From contig CAKZLY010000004.1 in the NCBI GenBank assembly GCA_937127445.1, forward strand, positions 1-36,389: a DNA stretch of 36,389 bases, read 5' to 3'. The translations under genes were made by a program, and so were the position numbers. Origin of the DNA: Eximiradius sp. Its GTDB lineage: Bacteria > Bacteroidota > Ignavibacteria > Kapaibacteriales > UBA2268. Shown in pieces: positions 1 to 36,389 of the stretch; positions within the stretch are counted from its first letter, which is position 1; every line of letters starts with the position of its first letter. The notes beneath the pieces are model-generated. The model saw only the letters and a program-made list of their open reading frames with translations, ran no database searches and had not been told where the DNA came from.

Positions 1-48
1 TGAATATATCCCAACAAAAAGTAAGGATATTAAAATTAAAGTTCTCAT
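1..48 (-). CDS. 5' end of a secreted protein (partial)
   Basis: The minus strand starts an ATG at 48-46 and stays open to the window edge, giving MRTLILISLLFVGIYS. This is a short positive N-terminus followed by a hydrophobic stretch, the normal beginning of a signal peptide. A purine-rich GAGGAAAAA lies directly before the ATG and is a plausible ribosome-binding site. Only 16 codons are visible, so the product cannot be named. The upstream region carries an (AAAT)n tract, reported separately, which could affect its expression. Confidence 0.55.
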   Translation of the reverse strand, partial: MRTLILISLLFVGIYS

Positions 49-81
49 TTTTTCCTCATAATTATTAATAAAATAAAAAAA

Positions 82-116
<35 letters not shown>

Positions 117-483
117 CATCTTATTACCAATTGCTTGCTTAGAAACTTATAGTTGTAATGAGTTTCTATATACACAATTGATTTTTTTGTATTTGAAGAT
201 ATTCAATAATAGAAGAAGCTCAAAGTATAGAATCAATAAATTTGTCTTTCAATTGTGGGTACTTGAACAAAATTGTTAATTGGAATCTAGTACTTATATT
301 ATTGAAAAAGTAAAGAAATAATTATTTAATCTCCTAATCTCTGAAAAATTTCAAACAAGTAAATTATTCTCGATAAAGTTACTAATTAATTTAATTTTAT
401 GCAAATTAAAAAAGTTTTTTGAATAAAATAATTACTTCAAGATATTTCGGCATCTATCTAATACAAAAAAGTACTCTTAATCG
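117..483. other. Non-coding AT-rich stretch
   Basis: This lies between the tract upstream of the partial gene and the stop of the methyltransferase gene. I see no convincing reading frame, RNA gene or strong hairpin. A 64-codon plus-strand frame that begins near 419 runs antisense into the methyltransferase and has no family resemblance, so it is not called. Confidence 0.5.
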
Positions 484-1098
484 CTATTGTTTTTGGAAGT
501 CAATTCTGGTGAATGTTTTGCCGTTGAGTAATCTGTATTCTAAAGATTTTGCAACTGTAAGCTTGCTCGCTTTTGATGTTTCAATTACTGTTTTTTTGTC
601 AATACTATGGTAAATAGAGTTCAAACATTCGAATGAATCTGAATATTTTGTTTTACTAATAAAACCATTTGAAAATTCATTTTGATATACAACAGATAAC
701 ACTCCATTTTTATTTAGTTTAGCGCTTATATTTTTAAGAAAACTAACATAATCAATGTATTCTAAAACTAAATTGCATATTGCCATATCAATTTGAGGAA
801 TAGATGATATGTCTTTATCGATATCTAAGTTAAGAAAAATTATATTATTACGATTTGCAAATCTATTTTTACAAATTGTTAGATACTTTTCATTGATATC
901 AATTGCGTAGACAATATTTATCGTTTCCGTGTGTTCTAATCCATTGCCTGTTGTTATTCCAAAAATAGCAAGAGAATTAGGCATATAATCAGTTATTTGT
1001 GAATGCATTATTGAATTTAATGTTTGCAATTGATATACATTGCTATCCGACATATGTTTTTCATAGTCTTCTGCTGCTATGCTGAGCCAAGGATTCAT
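484..1098 (-). CDS. Class I SAM-dependent methyltransferase
   Basis: A 204-residue cytoplasmic protein with a Rossmann-type methyltransferase fold. Around residues 43-55 the segment LAIFGITTGNGLEH is the glycine-rich SAM-binding motif I. VYAIDINEKYL follows and supplies the acidic residue at the end of strand beta2 that contacts the ribose. IDMAICNLVLEYID matches the motif IV region, and a KLNKNGVLSVVYQ segment matches the post-motif strand typical of methyltransferase type 11/25 proteins. No signal peptide or membrane segment is seen. The substrate cannot be read from the sequence; small-molecule and protein methyltransferases share this core. It stands alone, separated by 176 bp from the cytochrome pair upstream. 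Confidence 0.8.
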   Translation of the reverse strand: MNPWLSIAAEDYEKHMSDSNVYQLQTLNSIMHSQITDYMPNSLAIFGITTGNGLEHTETINIVYAIDINEKYLTICKNRFANRNNIIFLNLDIDKDISSIPQIDMAICNLVLEYIDYVSFLKNISAKLNKNGVLSVVYQNEFSNGFISKTKYSDSFECLNSIYHSIDKKTVIETSKASKLTVAKSLEYRLLNGKTFTRIDFQKQ

Positions 1099-1274
1099 AA
1101 ATTATTTACTATTCTTTTTAATTATCTTATTCAAAAAATATATCAATACTAGCATAATTATACTAAATGAAACTAATAAGAACCAACTCCCAAGTCCATT
1201 ACATTGACACTATATTTCCCCATATATTCGAACAATATCCGATTTTTGTGATTTGTTCAAATAATCAAATATTT

Positions 1275-2468
1275 CTAAAATCCTGTCATTATTCCTACTA
1301 CTGCTTTCCCAAATTTCCCTAATTCTTCACTATCGGTATATGTGTATTCAGCAAAAAAACGTAGATTTCGCCGAATAGCATGTCCTGCATGTAATGATAA
1401 TGACTTTTCGTTAAGTTCCTTGTAGTCGCTATTGACGTAGTTCAATAATATTGCTCCATAAGGACCCGAATTATCGCCTCGTGGAGTGAAAATCAATTCG
1501 GCAAATCCACCATCAGTTTTGATTTCTTTATCAATTGTCGAAGCCGCTGAATTACGAAGTGTATTTTTATCAGTTCGTAACAAATACTGAACGTTTAGTT
1601 CCAAAATATCATTATAGCTTAATGTCAAATCAGGTCCAAAAATCGTAAAATCTGTATTGCTTCGTGTGAAATTATTATTTACACTCTCCCGTCCAATATA
1701 CGAAAATGCTCCAATTCGAGCGAATTCTCCAATATCTTGCGAAATTCTTGCTGAATAGTTTTTATACTTATCCTTGTCGAATAATCTTGCTTCATTTGCA
1801 GCAGAAATGCCATTACCATTGCCCACTTGCAAAACAACGTCCGTGCCTGTTTCTAAACCAAAGGTAAGCATTATCCCACGGTCGTAAGCAAGATTTGCTT
1901 TTGCAAGCCCAACTTTTGTTTTATAGATGTTGTAATCAGCAAACGTCAAACGAAGCTCTCGCTTGAAAAGCGGATCAGAAACTTGATATTGTCCAACGTA
2001 TAAATCTAAATCAACATTAAATAAATCATTAAACATTATGTAAGCATCTTCAATCCCAGCAACTTCGCCTCTCTCTGAAAAGAAAAAGTAGAAATAATAT
2101 GCTACATCGGAAGCTATAGTCCCGCCCGATAAAATTTTCAACACATAGGGAGTTGCAAAATCTCCTTGTTTTTTGTTGGCAGTATTGTATGCTGCATTCA
2201 AATCTAATCGGAATCCAATAGGAAACTCTCGCATCAGCGAAAGTTGTCCGTCCCCTGTTTCAAGGAAATATCTTGGTGCTTCGCTATCTTTGAATTTAAA
2301 TCCGTTCCCTGCAAACTCATTCCCATATGGCTTGAGTCTTGGGGCAGGCGCATGGCAAGTTTGACAGGATAATCTATACTGACGAGCAAATGCCGGGATA
2401 GCCGATGCTTCGCTATATGCCTCTAAAAAAATACATACTACAAAAATGATAATAAATATATTTTTCAT
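1275..2468 (-). CDS. Outer-membrane beta-barrel with one N-terminal haem c motif
   Basis: From the chosen start it has 397 residues: a signal peptide (MKNIFIIIFVVCIFLEAYSEASA), then IPAFARQYRLSCQTCHAP with a CxxCH haem-attachment motif at residues 35-39. About 330 residues of alternating polar and hydrophobic strands follow, of the outer-membrane barrel type, ending in a C-terminal phenylalanine. Proteins beginning IPAFAR...C..CH..P.L...G are a recurring family near multihaem cytochromes. An earlier in-frame ATG at 2486 would overlap the upstream gene by 8 bp, but its codons contain an AAAGGTGA ribosome-binding site for the ATG at 2468, and the signal peptide starts at 2468. It follows the multihaem gene by 10 bp, so the two are probably co-transcribed. 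An electron-transfer or haem-sensing role at the outer membrane is inference. Confidence 0.75.
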   Translation of the reverse strand: MKNIFIIIFVVCIFLEAYSEASAIPAFARQYRLSCQTCHAPAPRLKPYGNEFAGNGFKFKDSEAPRYFLETGDGQLSLMREFPIGFRLDLNAAYNTANKKQGDFATPYVLKILSGGTIASDVAYYFYFFFSERGEVAGIEDAYIMFNDLFNVDLDLYVGQYQVSDPLFKRELRLTFADYNIYKTKVGLAKANLAYDRGIMLTFGLETGTDVVLQVGNGNGISAANEARLFDKDKYKNYSARISQDIGEFARIGAFSYIGRESVNNNFTRSNTDFTIFGPDLTLSYNDILELNVQYLLRTDKNTLRNSAASTIDKEIKTDGGFAELIFTPRGDNSGPYGAILLNYVNSDYKELNEKSLSLHAGHAIRRNLRFFAEYTYTDSEELGKFGKAVVGIMTGF

Positions 2469-2478
2469 TTTTTCACCT

Positions 2479-3813
2479 TTAATCAATTATTTTAATCTTT
2501 GCATAAGCTGTGTTTACTTCAAAAGGGCGGTATTCTTCTTCTGGTACCTTCAAATATTTTCCGACTGAACTTACAAGCAATTGATAATATAGCGTTGCTT
2601 TGAATGTAAGCTCTTTTGATTTGATTTTATCAGGGATGTGAAATGTAAAGTTTTCAATCTTTGTTTCCCGTGGACCTATGCGATAATCGACTCCGAGCGA
2701 CGAAGTGTTCCATTGTTGTATTGTCATTCTCCCTTGCGGATCAAAGTATGGCATACGAAAAATTCTATTGCCTTCGGGAATATCATCACGCTCTAAACCT
2801 TTGAAATTTGGGTCTTTTAGGGGAATCCCCATATCTTGATAGGCAAGCGTCTTTGTAGAAATAGTATATTCTTCGCCAGGAAAACCTTTCCGACTAACAG
2901 GAATATGGTATTTCGTCCCATTTCCATCAATTGCAACAAGTTCGAGCCATACTAATCTGTCTTCCACCGAACCTGTGGGAAACTTGTGCCCGGTTTTCTG
3001 GTTATATAGAGTAACTGTCAGCTTTAATGCATCGCCGGGTTCGCATTCGCTATGGTCCGGGTATACTTTCAGTTCGATCGTTCCGCGAACTTTCGATGGG
3101 TCGTGTGCCCCTGCAAAAATATGTTGCCTCACGTCAGGGTACACTTTCCCCATCGCAGCTTTGATGCTCTGTGCTCGTGGCATATGGCAATCTTGGCAGT
3201 GAACATTTTCTTTAGCATAAGGCCCTTCTTTCCATTCCAAATGTGTGGATTTCACCCATACCCCGTATGGACTTTTTTCGTTGTGGCAAATCCCACAGAA
3301 GTCCCCTGTTTTCATTATTGGATTTACTTCAATTTTGTGGACAGGCGAACCTACCTCACCAATTCGTGAGTTATACTTTGTTTTTCCAGGTTTTATAACG
3401 TAGTTGAAATTATAAGGGATGTCTCCCTCAAATCCTGAAATCAAATGGCATACTTCGCAGGATACTCCTTCGTTAGCTCGTGTACCTGCTGAAGGTGGTT
3501 TCGGAGGGATGTCGCCAGTAAGCAGTGCAAGTGGTGCGTGGCAACCATTGCATCCTGCTTCTACCTCTGCAACTTTTTCGTCAAGGCGAGCGTGTGGCAG
3601 TGCCAACGCAAAATACTCGATTTCGTCCCATTCGTGTGTGTACGATTGGGACATCATTGCTTGCGACCACTGATTGTAGATATCACGGTGGCAGGTCGTC
3701 CCACAATATTTCGGCGTTTCAAAATCAGAGTATTTATACTTTGGGGTATTTAAAAATGAAACTAAAAAAGTTGAAACGCATAATATTGTACTAACAAGTA
3801 GAATTTTTTTCAT
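2479..3813 (-). CDS. Secreted multihaem cytochrome c (five haem-binding motifs)
   Basis: A 444-residue exported protein with an N-terminal hydrophobic signal or anchor (residues 4-21). Five haem c motifs are visible: CGTTCH at 37-42, CNGCH at 88-92, CEVCH at 119-123, CGICH at 173-177 and CQDCH at 206-210. The first has three residues between the cysteines, an unusual CX3CH form. Histidines at 60, 74, 159, 191 and 205 are possible distal ligands. The N-terminal part resembles the cytochrome c554-like multihaem group. The region after about residue 240 is a beta-rich C-terminal domain with the TGHKFPTG motif (from about 275) seen in this family. It is the first gene of a pair with the barrel cytochrome downstream. 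The likely role is periplasmic or surface electron transfer; the specific electron donor or acceptor cannot be read. Confidence 0.85.
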   Translation of the reverse strand: MKKILLVSTILCVSTFLVSFLNTPKYKYSDFETPKYCGTTCHRDIYNQWSQAMMSQSYTHEWDEIEYFALALPHARLDEKVAEVEAGCNGCHAPLALLTGDIPPKPPSAGTRANEGVSCEVCHLISGFEGDIPYNFNYVIKPGKTKYNSRIGEVGSPVHKIEVNPIMKTGDFCGICHNEKSPYGVWVKSTHLEWKEGPYAKENVHCQDCHMPRAQSIKAAMGKVYPDVRQHIFAGAHDPSKVRGTIELKVYPDHSECEPGDALKLTVTLYNQKTGHKFPTGSVEDRLVWLELVAIDGNGTKYHIPVSRKGFPGEEYTISTKTLAYQDMGIPLKDPNFKGLERDDIPEGNRIFRMPYFDPQGRMTIQQWNTSSLGVDYRIGPRETKIENFTFHIPDKIKSKELTFKATLYYQLLVSSVGKYLKVPEEEYRPFEVNTAYAKIKIID

Positions 3814-3841
3814 ATAAACTCATGGATTTATTGATACTCTA

Positions 3842-4786
3842 TTAATTGTTGTTTCCCTCAATTAAATATCTTACTGTTGAAAGTAGTTCCCCTATCTGTG
3901 GCTTTGTTAGCTGAGCATTGGCACCGACTGCTTTGCCTTTGTGAAGCACATCTTCAGAAATTATTGAAGAAAATATAACAACAGGTAATTTTTGTAAAAT
4001 CGGGTCGGTCTTTATTAATTTAGTTAGCGTATAGCCATCCATTATTGGCATTTCAATATCGGTGATTACAATATCACAGTAATTTTCCAATTTATCGCCT
4101 TCACGCACTTTCTGAGCAATTTCTTGCAAACGTTTCCACGTTTCCTCGCCATTGTGAAATGCTTCAATTTCGAAACCTGCAATTTTCAATCTATCTGTAA
4201 TCATTCGGCGAATTGTTTGAGAATCCTCAGCTGTGATAGCTCGCAATTTTTTCTCAAATTTTTCCACTTTTTGTTTAATATCAATAGCAGATGATGGATC
4301 AATATCAGCAACAATTTTCTCAATATCAAGCATCAACACTGTTATATCTTTCAAATTTATGATCCCAACAATTGATGATTTGTCGCTTCCAAATTCCTCC
4401 ATAGCATCTGGTGTTGTTATATCTGTCCAAGAAATTCGGTGAATTCGCTTAACATCGGTTACAATTAATCCAACCCGCAGTTTATTAAATTCTGTAATAA
4501 TCATTTTGTTATATACCAAATCCGATGGAATACCATATAAATACTTACGCAAATCGAGCGCTGGGATTACCACTCCACGCAAGTTAAATACGCCACAAAC
4601 GCACTCATGTAAATTCGGTAGTTTCGTCAATTGCGGCATTCTTATGATTTCACGCACTTTCGCCACATTTACTCCAAATGATTGCGTCTGTTCTGCTCCG
4701 TTCTCGTTTGTAAAATCAATTACAAATTCAACTATTTCGAGTTCGTTTGTTCCAGTTTCAAGAAGAATATTTGTTTGAGTTGCCAT
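3842..4786 (-). CDS. cheV: Chemotaxis adaptor CheV (CheW-like domain plus receiver)
   Basis: A 314-residue soluble protein. Residues ~15-165 form a CheW-like domain with the diagnostic VREIIRMPQLTKLPN and GVFNLRGVVIPALDLR segments. Residues ~183-310 form a response-regulator receiver domain: acidic pair E187/D188, phospho-acceptor D243 in ITDIEMPIMDG, S273/S274 at the Thr/Ser switch position, and K295 in the LTKP motif. CheV couples receptors to the CheA kinase, and its phosphorylation is thought to aid adaptation. No CheA or methyl-accepting receptor lies in this window, so its partners must be elsewhere. It lies 28 bp upstream of the cytochrome pair on the same strand, so co-transcription is possible. 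Confidence 0.93.
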   Translation of the reverse strand: MATQTNILLETGTNELEIVEFVIDFTNENGAEQTQSFGVNVAKVREIIRMPQLTKLPNLHECVCGVFNLRGVVIPALDLRKYLYGIPSDLVYNKMIITEFNKLRVGLIVTDVKRIHRISWTDITTPDAMEEFGSDKSSIVGIINLKDITVLMLDIEKIVADIDPSSAIDIKQKVEKFEKKLRAITAEDSQTIRRMITDRLKIAGFEIEAFHNGEETWKRLQEIAQKVREGDKLENYCDIVITDIEMPIMDGYTLTKLIKTDPILQKLPVVIFSSIISEDVLHKGKAVGANAQLTKPQIGELLSTVRYLIEGNNN

Positions 4787-4917
4787 AAAAGAACCTCATT
4801 TTTATCTATAACATACAAATAATAAACGAAAAAATCAATATTTTAATAATGAATTTATCGTTAATCTTTTTTTATTCTTTAGATTTAACTTATGTCGATG
4901 TGTCCAATTGAAATAAT

Positions 4918-4953
4918 GCCCGTATTGCTTATTTACTCGTTTGCAATACGGGC
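4918..4953 (-). terminator. Hairpin terminator after the TonB-dependent receptor gene
   Basis: Perfect 11-bp inverted repeat (GCCCGTATTGC / GCAATACGGGC) with a 14-nt loop, the most GC-rich stem in an AT-rich spacer. It lies about 57 bp past the stop of the receptor gene and before cheV, both on the minus strand. On that strand the stem is followed by ATTATTT; on the other strand by a short T run. Termination between the two genes is the likely role. Confidence 0.7.
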
Positions 4954-5009
4954 GTCTTTTAAATTAAGCTTTAAATTTCTGGCTTAATGAATTTTCAAGT
5001 AAAGCAAGA

Positions 5010-7004
5010 TTAATATCTTATGCTGATGCCACATGAAAATGTTCTGCCGTATCCAGGTAGTCCAATTTGCGTTAAATAATATTCATCAGTAATGTTGTTT
5101 ATGCGAGCAAATATTTCAAAGTTGTTCCCATATAAATTGAATTGGTAGCCAATACGGAAGTTAAGCAAAGTGTAGTTTTCGAGTTCGTCGAAATTACCTG
5201 AAATAGCATTCAATGCATATTGTTTACCGATATGCTCCAATTCTATTTGTGGGGTAAGTCCAAAATCAAATCTATATCCCGCTATTACCGATGCTTGTAG
5301 CTCAGGCTTATATTCAAGATGGTCTACTTCCTTGCCTTGCTCTTTGCCTTCGGATTTCATAAATGTTGCATTACCTTCCAACAAAATATTTGAATTTGGC
5401 AATAAGTCAAACCCAATTTCTGCTCCATATACTGTTGCTTCGGCAAGATTGTCTCTCATTCGCATATTTGGATATTGTGGGTTGTAAAGCGGATGGTCTT
5501 TTGGAACTTTGATGCGAATAATCAAATCATCATAGAAACTTCCGAATGCTGTAAAAGTCAAATTAATTAATTCAGAAGCATAATTTACTCCCCAATCGAC
5601 CAAAAGCCCTGTTTCTGCTCCTAAGTCAGGGTTCGGAATAAATTTGCCTAATGCTCCTGAATATGCTTCACGCAAAGTCGGGAAGCGCGTCCTGCGTGAA
5701 ATATTTGCATAAGTAGAAATTTCATCTGTCAAATAATATCGCGAACCAACAAAAATCCCAAAATCTTGAAATGTTTCGCCTTCGCTGTCTTTGTAAATCC
5801 CTGTTTTGGGAGTTACACAACCATCGTATGTCGCTCCAGCAGCAAACTGAATATCCTTGTAACTTGATTTGTATTCCAATCCAGCTGAATATGTGAATTG
5901 CGAGAATTCGTTCTCTGCATTGTTGTCAATTTTTTCCTTATGCAACGAATAAAATGAATTAAATACAGCGGTCAAATAGTTTTTCTCAAACACTTCATAT
6001 TCCAAAGCAAAGCGATTCCCGAAAGTAAAGTCATTGTCCTTTTGCTTTGTTGTTATGTTCGAATATGTTGAGTCATACGCATCAATTTGCTGATGAAAAA
6101 AGTCGCCCCAAAGCGTTGTGCGGAAAATAATATTCTGTCCTAAATACTGCTCTGCGTTGAATGTTACAACATTACGATTAACGTCCGAATATCGCCAGAA
6201 ACGTGCGTCTTTTGCATAGAGATATTCTTCGCTTGGAACTCCTTTTTCAGCAGTAGTTAAATTATACGACAAACCAAGTGAAGTCCCCTGCATAGGTTTG
6301 TATTCTGAACGAATGAATATGTTCAGCCTTTCTAAATCACTGTTTGTGCGAAGCCGTGAACTTTGCGATTGATGTAGCAATGTGTTCGGAGCATCTTTCG
6401 ACATCAAAAATCCGTCCGCTTTGTTGTAACTTACTGCTGTTAAGTAATTGAAACTACCAAATTTTCCGTCGTTTGATGCTGAAATATATTTCCCACCTCC
6501 ATCTGTATATTGAAGCTTTATATTTCCACCAATCCCATCAGAAGCGCGTTCATAAGATGAGATACTTATAACGCCACCAAGAATATTGGGACCCCATAAC
6601 GCAGAATTTGAATTCTTCTCAACTTTTACTCGTCCGATGATTTCAGTGGAGACGATATTTAAGTCAAGTCGATTGTCCCAAGGGATGTTCATCATTGCTC
6701 CATCCAAAAATAATCCCATCTGGCGTTCCCCTGCTCCTCGAATAAATGGCAGAGCTTCGCCTCGCGAGTTTGTCCGTACCATCGTTGAAGGCATATATAA
6801 TTGCAACTCAGAAAATGATTTAACGTCAGTAATAGAGAGCATTTTTAAATCAATCACCGACGACGAAGCAGTTATCTGTGGCGTGCTTTGAACACCGCTT
6901 ACAACTATATCACCAAGACGATACACTCGCAAAGTGTCCTTGCTGGCAAATGCTGAATTAAACAAAAGACAAAGAAAAACAATATATATGCTTATCTTTC
7001 TCAT
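5010..7004 (-). CDS. TonB-dependent outer-membrane receptor
   Basis: A 664-residue protein with a signal peptide (MRKISIYIVFLCLLFNSAFA), then an N-terminal plug domain (residues ~30-150). The plug shows LGDIVVSG, the PSTMVRTNSRGEALPFIRG segment, and the VKVEKNSNSALWGPNILGGVISI motif typical of plug domains. The rest is a 22-strand-type barrel with repeated aromatic-ended strands, including NISRRTRFPTLREAYSG and LGAETGLLVDWGVNY, which match the conserved barrel of siderophore, cobalamin and metal receptors. The chain ends in tyrosine, as expected of the barrel-assembly signal. No carboxypeptidase-like N-terminal extension is present, so it is not SusC-like. It imports a substrate using TonB energy; the ligand cannot be identified. 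A hairpin terminator follows. Confidence 0.93.
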   Translation of the reverse strand: MRKISIYIVFLCLLFNSAFASKDTLRVYRLGDIVVSGVQSTPQITASSSVIDLKMLSITDVKSFSELQLYMPSTMVRTNSRGEALPFIRGAGERQMGLFLDGAMMNIPWDNRLDLNIVSTEIIGRVKVEKNSNSALWGPNILGGVISISSYERASDGIGGNIKLQYTDGGGKYISASNDGKFGSFNYLTAVSYNKADGFLMSKDAPNTLLHQSQSSRLRTNSDLERLNIFIRSEYKPMQGTSLGLSYNLTTAEKGVPSEEYLYAKDARFWRYSDVNRNVVTFNAEQYLGQNIIFRTTLWGDFFHQQIDAYDSTYSNITTKQKDNDFTFGNRFALEYEVFEKNYLTAVFNSFYSLHKEKIDNNAENEFSQFTYSAGLEYKSSYKDIQFAAGATYDGCVTPKTGIYKDSEGETFQDFGIFVGSRYYLTDEISTYANISRRTRFPTLREAYSGALGKFIPNPDLGAETGLLVDWGVNYASELINLTFTAFGSFYDDLIIRIKVPKDHPLYNPQYPNMRMRDNLAEATVYGAEIGFDLLPNSNILLEGNATFMKSEGKEQGKEVDHLEYKPELQASVIAGYRFDFGLTPQIELEHIGKQYALNAISGNFDELENYTLLNFRIGYQFNLYGNNFEIFARINNITDEYYLTQIGLPGYGRTFSCGISIRY

Positions 7005-7070
7005 AAATTCCTCTATTATTTGTTTGAAATATGTGTTTTTAATAATATAAAAGTAGTTTTTACGATACTT

Positions 7071-7610
7071 TTATATTTCCGGAGGTGGTGTTGGTATGTC
7101 AGAAATAAAAGAAATGTATTTTTCAGTTTTAATCATATTATTTTGAATTAAAGCAATATTTGGTAAGAAAATTGTTTTTGCAATCTCTTCGAAAAATAGC
7201 AAAAACGATAGTATTTTATTAATAACATATCCACGGCTTCCCTCGTTTTGAAATGAATTGCTTATTAATTCATCTAAATTTTTGAAAAGCTGTTCTTCTT
7301 TTTTGTCGTTTATACATTTTATGTACATATACCCATCGGATACTTCCATTTTTATTATATCATAAAGCCGACCGAAATAAAAAAACTCATTCTTTTCGAA
7401 CTCCCTGTAATTTGGATCGCCAATTTTAATTTTCAAAAGTTCAACTTCAGTTTCTGGCAAACTCGATTTAAGCAAATGCTTGATTTCTTTTTTTATAATT
7501 CTTTGAGAAATTGAGAATAATAGTACATATCCCGCAGAATTAAATAATATTATTGGAATAATCAATAATACTAAAAACTTGCTTACAATATTTACCTTAC
7601 TACTTTTCAA
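7071..7610 (-). CDS. Membrane-anchored protein of unknown function
   Basis: A 179-residue protein I do not recognise. It has one strong N-terminal hydrophobic segment (residues ~10-33) and then a charged region rich in Lys, Glu and Ile. A second weakly hydrophobic stretch (SFLLFFEEIAKTIFLPNIALI) lies near residues 135-158, and the tail is PTPPPEI. The reading frame begins with TTG at 7610, directly after an in-frame TAA; the next methionine is more than 80 residues in and would remove the anchor, so the TTG start is preferred. It precedes the TonB receptor by 66 bp on the same strand and could be co-transcribed with it. Confidence 0.55.
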   Translation of the reverse strand: MKSSKVNIVSKFLVLLIIPIILFNSAGYVLLFSISQRIIKKEIKHLLKSSLPETEVELLKIKIGDPNYREFEKNEFFYFGRLYDIIKMEVSDGYMYIKCINDKKEEQLFKNLDELISNSFQNEGSRGYVINKILSFLLFFEEIAKTIFLPNIALIQNNMIKTEKYISFISDIPTPPPEI

Positions 7611-7760
7611 TTATCTATTTCTACACGTAAAGATTAAACAGAATATATAAAAAATATTCGAGCCAAACCTCTATACGAATAACAAATTTAATATTTTAAT
7701 GATGAATTATTTAAAGTCATTTTTGTACCTATAACCGTTTATGTTTTTAAGACGAATTTA

Positions 7761-7790
7761 TTGGTATGAAAATAAATTTTCTTAATATTG
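7761..7790 (+). promoter_or_regulatory. Bacteroidota-type promoter for the barrel gene
   Basis: TTG at 7761-7763, exactly 19 bp, then TAATATTG at 7783-7790, one mismatch from the Bacteroidota -7 consensus TAnnTTTG. The start codon of the next gene is 20 bp downstream, which fits a short leader. Confidence 0.5.
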
Positions 7791-7809
7791 CAAAAAAATT
7801 AGTGAGAAT

Positions 7810-9042
7810 ATGAAAATTCTAAAAATCGCATTTTTATCATTTTTTTTTATAACTTCAATTGTCTTTGCTTCAGAAAGCGATTCTTCAAGTGTTAGTGTAA
7901 ATACACTTCCTTTCGGATTTTATAGCAATTCTCTTGGCTGGGTGTTCGGTAGCTTTACAAGTATTAAAGGCTATCCTCAAAAAAACTCATTTACCAAAGC
8001 AGGCGCAATAATTTCTACTAATGGTTCAAAATACGTTTATCTCCAAGCAGATGAAGTGCAAAACCCTCTCTTTAGAAGGCAGTTCATCAGACCTGATATA
8101 TTTGTTGGCAAGTTAGGTGATGTCAAAGAATACATTGGCTTGCCTGACGCAAATGGAATCATGCCGGGAAGCAACAACTCCCGCGAAGAACAGCACCTAC
8201 TTTTGCACGGAACAGATTATTGGTTCGAACTGAACTTGAAGCATCTTTTGCCAATAGGGGATGGGATAGACGCTAATTTTGACTACAATATAGATATTCG
8301 CAGCAGGGAACAAATTAATGAACCAATCTGGAATATTGGAAAACTGTTTTTCGAGACAAAACTCATTTATAGAGATATGACCCTGAAAAATAATTTTACA
8401 AAATTAAAAATCGTTACAACCGCAATTGATTTTTCTCTATCAAACGACAACACAAACTACATATATTTCCCAACTTATGGAACGTACCAGAAAGTGTCGT
8501 ATATCAGACAATTCAATGCTTTTGGATGCGATGTCCCCGCAGATATGTGGAAAGCTGATTTCCGATACTTCTATCCAATTTTTGATGGAATTAACTCTTA
8601 CCCAACTGTTATTGCCTTCAATTTCGTTACAATGGATACACCTTCTTGGGACAAAAAATACAAGGGGAAATATAAAAGAGGGAAACTTTTTGTTGGTCCA
8701 ACTCTCGGTGGGACAAAATATCTTCGCGGCTACAAGGACCTAAGATTTCACGATAGGGCTATGCTCTATTATTCATTGGAACTAAGAAAAAACCTTGATT
8801 GGAACCCCTTCAATTACTACGAATGGACGCGAAAAATTGGAATTGATGTTCTACAATTAGCACTTTTTGGTGATTTAGGAAGAGTGGCTCCGAAATGGGA
8901 TTTTGATGAATTTCATCAAGATATGCAATATACATACGGCATAGGTCTTCGTGCCTTTATGCAAGGAATGGTTCTTCGAATGGATGTTGGCAAAAGCAAA
9001 GAAAATATTATGATACAAATGTTTGTCGAAAATCCTTTTTAA
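7810..9042 (+). CDS. Outer-membrane barrel of the D15/BamA superfamily
   Basis: A 410-residue protein with a signal peptide ending near SIVFA (residue 20). The rest is beta-barrel-like. The segment around residues 300-325 (GGTKYLRGYKDLRFHDRAMLYYSLELR) matches the signature LRGY...RF.D.....E.R of Omp85/D15 barrels, and LALFGDLGRVAP plus YGIGLRAFMQGMVLRMDVG matches the last strands. The chain ends in phenylalanine. No POTRA domains fit in the ~200 residues before the barrel core, so it is not BamA itself; it belongs with the shorter D15-like surface proteins. Its cargo is unknown. A promoter with the Bacteroidota spacing lies upstream. Confidence 0.75.
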   Translation: MKILKIAFLSFFFITSIVFASESDSSSVSVNTLPFGFYSNSLGWVFGSFTSIKGYPQKNSFTKAGAIISTNGSKYVYLQADEVQNPLFRRQFIRPDIFVGKLGDVKEYIGLPDANGIMPGSNNSREEQHLLLHGTDYWFELNLKHLLPIGDGIDANFDYNIDIRSREQINEPIWNIGKLFFETKLIYRDMTLKNNFTKLKIVTTAIDFSLSNDNTNYIYFPTYGTYQKVSYIRQFNAFGCDVPADMWKADFRYFYPIFDGINSYPTVIAFNFVTMDTPSWDKKYKGKYKRGKLFVGPTLGGTKYLRGYKDLRFHDRAMLYYSLELRKNLDWNPFNYYEWTRKIGIDVLQLALFGDLGRVAPKWDFDEFHQDMQYTYGIGLRAFMQGMVLRMDVGKSKENIMIQMFVENPF

Positions 9043-9072
9043 TTTCAATTATTTTTAGCATCTATACAATCA

Positions 9073-9195
9073 GAAATCTCTTTTGTTGCACTGAAAAATT
9101 AAGTAAAAATACGGATTTATTTTTTTCAATTCTTCTCTATTATCTAATATGATAGAATATAACAAAAGAAATTTCATTATTTTTTACTTAATTTT
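9073..9195. repeat. Two interleaved inverted repeats upstream of the J-domain gene
   Basis: Arm A (9073-9087, GAAATCTCTTTTGTT) is complementary to arm A' (9161-9175) with one mismatch. Arm B (9095-9109, AAAATTAAGTAAAAA) is perfectly complementary to B' (9181-9195). The order A-B-A'-B' means the two pairings cannot nest: they would be either alternative hairpins or a pseudoknot. B' overlaps TAATTTTG (9189-9196), a match to the -7 consensus without a correctly spaced -33 element. All sequences are AT-rich, so chance is not excluded. Confidence 0.45.
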
Positions 9196-9205
9196 GTAAC
9201 TGGAT

Positions 9206-9514
9206 ATGAAACCGAAAGACTATTATGCAATATTAGGTGTCGAGCGAACTGCTTCGCGAGACGACATAAAAAAAGCGTTTTATGAACTTGTAAAACGCTA
9301 CCATCCTGATTTGCATAACGGCGATGAATACTTCCTTCAACGATTTCAAGAAATTAACGAAGCCTACTACGTGCTTGGCGATTTAGACCGCCGACTTGAT
9401 TATAGCTTGCAACTTTACCGATACGAAGAAATTAAAGAAGAAGCTTTCGAAAAATTGAAAGATTTGCAAAAACAAATGAAACGCGAAATAAAAAAATCGA
9501 AAAAAAAGTTTTAG
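9206..9514 (+). CDS. Short J-domain (DnaJ-like) co-chaperone
   Basis: A 102-residue cytoplasmic protein. Residues 5-68 form a complete J domain with DYYAILGVERTASRDDIKKAF, the catalytic HPD tripeptide at 33-35 and the FQEINEAYYVLGD helix. The remaining 34 residues are a charged helix with a very basic Lys-rich end. The zinc-finger and substrate-binding domains of full DnaJ are absent, so this is a J-domain-only partner that would stimulate the ATPase of an Hsp70. It sits 22 bp upstream of the carbonic-anhydrase-like gene on the same strand, suggesting an operon. Confidence 0.9.
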   Translation: MKPKDYYAILGVERTASRDDIKKAFYELVKRYHPDLHNGDEYFLQRFQEINEAYYVLGDLDRRLDYSLQLYRYEEIKEEAFEKLKDLQKQMKREIKKSKKKF

Positions 9515-9536
9515 TTCAACAAATTTCGGGGTTTTA

Positions 9537-10082
9537 ATGAGGTTAGAAACAGGTAATAGTGGAAGTATAATAACATATAACGGTAAAACTCCAATAATTC
9601 ATCCTACAGCTTTTATTTGTGAAGGTGTTAAAATTATTGGTGATGTGGAGATTGAAGAAAATGTTTCTGTTTGGTACAACACTGTCATCCGTGGTGATGT
9701 CCATTATATTAAAATTGGTGCTCGTTCGAATATTCAAGATATGTCTATGCTCCACGTCACAAACGATATTTTTCCGCTTGTAATAGAAGAAGATGTGTCG
9801 GTTGCTCATTCAGTTTCTCTGCACGGATGCACCCTTAAAAAGGGCTGTTTAATTGGGATTGGTGCTATCATTTTAGATGGTGCAATAGTAGGAGAAGGAG
9901 CTTTGGTTGCTGCCGGTGCTTTGGTGCGCGAAGGCTTCGAAGTGCCGCCCTACACTCTTTTCGCGGGGCTCCCAGGAAAAGTAGTTCGCGAACTCACTCC
10001 AAAGGAAATCGAACGCGTCAAAAACACACCAACAAACTATATGAAATATGTTGCTACCTACCGCGAACTTCTTGGGAAATAA
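9537..10082 (+). CDS. Gamma-carbonic-anhydrase-like left-handed beta-helix protein
   Basis: A 181-residue protein of the gamma-class carbonic anhydrase / YrdA / PaaY family. It consists of hexapeptide repeats forming a left-handed beta-helix followed by a C-terminal helix. The family core is easy to see: GDVEIEENVSVWYNTVIRGDV (R52, D54), SNIQDMSMLHV (Q67, D68, H73) and VAHSVSLHGC (H91, H96). H73, H91 and H96 correspond to the three zinc ligands of the trimeric enzyme, so metal binding is expected. Whether it hydrates CO2 is uncertain, since many members show little activity. It is probably co-transcribed with the J-domain gene and is followed by a strong hairpin. Confidence 0.9.
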   Translation: MRLETGNSGSIITYNGKTPIIHPTAFICEGVKIIGDVEIEENVSVWYNTVIRGDVHYIKIGARSNIQDMSMLHVTNDIFPLVIEEDVSVAHSVSLHGCTLKKGCLIGIGAIILDGAIVGEGALVAAGALVREGFEVPPYTLFAGLPGKVVRELTPKEIERVKNTPTNYMKYVATYRELLGK

Positions 10083-10110
10083 TAAATTACTGTTTATTTA
10101 TGTCTCTGAA

Positions 10111-10149
10111 TAAAATAGGCTGGTTCATTATTTGAAGCAGCCTATTTTA
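10111..10149. terminator. Bidirectional terminator between convergent genes
   Basis: Perfect 12-bp inverted repeat TAAAATAGGCTG / CAGCCTATTTTA with a 15-nt loop. The A-rich 5' arm and T-rich 3' arm give a U tract on either strand. It lies between the convergent stops of the carbonic-anhydrase-like gene (10082) and ruvB (10185), so it can serve both. Confidence 0.8.
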
Positions 10150-10184
10150 ATGGCAAATGCGAAATAACCATACTTTTTTTTCTA

Positions 10185-11207
10185 TCAAAACAAACTATTT
10201 TCTTCCTGTTTATATGATGTTCCTAAATGTTCGTATGCAAGTTTGGTTGCAGTGCGACCTCTTGGTGTTCGATTAATAAATCCTTGCTGAATAAGAAATG
10301 GTTCGTAAACTTCTTCAATTGTTCCGGGTTCCTCGCCAACTGATACTGAGATTGTGTTTATTCCTACTGGTCCTCCATTAAATTTGTAAATGATTGCTTG
10401 AAGTATCCTTTTATCCATTTCGTCCAGCCCATATTTATCAACATCAAGAGCTGATAATGCAAATTGGGCAATTTCTCGCGTGATCTTTCCGTCTCCTTTC
10501 ACTTGTGCAAAATCACGTGTGCGTTTTAGCAAACGGTTCGCAATCCTGGGCGTCCCACGCGAGCGTTTAGCTATTTCCATTGCACCTTCTTCGTCAATTG
10601 GAATGTTAAGTATTTTAGCTGAACGCAGAACAACCACAAATAAATCTTTGCTGTCGTAATAATCAAGCCGATTAACAATACCGAACCGCGAACGAAGTGG
10701 GTCCGATAACAATCCTGCACGTGTCGTTGCTCCGATTAATGTAAACCTTGGAATTTTAATCTGTATTGTCCGTGCCGATGGTCCGCTATCAAGCATAATA
10801 TCCAGCCGAAAATCTTCCATCGCTGAATATAGGTATTCTTCGACTACCGTCGACAGCCGATGTATCTCATCAATAAATAATATATCTCCTTCGGTCAAAT
10901 TTGTCAGTAATCCAGCTAAATCTCCAGGTTTTTCCAGAACAGGTCCAGATGTTGTCTTAATATTTGAGCCCATTTCTCGGGCAATTATGTAACTTAATGT
11001 TGTTTTGCCAAGTCCGGGTGGTCCGGTAAGCAGAACGTGGTCTAATGCTTCTTTCCTTTGTAGTGCTGCTTTTATGAATACTTTTAGATTATCTACTATT
11101 TTCCTTTGTCCTATAAATTCATCAAATATAGCTGGACGCAATGTAATATCTAAATCATCTTCTTTGATTTTCAAAGGAGAAACAGTGTCTTTTGGGCGTT
11201 CTTTCAA
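10185..11207 (-). CDS. ruvB: Holliday junction branch-migration helicase RuvB
   Basis: A 340-residue protein of normal RuvB length. Walker A is [10 protein letters not shown] (61-70), and Walker B is ILFIDEIHR with D113/E114. The sensor-1 region [21 protein letters not shown] lies near 157-177, and a C-terminal winged helix includes [30 protein letters not shown]. These are the highly conserved RuvB signatures. RuvB forms a hexameric AAA+ motor that drives branch migration with RuvA; no ruvA or ruvC is visible here. It lies 16 bp after the DUF4835 gene on the same strand, so both are probably in one transcript. Confidence 0.98.
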
Positions 11208-11223
11208 TTTTTATCCTCGCAAT

Positions 11224-12120
11224 TTATCTTCTTGCTTCATTGTAAACATGTGCGTTAGTCGGGTCTAAGTATATTAAATTATCGAAAACTTTTCCGTCCG
11301 GATACCCTTTAAAAAGTGCTGCAAATTCACGCGATTTTGTATCAAAAAACATTTGCAGTAATGCGCTTGGGCCCACCATTCGCTTTTCTTTGAAATCAGC
11401 CATTTTGCCTATTGTCTGAGCAATGTTTTCGAGCGCCTTTAGTTTATTCTTTGCAAGCAAATCCATCCCATCTAAATATAATTCTGTTATCAGTTTGCGG
11501 AAATTATAATAACGAGGATCTGTCAGTTCACTGATTAGCGTATACTTTGTAAGTTCACCCGGTGCAGCGTATGTCCCCCAACCTTCAACTCCTTGATTTG
11601 CTCCAAGCAGCAGCACTTGCTTCGCTCGGTCGAATGCAATATTCCCATCAAGTTCTCCGTAGCTATCTAAATCCATCCCAATTATTAGCATCATATAAAA
11701 ATCAATTATACTTGTTATTTCATCAAATCTATTAATATTGAAAGTTAAATTTGCTCCCTGCGAATACGTAAAAACCCATTTATTTTCGAGCAATCTCACT
11801 GCAACAGAGGTTGCTTCGGCATCGTCCAGCAGAGAACGGCGGGACACAATATACATCCTTGCCGAAAATCTGTTCCTATTGCCACCTGCCAGCACTATGT
11901 TTATATCCACAGGAATGCGTTCGCCTTCCCATTCAATATTTACAAATTGCTGGTTGTTAATATAATTCTGCAAGTCATTTTCCAGAGATGATACAAATAT
12001 TCGCTTCTCCGGGTCAACTTGCTCCATATTGACGTTTACAGTTGCTTTTATTTCCTGAGAAATCAAGTTGTTAAATAAGAAAAATGAGCATATTAAAGTT
12101 AATAGTAATTTTTTCATCAT
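11224..12120 (-). CDS. DUF4835 family exported protein
   Basis: A 298-residue protein with a signal peptide (MMKKLLLTLICSFFLFNNLISQ). Mature segments EIKATVNVNMEQVDPEKRIF, LENDLQNYINNQQFVNIEWEGERIPVDINIVL and SFIIDFYMMLIIGMDLDSYGE-type strings match the DUF4835 family, which I recognise from Bacteroidota, where it is a conserved single-copy envelope protein of unknown function. It is probably periplasmic. It is the first gene of a pair with ruvB. A weak promoter-like match (TATATTTC on the minus strand at 12154-12147, with TTG 20 bp further upstream) lies about 27 bp before its start codon. Confidence 0.8.
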   Translation of the reverse strand: MMKKLLLTLICSFFLFNNLISQEIKATVNVNMEQVDPEKRIFVSSLENDLQNYINNQQFVNIEWEGERIPVDINIVLAGGNRNRFSARMYIVSRRSLLDDAEATSVAVRLLENKWVFTYSQGANLTFNINRFDEITSIIDFYMMLIIGMDLDSYGELDGNIAFDRAKQVLLLGANQGVEGWGTYAAPGELTKYTLISELTDPRYYNFRKLITELYLDGMDLLAKNKLKALENIAQTIGKMADFKEKRMVGPSALLQMFFDTKSREFAALFKGYPDGKVFDNLIYLDPTNAHVYNEARR

Positions 12121-12353
12121 TTCACCACTATTATTAAGATATTAACGAAATATAACTAATTATGTTAATCTATGCAAATTATTATGAAATGATAGATTGT
12201 TACTCAAATAAAATAATTTTAATATTAATCAGCATATTTTATAAAAATAAATTATTCTGTTGAAAAATTTTTTGTTTGATTTGTTTATTTCTACGATATT
12301 TGTATGATTATAAAAATTGATAATAATTATTGTTGTTATATATAGGTTTTAAA

Positions 12354-12728
12354 ATGTTAAATTTAAATGATATAATTAAAGTATTTATTATTTCATTGCA
12401 AAATGAGGGCAAGCAATATTTCTTTGCATATCTACCAGAAATTTCAATAATTGCGCCTATATCATTGAGCAAAGAAGATGATGATTATGATGAAGAAGAT
12501 GACTACGAAGAAGAAGAAGAAGAAGAAGATTATTATGAAGATAGTGAATACGAAGGGGATGAGTTCGATTTTGGTGACGATGAAGACGAAGAAGATTTTG
12601 ATGATGAAGAGTTCGACTTCGACGAAGAAGAATTCGATTTCGACGAAGAAGATTTAGAATTCGACGAGGACGATATCGATTTCGACGAAGAAAATGATTT
12701 GTTCGAAGATGACGACGAATTAAGATAA
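12354..12728 (+). CDS. Extremely acidic low-complexity protein
   Basis: From ATG at 12354 it has 124 residues. The first ~40 are ordinary and mildly hydrophobic (MLNLNDIIKVFIISLQNEGK, then YFFAYLPEISIIAPISL). The remaining ~85 are almost only Asp and Glu, with Phe or Tyr at regular intervals (EFDFDEE, DFDEED, EFDEDD, DFDEEN). I recognise no family. The frame could be extended to a TTG at 12330, but the ATG is preferred. A weak promoter-like pair (TTTG near 12271, GATATTTG at 12295) lies upstream. The strongly purine-biased codons include a GAA run. A Ser-rich frame on the opposite strand is its mirror image, not a gene. Possible roles are a cation-binding or charge-tail protein, but no function is assigned. 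Confidence 0.55.
   Translation: MLNLNDIIKVFIISLQNEGKQYFFAYLPEISIIAPISLSKEDDDYDEEDDYEEEEEEEDYYEDSEYEGDEFDFGDDEDEEDFDDEEFDFDEEEFDFDEEDLEFDEDDIDFDEENDLFEDDDELR
12507..12529 (+). repeat. In-frame (GAA)7 microsatellite
   Basis: Seven GAA units plus GA inside the acidic protein gene, within a longer, almost pure purine stretch. Slippage would add or remove Glu residues without changing frame. Confidence 0.8.
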
Positions 12729-12758
12729 GTTCCTCTAAAATATATTAGCAATTTGGTT

Positions 12759-12788
12759 GAAATGAAGAACTTCAGGGTTCTTCATTTC
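12759..12788 (+). terminator. 12-bp stem hairpin between the acidic gene and the HhH/barrel gene
   Basis: Perfect 12-bp inverted repeat GAAATGAAGAAC / GTTCTTCATTTC with a 6-nt loop, followed by CATTTTATG. It begins 30 bp after the acidic gene's stop and ends 6 bp before ATG 12795. It could terminate the acidic gene's transcript or act in the leader of the next gene. Its presence argues against the earlier starts at 12753 or 12762, which would place the stem inside the coding sequence. Confidence 0.6.
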
Positions 12789-12794
12789 CATTTT

Positions 12795-14750
12795 ATGAGA
12801 AACCAATTCTGCATATTATTTCTTTTGATACTTTTTTCAAATTATCTGTATTCACAAAATATAGATAATTTCGAATTAGAGAAATTTCTTGTTCAATTCT
12901 CCTCGGAAGATGAACTCACTGATGTTATCGAAACACTCGAATATTACTTTTCAAATCCAATCAAACTCTACAAAGCTCGTGCGGATGCTCTTACTGTTCT
13001 GCCAAACATTGATTATTATACTTCTTCAATAATTGTTGAACGTTTTAATAATAATCCCAAATTATCTTATAATACACTTTTCGACGGCTTAGAACTTTCC
13101 GACATTCAGCAAAAAATCTTGATGAAAACAACCAACCGGGACACAATTTTGCCTAATAGATTTTCTTCCGATTACAGAGTTCGCAGCCAAGAACGATTTG
13201 AAACTGTTCGCGGATTAGAGGAAAAGAAATACCTCGGAAATAAATACAATATTTATCAGAAATTTCAAGCAAATTACTCATATTTCCAACTTCAAGCAAT
13301 TGGAAATAAAAATTTAGGAGAAATATACTTATTTGATTTTTATTCAATCGGAGCAAAATATCAAACTGATAAATTCAAATTGATTGTTGGTGATTTCACA
13401 GCTGCTTTCGGTTGCGGTAATACGCTTTGGCAATCATATCCTATTGGCAAAGGTGGCGATTTTATTCGCTCTGCTGTGCCTTATAAAAATTCAATTAATC
13501 TTAACACTTCAACTATGCGAACAAACTTTATGCGTGGCGTTGCTCTGGAATACAATTTCAATCGCCTATGGCATAATTTTTCCCTGACAGCCTTTATCTC
13601 AAACACCAAACGTCCTGCAAATGTTGATACAGCAAAGAAAGTTGCCACTTCTATTTATACCACTAACTACTTCCGCACAAAAACTGAAATAAACAAAAAA
13701 GATGCTCTTGGAGAAAATTCTTTAGCAGTGAATTTCGCTTATAATTACAAAAAAATTACTCTCGGTGCTACTTATTTCTCTATCAACTACGATTATCCGC
13801 TTAAAAGCTCTTCCAGCAATGCCTTCGAAGGTTCATACTCAGATATTATTTCTCTATATGCTCTTTATACTATTCGGAATATAAGTTTGGGCGGAGATTA
13901 TTCTCTCTATTCACGAGAATTCCCTGCTATAAAACTTTATAACATAATCAAACTAAATAATATCGACTTTGCTTTGCATTACAGAAATTACCATTCAAAT
14001 TACAGAAGTTTTTGGGGATATAATTTTGGTGAAAGTTCTATTCCTGCAAACGAAGAAGGTCTCTATCTAGCCATTTCTGCTAAGCTAAGCAAAAACCTCA
14101 AAACAGAGGCTTATTTAGATTTATACCGTACTCACACCCGTACCTATTCTGTGCAAAAACCAATCAAAGGTGTTGATTATTCAGTAAAACACTTGTACGA
14201 AAACAAACTGCTCGGCTCATTTTTCCTGAAAATCAAATCAGAAGCCAAGACTGACGGATTTAAGCCAAATGGAGCAGCAAGTCAAGTGATTTACACTCTT
14301 CGTCGTAACGAAGTTCGTTTTGAATACGAACGTAGAATAATGAAAAATTTAACACTCACAACTCGATTTGATGCAACTGATGTTTCTTTTGAACAGAAAA
14401 AAAATAATGAAAAAGGTTATGCGGCTTATTTGCAAATAAGTTACGATGTGCTGAAAAATCTCTCACTTGTAGTAAGAACTTCTTTTTTCAACACTGATAG
14501 TTATTCTTCAGCTATTTGGCATTATGAATATAGAATGCCAACGTCCGTGTATACAAATCCCCTCTACGACGAAGGAAATCGCCTGTTGATTCGCCTATAT
14601 TATTCGCCATTCAGGAATATAAAGTTGTATTTAGCTTATACAAGACTGGAAAAACCTAAACTTGATAAACTTGGAAGTTCTTACGACCAAATAAAAAGCA
14701 ACAAAGACAACAGAATTTTTTTACAAATTAATATTAATTATTCTGAATAA
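12795..14750 (+). CDS. Outer-membrane barrel with degenerate N-terminal helix-hairpin-helix region
   Basis: Starting at ATG 12795 it has 651 residues and a clean signal peptide (MRNQFCILFLLILFSNYLYSQ). Residues ~22-115 are helical, with FSSEDELTDVIETLEYYF, then NPIKLYKARADALTVLPNI and a second hairpin ending YNTLFDGLELSD. This matches a group of Bacteroidota envelope proteins in which NPINLNTA...L..LP helix-hairpin-helix repeats precede an outer-membrane barrel; here the repeat is degenerate. From ~125 on the protein is beta-barrel-like, with many Tyr/Phe-rich alternating strands such as FKLIVGDFTAAFGCGNTLW and LNNIDFALHYRNYHSNY. The chain ends NINYSE. In-frame upstream codons (TTG 12753, ATG 12762) lie in the hairpin and give no signal peptide. 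Function is unknown; HhH motifs normally bind DNA, so DNA contact at the surface is only a possibility. Confidence 0.7.
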   Translation: MRNQFCILFLLILFSNYLYSQNIDNFELEKFLVQFSSEDELTDVIETLEYYFSNPIKLYKARADALTVLPNIDYYTSSIIVERFNNNPKLSYNTLFDGLELSDIQQKILMKTTNRDTILPNRFSSDYRVRSQERFETVRGLEEKKYLGNKYNIYQKFQANYSYFQLQAIGNKNLGEIYLFDFYSIGAKYQTDKFKLIVGDFTAAFGCGNTLWQSYPIGKGGDFIRSAVPYKNSINLNTSTMRTNFMRGVALEYNFNRLWHNFSLTAFISNTKRPANVDTAKKVATSIYTTNYFRTKTEINKKDALGENSLAVNFAYNYKKITLGATYFSINYDYPLKSSSSNAFEGSYSDIISLYALYTIRNISLGGDYSLYSREFPAIKLYNIIKLNNIDFALHYRNYHSNYRSFWGYNFGESSIPANEEGLYLAISAKLSKNLKTEAYLDLYRTHTRTYSVQKPIKGVDYSVKHLYENKLLGSFFLKIKSEAKTDGFKPNGAASQVIYTLRRNEVRFEYERRIMKNLTLTTRFDATDVSFEQKKNNEKGYAAYLQISYDVLKNLSLVVRTSFFNTDSYSSAIWHYEYRMPTSVYTNPLYDEGNRLLIRLYYSPFRNIKLYLAYTRLEKPKLDKLGSSYDQIKSNKDNRIFLQININYSE

Positions 14751-14778
14751 ATTTTTTATATATTATCAATAATTTATA

Positions 14779-14808
14779 TTGAAATTTATTATTCCTTTTA
14801 TATCTTTG
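14779..14808 (+). promoter_or_regulatory. Bacteroidota-type promoter for the OPT transporter
   Basis: TTG at 14779-14781, exactly 19 bp, then TATCTTTG at 14801-14808, a perfect TAnnTTTG. The gene starts at 14857, preceded by GGAG at 14847-14850, a normally spaced ribosome-binding site. This is the best promoter match in the window. Confidence 0.65.
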
Positions 14809-14856
14809 TATTTTATGGGAAATTGTATTTACTTTATTAACAAATCGGAGACTTAA

Positions 14857-16920
14857 ATGGCAGAAGAAAAGAAATTTGTACCCTTTGTCCCTTCCGATAG
14901 CAATATGGCAGAGATGACAGTTCGTGCGCTTATTCTTGGTTTAATAATGGCTGTAATTCTTGGAGCTGCGAACGCTTATCTCGGTCTGAAAGCAGGTATG
15001 ACAATTGCTGCAACTTATCCGGCTGCTGTCATCGGAATGGCATTGCTCAAAGCAATGCGTGGCTCGATTTTAGAAGAAAACTTTGCCAGAACTGTCGGCT
15101 CGATTGGTGAGTCAGTCGCTGCCGGTGCTATTTTCACTCTCCCTGCATTCTTTATCGCAGGCATCTGGAAGCCGTTCTTCACTACTTCGAATTATATTAC
15201 GGCTTCGCTTATTTTAGTTTTCGGCGGTATTTTAGGTATTATGTTTGTTGCTTTGCTTCGCCGTGTTATGGTCGAAGACAAAGAATTGCCTTATCCCGAA
15301 TCAGTTGCTGCTGCTGAAATCCACAAATCAGGTCAAAATGCTGGCGGAAATAGTAAGTTTCTCTTCGGTGCTATGGGACTTGGTGGATTAATTAAACTTT
15401 TAGGTGAATTCAAAGTGTTCCCAACTATCTGGGAAAAATTTGTTGCATTTGGTAAACAAACCGTAACCGGTACAAACTTTACTGGTCAGGGTGGTCTTTT
15501 GCTTAGTAGTCCCGCTGTCTCTCCTGCTTATATGGGTGTGGGGTATATCATTGGTCCGAAGCTTGCTGCTTTAAACTTTAGTGGTGGGCTTATGGCTTGG
15601 GGATTGCTTACCCCAATTATTTACTACTTTATCGCTCCATATTTAGACTTACAGCAATGGGCAGTGCTTCTCACCCAAACTCGTGGATGGGATTTATCTG
15701 TTGCTACTGAAAGAGTAAATAATCCAATGTTCCAGATGACAGAAGTCTGGAAATACATTGTTCGTCCAATCGCTATCGGTGGTATGCTCGTTGGTGCTGG
15801 CTATACTTTATTCCGTATGAGAAAAAGCCTTTCAACTGGTATTGCTCGTTCCGTCTCTGATGTAAAAAAAGCAGCTACCGGCGGTTCCACTATTACCGAT
15901 AGAATAGATAGAGATATTCCTTTCAATTGGATAATGGTTGGTATCGCTATCGTTGCTATTGCTACTTTTTCAATCACTTTCTTCATTTTCAATACTTCAG
16001 TCTTGGTAGCTATTGTTTCTGCTACTTTGCTTATTATTTTAGCTTTCTTCTTTGCAGCTGTTTCGGGTTACCTTGTTGGTATTATGGGGTCTAGCAATAA
16101 CCCAATTTCCGGTCTGACGCTTACCGCACTTGTCCTTACTGCTGTTATTTTAGTTGCACTTGGAGTAACAGCAGAAACTGGTGGTGTCGCTGCTGTGCTT
16201 GGAGTTGCTGCAATAGTTTGCGTTTCGGCAGCAGTTGCTGGCGAAATGTTGCAAGACCTGAAGGCAGGACATATTCTCGGCGGTACTCCTTGGAAAATGC
16301 AGCTTGGCGATATTGTCGGTGTCCTCCTATCAGGTGTTGTTATGTTTATGGTGCTTTCTTTCCTCAATGATGGTGATATTGCAAAAGGTTTGAAAGAAGG
16401 ATACGAAGGTGGTTTCGGTAGCAAATCGCTTGCTGCTCCACAAGCAAGCCTTATGGCAATACTATCGAAAGGTATTGTTGGCGGTCAGATGGCTTGGCCT
16501 CTGATTATCGTCGGTATGCTTATGGGGTTTGCCTTTATTTTTATGCAGGTTCGCAGCCCGATGCTTGTTGCTGTTGGTATGTATCTCCCGCTCGAAACAA
16601 CCTTTGCAATTTTTATCGGCGGTTTGATTAAAGGTATCGTCGAAATGGTTAACGAAAAACGTGGATATAACAACTATCAAAAAGCTCGTGTTGAAAACGT
16701 CGGTGTGCTGCTCGCTTCCGGTTTGATTGCGGGCGAAGCCCTTATGGGACTTATTTTTGCAGGATTCGCTGTGTTTGATATGTTCGCTCCTGCTATTTTC
16801 CCAGGTTCTTCGTTCATTATTAGTTTGTTTGTTATTTTATTCGTTGCTTACGTGCTTGTTGGTATTCCTGTGCGTAAAGCTGGCGATCCTAACGAACCTG
16901 CTTCACCATCTGGAATGTAA
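14857..16920 (+). CDS. OPT-family oligopeptide transporter
   Basis: A 687-residue polytopic inner-membrane protein with about 14-16 hydrophobic segments from residue ~25 to the C-terminus. The first segments carry the family signature: EMTVRALILGLIMAVILG, NAYLGLKAGMTIAATYPAAV and ENFARTVGSIGESVAAGAIFTLPAF. Further conserved pieces are LPYPESVAAAEIHKSG, SSNNPISGLTLTAL, GEMLQDLKAGHILGGTPWKMQ and RSPMLVAVGMYLPLETTFAIFIGG. These place it in the bacterial OPT group, proton-coupled importers of peptides or, in some members, metal chelates. It is a single-gene unit, with its own promoter upstream and a strong terminator downstream. Peptide uptake would fit the tricorn-type protease encoded 6 kb away, but that link is inference. 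Confidence 0.95.
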   Translation: MAEEKKFVPFVPSDSNMAEMTVRALILGLIMAVILGAANAYLGLKAGMTIAATYPAAVIGMALLKAMRGSILEENFARTVGSIGESVAAGAIFTLPAFFIAGIWKPFFTTSNYITASLILVFGGILGIMFVALLRRVMVEDKELPYPESVAAAEIHKSGQNAGGNSKFLFGAMGLGGLIKLLGEFKVFPTIWEKFVAFGKQTVTGTNFTGQGGLLLSSPAVSPAYMGVGYIIGPKLAALNFSGGLMAWGLLTPIIYYFIAPYLDLQQWAVLLTQTRGWDLSVATERVNNPMFQMTEVWKYIVRPIAIGGMLVGAGYTLFRMRKSLSTGIARSVSDVKKAATGGSTITDRIDRDIPFNWIMVGIAIVAIATFSITFFIFNTSVLVAIVSATLLIILAFFFAAVSGYLVGIMGSSNNPISGLTLTALVLTAVILVALGVTAETGGVAAVLGVAAIVCVSAAVAGEMLQDLKAGHILGGTPWKMQLGDIVGVLLSGVVMFMVLSFLNDGDIAKGLKEGYEGGFGSKSLAAPQASLMAILSKGIVGGQMAWPLIIVGMLMGFAFIFMQVRSPMLVAVGMYLPLETTFAIFIGGLIKGIVEMVNEKRGYNNYQKARVENVGVLLASGLIAGEALMGLIFAGFAVFDMFAPAIFPGSSFIISLFVILFVAYVLVGIPVRKAGDPNEPASPSGM

Positions 16921-16941
16921 TTATTCCTATAAATATATCAA

Positions 16942-16972
16942 AGGGGCTGCCAGTAAAGCAGCCTCTTTTTTT
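16942..16972 (+). terminator. Rho-independent terminator of the OPT gene
   Basis: AGGGGCTGC, a 7-nt loop and GCAGCCTCT (9 bp with one G-U pair), followed directly by a run of T to 16972. It lies 21 bp after the stop codon. Confidence 0.9.
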
Positions 16973-17107
16973 ATTCATTCTTATGTTTAAATAATAAAGG
17001 ACAACTCTATATTATGTGGTTCCTATTTGCTTAGCTCATTAATTAGATAGTTATTGTTCCGTAGTGTGTATGCAGAATAGGATTATTCTATTAACATTTA
17101 AAAACAA

Positions 17108-17147
17108 ATAAATGCAAAATTTACAGTTATATAAACTATGCATTTAT
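17108..17147. repeat. Nested inverted repeat in the OPT / FlgD-like spacer
   Basis: ATAAATGCA (17108-17116) pairs with TGCATTTAT (17139-17147), and a small inner AGTT/AACT pair lies between them. It lies downstream of the minus-strand gene ending at 17227 and could be its terminator, though a U tract is weak. Nothing else is evident in the 16973-17226 spacer. Confidence 0.35.
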
Positions 17148-17226
17148 AATTTTGATTTTTGTAAATTTAAAGGTAGAGACCGAAATATACAAGTGCTTCT
17201 AAGCAAGTGAAATACCTAATCGAACA

Positions 17227-17904
17227 TTATTTCATAACAATTCTTTTTCTTACATACCTTTCCTGTCCTATGCGAACTTCTGCAATATAATCGCCTGACG
17301 GCATAAGCCGTCCGTTGTCGTCACGCCCGTTCCAGGTAATTGTGTAATTTCCCGGTGATTGCACTCCTTTGAACAAAGTAGCAACCGCTATTGCTTGGAT
17401 TGAGTACACCACTATTTCTACATCAGCAGTAATCGCTAATGAGTACTTTATTGTTGGCGAAACGTCCTCGACTATTCCCAGAAACTTTCCAATTGTTTCA
17501 AAATCAATTTTTGCTCCGTATGGCGAGTATGTCCGAACAAATGGAACATACATTGAATTCATTATGTTTATCTCGCGCAAAGTCTTTTCGACTTCGCTCG
17601 GTAAAAAAGCTTCTTCTGGCATTTGCTCTAATGACCTGAGTGCAGAAACCCACGGATTTTTGCTCCCCTCACTCAATAAATAACGCCAGAGAGGCTCGGA
17701 CAGTTCCAAATCAAGACGTGCTCTTATTGAAAAAGGAATTTGCATATCCAATGCCTTCTTAAATGCACTATCTTGTTCCGGCAGATAAACTTTTCGTGAG
17801 CTTCCCGGCAATGCTGCATCTGTTGTATCAGTATCAAAGGAAAATAACTTGCTATTTTCAATGCATATTAATAACAAAGTTAGAAATATTAATTTTTTCA
17901 GCAT
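17227..17904 (-). CDS. Secreted protein with C-terminal FlgD-Ig-like domain
   Basis: A 225-residue exported protein with a signal peptide (MLKKLIFLTLLLICIENSKLFS). The middle (residues ~40-130) is helical and unrecognised. The last ~75 residues form an Ig-like beta domain with the FlgD/T9SS-sorting-like pattern: VEIVVYSIQAIAVATLF, then GNYTITWNGRDDNGRLMPSGDY and a final IAEVRIGQERYVRKRIVMK. In Bacteroidota-group bacteria such domains are common at the C-terminus of secreted proteins, where some act as type IX secretion signals and others are structural. The gene is last in the minus-strand run and is separated by 67 bp from the pseudouridine synthase gene. Function unknown. Confidence 0.65.
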   Translation of the reverse strand: MLKKLIFLTLLLICIENSKLFSFDTDTTDAALPGSSRKVYLPEQDSAFKKALDMQIPFSIRARLDLELSEPLWRYLLSEGSKNPWVSALRSLEQMPEEAFLPSEVEKTLREINIMNSMYVPFVRTYSPYGAKIDFETIGKFLGIVEDVSPTIKYSLAITADVEIVVYSIQAIAVATLFKGVQSPGNYTITWNGRDDNGRLMPSGDYIAEVRIGQERYVRKRIVMK

Positions 17905-17971
17905 TAGTATTCAAAATATTTAGCAATACAAACTTTAAATTAATTCTTTTTTTTATATTATTAAAATTTTA

Positions 17972-18571
17972 TTAAAGATTAAGCAATTTTATAATCTTTT
18001 CTTTGTTGAACTGCCTTATTTCGCCCGAGTCAAATCCCTCAATATTTAATTTCTCTATCGAAAAACGCACTAATCGCAATGTTGGATAACCAATTTTAGC
18101 TGTCATTTTTCTAACCTGTCGGTTTTTCCCTTCCGTAAGCGTTATCGAAAGCCACGTTGTTGGAACGTCTTTCCTGAATCTAATTGGCGGCACCCGTTCT
18201 GGCAAATTCGGTTCTCTATCCAATACTTCGACAATCGCAGGTAGTGTGCGATAGGGTATTCCATCAATATTAATTTCAACACCATTCGACAATTTTACTA
18301 AATCATTTTGCAATGGAATGCCCTCTACTTGAACGTAATATGTTCGCCGATGACGATACCTTGGATTTAGAAGCTTTCTATTTAGTGCTTTGTCGTTTGT
18401 GATAATTAGTAGTCCTTCGCTATCGTAATCGAGCCGACCAACAGGATAACAATCTTTCGGAAAATTAAAAAGCGACAGACACGCTCGTCCGTCGCTCGAA
18501 GTAAATTGTGAAAGAACACGATAAGGCTTATAAAACACAAAATATTTTTTCTCTGCTACATTCCGCACCAT
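17972..18571 (-). CDS. rluE: RsuA/RluE-family 23S rRNA pseudouridine synthase
   Basis: A 199-residue protein beginning YFVFYKPYRVLSQF, the usual start of the catalytic domain, with no S4 RNA-binding domain before it, as in RluE. The catalytic motif is PVGRLDYDSEGLLIITND with D48 as the nucleophile. RKLLNPRYRHRRTYYVQVEG and LTEGKNRQVRKMTAKIGYPTLRLVR are the conserved family segments. RluE converts one uridine in helix 89 of 23S rRNA; assignment to RluE over other S4-less members is likely but not certain. Its start overlaps the end of the upstream upp gene by 16 bp, implying translational coupling. Confidence 0.85.
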   Translation of the reverse strand: MVRNVAEKKYFVFYKPYRVLSQFTSSDGRACLSLFNFPKDCYPVGRLDYDSEGLLIITNDKALNRKLLNPRYRHRRTYYVQVEGIPLQNDLVKLSNGVEINIDGIPYRTLPAIVEVLDREPNLPERVPPIRFRKDVPTTWLSITLTEGKNRQVRKMTAKIGYPTLRLVRFSIEKLNIEGFDSGEIRQFNKEKIIKLLNL

Positions 18572-19173
18572 CTGTCGCCAGCATCTCCAAGGCCAGGTAA
18601 AATATACTTCTTATCGTTTAGCTCTCTATCAAGTGCGGCAGTAATTATCTTTACATCAGGGTAATTTGTTAGTATATTCTCAACTCCTTCCGGGGCAGCA
18701 ATTATACTGCATACTGTAAAATTGTTCGCACCTTCCAACTGTAAACGGTTTATTGCTGATATTACCGAACTCCCTGTTGCAATCATCATCTCGAGTATGA
18801 TAAACCTTGTTTGTTCAACAAAATTTGGTGCAGAAAAATAATACTCGTTTATTGAAAAATCCTTTTCATTTCTCGACAACCCAACAAAAGATATTTTTGC
18901 CGAAGGCATAATAAAATTAAATGCTTCGAGCAATGCAAGCCCTGCTCGAAGAACAGGAACAAGCACAATGTCGCTTATTATTTCTTTACCCTGGTATTTT
19001 TCGAGAGGGGTTTCGATACTTTTTTCGATTAATGGCAAATCAGAAAATGCTTCTAATGCCAAAAAATGCGCAATTACATTTGCTGAATGCCTGAAATCTG
19101 CATTACCTGTATTTTTATTTCTTAACACTGTTATATTATGCTCAACTATCGGGTGATTGATTAGTTTTATCAT
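18556..19173 (-). CDS. upp: Uracil phosphoribosyltransferase (altered PRPP motif)
   Basis: A 205-residue protein of normal Upp length. PVLRAGLALLEAF (residues 73-85), the SAKISFVGLSRNE segment, IIAAPEGVENIL (157-168) and LPGLGDAGDRW (192-202) are diagnostic of uracil phosphoribosyltransferase, which makes UMP from uracil and PRPP. The PRPP-binding motif, usually DPMLATGGS, reads EMMIATGSS (128-136): the acidic residue is Glu in place of Asp, and Pro is Met. The ending GM replaces the usual G-T. Activity is still plausible because the acidic charge and the ATGSS loop remain. It is 2 bp after cheW and overlaps rluE by 16 bp in the same minus-strand run. Confidence 0.88.
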   Translation of the reverse strand: MIKLINHPIVEHNITVLRNKNTGNADFRHSANVIAHFLALEAFSDLPLIEKSIETPLEKYQGKEIISDIVLVPVLRAGLALLEAFNFIMPSAKISFVGLSRNEKDFSINEYYFSAPNFVEQTRFIILEMMIATGSSVISAINRLQLEGANNFTVCSIIAAPEGVENILTNYPDVKIITAALDRELNDKKYILPGLGDAGDRWCGM

Positions 19174-19175
19174 AT

Positions 19176-19676
19176 CTATTCCACACTTTCCTTTTCTTCA
19201 ACTTCATCACTCATTAATACTTTTTCTAAATCAAGTAATATCAATAATCGACCCTCCAATTTAGCAATTGAATTAATAAAATCTGAGCTTATTCCACTTA
19301 CCATCGGCGGTGGTGGTTCAGTTATGTTTTTGCTAATTCTTAATACTTCACTAACGCTATCGACTATGAAGCCAACAACTTTTCTGTCTTCTTCGATTAC
19401 AACAATTCGTGTGTCCTTCGTATATGGTGTTTCTAACAAATTAAGCCGCCGACGCATATCAATAATTGGTATTACCTTGCCACGTAAATTGATTACACCA
19501 ATTACATAATTCGGTGTATTCGGCACTCGTGTGATATCCACCATTCTTATTATTTCCTGCACCTTGATAATATCAATGCCAAATTCTTCATTGGCGATTC
19601 GAAAACTTACAATCTGAATTAATTCTTCTGCTACTTCATTCGCTTGTAAATGAATATTTTGTACTTCGTCCATCAT
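19176..19676 (-). CDS. cheW: Chemotaxis adaptor CheW
   Basis: From ATG 19676 it has 166 residues and a single CheW domain: LIQIVSFRIANEEFGIDI, VQEIIRMVDITRVPN, YVIGVINLRGKVIPIIDMRRRL and VVGFIVDSVSEVLRI match the family throughout. CheW links receptors to the CheA kinase. A longer frame starts at 19703, but its extra codons contain AAAGGTG placed correctly as the ribosome-binding site for the ATGATG at 19676, so the shorter form is preferred. It follows the Cache-domain kinase gene by 13 bp, so the two are probably co-expressed. The tail is very acidic (DEVEEKESVE). Confidence 0.93.
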   Translation of the reverse strand: MMDEVQNIHLQANEVAEELIQIVSFRIANEEFGIDIIKVQEIIRMVDITRVPNTPNYVIGVINLRGKVIPIIDMRRRLNLLETPYTKDTRIVVIEEDRKVVGFIVDSVSEVLRISKNITEPPPPMVSGISSDFINSIAKLEGRLLILLDLEKVLMSDEVEEKESVE

Positions 19677-19689
19677 TGAGACACCTTTA

Positions 19690-22143
19690 TTAATATGTAA
19701 CATTTTTCGGTATAGTGAAACTGATTGTTGTTCCTTCGTTTAATTTACTTTCAATGAAAAACCGTCCACCCATTTTCTCAATATATTCTTTGCACAATAA
19801 CAAACCTAATCCACTCCCTTTTTCGCCTTTTGTCCCAGCAGTTGTTGATGATATACCATCGCTCAAAATTTTTGCAATCATTTCTTCTTGCATTCCCACT
19901 CCTTGGTCCTGTATTGACAGAACGTAGCAAATATCATTCATTTCGCAATCTTTAAGAGTTACTTTTATCTCACTTCCTTCGTACGAAAACTTGATTGCAT
20001 TCATCAGCAAATTGCGAATTATCGTTTGTATTACAAACTCATCGAAGTATCCTTTGGCATTTGGATTTACCTCATTGATAATCTTTATCTCTTTATTATC
20101 GGCATTTGGTTTTACAATATTAATACATTTGTCGACAAAAAAGAAAATATTATTTAGTTCTGGTGAATAATCGAACCCTTTTCTTTGTAAGTTTGCCCAT
20201 TGCAATAAATTTTCGAGCAACTCAAAAGTCTGATTTGTTGCTGAACGTGCCAGCTGGACTTGCTTTTTCAACATTTCAATCGTAGCCGCATCGGTTATTT
20301 CTGTGCTTTGCAAGATCTGATGTATAGTATCTAATAACAACCTTATTCCTGCAATCGGATTCCTTAAATCGTGTGCAAGAATAGAAATAAATTTGTCTTT
20401 TGCAGTATTTGTTTTTATTAATTCTTCTTCTGAACGAATTAGCTTCTCGTTCAGTTCTGTAAGTTTTCTCGACTCCTCTACCATTTGTTCGTTAAGTGAT
20501 TTTAATTCATAATTAGCATCTTCTAAATATTTAAGCGCTTTGTTCAATTCCTCGGTTCGTTTTTCTACTTTTTTCTCCAAGGTTTCATTTAATTCTATAA
20601 GTTCTTGCTGGTATTTCTTCTCATTTGTAATATCCACGATGAATAATACAAATTGTTGGTTAACGCCTTCACTGAACAATTTTGCTTGAACAAATGCAAT
20701 TACTATACTGCCGTCGCTCGGTACAAATTCCCACTCAAAGCTCGAAACCAGTCTCTTCTCGAATGAGACTTGAATTTTGTTTTTAAAAGTTTCTACTAAT
20801 TCACCATTATTTTTTTTACTGAAAAAATTAGATATATCCTGATTAATAAGCATTTCTCTTGTGGTTGCGAACAAATTTGAGCATGCAGGGTTACATTCAG
20901 CAATGATGCAGTTTTCTAATATCATCACTCCAACTGGACTCGTTTCGAATAAATCAGAATACTTTTTCTTTTGGTTTATTATTTCAATTTTCTGCTGCTC
21001 AATTTCTTTCAAATATTTGTTTATTTCATCAACAAGGAATTGGATTTCGTCGTCGGTTCTAATAATGATTTCTTTTGTAATGCCTTTGCTCAAATTTTCT
21101 TGAATTTGATTGACTGCATTTACAATTGGATAAGATAACCTTTTGCTAAAAATATTAGATAGAATGAAGCCAACAATAACAATAAATATTGCAGTAAAAT
21201 ATGATGAAATCTTCATTATTTCTATGCTTTCATAAGCGTCTTTCGAATAACCTGATGCTACCACAATCCAGTTGAAAACAGGAACTTTCTCGAAAAAAGC
21301 AATCTTTTGGTAAGGTTTTTCTTCATTTGGGTTTTGCCATTTGTATTCAACTAATCCACTTGGATTATTAATCATATGTTTGACAAATCCGCTTTCTCTA
21401 CCTGTTTCAGAAAAAATATCATAATACTTGGGCATAAATGGGTGAATGAGAGCTTTCCCTGTTGAATCTAAGATATAAACATATCCTGTTTTAATTACTT
21501 TAAGCGATAATACCATCTCTCGGAGTTCATCTATATTCAATAAATCGTTAAATTCCTCCCTATAGCTTGAAACTGAAATAATCCAATCCAAAGGTTCAAA
21601 GTAAGTCATATACAAGGCTTTAGGTCTTTCTTTCTTTTCTCCGGGATTTTTCCAATCGTACTCAATGTAACCTTCTTTCTCAGCTATCTGTTTCCGAACA
21701 AAGTTATATTCGGATACATTTTTCCCGACCAATTCCTTATACGGATGAAGTTCCAATACGCCTTTTGAGTTCAGAACATAAGGATAGCCGGAAACTCCCA
21801 CCTTTTGAGTTAATAAATAATTATATACTTTATCGTTAAATTCTGCATAAGAAATGCTACCACTTTTGTAGAGGTTGTAATAATGAGAAGTAATTTCCTT
21901 ATTTTTATCAGCAATAGCTTTTAAATGATTTTTTATTACAACAGTAGCTGAATTATAAATCATTGCTGAAATAATTTTTGTAGTATTATGAAGCTCACTT
22001 TTCGTTTTTTCCTTTGCTGATGGAATAGCAATCAGATTTACAATAAGTATTATTATTGCAGATACAGGCAAAGTTGCAATTAAATAACTAATTAGTAGTC
22101 TTTTATATATAGGTTTTTTAATATGTTTTATTGTTTTTGACAT
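19690..22143 (-). CDS. Double-Cache membrane sensor histidine kinase with PAS domain
   Basis: An 817-residue protein. TM1 is near residues 16-42. The periplasmic part has two tandem Cache-like units with parallel motifs: ELHPYKELVGKNVSEY...YDWKNPGEKK...LDWIISVSSY, then LIHPFMPKYYDIFSE...YKWQNPNEEK...FNWIVVASGY. TM2 is near 310-332, followed by a HAMP-like linker and a PAS domain (YSDLFETSPVGVMILENCIIAECN onward). A long coiled coil leads to the kinase core: H-box ILAHDLRNP with phospho-acceptor H591, N-box NLLMNAIKFS, G1 DQGVGM and G2 TKGEKGSGLGLLLCK. No receiver domain or adjacent response regulator is seen. Tandem Cache domains usually bind small organic ligands such as amino acids or carboxylates. 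It heads the minus-strand run with cheW, upp and rluE. Confidence 0.92.
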   Translation of the reverse strand: MSKTIKHIKKPIYKRLLISYLIATLPVSAIIILIVNLIAIPSAKEKTKSELHNTTKIISAMIYNSATVVIKNHLKAIADKNKEITSHYYNLYKSGSISYAEFNDKVYNYLLTQKVGVSGYPYVLNSKGVLELHPYKELVGKNVSEYNFVRKQIAEKEGYIEYDWKNPGEKKERPKALYMTYFEPLDWIISVSSYREEFNDLLNIDELREMVLSLKVIKTGYVYILDSTGKALIHPFMPKYYDIFSETGRESGFVKHMINNPSGLVEYKWQNPNEEKPYQKIAFFEKVPVFNWIVVASGYSKDAYESIEIMKISSYFTAIFIVIVGFILSNIFSKRLSYPIVNAVNQIQENLSKGITKEIIIRTDDEIQFLVDEINKYLKEIEQQKIEIINQKKKYSDLFETSPVGVMILENCIIAECNPACSNLFATTREMLINQDISNFFSKKNNGELVETFKNKIQVSFEKRLVSSFEWEFVPSDGSIVIAFVQAKLFSEGVNQQFVLFIVDITNEKKYQQELIELNETLEKKVEKRTEELNKALKYLEDANYELKSLNEQMVEESRKLTELNEKLIRSEEELIKTNTAKDKFISILAHDLRNPIAGIRLLLDTIHQILQSTEITDAATIEMLKKQVQLARSATNQTFELLENLLQWANLQRKGFDYSPELNNIFFFVDKCINIVKPNADNKEIKIINEVNPNAKGYFDEFVIQTIIRNLLMNAIKFSYEGSEIKVTLKDCEMNDICYVLSIQDQGVGMQEEMIAKILSDGISSTTAGTKGEKGSGLGLLLCKEYIEKMGGRFFIESKLNEGTTISFTIPKNVTY

Positions 22144-22183
22144 TCGATTTAAAACATTGATATCAGTGTTAGAATATCTTAAT

Positions 22184-22191
22184 TAAATTTG
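22184..22191 (+). promoter_or_regulatory. Possible -7 element for the DUF1810/tricorn genes
   Basis: TAAATTTG is a perfect match to TAnnTTTG, but the nearest upstream TTG is 24 bp away rather than 19. If it is real, transcription would begin near 22198, which supports the DUF1810 start at 22261 rather than the ATG at 22192. Confidence 0.3.
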
Positions 22192-22260
22192 ATGTATAAA
22201 CAAAATATTTATTTTATTCCGATTATAAAAATTATCAAAAAAATATTAAATATTATAAAT

Positions 22261-22704
22261 ATGAAAAAATATGACCTTACAAAATTTATCCAAGCCCAAG
22301 CAACTTCTTACGAAATCGCTCTTTCTGAAATAAAATCAGGAAAGAAAAAATCTCACTGGATGTGGTACATTTTCCCTCAAATGCGTGGACTTGGCGAAAG
22401 CCAAATGTCCCATTTCTACGGGATAGAAAGCATTTACGAAGCAAAAGCCTATCTGGAAAATGAAGTTTTGAGCAAAAGATTAATCGAAATATCATGCGAA
22501 CTTCTGAAACTTAGAACCAATGACCCTGTCGAAATTTTTAGTCCCATTGATGCAATAAAACTTCGCTCCTCGATGACGCTTTTCTCCTGTGTCGAAGGTG
22601 CTCCCGATGTTTTCAAACAAGTTCTCGAAAAATACTTTTCTGGTGAAGTCTGTTTGAAAACAATTGATTTAATTAATTTGAAAAAAAATGATATTCTTAC
22701 ATAA
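22261..22704 (+). CDS. DUF1810 family protein
   Basis: A 147-residue cytoplasmic protein. It begins MKKYDLTKFIQAQATSYEIAL and continues with SHWMWYIFPQMRGLGES, a hallmark of DUF1810, then YGIESIYEAKAYLENEVLSKRL and the IDAIKLRSSMTLFSCV segment. Family members are small single-domain proteins of about 140 residues with no established function that I can state. The frame could extend 24 codons upstream to ATG 22192, but that extension is a Lys/Ile-rich stretch outside the family and a possible promoter element overlaps it. It is divergent from the sensor kinase gene and lies 27 bp before the tricorn-type gene, so co-transcription is likely. Confidence 0.82.
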   Translation: MKKYDLTKFIQAQATSYEIALSEIKSGKKKSHWMWYIFPQMRGLGESQMSHFYGIESIYEAKAYLENEVLSKRLIEISCELLKLRTNDPVEIFSPIDAIKLRSSMTLFSCVEGAPDVFKQVLEKYFSGEVCLKTIDLINLKKNDILT

Positions 22705-22731
22705 TTGTTCAATATATTTTGGTAGTTCATT

Positions 22732-25700
22732 ATGAAAAAACTACTGTTTTCGCTGATTCTAACCTCTTTATTTCAGTATTTTGCTTTTCCTCAAACTGAA
22801 AGCAAACTCCTTCGCTACCCGAATACCTCCAAAAACGAGGTTGTTTTCTCCTATGCAGGCAATATATGGATTGCTCCGATAACAGGTGGAGTTGCACGTA
22901 AACTTACAAGCTCCTCGGGTCTCGAACTTTATCCAAGATTTTCTCCCGACGGCAGGCAAATAGCTTTTGTCGGTGAATATGATGGCAACCCTGATATCTA
23001 TATTATGCCCTCGACCGGTGGAGAACCACGCCGTATCACTTATTCACTTGATATGCCCGATGTTGCGGAACGTCAGGGACCAGCCAAAATCATAATGCAA
23101 TGGACAAACGACAACAAATATATTCTTTACCGCAGCCGTGAGAAAAGCTGGAATGTCCTTTCCGGTCAACTTTTCATTGCACCAATTGATGGTGGTTTAC
23201 CTACTGAACTACCACTTGCCCGAGCTGGCTTTGCAAGCCTTTCCCCAGATGGTGAGCGAATTGCTATGAACCGAATTTTCCGTGAATACCGCACCTGGAA
23301 ACGCTATCGCGGTGGACAGGCTGATGATATTTGGATTTACAATTTTAAAACTAAATCTCTCGAAAATATATCAAACAATCCAGCTCAGGACATAATTCCT
23401 ATGTGGGTTGGAAATAAAATCTATTACCTTTCGGACCGCGACAAAGTTATGAACTTGTTCTGCTATGATTTGAACACTAAACAAACAAAAAAAATTACCA
23501 ATTTTACTGAATTCGATGTTAAATTCCCCTCTCTTGGGGCAGAACATATCGCTTTCGAAAATGGTGGTGAAATTTATATCTTGAAAACAGAAAACGATTA
23601 CCTTCAAAAACTCGACATTTATGTATATGACGATAATAGCGATTTTCGACCAGGTTTTGTTGATGTCCGAAAATACATTACTAACGCTTCAATTTCTCCT
23701 GATGGAAAATCTGCTTTGTTCGTTGCTCGTGGCGATATCTTTGTTGTACCCGCAAAAAACGGATATCCTAAAAATCTCACTAACACCAATGGAATTCACG
23801 AACGAAATGCCAAATGGTCGCCAGATGGTCGATGGATAGCCTTCATTAGTGACGAAACCGGCGAAGACGAAATCTATATTATGCGACCCGATGGAACTGA
23901 AAAAACACGCCTTACAAACGATGGCACCTCTTACCGCTGGGAACTCGAATGGTCCCCCGACAGCAAAAAAATTCTCAATTCTGATAAATTAATGCGATTA
24001 TTTTACGTAGATGTAGAAACAAAAAAAGTTACTCACATTACTAAATCGAAAATATGGGAAATCCGCGATTTCGGTTGGTCGCCCGATAGCCGATGGGTTG
24101 TTTATACTGATTTAGTCAATAATTACACGCCAGTTCTTAATTTGTATTCATTGAATGACAGTAAATCTTATCAAATCACAAATGAGTTCTTTGAGTCAAA
24201 TGGTGCTGTCTTCTCGCCCGACGGCAAATATTTATTCTTCGTCTCTAAAAGGACATTCAATCCTACAACTGGTTCTTTTGAATATAACTTTGTCTACAAT
24301 AATCTCGAAAAAATTTATGGCATCGCTTTAAGTTCAAATATTCCAAATCCTTTAATCAAATTCGAAGATTACGTCAAAACTAATGAAGATACTACCGCCA
24401 AACCTAAGAAATCAACAAAAAAATCATCTAAAATCGCAAACGAAAACGAAGACTTAATCTCTATCGATTTGAACGGTATTTCTAACAGGATTTTCGAATT
24501 TCCTATGCCTGCTGCTTCATATTCTTCTATTTATGCTGATAAAAATTGCATATATTACATAAGATACCACAATAACAATTCAACCCTATTTAAATTCGAT
24601 TTAGAAAAATGCGAAGAATCAAAAGTTGGTGATTTCTCTCAATTCGATATATCAAGAGATTTTAAATCAATTTTGATAAAAAGCAAAGATGATTATTATA
24701 TTGAAAAATTGAAAGAAAATCTTACTCCGAAAGATGGGAAACTTGATTTGTCCGATTTAAAAATATTCATTGACAAACGAAAAGAATGGAAGCAAATTTA
24801 TGACGAAACCTGGCGACAGATGCGAGACTTCTTCTATACTCCCAATATGCACGGAGTTGATTGGGCTGCCATTAAGAAGAAATACGAAGTTCTTCTTCCT
24901 TATATTTCTCATAGAGCCGATTTAACATATGTCCTTGGAGAAATGATTGGTGAACTAAATGCCGGACACGCATATGTTGGCGGTGGCGATATACCAAAAG
25001 TTGAACCTATTGGAATTGGATATCTAGGTGCTGACTTGGAATTTGACGAAAAGACTGGTTTCTACAAAATCAAAAAAATATTAGAAGGTCAAAACTGGGA
25101 CGAAAATCGCCGTTCTCCTCTTACCGAGCCTGGAATTAAAATAAAAAAAGGAGATTATATTCTTGAAATTGATGGTATTCGACTATCAAAAGAAATTACT
25201 CCATATCATGCATTGGTCGGGAAAGACAACAAATTTGTTACCATACGTTATAATTTCCGTCCTACAATTGAAAATTCACAAACAACTGTTGTAAAAACAC
25301 TTCCTCGCGAAACATCGCTGCGTTACTATAATTGGGTCGAACGCAACCGCCGATTTGTTGATAGTGCCACCGGCGGGCGTGTCGGTTACGTGCATATCCC
25401 CGATATGATGCCCGATAACGGACTGAACGAGTTCGTTAAATACTTCTACCCGCAAGTTCGCAAAGAAGCGCTAATCATAGACGACCGTTTCAATGGCGGC
25501 GGTAATGTATCCTCGCTGATTATTGAACGCCTTCGCCGAATCCTTGCTGTAGCACGCAATGCACGAAATCAAGAAATGGTTTTCACTACTCCAAGTGCTG
25601 TCATGACTGGTCCTATGGTTATGCTAATCAACGAACAATCTATGAGCGATGGCGATTTGTTCCCATACCAGTTTAAACTTATGGGATTAGGCAAACTCAT

Positions 25701-25986
25701 AGGCAAACGCACCTGGGGCGGTGTCATTGGTATTCGCGGAAGCCTCCCATTCCTCGATGGTGGTTATCTTAATAAACCTGAGTTCGCTAACTTTGGACGC
25801 GATGGATCGTGGATTTTGGAAGGTGTTGGGATGGAACCTGATATCGAAATTGAAAACAATCCAGGATTAGAGTTTGAGGGCATAGATACTCAACTAATTA
25901 AAGCAATTGAAATTATTTTAGAAGAAATCAAAACAGACACTAAACCAAAAATTCCTAAAGTCCCAGATTATCCGATTAAAAACTAA
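22732..25986 (+). CDS. Secreted tricorn-type protease (S41 family)
   Basis: A 1084-residue protein with a signal peptide (MKKLLFSLILTSLFQYFAFPQ). Residues ~25-300 and ~305-560 are two beta-propellers with repeated WD40-like blades (FSPDGRQIAFVGEYDGNPDIYIM, WSPDGRWIAFISDETGEDEIYIM). A Lys-rich linker, a helical core domain (~690-745), a PDZ domain (~755-855) and the S41 catalytic domain follow. By alignment to tricorn, the nucleophile is S972 in NEQSMSDGD, the histidine is H746 in AGHAY and the glutamate is E1030 in LEGVGMEPD; GGG at 922-924 would form the oxyanion hole. The Ser that precedes the histidine in tricorn is Gly745 here. The signal peptide puts it in the periplasm, unlike the cytosolic archaeal enzyme. 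It likely degrades peptides. A strong terminator follows. Confidence 0.93.
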   Translation: MKKLLFSLILTSLFQYFAFPQTESKLLRYPNTSKNEVVFSYAGNIWIAPITGGVARKLTSSSGLELYPRFSPDGRQIAFVGEYDGNPDIYIMPSTGGEPRRITYSLDMPDVAERQGPAKIIMQWTNDNKYILYRSREKSWNVLSGQLFIAPIDGGLPTELPLARAGFASLSPDGERIAMNRIFREYRTWKRYRGGQADDIWIYNFKTKSLENISNNPAQDIIPMWVGNKIYYLSDRDKVMNLFCYDLNTKQTKKITNFTEFDVKFPSLGAEHIAFENGGEIYILKTENDYLQKLDIYVYDDNSDFRPGFVDVRKYITNASISPDGKSALFVARGDIFVVPAKNGYPKNLTNTNGIHERNAKWSPDGRWIAFISDETGEDEIYIMRPDGTEKTRLTNDGTSYRWELEWSPDSKKILNSDKLMRLFYVDVETKKVTHITKSKIWEIRDFGWSPDSRWVVYTDLVNNYTPVLNLYSLNDSKSYQITNEFFESNGAVFSPDGKYLFFVSKRTFNPTTGSFEYNFVYNNLEKIYGIALSSNIPNPLIKFEDYVKTNEDTTAKPKKSTKKSSKIANENEDLISIDLNGISNRIFEFPMPAASYSSIYADKNCIYYIRYHNNNSTLFKFDLEKCEESKVGDFSQFDISRDFKSILIKSKDDYYIEKLKENLTPKDGKLDLSDLKIFIDKRKEWKQIYDETWRQMRDFFYTPNMHGVDWAAIKKKYEVLLPYISHRADLTYVLGEMIGELNAGHAYVGGGDIPKVEPIGIGYLGADLEFDEKTGFYKIKKILEGQNWDENRRSPLTEPGIKIKKGDYILEIDGIRLSKEITPYHALVGKDNKFVTIRYNFRPTIENSQTTVVKTLPRETSLRYYNWVERNRRFVDSATGGRVGYVHIPDMMPDNGLNEFVKYFYPQVRKEALIIDDRFNGGGNVSSLIIERLRRILAVARNARNQEMVFTTPSAVMTGPMVMLINEQSMSDGDLFPYQFKLMGLGKLIGKRTWGGVIGIRGSLPFLDGGYLNKPEFANFGRDGSWILEGVGMEPDIEIENNPGLEFEGIDTQLIKAIEIILEEIKTDTKPKIPKVPDYPIKN

Positions 25987-26059
25987 TATTTTAAGGGCGA
26001 CTATATTTTATCTTTTTATTAATCATAATATTGCACGAAAGTCTCTCAAATAAAGAAAT

Positions 26060-26100
26060 AAACACGCTCGCTTCTGTGGGCGTGTTTTTATTTTTTCTTT
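26060..26100 (+). terminator. Rho-independent terminator of the tricorn-type gene
   Basis: AAACACGC / GCGTGTTT with a 12-nt loop, followed by a T-rich tail to 26100. It lies about 75 bp after the stop codon. The remaining spacer to 26253 is AT-rich and shows no clear promoter match. Confidence 0.8.
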
Positions 26101-26253
26101 TTTAAATGTTAGAATTATAAATAAAATTGAAAAAAATATTTTAAAATTTCAAAATATTTTTTAAATTAATTAATGAAATGAACTTAATTGATAAAAATAG
26201 TATTAAAAAGTTCGTTTCTTAATTACGACAATGGTTAAGTTTTTATAAATTTT

Positions 26254-26260
26254 AGAGGGG
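26254..26260 (+). promoter_or_regulatory. Strong ribosome-binding site of the giant gene
   Basis: AGAGGGG ends 5 nt before ATG 26266. Clear Shine-Dalgarno sequences are rare in this window, so efficient translation of the giant gene is suggested. An out-of-frame ATGACATGA (26261-26269) overlaps the start; its TGA overlaps the ATG of the main frame. Confidence 0.6.
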
Positions 26261-26265
26261 ATGAC

Positions 26266-29200
26266 ATGATTAAATCCTTCACGCGATTTATTTTAATCGC
26301 TCTTTTGTTCGTTGTTGGGTATTCTCTAAATGCTCAAGTCATTGTTCAAACATCTCAAGACACTGCTACTTACACATCATTGAAATTAGCCTTCGATGCA
26401 ATTAATGTCGGTGCTTTTACTGGCAATATTGAAGTGCTAATTGATGATAATCTTGTAGAGACCGATCCACCCGTGCTAAAAGCTTCTGGTGTCGGTAGTG
26501 CAAATTACACATCAGTTGTAATTTTCCCTACAAGTGAATACACTATCTCAGGCAGTATCGGCAGCTACAAAGCAATTATTATTCTCGAAGATGCCGATAA
26601 CGTTACTATCGATGGGCGTGTAAACCGCACTGGTAATTTAAATGGGCTGACAATACAAAACACAGCCACATCCAATGCTGCTGGAATATGGGTAGCTCGC
26701 TCAAGTTCTGGCAACGGCGCTAATAATGTTACCATCAGAAATGTAAATGTAATTGGTGCCTCTGCTTCGACAAGCTCCATTTTCGGCATAGTTTCCGGAT
26801 TGTATTCCACATCTTCTTTCACTTCTGCTGGAACTAATAATACTACGAAAATACTTAATTGCAACGTCTATAGAGCATACTATGGTATACGTATTTATGC
26901 CAGCTCTTCTCCAAGAGCAACAGGAATTGAAATACGAAACAATAATATTGGGAATAATGCCACTGCTGGCGACGGCTGTTATTATGGCTACTATACCTAT
27001 TACACCGAGGGATTGATAATGGATAACAACAAATTATCAATCAATTCATCAAGTGCTTGTTATTCATATTATATATACTATGCTAATAATTCTGTTATTA
27101 CAAATAACACTGTTGAAAATACTACAACTGGTTCTACCTTATATGGCTACTATACACCATATTTGACTAACAGTCTGTTGGAGAACAACTCCATTAAGAA
27201 TTCCGTTTCAACTGCATTTTACGGTGTTTATCTAACTTCTACCTCAACTGGAAATACATTTAATAATTGCGAAATTTCAAATATTTCCGGCTCTTCCACA
27301 ATGTATTGTTGGTATGTTCTTGGCACAAGTGCAAACAATACATTTAATAACTGTACAATAAAGAATATTTCGAACAGTTCAACATCAGCTTTAGCAGCAA
27401 TTTATAACTCCTCTGGCTCAAACAATGACTATAATGGATTGAAAATAAGTAATATACAAGGAAATGCCAATGTCTACGGTATTTATCTCGCAAGTGCTGC
27501 CAACACAACTGTTCGTAATTGCGAGATAACAAACATTTCCACTGGTTCAGCAAGCACAACAACCTCTGCATATGGTATATATGTCTCTTCTTCTTGTGAT
27601 CAATCACGCTTTATTAATAATTCGATTTCTAGGATATTCGATGCTGTTAACAAAACTTCGTTCCAGTATATCCCATCTGGTATTATGCTCTTTGGTAGTA
27701 TTAATCATCAAATTTATAACAACTCAATAAATATTTATGGGAATAAAACAGTTTCTGGTTCTACTCAAGGTTTCTCTGCTGGTATTGCTTTGAACACATC
27801 TGTTACTGGCTGCGACATACGAAACAACTCTATTGTTAACACTCAAATAAATTCCGTTGCTTCTTCTAAATCTTTTGCAATTTACTTTGGAGCAGATGCG
27901 CCATTCAATTCTGGAACAGTAAATTACAACAATTATTTTGTATCTGGAAGTAATGCCGTTCTTGCTGGTATTGGATCTACAGATTTCACTAATTTGACAG
28001 CATTTAAAAATAGAGATACACTAAAAAACACCAATTCCATTAGCGTAAATCCTCTTTACAACTCAAATACTAACTTGCGACCTTACTATGGCTCTCCACT
28101 TATTGCAGCTGGAACTCCTTTAAGCCTTGTAACTACCGACTTAGATGGCAATACTCGCTCAACAACTTCGCCTTCAATTGGTGCTTTCGAAATTGAAGGT
28201 GATTTTATCGCTCCTGAAATTGTATTCCAGCCAATTCTAAATACTACAAGCACGTCTAATGTTACACTTCTTGTCGGTATCTCTGACAATACTGCCGTGG
28301 ACACAGTTAATAAGCCACGTCTATACTACCGAAAAAAGACAAACCTTAATACTTTCATCGATAATACTAACCAAACAAACGGATGGAAATACGTTGAGCC
28401 AATTTCTATTTCTGGTAATTCTTTTACTTTTGAAATAGATTATTCAAAAATATATGGTGGCGTTTATCAGGGAACTGCTATTGAGTATTTTGTTATTGCA
28501 CAAGACATCAATAATCCCGCAAATGTAGCCGTCAGCGATGGTAAATTTACAGTTTCTCCTTCATCTGTCAATTTGACGATCTCTAATTTCCCTGTTGCTG
28601 TTACTTCAAACTATGTTATTGCTGCTCCATTATCTGGTGTAATTCAAGTTGGACAGGGTCAAACTTATACATCACTTACTAAACCGGGTGGCGTTTTCGA
28701 ACTGCTACAACTTAGCGTTCTAACTGGGGATTTAGACATTCAGATTACTTCCGATTTGGAAGAAACAGGTCAAATCCCTCTCGAAGCCATTACTTCACAA
28801 GGCGGAAGCTATTTTATTAAGATTTATCCTACCGGTAATTATACAATTAGTGGGACAGGTGATGCAATAATTCGACTGGAAGATGCTGATAGAGTTATTA
28901 TCGATGGCCGTGTTAATGCAACAGGTAATACACCTGCATTAACCATTGTTAATAACGGACCTGGTGCAGTCATCTGGCTTTACCGAGGTGATAAATTTAG
29001 TGCAAATGGTGCGAGAAACAACACTATTCGCTATTGTAATATTGTCAGTAGCAATCCTTCTTCAGCAGGTTATTATGGTATTGTGCTTAGCGGTAAAGCG
29101 TCTCTTACAAGTGGTGCTGCTGGTAACATAGATAATGTAATTGAATATAACAATATTTATCGTGCCTATTTTGGTATTCGTGCTTACGGTGCTTCGGATG

Positions 29201-32200
29201 GTTATCTAACTGGTTTAAAGATTCGCAATAATAACTTTGGGAATAATCTAACAGAAGGGGATGGTCTTTATTACGCTATTTACACATATTTTTGCGACTT
29301 CCCCGAAATTACAGACAATAATATCCTATCAAATTCATCTTCTGTTCACTATGGTATGTATGTCTATTATTGCAACAATGCTCTTATTCAAGGGAATTCA
29401 ATTCAATCGACATCCACTTCTACTTTCTATGCTATTTACGTCGGATACAACAATAATTCATTAGTTACTGAAAACGAAATTTCCAATACTTCGTCAACAA
29501 CAATATACGGTAACTATTTATACTACTGCAATAATTCAACGTCAAGCAACAATTTGATTCAGAATAATATTTCTTCTTCCGCTCAATATCTTATTTATTC
29601 ATATTATGGTTCTGCAAATACTATAACAAACAACAAAATATTAAATAATCAGGGCGGTTCTTCTGTTGCTTATGGTGTTTATGTTTACTATCACTCTAAT
29701 GGGATAGTAACAAATAACATAATTAAAAATTTGAGCTCCACTACCACTGCAAATGGGATTTATGTTTACAATAGTTCCTCGAATATTACTAATGCCCTTA
29801 TAGCAAATAATACAATTCAAAATTTATCTAATTCAAGTGCAACAACAGGTATTGCTGGTATTGATCTCTATTATGCTCATCAAACAAAACTGTATAATAA
29901 TGCAATCAGTGGTGTTTCTAAAACATCTGCAACGACTGATCCACTTTACATTCCTGCTGGTATTAGAATTCGCTATGGAACTGATATTCAAGTTTATCAT
30001 AATACTGTTCATATCACAGGTGATTTTTCTAATGTTGGTGGTGATTTAAATTCAGCTGCCTTAGTAATTAACTACAGTACTGCAACTGCGTGGAATGTTA
30101 GAAATAATACATTTTCAAATAATGCCGTAGCAACACCTAACTCTGAATCCTACGCAATTGTTATTCCTGACGCGGCAAGTTTGACAAATTCTATTATTGA
30201 CTACAATAATTATTATGTATCTGGCAGTAATGGTGTATTGGGTAATTTTGCTGGTGTTGATAGACCAACTTTAGTACTTTGGAAAGCTGCTACTAATCAA
30301 GATCAAAATTCAATGAATTTTGCACCAGTATTTAATAGTGATATCGATGTGATTCCTTTTACAAACGCATTTATGGGTCTTGGTACTCCAATCGCTGCTG
30401 TTACAACAGACTTATTCGGTAATACACGTTCAACAACTGCACCAGCAATAGGCGCCTTCGAAACTTTTGGTGATTATGTTCCTCCGACAATCAATTTATC
30501 TTTGCTTGGTCACACAGTATCTACTGGTAATAGATCTACAACTGCTGTTATTAATGACTTAAGTGGTGTGAGCACGGGTGCTTACGCTCCACGAATTTAT
30601 TTCAAGAAAAAGACAAATGCGAATACTTATGTTGATAATACACCTGCTACAAATGGTTGGAAATATACAGTTGCAACAGGTACTGCGCCTAATTTCTCCT
30701 TTACAATCAACACTGCACTAATTCACGGTGGAGTTTCTGTTGGTGATGAAATCGAATATTTCGTAGTTGCTCAGGACAACTCTGCTGTTCATAAGGTTGC
30801 ATTATCTCATGGTGAATTTACTACTGAACCATCAAGTGTTCAACTTGTTGCTGCAAACTTCCCAATCAAGAGATTGTACGTTTCTTATAAAGTTAAACCC
30901 CAAGTTGCTGGTATTATTGAAGTTGGCGCCGGAAAACAATTTGAAAACCTAACAGGTATGAACGGAGTATTCGCATATATCAACAATAGAGTTCTTTCTG
31001 GCAATTTACATATTAAACTCACATCTGATTTAGTTGAACCAGGCACAATTCGTTTGCAGGAAATACCATCTGATGCAACAACTCCTTACACTATTTATAT
31101 TTATCCAACTACTGAAATTGAAATTTCCGGCCCTGCTCAGAACGCTCTAATTACATTCGAAGATGTTGATAACCTTGTATTTGACGGAAGAATTAACATG
31201 ACTGGTACCGAAAATGCTGTTACTCTTGAGAATACCCAGTCCTCGCAAGCTGTCCTTTGGATTAAGAAAGGTACTCTAAGTACAAGTAATGGGGCTAATA
31301 ATGTTACAGTTAGGAATTTAAATATTATTGGTCCATCGAGCACCTCTACTTGCTATGGTATCATTGTAGGTGGGGGAACAAGTATTTCAGCTGCTGGTGG
31401 TAATAGAAACGTTCAATTACTATACAACAATGTTTATAGATCTTACTATGGCATACGTGTTTATGCTTCCTCTGCTGATAAATCTTTTGGAACTAAAATT
31501 AAATTTAATAGCTTTGGTAATAATGCAGCTCCAAATGATGGGCATTACTATGCTCTTTATGTTTATTATGCTGATAGCACCGAAATAACACATAATACAT
31601 TCAAAGTTAGTACAACCAGCACTATCTATAACTTGTATTGTTATTATTCTAACAACACCTTTGTTTATTCGAATACATTCGCTAACAGTACTGCTTCCTC
31701 AACTTATTATGGTATTTACTTGTCCTACTCTCACAATAGTACAGCTCTCAATAATATTATAGAAAGCAACAATCTAACCTCTACGCTTTACGGTATATAT
31801 CCATATTACTCAAACAACGTTAATGTAAGTAACAACATAATTCGTAATAATCAGATAAGTTCAGCTTATTATATCTACCCTTATTACGGATCCGACAATT
31901 CAGTAATTGGGAACACTATTGAGAATAATACAAGCTCTTATCACTATGGAATTTACAATTATTATTCAACTAACCCTACAATTGAAAGTAACGTAACAAG
32001 AAATAACACAGCTATTAACTCTTTCTATGGTTTATACCTTTCATCCCCTGGTGCTGGCAACTTTAACTATAACGAAATAGTCGATAATACAGCTAATTCA
32101 TCTACTTATGGTATTTATCTGTCTTCTGGCGGTAACAGCAACATTATTGGTAATACGATAAAGAATTTGCAAGGTGGTTCAAGTACGTATGGTATTTACC

Positions 32201-35200
32201 TTACTTCATCCGCCAATGTCAAAATTCTTGCTAACAAAATTGGGTACATCCGCCAAATTTCGGGTACATCTACATCTTATTGCGATGGTATCTACGTTGG
32301 CTCTTCTTGCAACAATACTGAAATAGTGAACAACGAAATTGCAGGTATCTATGACTACATAAATAAAACTTCAAATGTTTATATTCCTTCGGGAATCAGA
32401 ATACACGCAAGCGTTGGCCATAAGATTTACTACAATTCCGTTAATATGTACGGCAACACTTATTCGACTAGCACTGCTGCCGGTGCTTCAACCGCACTTA
32501 TGATTTATACCAGCTCAACAAACAATATTGACGTTCGCAATAATGTTTTCGTAAATACAATGACCGGACCTTCCAATTATAAAGGGTATGCAATATATAT
32601 AACAAGTGGTGCAAGTTTGACAAACTCAACCTTTAACTACAATAATTATTTTGTTGATGGTCCTAATGGCAAATTAGCATTCATTACTCAAGACATTGAT
32701 ACTTTCCCTGTTTTACAGGCTCTTACCGGTCAGGACATCAATTCCTTAAATGTTAACCCACTATTTAACAATAATGAGGTCCTTGTCCCTGTTGATGGTA
32801 GCCCACTTGAGGGAGCAGGGACTCCAATTTTGGCTTATAGTACAGACATACTGGGTAATATGCGTTCTACTTCTGTCCCATTTATTGGTGCTTACGAAGT
32901 ATCCGGTGATCTTGTTCCACCATCAATTACATTTGTTCCTTTGCTTAATACTTCTGAAACAACAAATAGAACTATTCAAGCAACGGTATTAGATTATAGT
33001 GGTGTAAACAATACTTTAAATCCGCCAAGAATATATTTCCGTAAGAAATCTAATGCAAATGTATTTATCGACAATACCCCTGCAACTGATGGATGGAAAT
33101 ATACAACTGGTGCTGGTTCCGGCTACTCCTTCAATTTCACTATCGATTACAACTTGTTATACGGTGGTGTTGCTCCCGGTGATGAAATAGAATACTTCAT
33201 TATTGCACAAGATAATTCTCCAAACCAACTAACAGGTGCGTCAAGTGGCATTTTTAACATCGCTCCTGTTTCAACACTTTTAAATGTTAATAACTTCCCT
33301 GTAGAAAATGTTAAACACAGTTATTTTATCTCCATTCCTTTTGCTGGCATTATTGAAGTTGGACAAGGAAAACCATTCACAAGTTTAACAAACTCTGATG
33401 GTCTTTTTGCTGCACTTAATAACAGTGTTCTAGTAGGTAATTTGCAAGTTCGCATTACTTCAAACCTTACTGAAACTGGTACTGTCCCTCTAAAGAAAAT
33501 TGTTTGCGAAAACAATAATCCATACACTATTAGCATTTATCCAGCTGGTAATTATACAATTAGCGGTGCAGCTCCTACTTCTATGATTACTCTCGATGGT
33601 GCTGAACGTGTTACGATAGATGGTCGTATTAATCGAACCGGAACTACAAACGCTTTAACTATTCAGAATACACAATCTTCTGCTGCTGTCATCAGAATGA
33701 TAAATAGTGTTAAAAATATCACTATCAGAAACTGTAACGTTATAAGTGCAGCAGCTACAAGCACTTGCTACGGTATAGTTGCAAGCGCTCCTTCAAGCTT
33801 GACTACTGGTTCTGGTGGAAATGATAGTATTGCAATCCTATATAATAATATTTATCGTGCATATTACGGTATCCGTCTTGCTGGTGTCTCTGGTGAACCA
33901 ATTATTGCTCCTCGTGTTATTGGAAATAAATTCGGTAATAATGGCACTAGCGGCGATGGCCATTATTACGCACTTTATGTTTCCTATTCAAGCTATGCTA
34001 CTATTGATAGTAACAATATTCACGTCAACTCCTCTTCCGCCTGCTACACTTTGTATAATTACTATAATGTAAATAGTTCTGTGAAATACAATACTATTCG
34101 ATATCAAGGTACAAGCTCCTTCTATGCGATTTATAACTATTATTCTGATTTCTCTGATGTTAGCTACAACCGTATTGAAAATAGCAATTCTTCACTGATT
34201 TATGCTCTTTACTCATACTATCCGAAAAGTGCCACCTATACAGGCAACATTATCCGCAACAATTCTTCGACCTCTACTACTTACTATATTTATTCATATT
34301 ATACTCAAAGCAGCACTTTCTCGAATAATATTGTAGAAAACAATCTTTCAACTTCTACACAGTACCTTGCATATCTGTATTATGGTAATACAACAACTCT
34401 ATCGAATAACATTTTCCGAAATAACAACAATACTGGAACTAGCACAGTTTATGGCATCTACGTATATTATCATCCTAATGCAGTTATTACAGGCAATACA
34501 ATTAGTGGCATTACGGCAAATTCAACTTTGAGTGGTATTTATGTATATTCTGCATCAACATCAACTACCTCAAATAATACTCAAATCAGAAACAACTTGA
34601 TTGAAAATATCAATAGAACTGCAACGTCAACTACCTCTTACGTTGCTGGTATTGCAATTGGCGGTAATGCAAACAACACTCAGATAACAAATAACATTAT
34701 AAGAAATATCAATGATTTAACCCCACAGACTACTGCAACTTATATTCCTTCTGGTATCAGAATTAACGGTAGTACTGGTCACACAATCGCATACAACACT
34801 GTTGATCTATCCGGCGAATATACTGCTAATGGAGCAACAATGTCTTCTGCATTTGTTATTGCAGTTACAGATCTAACAGGTTGCACAATCAAAAACAATA
34901 CATTTAACAACTCAATGTACGGTGTCTCTGGCAGCAGATCTTACGCTGTATTCCACGATGGCACTGGTTTCACAGGGGGTGAACTTAATTACAATAATTA
35001 TTTTGTCAGTGGTTCACAAGGCATCGTTGCTTACTTTAGCGGTGATTTGCCAAATCTTGCCACTTGGCGTACTCTAACAAATGCAGATGCTAATTCAATA
35101 AGTGCAAATCCACAATTTGCGAACCCAGCTTACCGTGACTATCGACCATTGGTAGGCTCACCGCTTGCAGGGGCTGGCTCACCTGTATCAGGAGTAACGA

Positions 35201-36389
35201 CGGACATTCTTGGAGTAACTCGCTCAACAACAGCCCCGACAATAGGAGCATACGAAAATGCTATACTAATAGGCGTACCAATGCTGCTGTCGCCATCAAA
35301 CGGACAAGAGAACATATCAATATCAGCAATATTAGAATGGGGTTCCGTATATACAGCGACGGGCTACAATTTACAGGTTTCTACCTCGCCAACATTTGCA
35401 ACGTTTGTGTATAACGATACAGTAACAGCATTGCAAAAGCAATTGACAGGGTTGTCGTACAACACAGTATATTACTGGCGAGTGCGTGCAGTGCGCCCAG
35501 GTGTAATAGGTGGATGGTCAGAAGTATACAATTTCCGTACACAATTGCCACCATTGGGAGTGCCGAGCTTATCACAACCGTTCGACAATGCAACAAATGT
35601 ATCGATAAATCCGACATTTAGCTGGTCAAGCGTAGCAACTACGACAGGTTACCAATTGCAAGTAGCGAGCGATGCAACATTCACGAATGTAGTTAAAGAT
35701 GAAACATCAACTACCACAAGCAAAGCAGTAACCGGCTTAAGCTACAATACACAATATTGGTGGCGAGTAAGAGCATTACGTGGAAGCGAACAAGGTTCTT
35801 GGAGCAGCATACGCACATTTACCACGATTGTGCAGCTACTGCCGCCAACATTGCAAACACCAGCGAATTTAGCAACGAACGTAACAATAAATCCGGCATT
35901 GAACTGGGATGCATACCCAACAGCGACAGGCTACAAGATACAAGTATCTACAAGCAGCACATTTGCAACTACGATAGTCAATGAAACAGTAACAGGTACA
36001 AGTCGTTCGTTGAGCAACTTGCAGTATCTAACGACATACTACTGGCGAGTAAAATCAGTTCGTGGTAGCGAAGAGAGCGATTGGTCAACAGTGTGGTCGT
36101 TTACGACGCAGAATGTACCACTGGTGGCACCTGTGCTAACTTCACCGACGAACAATGCAGTAGATGTATCAATATCCCCGACATTACAATGGAATGCAGC
36201 AGCGACAGCGACAGGCTACAAGATACAAGTATCTACAAGCAGCACATTTGCAACTACGATAGTCAATGAAACAGTAACAGGTACAAGTCGTTCGTTGAGC
36301 AACTTGCAGTATCTAACGACATACTACTGGCGAGTAAAATCAGTTCGTGGTAGCGAAGAGAGCGATTGGTCAACAGTGTGGTCGTTTAC
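26266..36389 (+). CDS. Giant secreted beta-helix/Ig/Fn3 surface protein (3' end outside window)
   Basis: One open frame of 3374 codons without a stop, running off the window. Signal peptide MIKSFTRFILIALLFVVGYS, predicted cleavage near LNA-Q (residue 24). Four super-modules follow. Each has a header with GN..V.I..DL.E and a TIDGR(V/I)N element, a parallel beta-helix of Asn/Ser/Thr/Tyr-rich rungs of about 26-29 residues, a cap containing YIP(S/A)GI and NYNNYFVSGS, and a closing DLxGNTRSTTxPxIGAFE motif like that of choice-of-anchor-Q proteins. Ig-like linkers (YYRKKTN...NGWKY...EYFVIAQD) follow the first three; Fn3 domains follow the fourth. It is surely exported and very likely displayed or released at the surface as an elongated rod. 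The route (type IX secretion) would need the missing C-terminus. Adhesin, stalk or polysaccharide-binding roles are possible; none is shown. Confidence 0.9.
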   Translation, partial: MIKSFTRFILIALLFVVGYSLNAQVIVQTSQDTATYTSLKLAFDAINVGAFTGNIEVLIDDNLVETDPPVLKASGVGSANYTSVVIFPTSEYTISGSIGSYKAIIILEDADNVTIDGRVNRTGNLNGLTIQNTATSNAAGIWVARSSSGNGANNVTIRNVNVIGASASTSSIFGIVSGLYSTSSFTSAGTNNTTKILNCNVYRAYYGIRIYASSSPRATGIEIRNNNIGNNATAGDGCYYGYYTYYTEGLIMDNNKLSINSSSACYSYYIYYANNSVITNNTVENTTTGSTLYGYYTPYLTNSLLENNSIKNSVSTAFYGVYLTSTSTGNTFNNCEISNISGSSTMYCWYVLGTSANNTFNNCTIKNISNSSTSALAAIYNSSGSNNDYNGLKISNIQGNANVYGIYLASAANTTVRNCEITNISTGSASTTTSAYGIYVSSSCDQSRFINNSISRIFDAVNKTSFQYIPSGIMLFGSINHQIYNNSINIYGNKTVSGSTQGFSAGIALNTSVTGCDIRNNSIVNTQINSVASSKSFAIYFGADAPFNSGTVNYNNYFVSGSNAVLAGIGSTDFTNLTAFKNRDTLKNTNSISVNPLYNSNTNLRPYYGSPLIAAGTPLSLVTTDLDGNTRSTTSPSIGAFEIEGDFIAPEIVFQPILNTTSTSNVTLLVGISDNTAVDTVNKPRLYYRKKTNLNTFIDNTNQTNGWKYVEPISISGNSFTFEIDYSKIYGGVYQGTAIEYFVIAQDINNPANVAVSDGKFTVSPSSVNLTISNFPVAVTSNYVIAAPLSGVIQVGQGQTYTSLTKPGGVFELLQLSVLTGDLDIQITSDLEETGQIPLEAITSQGGSYFIKIYPTGNYTISGTGDAIIRLEDADRVIIDGRVNATGNTPALTIVNNGPGAVIWLYRGDKFSANGARNNTIRYCNIVSSNPSSAGYYGIVLSGKASLTSGAAGNIDNVIEYNNIYRAYFGIRAYGASDGYLTGLKIRNNNFGNNLTEGDGLYYAIYTYFCDFPEITDNNILSNSSSVHYGMYVYYCNNALIQGNSIQSTSTSTFYAIYVGYNNNSLVTENEISNTSSTTIYGNYLYYCNNSTSSNNLIQNNISSSAQYLIYSYYGSANTITNNKILNNQGGSSVAYGVYVYYHSNGIVTNNIIKNLSSTTTANGIYVYNSSSNITNALIANNTIQNLSNSSATTGIAGIDLYYAHQTKLYNNAISGVSKTSATTDPLYIPAGIRIRYGTDIQVYHNTVHITGDFSNVGGDLNSAALVINYSTATAWNVRNNTFSNNAVATPNSESYAIVIPDAASLTNSIIDYNNYYVSGSNGVLGNFAGVDRPTLVLWKAATNQDQNSMNFAPVFNSDIDVIPFTNAFMGLGTPIAAVTTDLFGNTRSTTAPAIGAFETFGDYVPPTINLSLLGHTVSTGNRSTTAVINDLSGVSTGAYAPRIYFKKKTNANTYVDNTPATNGWKYTVATGTAPNFSFTINTALIHGGVSVGDEIEYFVVAQDNSAVHKVALSHGEFTTEPSSVQLVAANFPIKRLYVSYKVKPQVAGIIEVGAGKQFENLTGMNGVFAYINNRVLSGNLHIKLTSDLVEPGTIRLQEIPSDATTPYTIYIYPTTEIEISGPAQNALITFEDVDNLVFDGRINMTGTENAVTLENTQSSQAVLWIKKGTLSTSNGANNVTVRNLNIIGPSSTSTCYGIIVGGGTSISAAGGNRNVQLLYNNVYRSYYGIRVYASSADKSFGTKIKFNSFGNNAAPNDGHYYALYVYYADSTEITHNTFKVSTTSTIYNLYCYYSNNTFVYSNTFANSTASSTYYGIYLSYSHNSTALNNIIESNNLTSTLYGIYPYYSNNVNVSNNIIRNNQISSAYYIYPYYGSDNSVIGNTIENNTSSYHYGIYNYYSTNPTIESNVTRNNTAINSFYGLYLSSPGAGNFNYNEIVDNTANSSTYGIYLSSGGNSNIIGNTIKNLQGGSSTYGIYLTSSANVKILANKIGYIRQISGTSTSYCDGIYVGSSCNNTEIVNNEIAGIYDYINKTSNVYIPSGIRIHASVGHKIYYNSVNMYGNTYSTSTAAGASTALMIYTSSTNNIDVRNNVFVNTMTGPSNYKGYAIYITSGASLTNSTFNYNNYFVDGPNGKLAFITQDIDTFPVLQALTGQDINSLNVNPLFNNNEVLVPVDGSPLEGAGTPILAYSTDILGNMRSTSVPFIGAYEVSGDLVPPSITFVPLLNTSETTNRTIQATVLDYSGVNNTLNPPRIYFRKKSNANVFIDNTPATDGWKYTTGAGSGYSFNFTIDYNLLYGGVAPGDEIEYFIIAQDNSPNQLTGASSGIFNIAPVSTLLNVNNFPVENVKHSYFISIPFAGIIEVGQGKPFTSLTNSDGLFAALNNSVLVGNLQVRITSNLTETGTVPLKKIVCENNNPYTISIYPAGNYTISGAAPTSMITLDGAERVTIDGRINRTGTTNALTIQNTQSSAAVIRMINSVKNITIRNCNVISAAATSTCYGIVASAPSSLTTGSGGNDSIAILYNNIYRAYYGIRLAGVSGEPIIAPRVIGNKFGNNGTSGDGHYYALYVSYSSYATIDSNNIHVNSSSACYTLYNYYNVNSSVKYNTIRYQGTSSFYAIYNYYSDFSDVSYNRIENSNSSLIYALYSYYPKSATYTGNIIRNNSSTSTTYYIYSYYTQSSTFSNNIVENNLSTSTQYLAYLYYGNTTTLSNNIFRNNNNTGTSTVYGIYVYYHPNAVITGNTISGITANSTLSGIYVYSASTSTTSNNTQIRNNLIENINRTATSTTSYVAGIAIGGNANNTQITNNIIRNINDLTPQTTATYIPSGIRINGSTGHTIAYNTVDLSGEYTANGATMSSAFVIAVTDLTGCTIKNNTFNNSMYGVSGSRSYAVFHDGTGFTGGELNYNNYFVSGSQGIVAYFSGDLPNLATWRTLTNADANSISANPQFANPAYRDYRPLVGSPLAGAGSPVSGVTTDILGVTRSTTAPTIGAYENAILIGVPMLLSPSNGQENISISAILEWGSVYTATGYNLQVSTSPTFATFVYNDTVTALQKQLTGLSYNTVYYWRVRAVRPGVIGGWSEVYNFRTQLPPLGVPSLSQPFDNATNVSINPTFSWSSVATTTGYQLQVASDATFTNVVKDETSTTTSKAVTGLSYNTQYWWRVRALRGSEQGSWSSIRTFTTIVQLLPPTLQTPANLATNVTINPALNWDAYPTATGYKIQVSTSSTFATTIVNETVTGTSRSLSNLQYLTTYYWRVKSVRGSEESDWSTVWSFTTQNVPLVAPVLTSPTNNAVDVSISPTLQWNAAATATGYKIQVSTSSTFATTIVNETVTGTSRSLSNLQYLTTYYWRVKSVRGSEESDWSTVWSF
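26338..28620 (+). repeat. Super-module 1 (header, beta-helix, cap, Ig-like linker)
   Basis: Header YTSLKLAFDAIN at about 26371, DGRVN at 26623, then rungs such as LYGYYTPYLTNSLLENNSIK and FYGVYLTSTSTGNTFNNCEI. The cap is YIPSGIMLFGSINHQIYNNS, followed by NYNNYFVSGSNAVLA near 27922. The closer RSTTSPSIGAFE spans 28156-28191, and the Ig-like linker (IAPEIVFQPILN to SNFPV) follows. DGRVN-to-DGRVN distance to super-module 2 is 2280 bp. Confidence 0.8.
28621..30894 (+). repeat. Super-module 2 (header, beta-helix, cap, Ig-like linker)
   Basis: Header VGQGQTYTSLTKPGGVFELL, DGRVN at 28903, then rungs with repeated YGxYVYY strings. The cap is YIPAGIRIRYGTDIQVYHNT, followed by DYNNYYVSGSNGVLG near 30199. 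The closer RSTTAPAIGAFE spans 30427-30462, and the Ig-like linker has IYFKKKTNANTYVDNTPA. The DGRVN-to-DGRIN distance to super-module 3 is again 2280 bp. Confidence 0.8.
30895..33336 (+). repeat. Super-module 3 (header, beta-helix, cap, Ig-like linker)
   Basis: Header VGAGKQFENLTGMNGVFAYI, DGRIN at 31183, then a longer beta-helix with rungs such as YGIYPYYSNNVNVSNNIIRN. The cap is YIPSGIRIHASVGHKIYYNS, followed by NYNNYFVDGPNGKLA. The closer RSTSVPFIGAYE spans 32863-32898, and the Ig-like linker has IYFRKKSNANVFIDNTPA. The distance from its DGRIN to that of super-module 4 is 2436 bp, 52 codons longer than the first two periods, about two extra rungs. Confidence 0.8.
33337..35268 (+). repeat. 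Super-module 4 (header, beta-helix, cap, closer without Ig linker)
   Basis: Header VGQGKPFTSLTNSDGLFAAL, DGRIN at 33619, rungs such as YATIDSNNIHVNSSSACYTL, cap YIPSGIRINGSTGHTIAYNT, then NYNNYFVSGSQGIVA near 34984. The closer RSTTAPTIGAYE spans 35221-35256. In place of an Ig-like linker, Fn3 domains start at once. Codon choice changes within the last ~100 bp of this module, inside the closer region. Confidence 0.8.
35920..36104 (+). repeat. 185-bp direct repeat, copy 1
   Basis: Identical base for base to 36205-36389, offset 285 bp, within Fn3 domain 3. Synonymous sites are also identical, unlike the other Fn3 domains. Confidence 0.95.
36205..36389 (+). repeat. 185-bp direct repeat, copy 2 (may continue past the window)
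   Basis: Identical to 35920-36104. Identity reaches the last base of the window, so the true repeat may be longer. Confidence 0.95.

Follow-up and report, generated by a model that had tools for sequence, protein, structure and literature searches.

A gene for a Cyc2-like fused cytochrome-porin and a gene for a pentahaem c-type cytochrome, neighbours on one strand of a contig from Eximiradius sp., form a real unit by sequence comparison across relatives, and together they probably encode a two-protein outer-membrane electron-transfer system in which a Cyc2-type barrel is served by a dedicated periplasmic pentahaem partner. The genes, their haem motifs, the Cyc2 motif, the adjacency and the co-occurrence were read from sequence, and the 16-strand and c552-like folds were taken from structure models; from these we infer physical contact, haem occupancy, electron transfer, a substrate and a direction of flow. 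An earlier note on the window (the whole 36,389-nucleotide stretch of DNA analysed) had proposed an electron conduit resembling porin-cytochrome systems. The pair, the haem motif on the barrel protein and the two-gene unit all stand, but the analogy with an MtrAB-type sheath does not.

The reading frames bear out the position of both genes and a gap of exactly 10 bp. On the minus strand the cytochrome gene comes first and the barrel gene follows 10 bp downstream, starting at the ATG at 2468; an alternative, longer TTG start at 2486 would overlap the end of the cytochrome gene. In a search of the source genome, each protein matched only itself.

2479..3813, minus strand: pentahaem c-type cytochrome, 444 aa (reading frame; Pfam c7/c554/NapC-type matches; 5ZE8 by sequence and fold)
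2469..2478, no strand: intergenic gap, 10 bp (frame ends; median in 73 relatives, 24 bp)
1275..2468, minus strand: Cyc2-like fused cytochrome-porin, 397 aa (reading frame, model, fold matches, published Cyc2 motif)

Sequence and predicted fold of the barrel protein

In sequence and predicted fold the barrel protein agrees with the published description of Cyc2-like fused cytochrome-porins, which places AXPXFAR[Q/K][T/Y] before CXXCH and PXL after it in a protein of at least 365 aa with a fused porin (PMC8406198). The window protein, with 397 aa and 16 predicted strands, the number given for the fused porin, reads AIPAFARQY-RLS-CQTCH-APA-PRL, the P of PRL being the fourth residue after CQTCH. 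Its parts are as follows.

2289..2402, minus strand: N-terminal haem plug, barrel residues 23-60, AIPAFARQYRLSCQTCHAPAPRLKPYG... (mean conservation 0.82; block pLDDT about 47-62)
2352..2366, minus strand: haem motif CQTCH, barrel residues 35-39 (sequence, alignment)
1278..2219, minus strand: 16-strand porin barrel, residues 84-397 (model, fold searches)
1884..1985, minus strand: long loop between strands 5 and 6, residues 162-195 (model, conservation)

CQTCH is the sole haem motif of the barrel protein and lies near its mature N-terminus, as the earlier note had described. Of 76 barrel relatives, 75 have exactly one CxxCH and the remaining one is a broken copy. The strict form of AXPXFAR[Q/K][T/Y] is present in 58 of the 75 relatives with CxxCH; 17 deviate from it by a single residue, in 15 of them the first A. 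PXL is found in 73 of the same 75. The motif AXPXFAR[Q/K][T/Y] is said to lie 5 residues upstream of CXXCH (PMC8406198); in the window protein 3 residues separate its last letter from the first C, the same spacing as in the cluster-1-like sequence L123. The plug is among the highest-scoring regions of the barrel protein for conservation, and the Cys and His of all six haem motifs of the pair are invariant in alignments of 62 barrels (the window barrel and 61 of 72 full-length relatives) and 56 cytochromes (the window cytochrome and 55 of 61 full-length relatives). Neither Pfam nor NCBIfam contains a model matching the window barrel, the 62 barrels yield single-member matches only, and sequence searches for solved relatives gave none that was credible.

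The model built on the 62-sequence alignment has 16 strands of at least 8 residues each and a mean pLDDT of 82.1, with the plug predicted at low confidence and in a form without haem. A count of 12 strands or fewer had been named beforehand as telling against the conduit; the predicted number is 16. Foldseek returned general porins such as Omp32, PorB and OmpC as best matches. From residue 84 on, 30 columns are invariant among the 62 barrels, many of them charged or aromatic. The loop between strands 5 and 6 spans 34 fairly conserved residues and corresponds in position to the L3 constriction loop of classical porins; by analogy it is a possible constriction loop, or eyelet. Structural re-alignment placed Omp32 at the top (Z 25.6), with OprP/OprO close by (Z 25.5 and 25.4), and OprO and OprP are the templates reported for Cyc2 (PMC8406198).

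The pair-forming barrels also keep together on a tree of the window barrel, 17 pair-forming relatives, a Nitrospinaceae gene and 24 further proteins; these last come from 21 of the 24 loci where the barrel matched weakly (L126, L132 and L135 gave no protein by the motif pattern). The 18 pair-forming barrels occupy one side of a branch with support 100/98. Solitary Cyc2-like proteins and two sequences whose motifs are cluster-1-like lie elsewhere, and the Nitrospinaceae gene is the nearest neighbour of the 18. This is a single tree with several weak deep branches, long branches that meet and an arbitrary root.

The pentahaem cytochrome

The earlier note described the cytochrome as a five-motif protein. 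There are five haem motifs, of which four are CxxCH and the first is CxxxCH (CGTTCH), and a C-terminal Ig-like domain follows them.

3688..3705, minus strand: haem motif 1, CGTTCH (CxxxCH; sequence, relatives' motif counts)
3538..3552, minus strand: haem motif 2, CNGCH (sequence, alignment)
3445..3459, minus strand: haem motif 3, CEVCH (sequence, alignment)
3283..3297, minus strand: haem motif 4, CGICH (sequence, alignment)
3184..3198, minus strand: haem motif 5, CQDCH (sequence, alignment)
2482..3081, minus strand: C-terminal Ig-like beta domain, about residues 245-444 (model; fold matches over about 240-444)

The CxxxCH reading is more than chance, because every one of the 61 full-length cytochrome relatives counted shows exactly five motifs, each of them CxxCH or CxxxCH. 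Under a strict pattern, 24 of 73 relatives have CxxxCH as their first motif and 34 have CxxCH, the other 15 being unscored, some truncated and some merely missed by the pattern. The cytochrome alignment also has six invariant histidines that belong to no haem motif, a number that would suffice for five bis-His haems.

The sole solved relative along nearly the whole length is Thermochromatium tepidum c552 (5ZE8), found by profile (E 5e-10) and by fold (Foldseek E 2e-20; Z 26.3 over 344 residues at 24% identity). Five haem motifs, a following Ig-like domain and the 5ZE8 fold place the protein with the pentahaem c552, or PHC, family. A paper on cable bacteria proposes such a pentahaem family, including Geobacter ExtKL, describes its small members as structurally homologous to T. 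tepidum c552 and mentions a suggested link of the latter to archaeal cytochrome nanowires (PMC11976967).

More specific assignments were rejected. The best-scoring NCBIfam model is ExtKL (NF040886, E 5e-11), and its 41.8 bits lie far below the equivalog cut-off of 250; the weak match agrees with distant kinship, not membership. The catalytic haem motif of the nitrite reductase NrfA is CxxCK, which the window cytochrome lacks, and its NrfA scores fall short in both NCBIfam (19.8 and 19.1 bits against cut-offs of 595 and 692.5) and Pfam (18.1 against 24.1). The N-terminus is hydrophobic; inspection by eye revealed no lipobox in the window protein and type I-like signal peptides ending near AQ in several relatives, and a lipoprotein or surface cytochrome was rejected on these grounds.

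Conservation of the pair across relatives

Conservation of the gene neighbourhood had been proposed as a check, and it holds: the cytochrome, or its end where a contig stops, lies directly upstream of the barrel and in the same direction in 73 of 76 barrel loci, with a gap of at most 50 bp in 61 of the 73. The exceptions are a barrel at a contig edge with no cytochrome seen (L082), a 33%-identical Nitrospinaceae barrel without a cytochrome (L083), and Stygiobacter electus (L072), whose broken barrel has an in-frame stop. The last speaks for the unit, as the retained barrel is without both plug and cytochrome. Truncated cytochrome frames occur at L034 and L067. Record titles of the loci name Kapabacteria, Ignavibacteria, Bacteroidales, Zixibacteria, Aminicenantes, Calditrichaeota, Kryptoniota and Acidobacteriota; nearly all loci come from metagenome bins, so single taxon assignments may be wrong. 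One bin that carries the pair (L018) is labelled Melioribacter roseus.

Co-occurrence is similarly close. Among 395 genomes of the phylum, strong matches (E < 1e-80 for the barrel, E < 1e-150 for the cytochrome) were found to both genes in 25, to the barrel alone in 1 and to the cytochrome alone in 0, and the two genes are adjacent in 25 of the 25 with both. One genome (G148) carries a barrel in mid-contig without a cytochrome partner; together with the Nitrospinaceae barrel it indicates that the barrel can exist alone. A barrel in G070 and a cytochrome in G341 have stops inside the gene. Weaker matches to the barrel alone occur in 77 further genomes, mostly in the N-terminal plug region among the matches listed, and weaker matches to the cytochrome alone in 48. 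At 24 loci with weak barrel matches, a subset of all such matches with several from the same genomes, the plug motif was present in 21 by motif pattern, and the 1.5-3 kb flanks (1.5 kb at 4 loci, about 3 kb or less per side at 20) held no such cytochrome.

The conserved unit is two genes, in agreement with the two proteins that the earlier note had seen. Flanking genes vary by lineage, and a larger gene cluster was rejected: beyond the pair, the next commonest families of neighbouring open reading frames (at least 80 aa; many loci with short flanks at contig ends) appear in only 14 of 77 loci, that is, the 76 and the window. The CheW-receiver and TonB-receptor neighbours in the window recur only in its three nearest relatives, among the clusters listed. 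Pairwise identities of barrels and of cytochromes correlate with r 0.90 over 58 loci, a value reached in 0 of 2000 permutations. The same nearest neighbour is found by barrel and by cytochrome in just 26 of the 58, and we do not claim strict joint inheritance at fine scale for that reason.

Mechanism, rival readings and known systems

In the mechanism that we propose, the barrel would be a monohaem N-terminal plug on a 16-strand pore, its haem seated where the pore opens to the periplasm, the position suggested for Cyc2 (PMC8406198). Dissolved iron, a metal complex or an oxyanion, as the soluble redox compound, would reach the plug haem via the pore, and the pentahaem cytochrome would relay electrons between that haem and the periplasmic or inner-membrane chain. 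A 444-aa pentahaem protein with an Ig-like domain is very unlikely to fit inside a 16-strand barrel; the Mtr picture therefore fails, and the idea of electron transfer stands. As to direction, we hold both options open, with a slight preference for outward flow, in which an external acceptor is reduced, rather than Fe(II) oxidation. The full outward version, a minimal two-protein wire running from the periplasm through five haems and the plug haem to a soluble acceptor in the conserved pore, seems possible rather than probable.

That the barrel is a plain Cyc2 Fe(II) oxidase and the pentahaem cytochrome carries its electrons inward appears somewhat unlikely to us. The agreement with the published Cyc2 features argues for it, as does biochemical evidence of Fe(II) oxidation for three Cyc2 representatives (PMC8406198), and at DeMMO the FeGenie hits at D2-D6 are mostly Cyc2 cluster 3, with iron-oxidation genes reported in Ignavibacteriales and Zixibacteria (PMC8478452). 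However, the pair-forming barrels are a clade separate from the two cluster-1-like sequences, on one tree, and the FeGenie table lists cluster 3 under both probable iron oxidation and possible iron reduction, its authors stating that iron reducers also carry cluster-3 cyc2 (PMC7005843). Furthermore, the haem of Cyc2PV-1 was measured at 208 mV (PMC8406198), and for a haem like this a relative of T. tepidum c552, termed 'low-potential' in the title of a paper cited by PMC11976967, would be an awkward acceptor, which points to outward flow. Terminal oxidases would seem to favour oxidation, a haem-copper oxidase being present in 25 of 25 high-quality pair-bearing genomes searched. Across pair-bearing genomes as a whole the haem-copper type was found in 41 of 55 and the bd type in 51 of 55; of the 30 genomes behind other loci, whose completeness is not stated, 14 had no haem-copper match. 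The presence of a haem-copper oxidase is uninformative on direction because 46 of 46 relatives without the pair, picked from the 395-genome match tables, have one too, and we rejected an argument from oxidases. Both oxidase types occur in the source genome itself, as does an NrfHA-like pair.

Unlikely in our estimation is a substrate channel with a reductase, in which the barrel would admit a soluble acceptor (selenite, arsenate, nitrite or similar) for periplasmic reduction by the cytochrome, and the barrel haem would have a minor or sensory role; compare the role discussed for Geobacter ExtI with ExtKL. Loss of ExtI lowers selenite and tellurite reduction, with ExtKL in the same cluster (PMC5877670), and ExtKL, at a score below its cut-off, is the top NCBIfam model for the window cytochrome. 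The six extra histidines cut both ways: not all need be axial ligands, yet they also suffice for five bis-His haems and thus for a pure wire. Absence of the NrfA-type CxxCK counts against a reductase, and conservation of the plug would be hard to explain for a plain channel. That the genes are neighbours for expression reasons only, with no joint work, is highly improbable. The solitary barrel of G148 is consistent with it, but adjacency in the same order persists in 73 of 76 loci despite differing flanks, co-occurrence is near perfect, and the two proteins diverge in a correlated manner, an effect that common descent would produce by itself as well.

A humic bog has yielded Ignavibacteriaceae and Bacteroidetes bins with reported Cyc2 homologues (PMC6344600), and three of our loci (L024, L030 and L033) carry DeMMO isolate names; their barrels may be genes that FeGenie flagged at that site. 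As Cyc2-like genes have already been reported in these taxa, the field has probably met this type of barrel before. For a fixed pairing of a Cyc2-like barrel with a pentahaem cytochrome, we found no report in the open-access literature, which is weak evidence of absence. Cyc2-like genes serve as markers of microbial iron oxidation, and the paired clade cautions against equating every Cyc2-like gene with an iron oxidase. If the outward wire is real, Ignavibacteria, Kapabacteria, Bacteroidales, Zixibacteria, Aminicenantes and others would possess a reductive counterpart of Cyc2, and annotation tools would be liable to misread the pair as iron oxidation. The dedicated pentahaem partner offers a handle on how, and which way, a fused cytochrome-porin passes electrons, and the two-gene unit is an easy target for heterologous expression.

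Known systems resemble the pair in different parts. With MtrAB, MtoAB and OmbB-OmaB-OmcB it shares a barrel gene adjoining a multihaem cytochrome gene and presumed outer-membrane electron transfer. In contrast to the 26 strands of the MtrAB type (PMC8406198), 16 are predicted here, the size and fold of an ordinary porin in place of a wide sheath; the pair also has a haem motif within the barrel protein, five haems rather than ten, and no outer cytochrome gene. We rejected a 26-strand haem-free sheath on strand number, fold and the barrel's haem motif. With T. tepidum c552, PHC and ExtKL the cytochrome shares five haem motifs, the C-terminal Ig-like domain and the fold over nearly its whole length. 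ExtKL is likewise encoded in a cluster that holds a porin gene; that cluster is large, however, its porin (ExtI) is haem-free, and it encodes further cytochromes (PMC5877670). The window protein further differs from PHC/ExtKL in its score far below the ExtKL cut-off and in a first motif that is CxxxCH in part of its family.

With Cyc2, including the Acidithiobacillus and Mariprofundus proteins and Leptospirillum Cyt572, the barrel has in common an AXPXFAR[Q/K][T/Y]-CXXCH-PXL plug fused to a 16-strand porin, a single haem motif, and OprO/OprP among the nearest folds. It differs in its separate position from the two cluster-1-like sequences on the one tree, in its own accompanying pentahaem gene, and in its porin domain, which has 30 invariant columns where those of Cyc2 are described as poorly conserved (PMC8406198). 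Overall, Cyc2, the fused cytochrome-porin, comes nearest among known kinds, and the pentahaem protein would be a separate partner, probably in the periplasm.

Sequence variation and neighbours of the pentahaem cytochrome

Members of the pentahaem cytochrome family, aligned at 56% identity or more to the window protein, are split at the first haem motif (window 3688-3705), with CxxxCH in some and CxxCH in others. Two further features of the window are as follows.

3842-4786, minus strand (as the cytochrome): CheW and receiver-domain protein, 28 bp upstream of the cytochrome
26266-36387: repetitive, secreted-type open frame of more than 3,300 aa, extending beyond the window

Among the neighbour clusters listed, the CheW/receiver protein was found in the three nearest relatives only. 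Judged by eye only, the very long terminal frame resembles repeated right-handed-helix and fibronectin-like segments.

Barrels and cytochromes found apart

A broken barrel relic is the sole remnant in Stygiobacter electus (L072:6001-6930), where both the cytochrome and the barrel's N-terminal monohaem plug have been lost. Genomes of family f26 (L119-L130) carry one to four matches each to the profile of the Cyc2-like barrel family, mostly to the plug region among the matches listed, and no pentahaem partner was seen at the f26 loci examined. Distant pentahaem cytochromes also occur in relatives from the same order and the same class (L155-L164). Reading these ten loci by eye, we saw no haem-bearing barrel; a lipoprotein-like gene precedes the cytochrome in five of them (L155, L156, L159, L160 and L164).

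A candidate outside partner

Elsewhere in the window's own genome (C3, L116:5641-6984), we noted a cytochrome with ten haem motifs; read by eye, its segment AGCSDDDKD resembles a lipobox with acidic residues directly after it. A second lipoprotein of similar kind (GCSDDDDD, likewise read by eye) adjoins it. The ten-motif protein is possibly a surface decahaem lipoprotein that could contact the barrel from the outer side.

Follow-up and report, generated by a model that had tools for sequence, protein, structure and literature searches.

What kind of protein is encoded by an open frame of more than three thousand codons that runs off the end of its contig, and is its repetitive design peculiar to that one gene? 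The question is raised by contig C4 (CAKZLY010000004.1) in the 2.45 Mb, 35-contig genome of an Eximiradius sp. (Bacteroidota; Kapaibacteriales). The entire contig of 36389 bases was analysed and is here called the window. It runs out inside the giant gene and the 3' end of the gene is therefore missing. An original prediction, made from the letters alone, had read the frame as four beta-helix units joined by Ig-like linkers and ended by Fn3 domains, a specific architecture not recognised as a named family, which probably formed a long surface fibre.

Architecture of the giant frame

The features of the frame are as follows.

26266..36387, + strand: whole open frame, ATG start, 3374 codons with no stop up to the contig end, cut at the 3' side
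26266..26334, + strand: signal-peptide-like N-terminus, hydrophobic and ending in ...NAQ, judged by eye
26335..28191, + strand: super-module M1 (aa 24-642) with header, IDGR element, beta-helix, YIPSGI cap, NYNNY strand and choice-of-anchor-Q-type closer
28192..28635, + strand: linker K1 (148 aa), probably Ig-like by homology to K2
28636..30462, + strand: super-module M2 (aa 791-1399), right-handed parallel beta-helix in the model
30463..30909, + strand: linker K2 (149 aa), Ig-like beta-sandwich in the model
30910..32898, + strand: super-module M3 (aa 1549-2211), from motifs and self-alignment
32899..33345, + strand: linker K3 (149 aa), from alignment with K1 and K2
33346..35256, + strand: super-module M4 (aa 2361-2997), followed directly by Fn3 with no linker
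35272..36387, + strand: four Fn3 domains (aa 3003-3374), the fourth incomplete because the contig ends there

Motif counts and self-alignment divide the frame into four super-modules, each with a header, a beta-helix, a cap and a closer in that order, which are 38-45% identical to one another over approximately 600-660 aa; the three linkers share 42-47% identity. A motif search of the giant frame recovered each named element exactly four times and in order, as had been claimed: [IF]DGR[VI]N at aa 115, 879, 1639 and 2451, YIP[SA]GI at 468, 1228, 2039 and 2826, the NYNNY-type strand at 552, 1311, 2123 and 2907, TD-x-x-G-x-x-RST at 624, 1381, 2193 and 2979, and IGA[FY]E at 638, 1395, 2207 and 2993. 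The last two Fn3 copies (DNA 35858-36104 and 36143-36389) are 90% identical, and their near-identity is one likely reason why the contig stops here.

Within the helix core the sequence repeats every 26-27 residues, with much Asn, Ser, Tyr and Thr, and it matches the Pfam family PF13229 (Beta_helix) in 12 stretches at 159.1 bits against a gathering score of 25.9. In NCBIfam the closer matches choice-of-anchor Q (NF041518) in three stretches, with 64.9 bits for the whole protein against a cut-off of 25. The window protein places the closer internally after each solenoid rather than once, and its cap and linker lie outside the NF041518 model. Fold, closer, Fn3 and T9SS export are known elements, and the header and linker have no match in Pfam or, by sequence, in the PDB. 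The linker had just a chance PDB match (E 0.34) and no Pfam Ig match at the sequence level, and the super-modules had zero PDB matches by sequence. Neither a paper describing the combination of header, helix, closer and linker nor one on 'choice-of-anchor Q' was found among open-licence PMC papers, which is weak evidence of absence; the design still lacks a family name.

Elsewhere in the window, a multiheme-cytochrome-like protein is encoded at 2482-3813 (-), with cytochrome C7, C554 and NapC/NirT domain matches and a weak MtrC/MtrF match. Two ORFs, at 12753-14750 (+; 665 aa) and 1275-2486 (-; 403 aa), gave no Pfam match at E 0.001.

Predicted fold and the question of catalysis

An AlphaFold2 model of M2, K2 and the header of M3 (M2+K2+H3), built on 13 sequences, had a mean pLDDT of 79 and a pTM of 0.61, with the helix core mostly at 80-96 and the closer (model residues 555-613) not resolved. 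Comparison of the M2 model with the PDB returned right-handed parallel beta-helices throughout. The best match of the M2 helix was the tailspike of cyanophage Pam1 (VIA Z 29.7 over 442 residues at 2.6 A), followed by AlgE6 (Z 28.8), NosD (26.8) and the pneumococcal adhesin PfbA (24.8). The modelling supports a right-handed parallel beta-helix for the super-module, as anticipated. A second model, of K2+H3 (pLDDT 89, pTM 0.74), predicts K as an Ig-like sandwich, whose best PDB match is the Ig domain of P. gingivalis peptidylarginine deiminase (PPAD; Z 10.6, 102 aligned residues, rmsd 2.7); Foldseek alone returned nothing below E 0.001 for this model. The predicted structure thus supports the Ig-like assignment of the linkers that follow the first three units. 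The whole protein may be an extended rod.

The same fold invites a catalytic reading, in which the protein would be a multi-domain polysaccharide lyase, epimerase or depolymerase and each beta-helix a catalytic module, like the serial A-modules of the AlgE mannuronan C-5 epimerases. The right-handed parallel beta-helix is common to the window helix and to AlgE4/AlgE6, PL6 lyases and phage tailspike depolymerases, with strong structural matches, and AlgE epimerases are known to string several beta-helix modules together. However, fold likeness by itself shows no function, and sequence identity to these proteins is approximately 9-17%. Across 13 modules, Asn, Tyr and Gly make up most of the helix columns that reach at least 85% conservation, with two further columns of Arg; Asp, Glu, His and Lys are absent from this set, which argues against a shared active site as judged by conserved columns rather than by residue-by-residue mapping of the AlgE or PL6 catalytic sites. 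No enzyme family, carbohydrate-active ones included, scored above cut-off for the window protein in Pfam or NCBIfam, and a purple acid phosphatase match corresponds to the Fn3-like N-terminal domain of that family. We consider a catalytic role quite unlikely.

Conservation and integrity of the assembly

In the window genome and in two same-genus MAGs (L030 and L031) alike, the contig breaks within the giant gene, a circumstance that could suggest that module copies had been chained wrongly by the assembler. Against this, L031, an independent MAG, encodes an orthologue with 82% protein identity over 3374 aligned residues that repeats the four modules in identical order, together with three linkers, four Fn3 domains and the start of a fifth, while L030 (85% identity over 1764) spans the first two modules and the beginning of the third. 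In addition, the modules are 55-62% different from each other, far beyond what an assembler would confuse. Because L031 and L030 repeat the order, an artefact is extremely improbable, and for the order of the four modules it is refuted, a verdict that does not extend to the 3' end or to how many Fn3 repeats there are.

Values of dN/dS between the window gene and the L030 and L031 segments were mostly 0.04-0.15, with synonymous sites near saturation; a value of 0.21 was obtained at the short N-terminus in one comparison, and the M1 helix against L031 was not computable. Judged by these ratios, the giant gene is under purifying selection in the same-genus MAGs. The best conserved residue of the helix region between the window and L031 was Tyr (94% of 137), compared with 76 for Ile, 67 for Val and 62 for Leu. 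Tyr is substituted slowly in most proteins, and given this its conservation is only suggestive of function.

Immediately upstream of the giant gene, at window 22732-25986 (+), lies a gene for a tricorn-like protease with PD40 propeller, Tricorn_C1, PDZ and S41 domains; an ORF of equal size occupies this position in both L030 and L031.

Distribution and origin of the design

Genome contigs were scanned with the module alignment, which gave 135 stretches encoding relatives, and home-made profiles for the header (H), cap plus closer (C), linker (K) and Fn3 (F) were run on the ORFs of the fetched loci. Loci entered this set because they resembled the module or K, so that the ORF counts cannot be read as unbiased frequencies. 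A header and/or closer was present in 97 of the 99 ORFs kept after refinement, the other two having K and Fn3 only. Among the fetched loci K occurred 43 times, 40 of them in the order C-K-H. ORFs counted as complete (n=61, including some short, broken frames) had one header in 28 cases, two in 24, three in 5, four in 1, five in 1 and none in 2. K was detected in 19/60 close relatives and, in a phylum-wide sample of 296 Bacteroidota genomes, in 20, within open frames of 720-3932 aa; it is a candidate new domain family.

The common form among relatives is a two-module protein of about 2030-2120 aa, and relatives with K mostly combine two modules with a single linker, whereas the window protein has four and three. 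Header, beta-helix, cap/closer and Ig-like linker are shared with unnamed Bacteroidota proteins, for example the paralogues on contigs C27 (3454 aa) and C9 and the proteins of loci L034, L035, L111, L112 and L116; the stalk consists of Fn3 in the window protein and of Ig in L035. Two paralogues in the same genome follow the order H-C-K-H-C and then Fn3: a complete one of 3454 aa (L011 3043-13404, -), whose third module is more diverged, and one of 2683 aa cut by its contig end (L012 2551-10599, +). Longer arrays may dispense with the linker. L103, of 4633 aa, carries five modules. L092, whose frame of 5498 aa is open at both ends, contains six headers and seven closers, hence at least 6 modules; neither protein has K, and their modules are joined by approximately 13-16 residues in its place. 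By sequence comparison the header, helix and closer design, with or without the linker, recurs across Bacteroidota, and the window protein is an enlarged version of it, contrary to the idea that the architecture was specific to this gene.

In a tree of 53 modules, each window module fell with its positional counterpart in L031/L030 (support 100/100). Window modules 2, 3 and 4 with their orthologues formed one clade (98/97), and module 1 was placed among first modules, those of the two- and three-module paralogues (95/94). On the simplest interpretation, module 2 was copied together with a linker before the genus diverged; an ancestor with two modules, the second of which was duplicated, is the most likely source of the four-module form. 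L103 modules cluster in a clade of their own (98/92), an indication that this array expanded separately.

Probable export and the missing 3' end

The window genome has T9SS genes: a profile search gave 67 TIGR04183 tails (65 above the curated cut-off), one PorU-type sortase (T9SS_sortase NF033707, 841 bits) and SprA (SprA_N PF14349 above cut-off). The complete C27 paralogue (P0002) ends in Por_Secre_tail PF18962, at 35.4 bits when Pfam was run on the tail; TIGR04183 was not listed in the NCBIfam hmmscan of the whole paralogue although the genome search and Pfam on the tail found the tail, and this was provisionally taken as a filter effect. Most complete relatives end in a similar-looking T9SS-type tail, as judged by eye. 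The signal-peptide-like start, the T9SS machinery and the T9SS-tailed paralogue together suggest that the window protein is secreted or at the surface. The complete paralogue ends in a T9SS tail, and the description of the protein as ended by Fn3 is not supported; the four Fn3 repeats are present, and their terminal position is probably an effect of contig truncation.

Attempts to obtain the 3' end failed, as no contig within the window genome overlaps the terminal Fn3 DNA. Contig C11 of genome G002, which starts in Fn3 and ends in a T9SS-like tail, was rejected as the continuation; its window-genome orthologue, 71% identical, lies on C13 as a gene of its own. As a side observation, a T9SS-tail-like fragment of 45 codons with no gene attached lies at the start of contig C9 of genome G000 (1-135, +).

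Proposed function

Our main reading, to which we give a probability of roughly two in three, is that the gene encodes a giant T9SS-exported surface rod of four beta-helices with Ig hinges and an Fn3 stalk, which would act by adhesion or non-catalytic binding of polymers and would have grown by duplication of module 2. A Sec signal would carry the protein into the periplasm, where a C-terminal sorting domain, lost at the contig end and present in the complete paralogue, would pass it to the SprA/PorU route, after which the protein would either stay anchored at the cell surface or be set free. At about 18 turns per module and 0.48 nm per turn, each of the four rigid right-handed beta-helices would be very roughly 8-9 nm long (an estimate only), and they would alternate with Ig-like hinges above the Fn3 stalk. 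Their Tyr/Asn-rich faces may serve as repeated non-catalytic binding surfaces, such that every added module would add reach and valency, and the array would have lengthened as the second of two ancestral modules was duplicated within the gene. Absence of conserved acidic, His or Lys positions, Tyr conservation, Fn3/Ig stalks and the T9SS context, read from sequence, favour such a binding rod.

T9SS cargo may be released as well as anchored, according to one paper (PMC10202324), and the protein could instead be a secreted matrix or sheath scaffold, released rather than tethered, which self-assembles via Tyr/Asn ladders. Its solenoids are repetitive and rich in Tyr, Asn, Ser and Thr, and paralogues are present in the same genome. 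However, the sequence carries no sign of release or self-assembly, and the runs of Fn3 or Ig near the C-terminus are stalk-like and suit a tethered molecule; we regard a released scaffold as unlikely.

The binding rod may be compared with fibrillar adhesin-like proteins, which are long and multidomain, have tandem stalk domains and include Por_Secre_tail among their recorded anchors, mostly in Bacteroidetes (Monzon et al. 2021, PMC8286594). The window protein likewise has tandem Fn3, Ig-like and beta-helix repeats, a likeness in general layout to a class for which the paper lists 82 stalk families. It differs in that none of the Pfam matches of its available 3374 aa is a known adhesive domain, and for this reason it falls outside the formal definition of Monzon et al. 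(PMC8286594), although it may well work similarly. The proposed long surface fibre is a reasonable reading of shape and location, with no adhesive domain found to accompany it.

A wider proposal is possible but on balance doubtful: that the design is a phylum-wide building system for T9SS surface rods, in which entire solenoids (from 1 to at least 6) would be duplicated independently within genes, thereby setting length and valency, and each solenoid would grip polymers through a face that bears a conserved tyrosine ladder.

In uncultured Bacteroidota, large surface proteins rich in repeats break easily in short-read assembly and are usually labelled with a generic 'beta-helix' or 'choice-of-anchor'. 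Domain boundaries for the header and the Ig-like linker, together with the recurring grammar, would allow consistent annotation of many such proteins, and the idea of adhesion or polymer binding is testable on a single module of about 600 aa.
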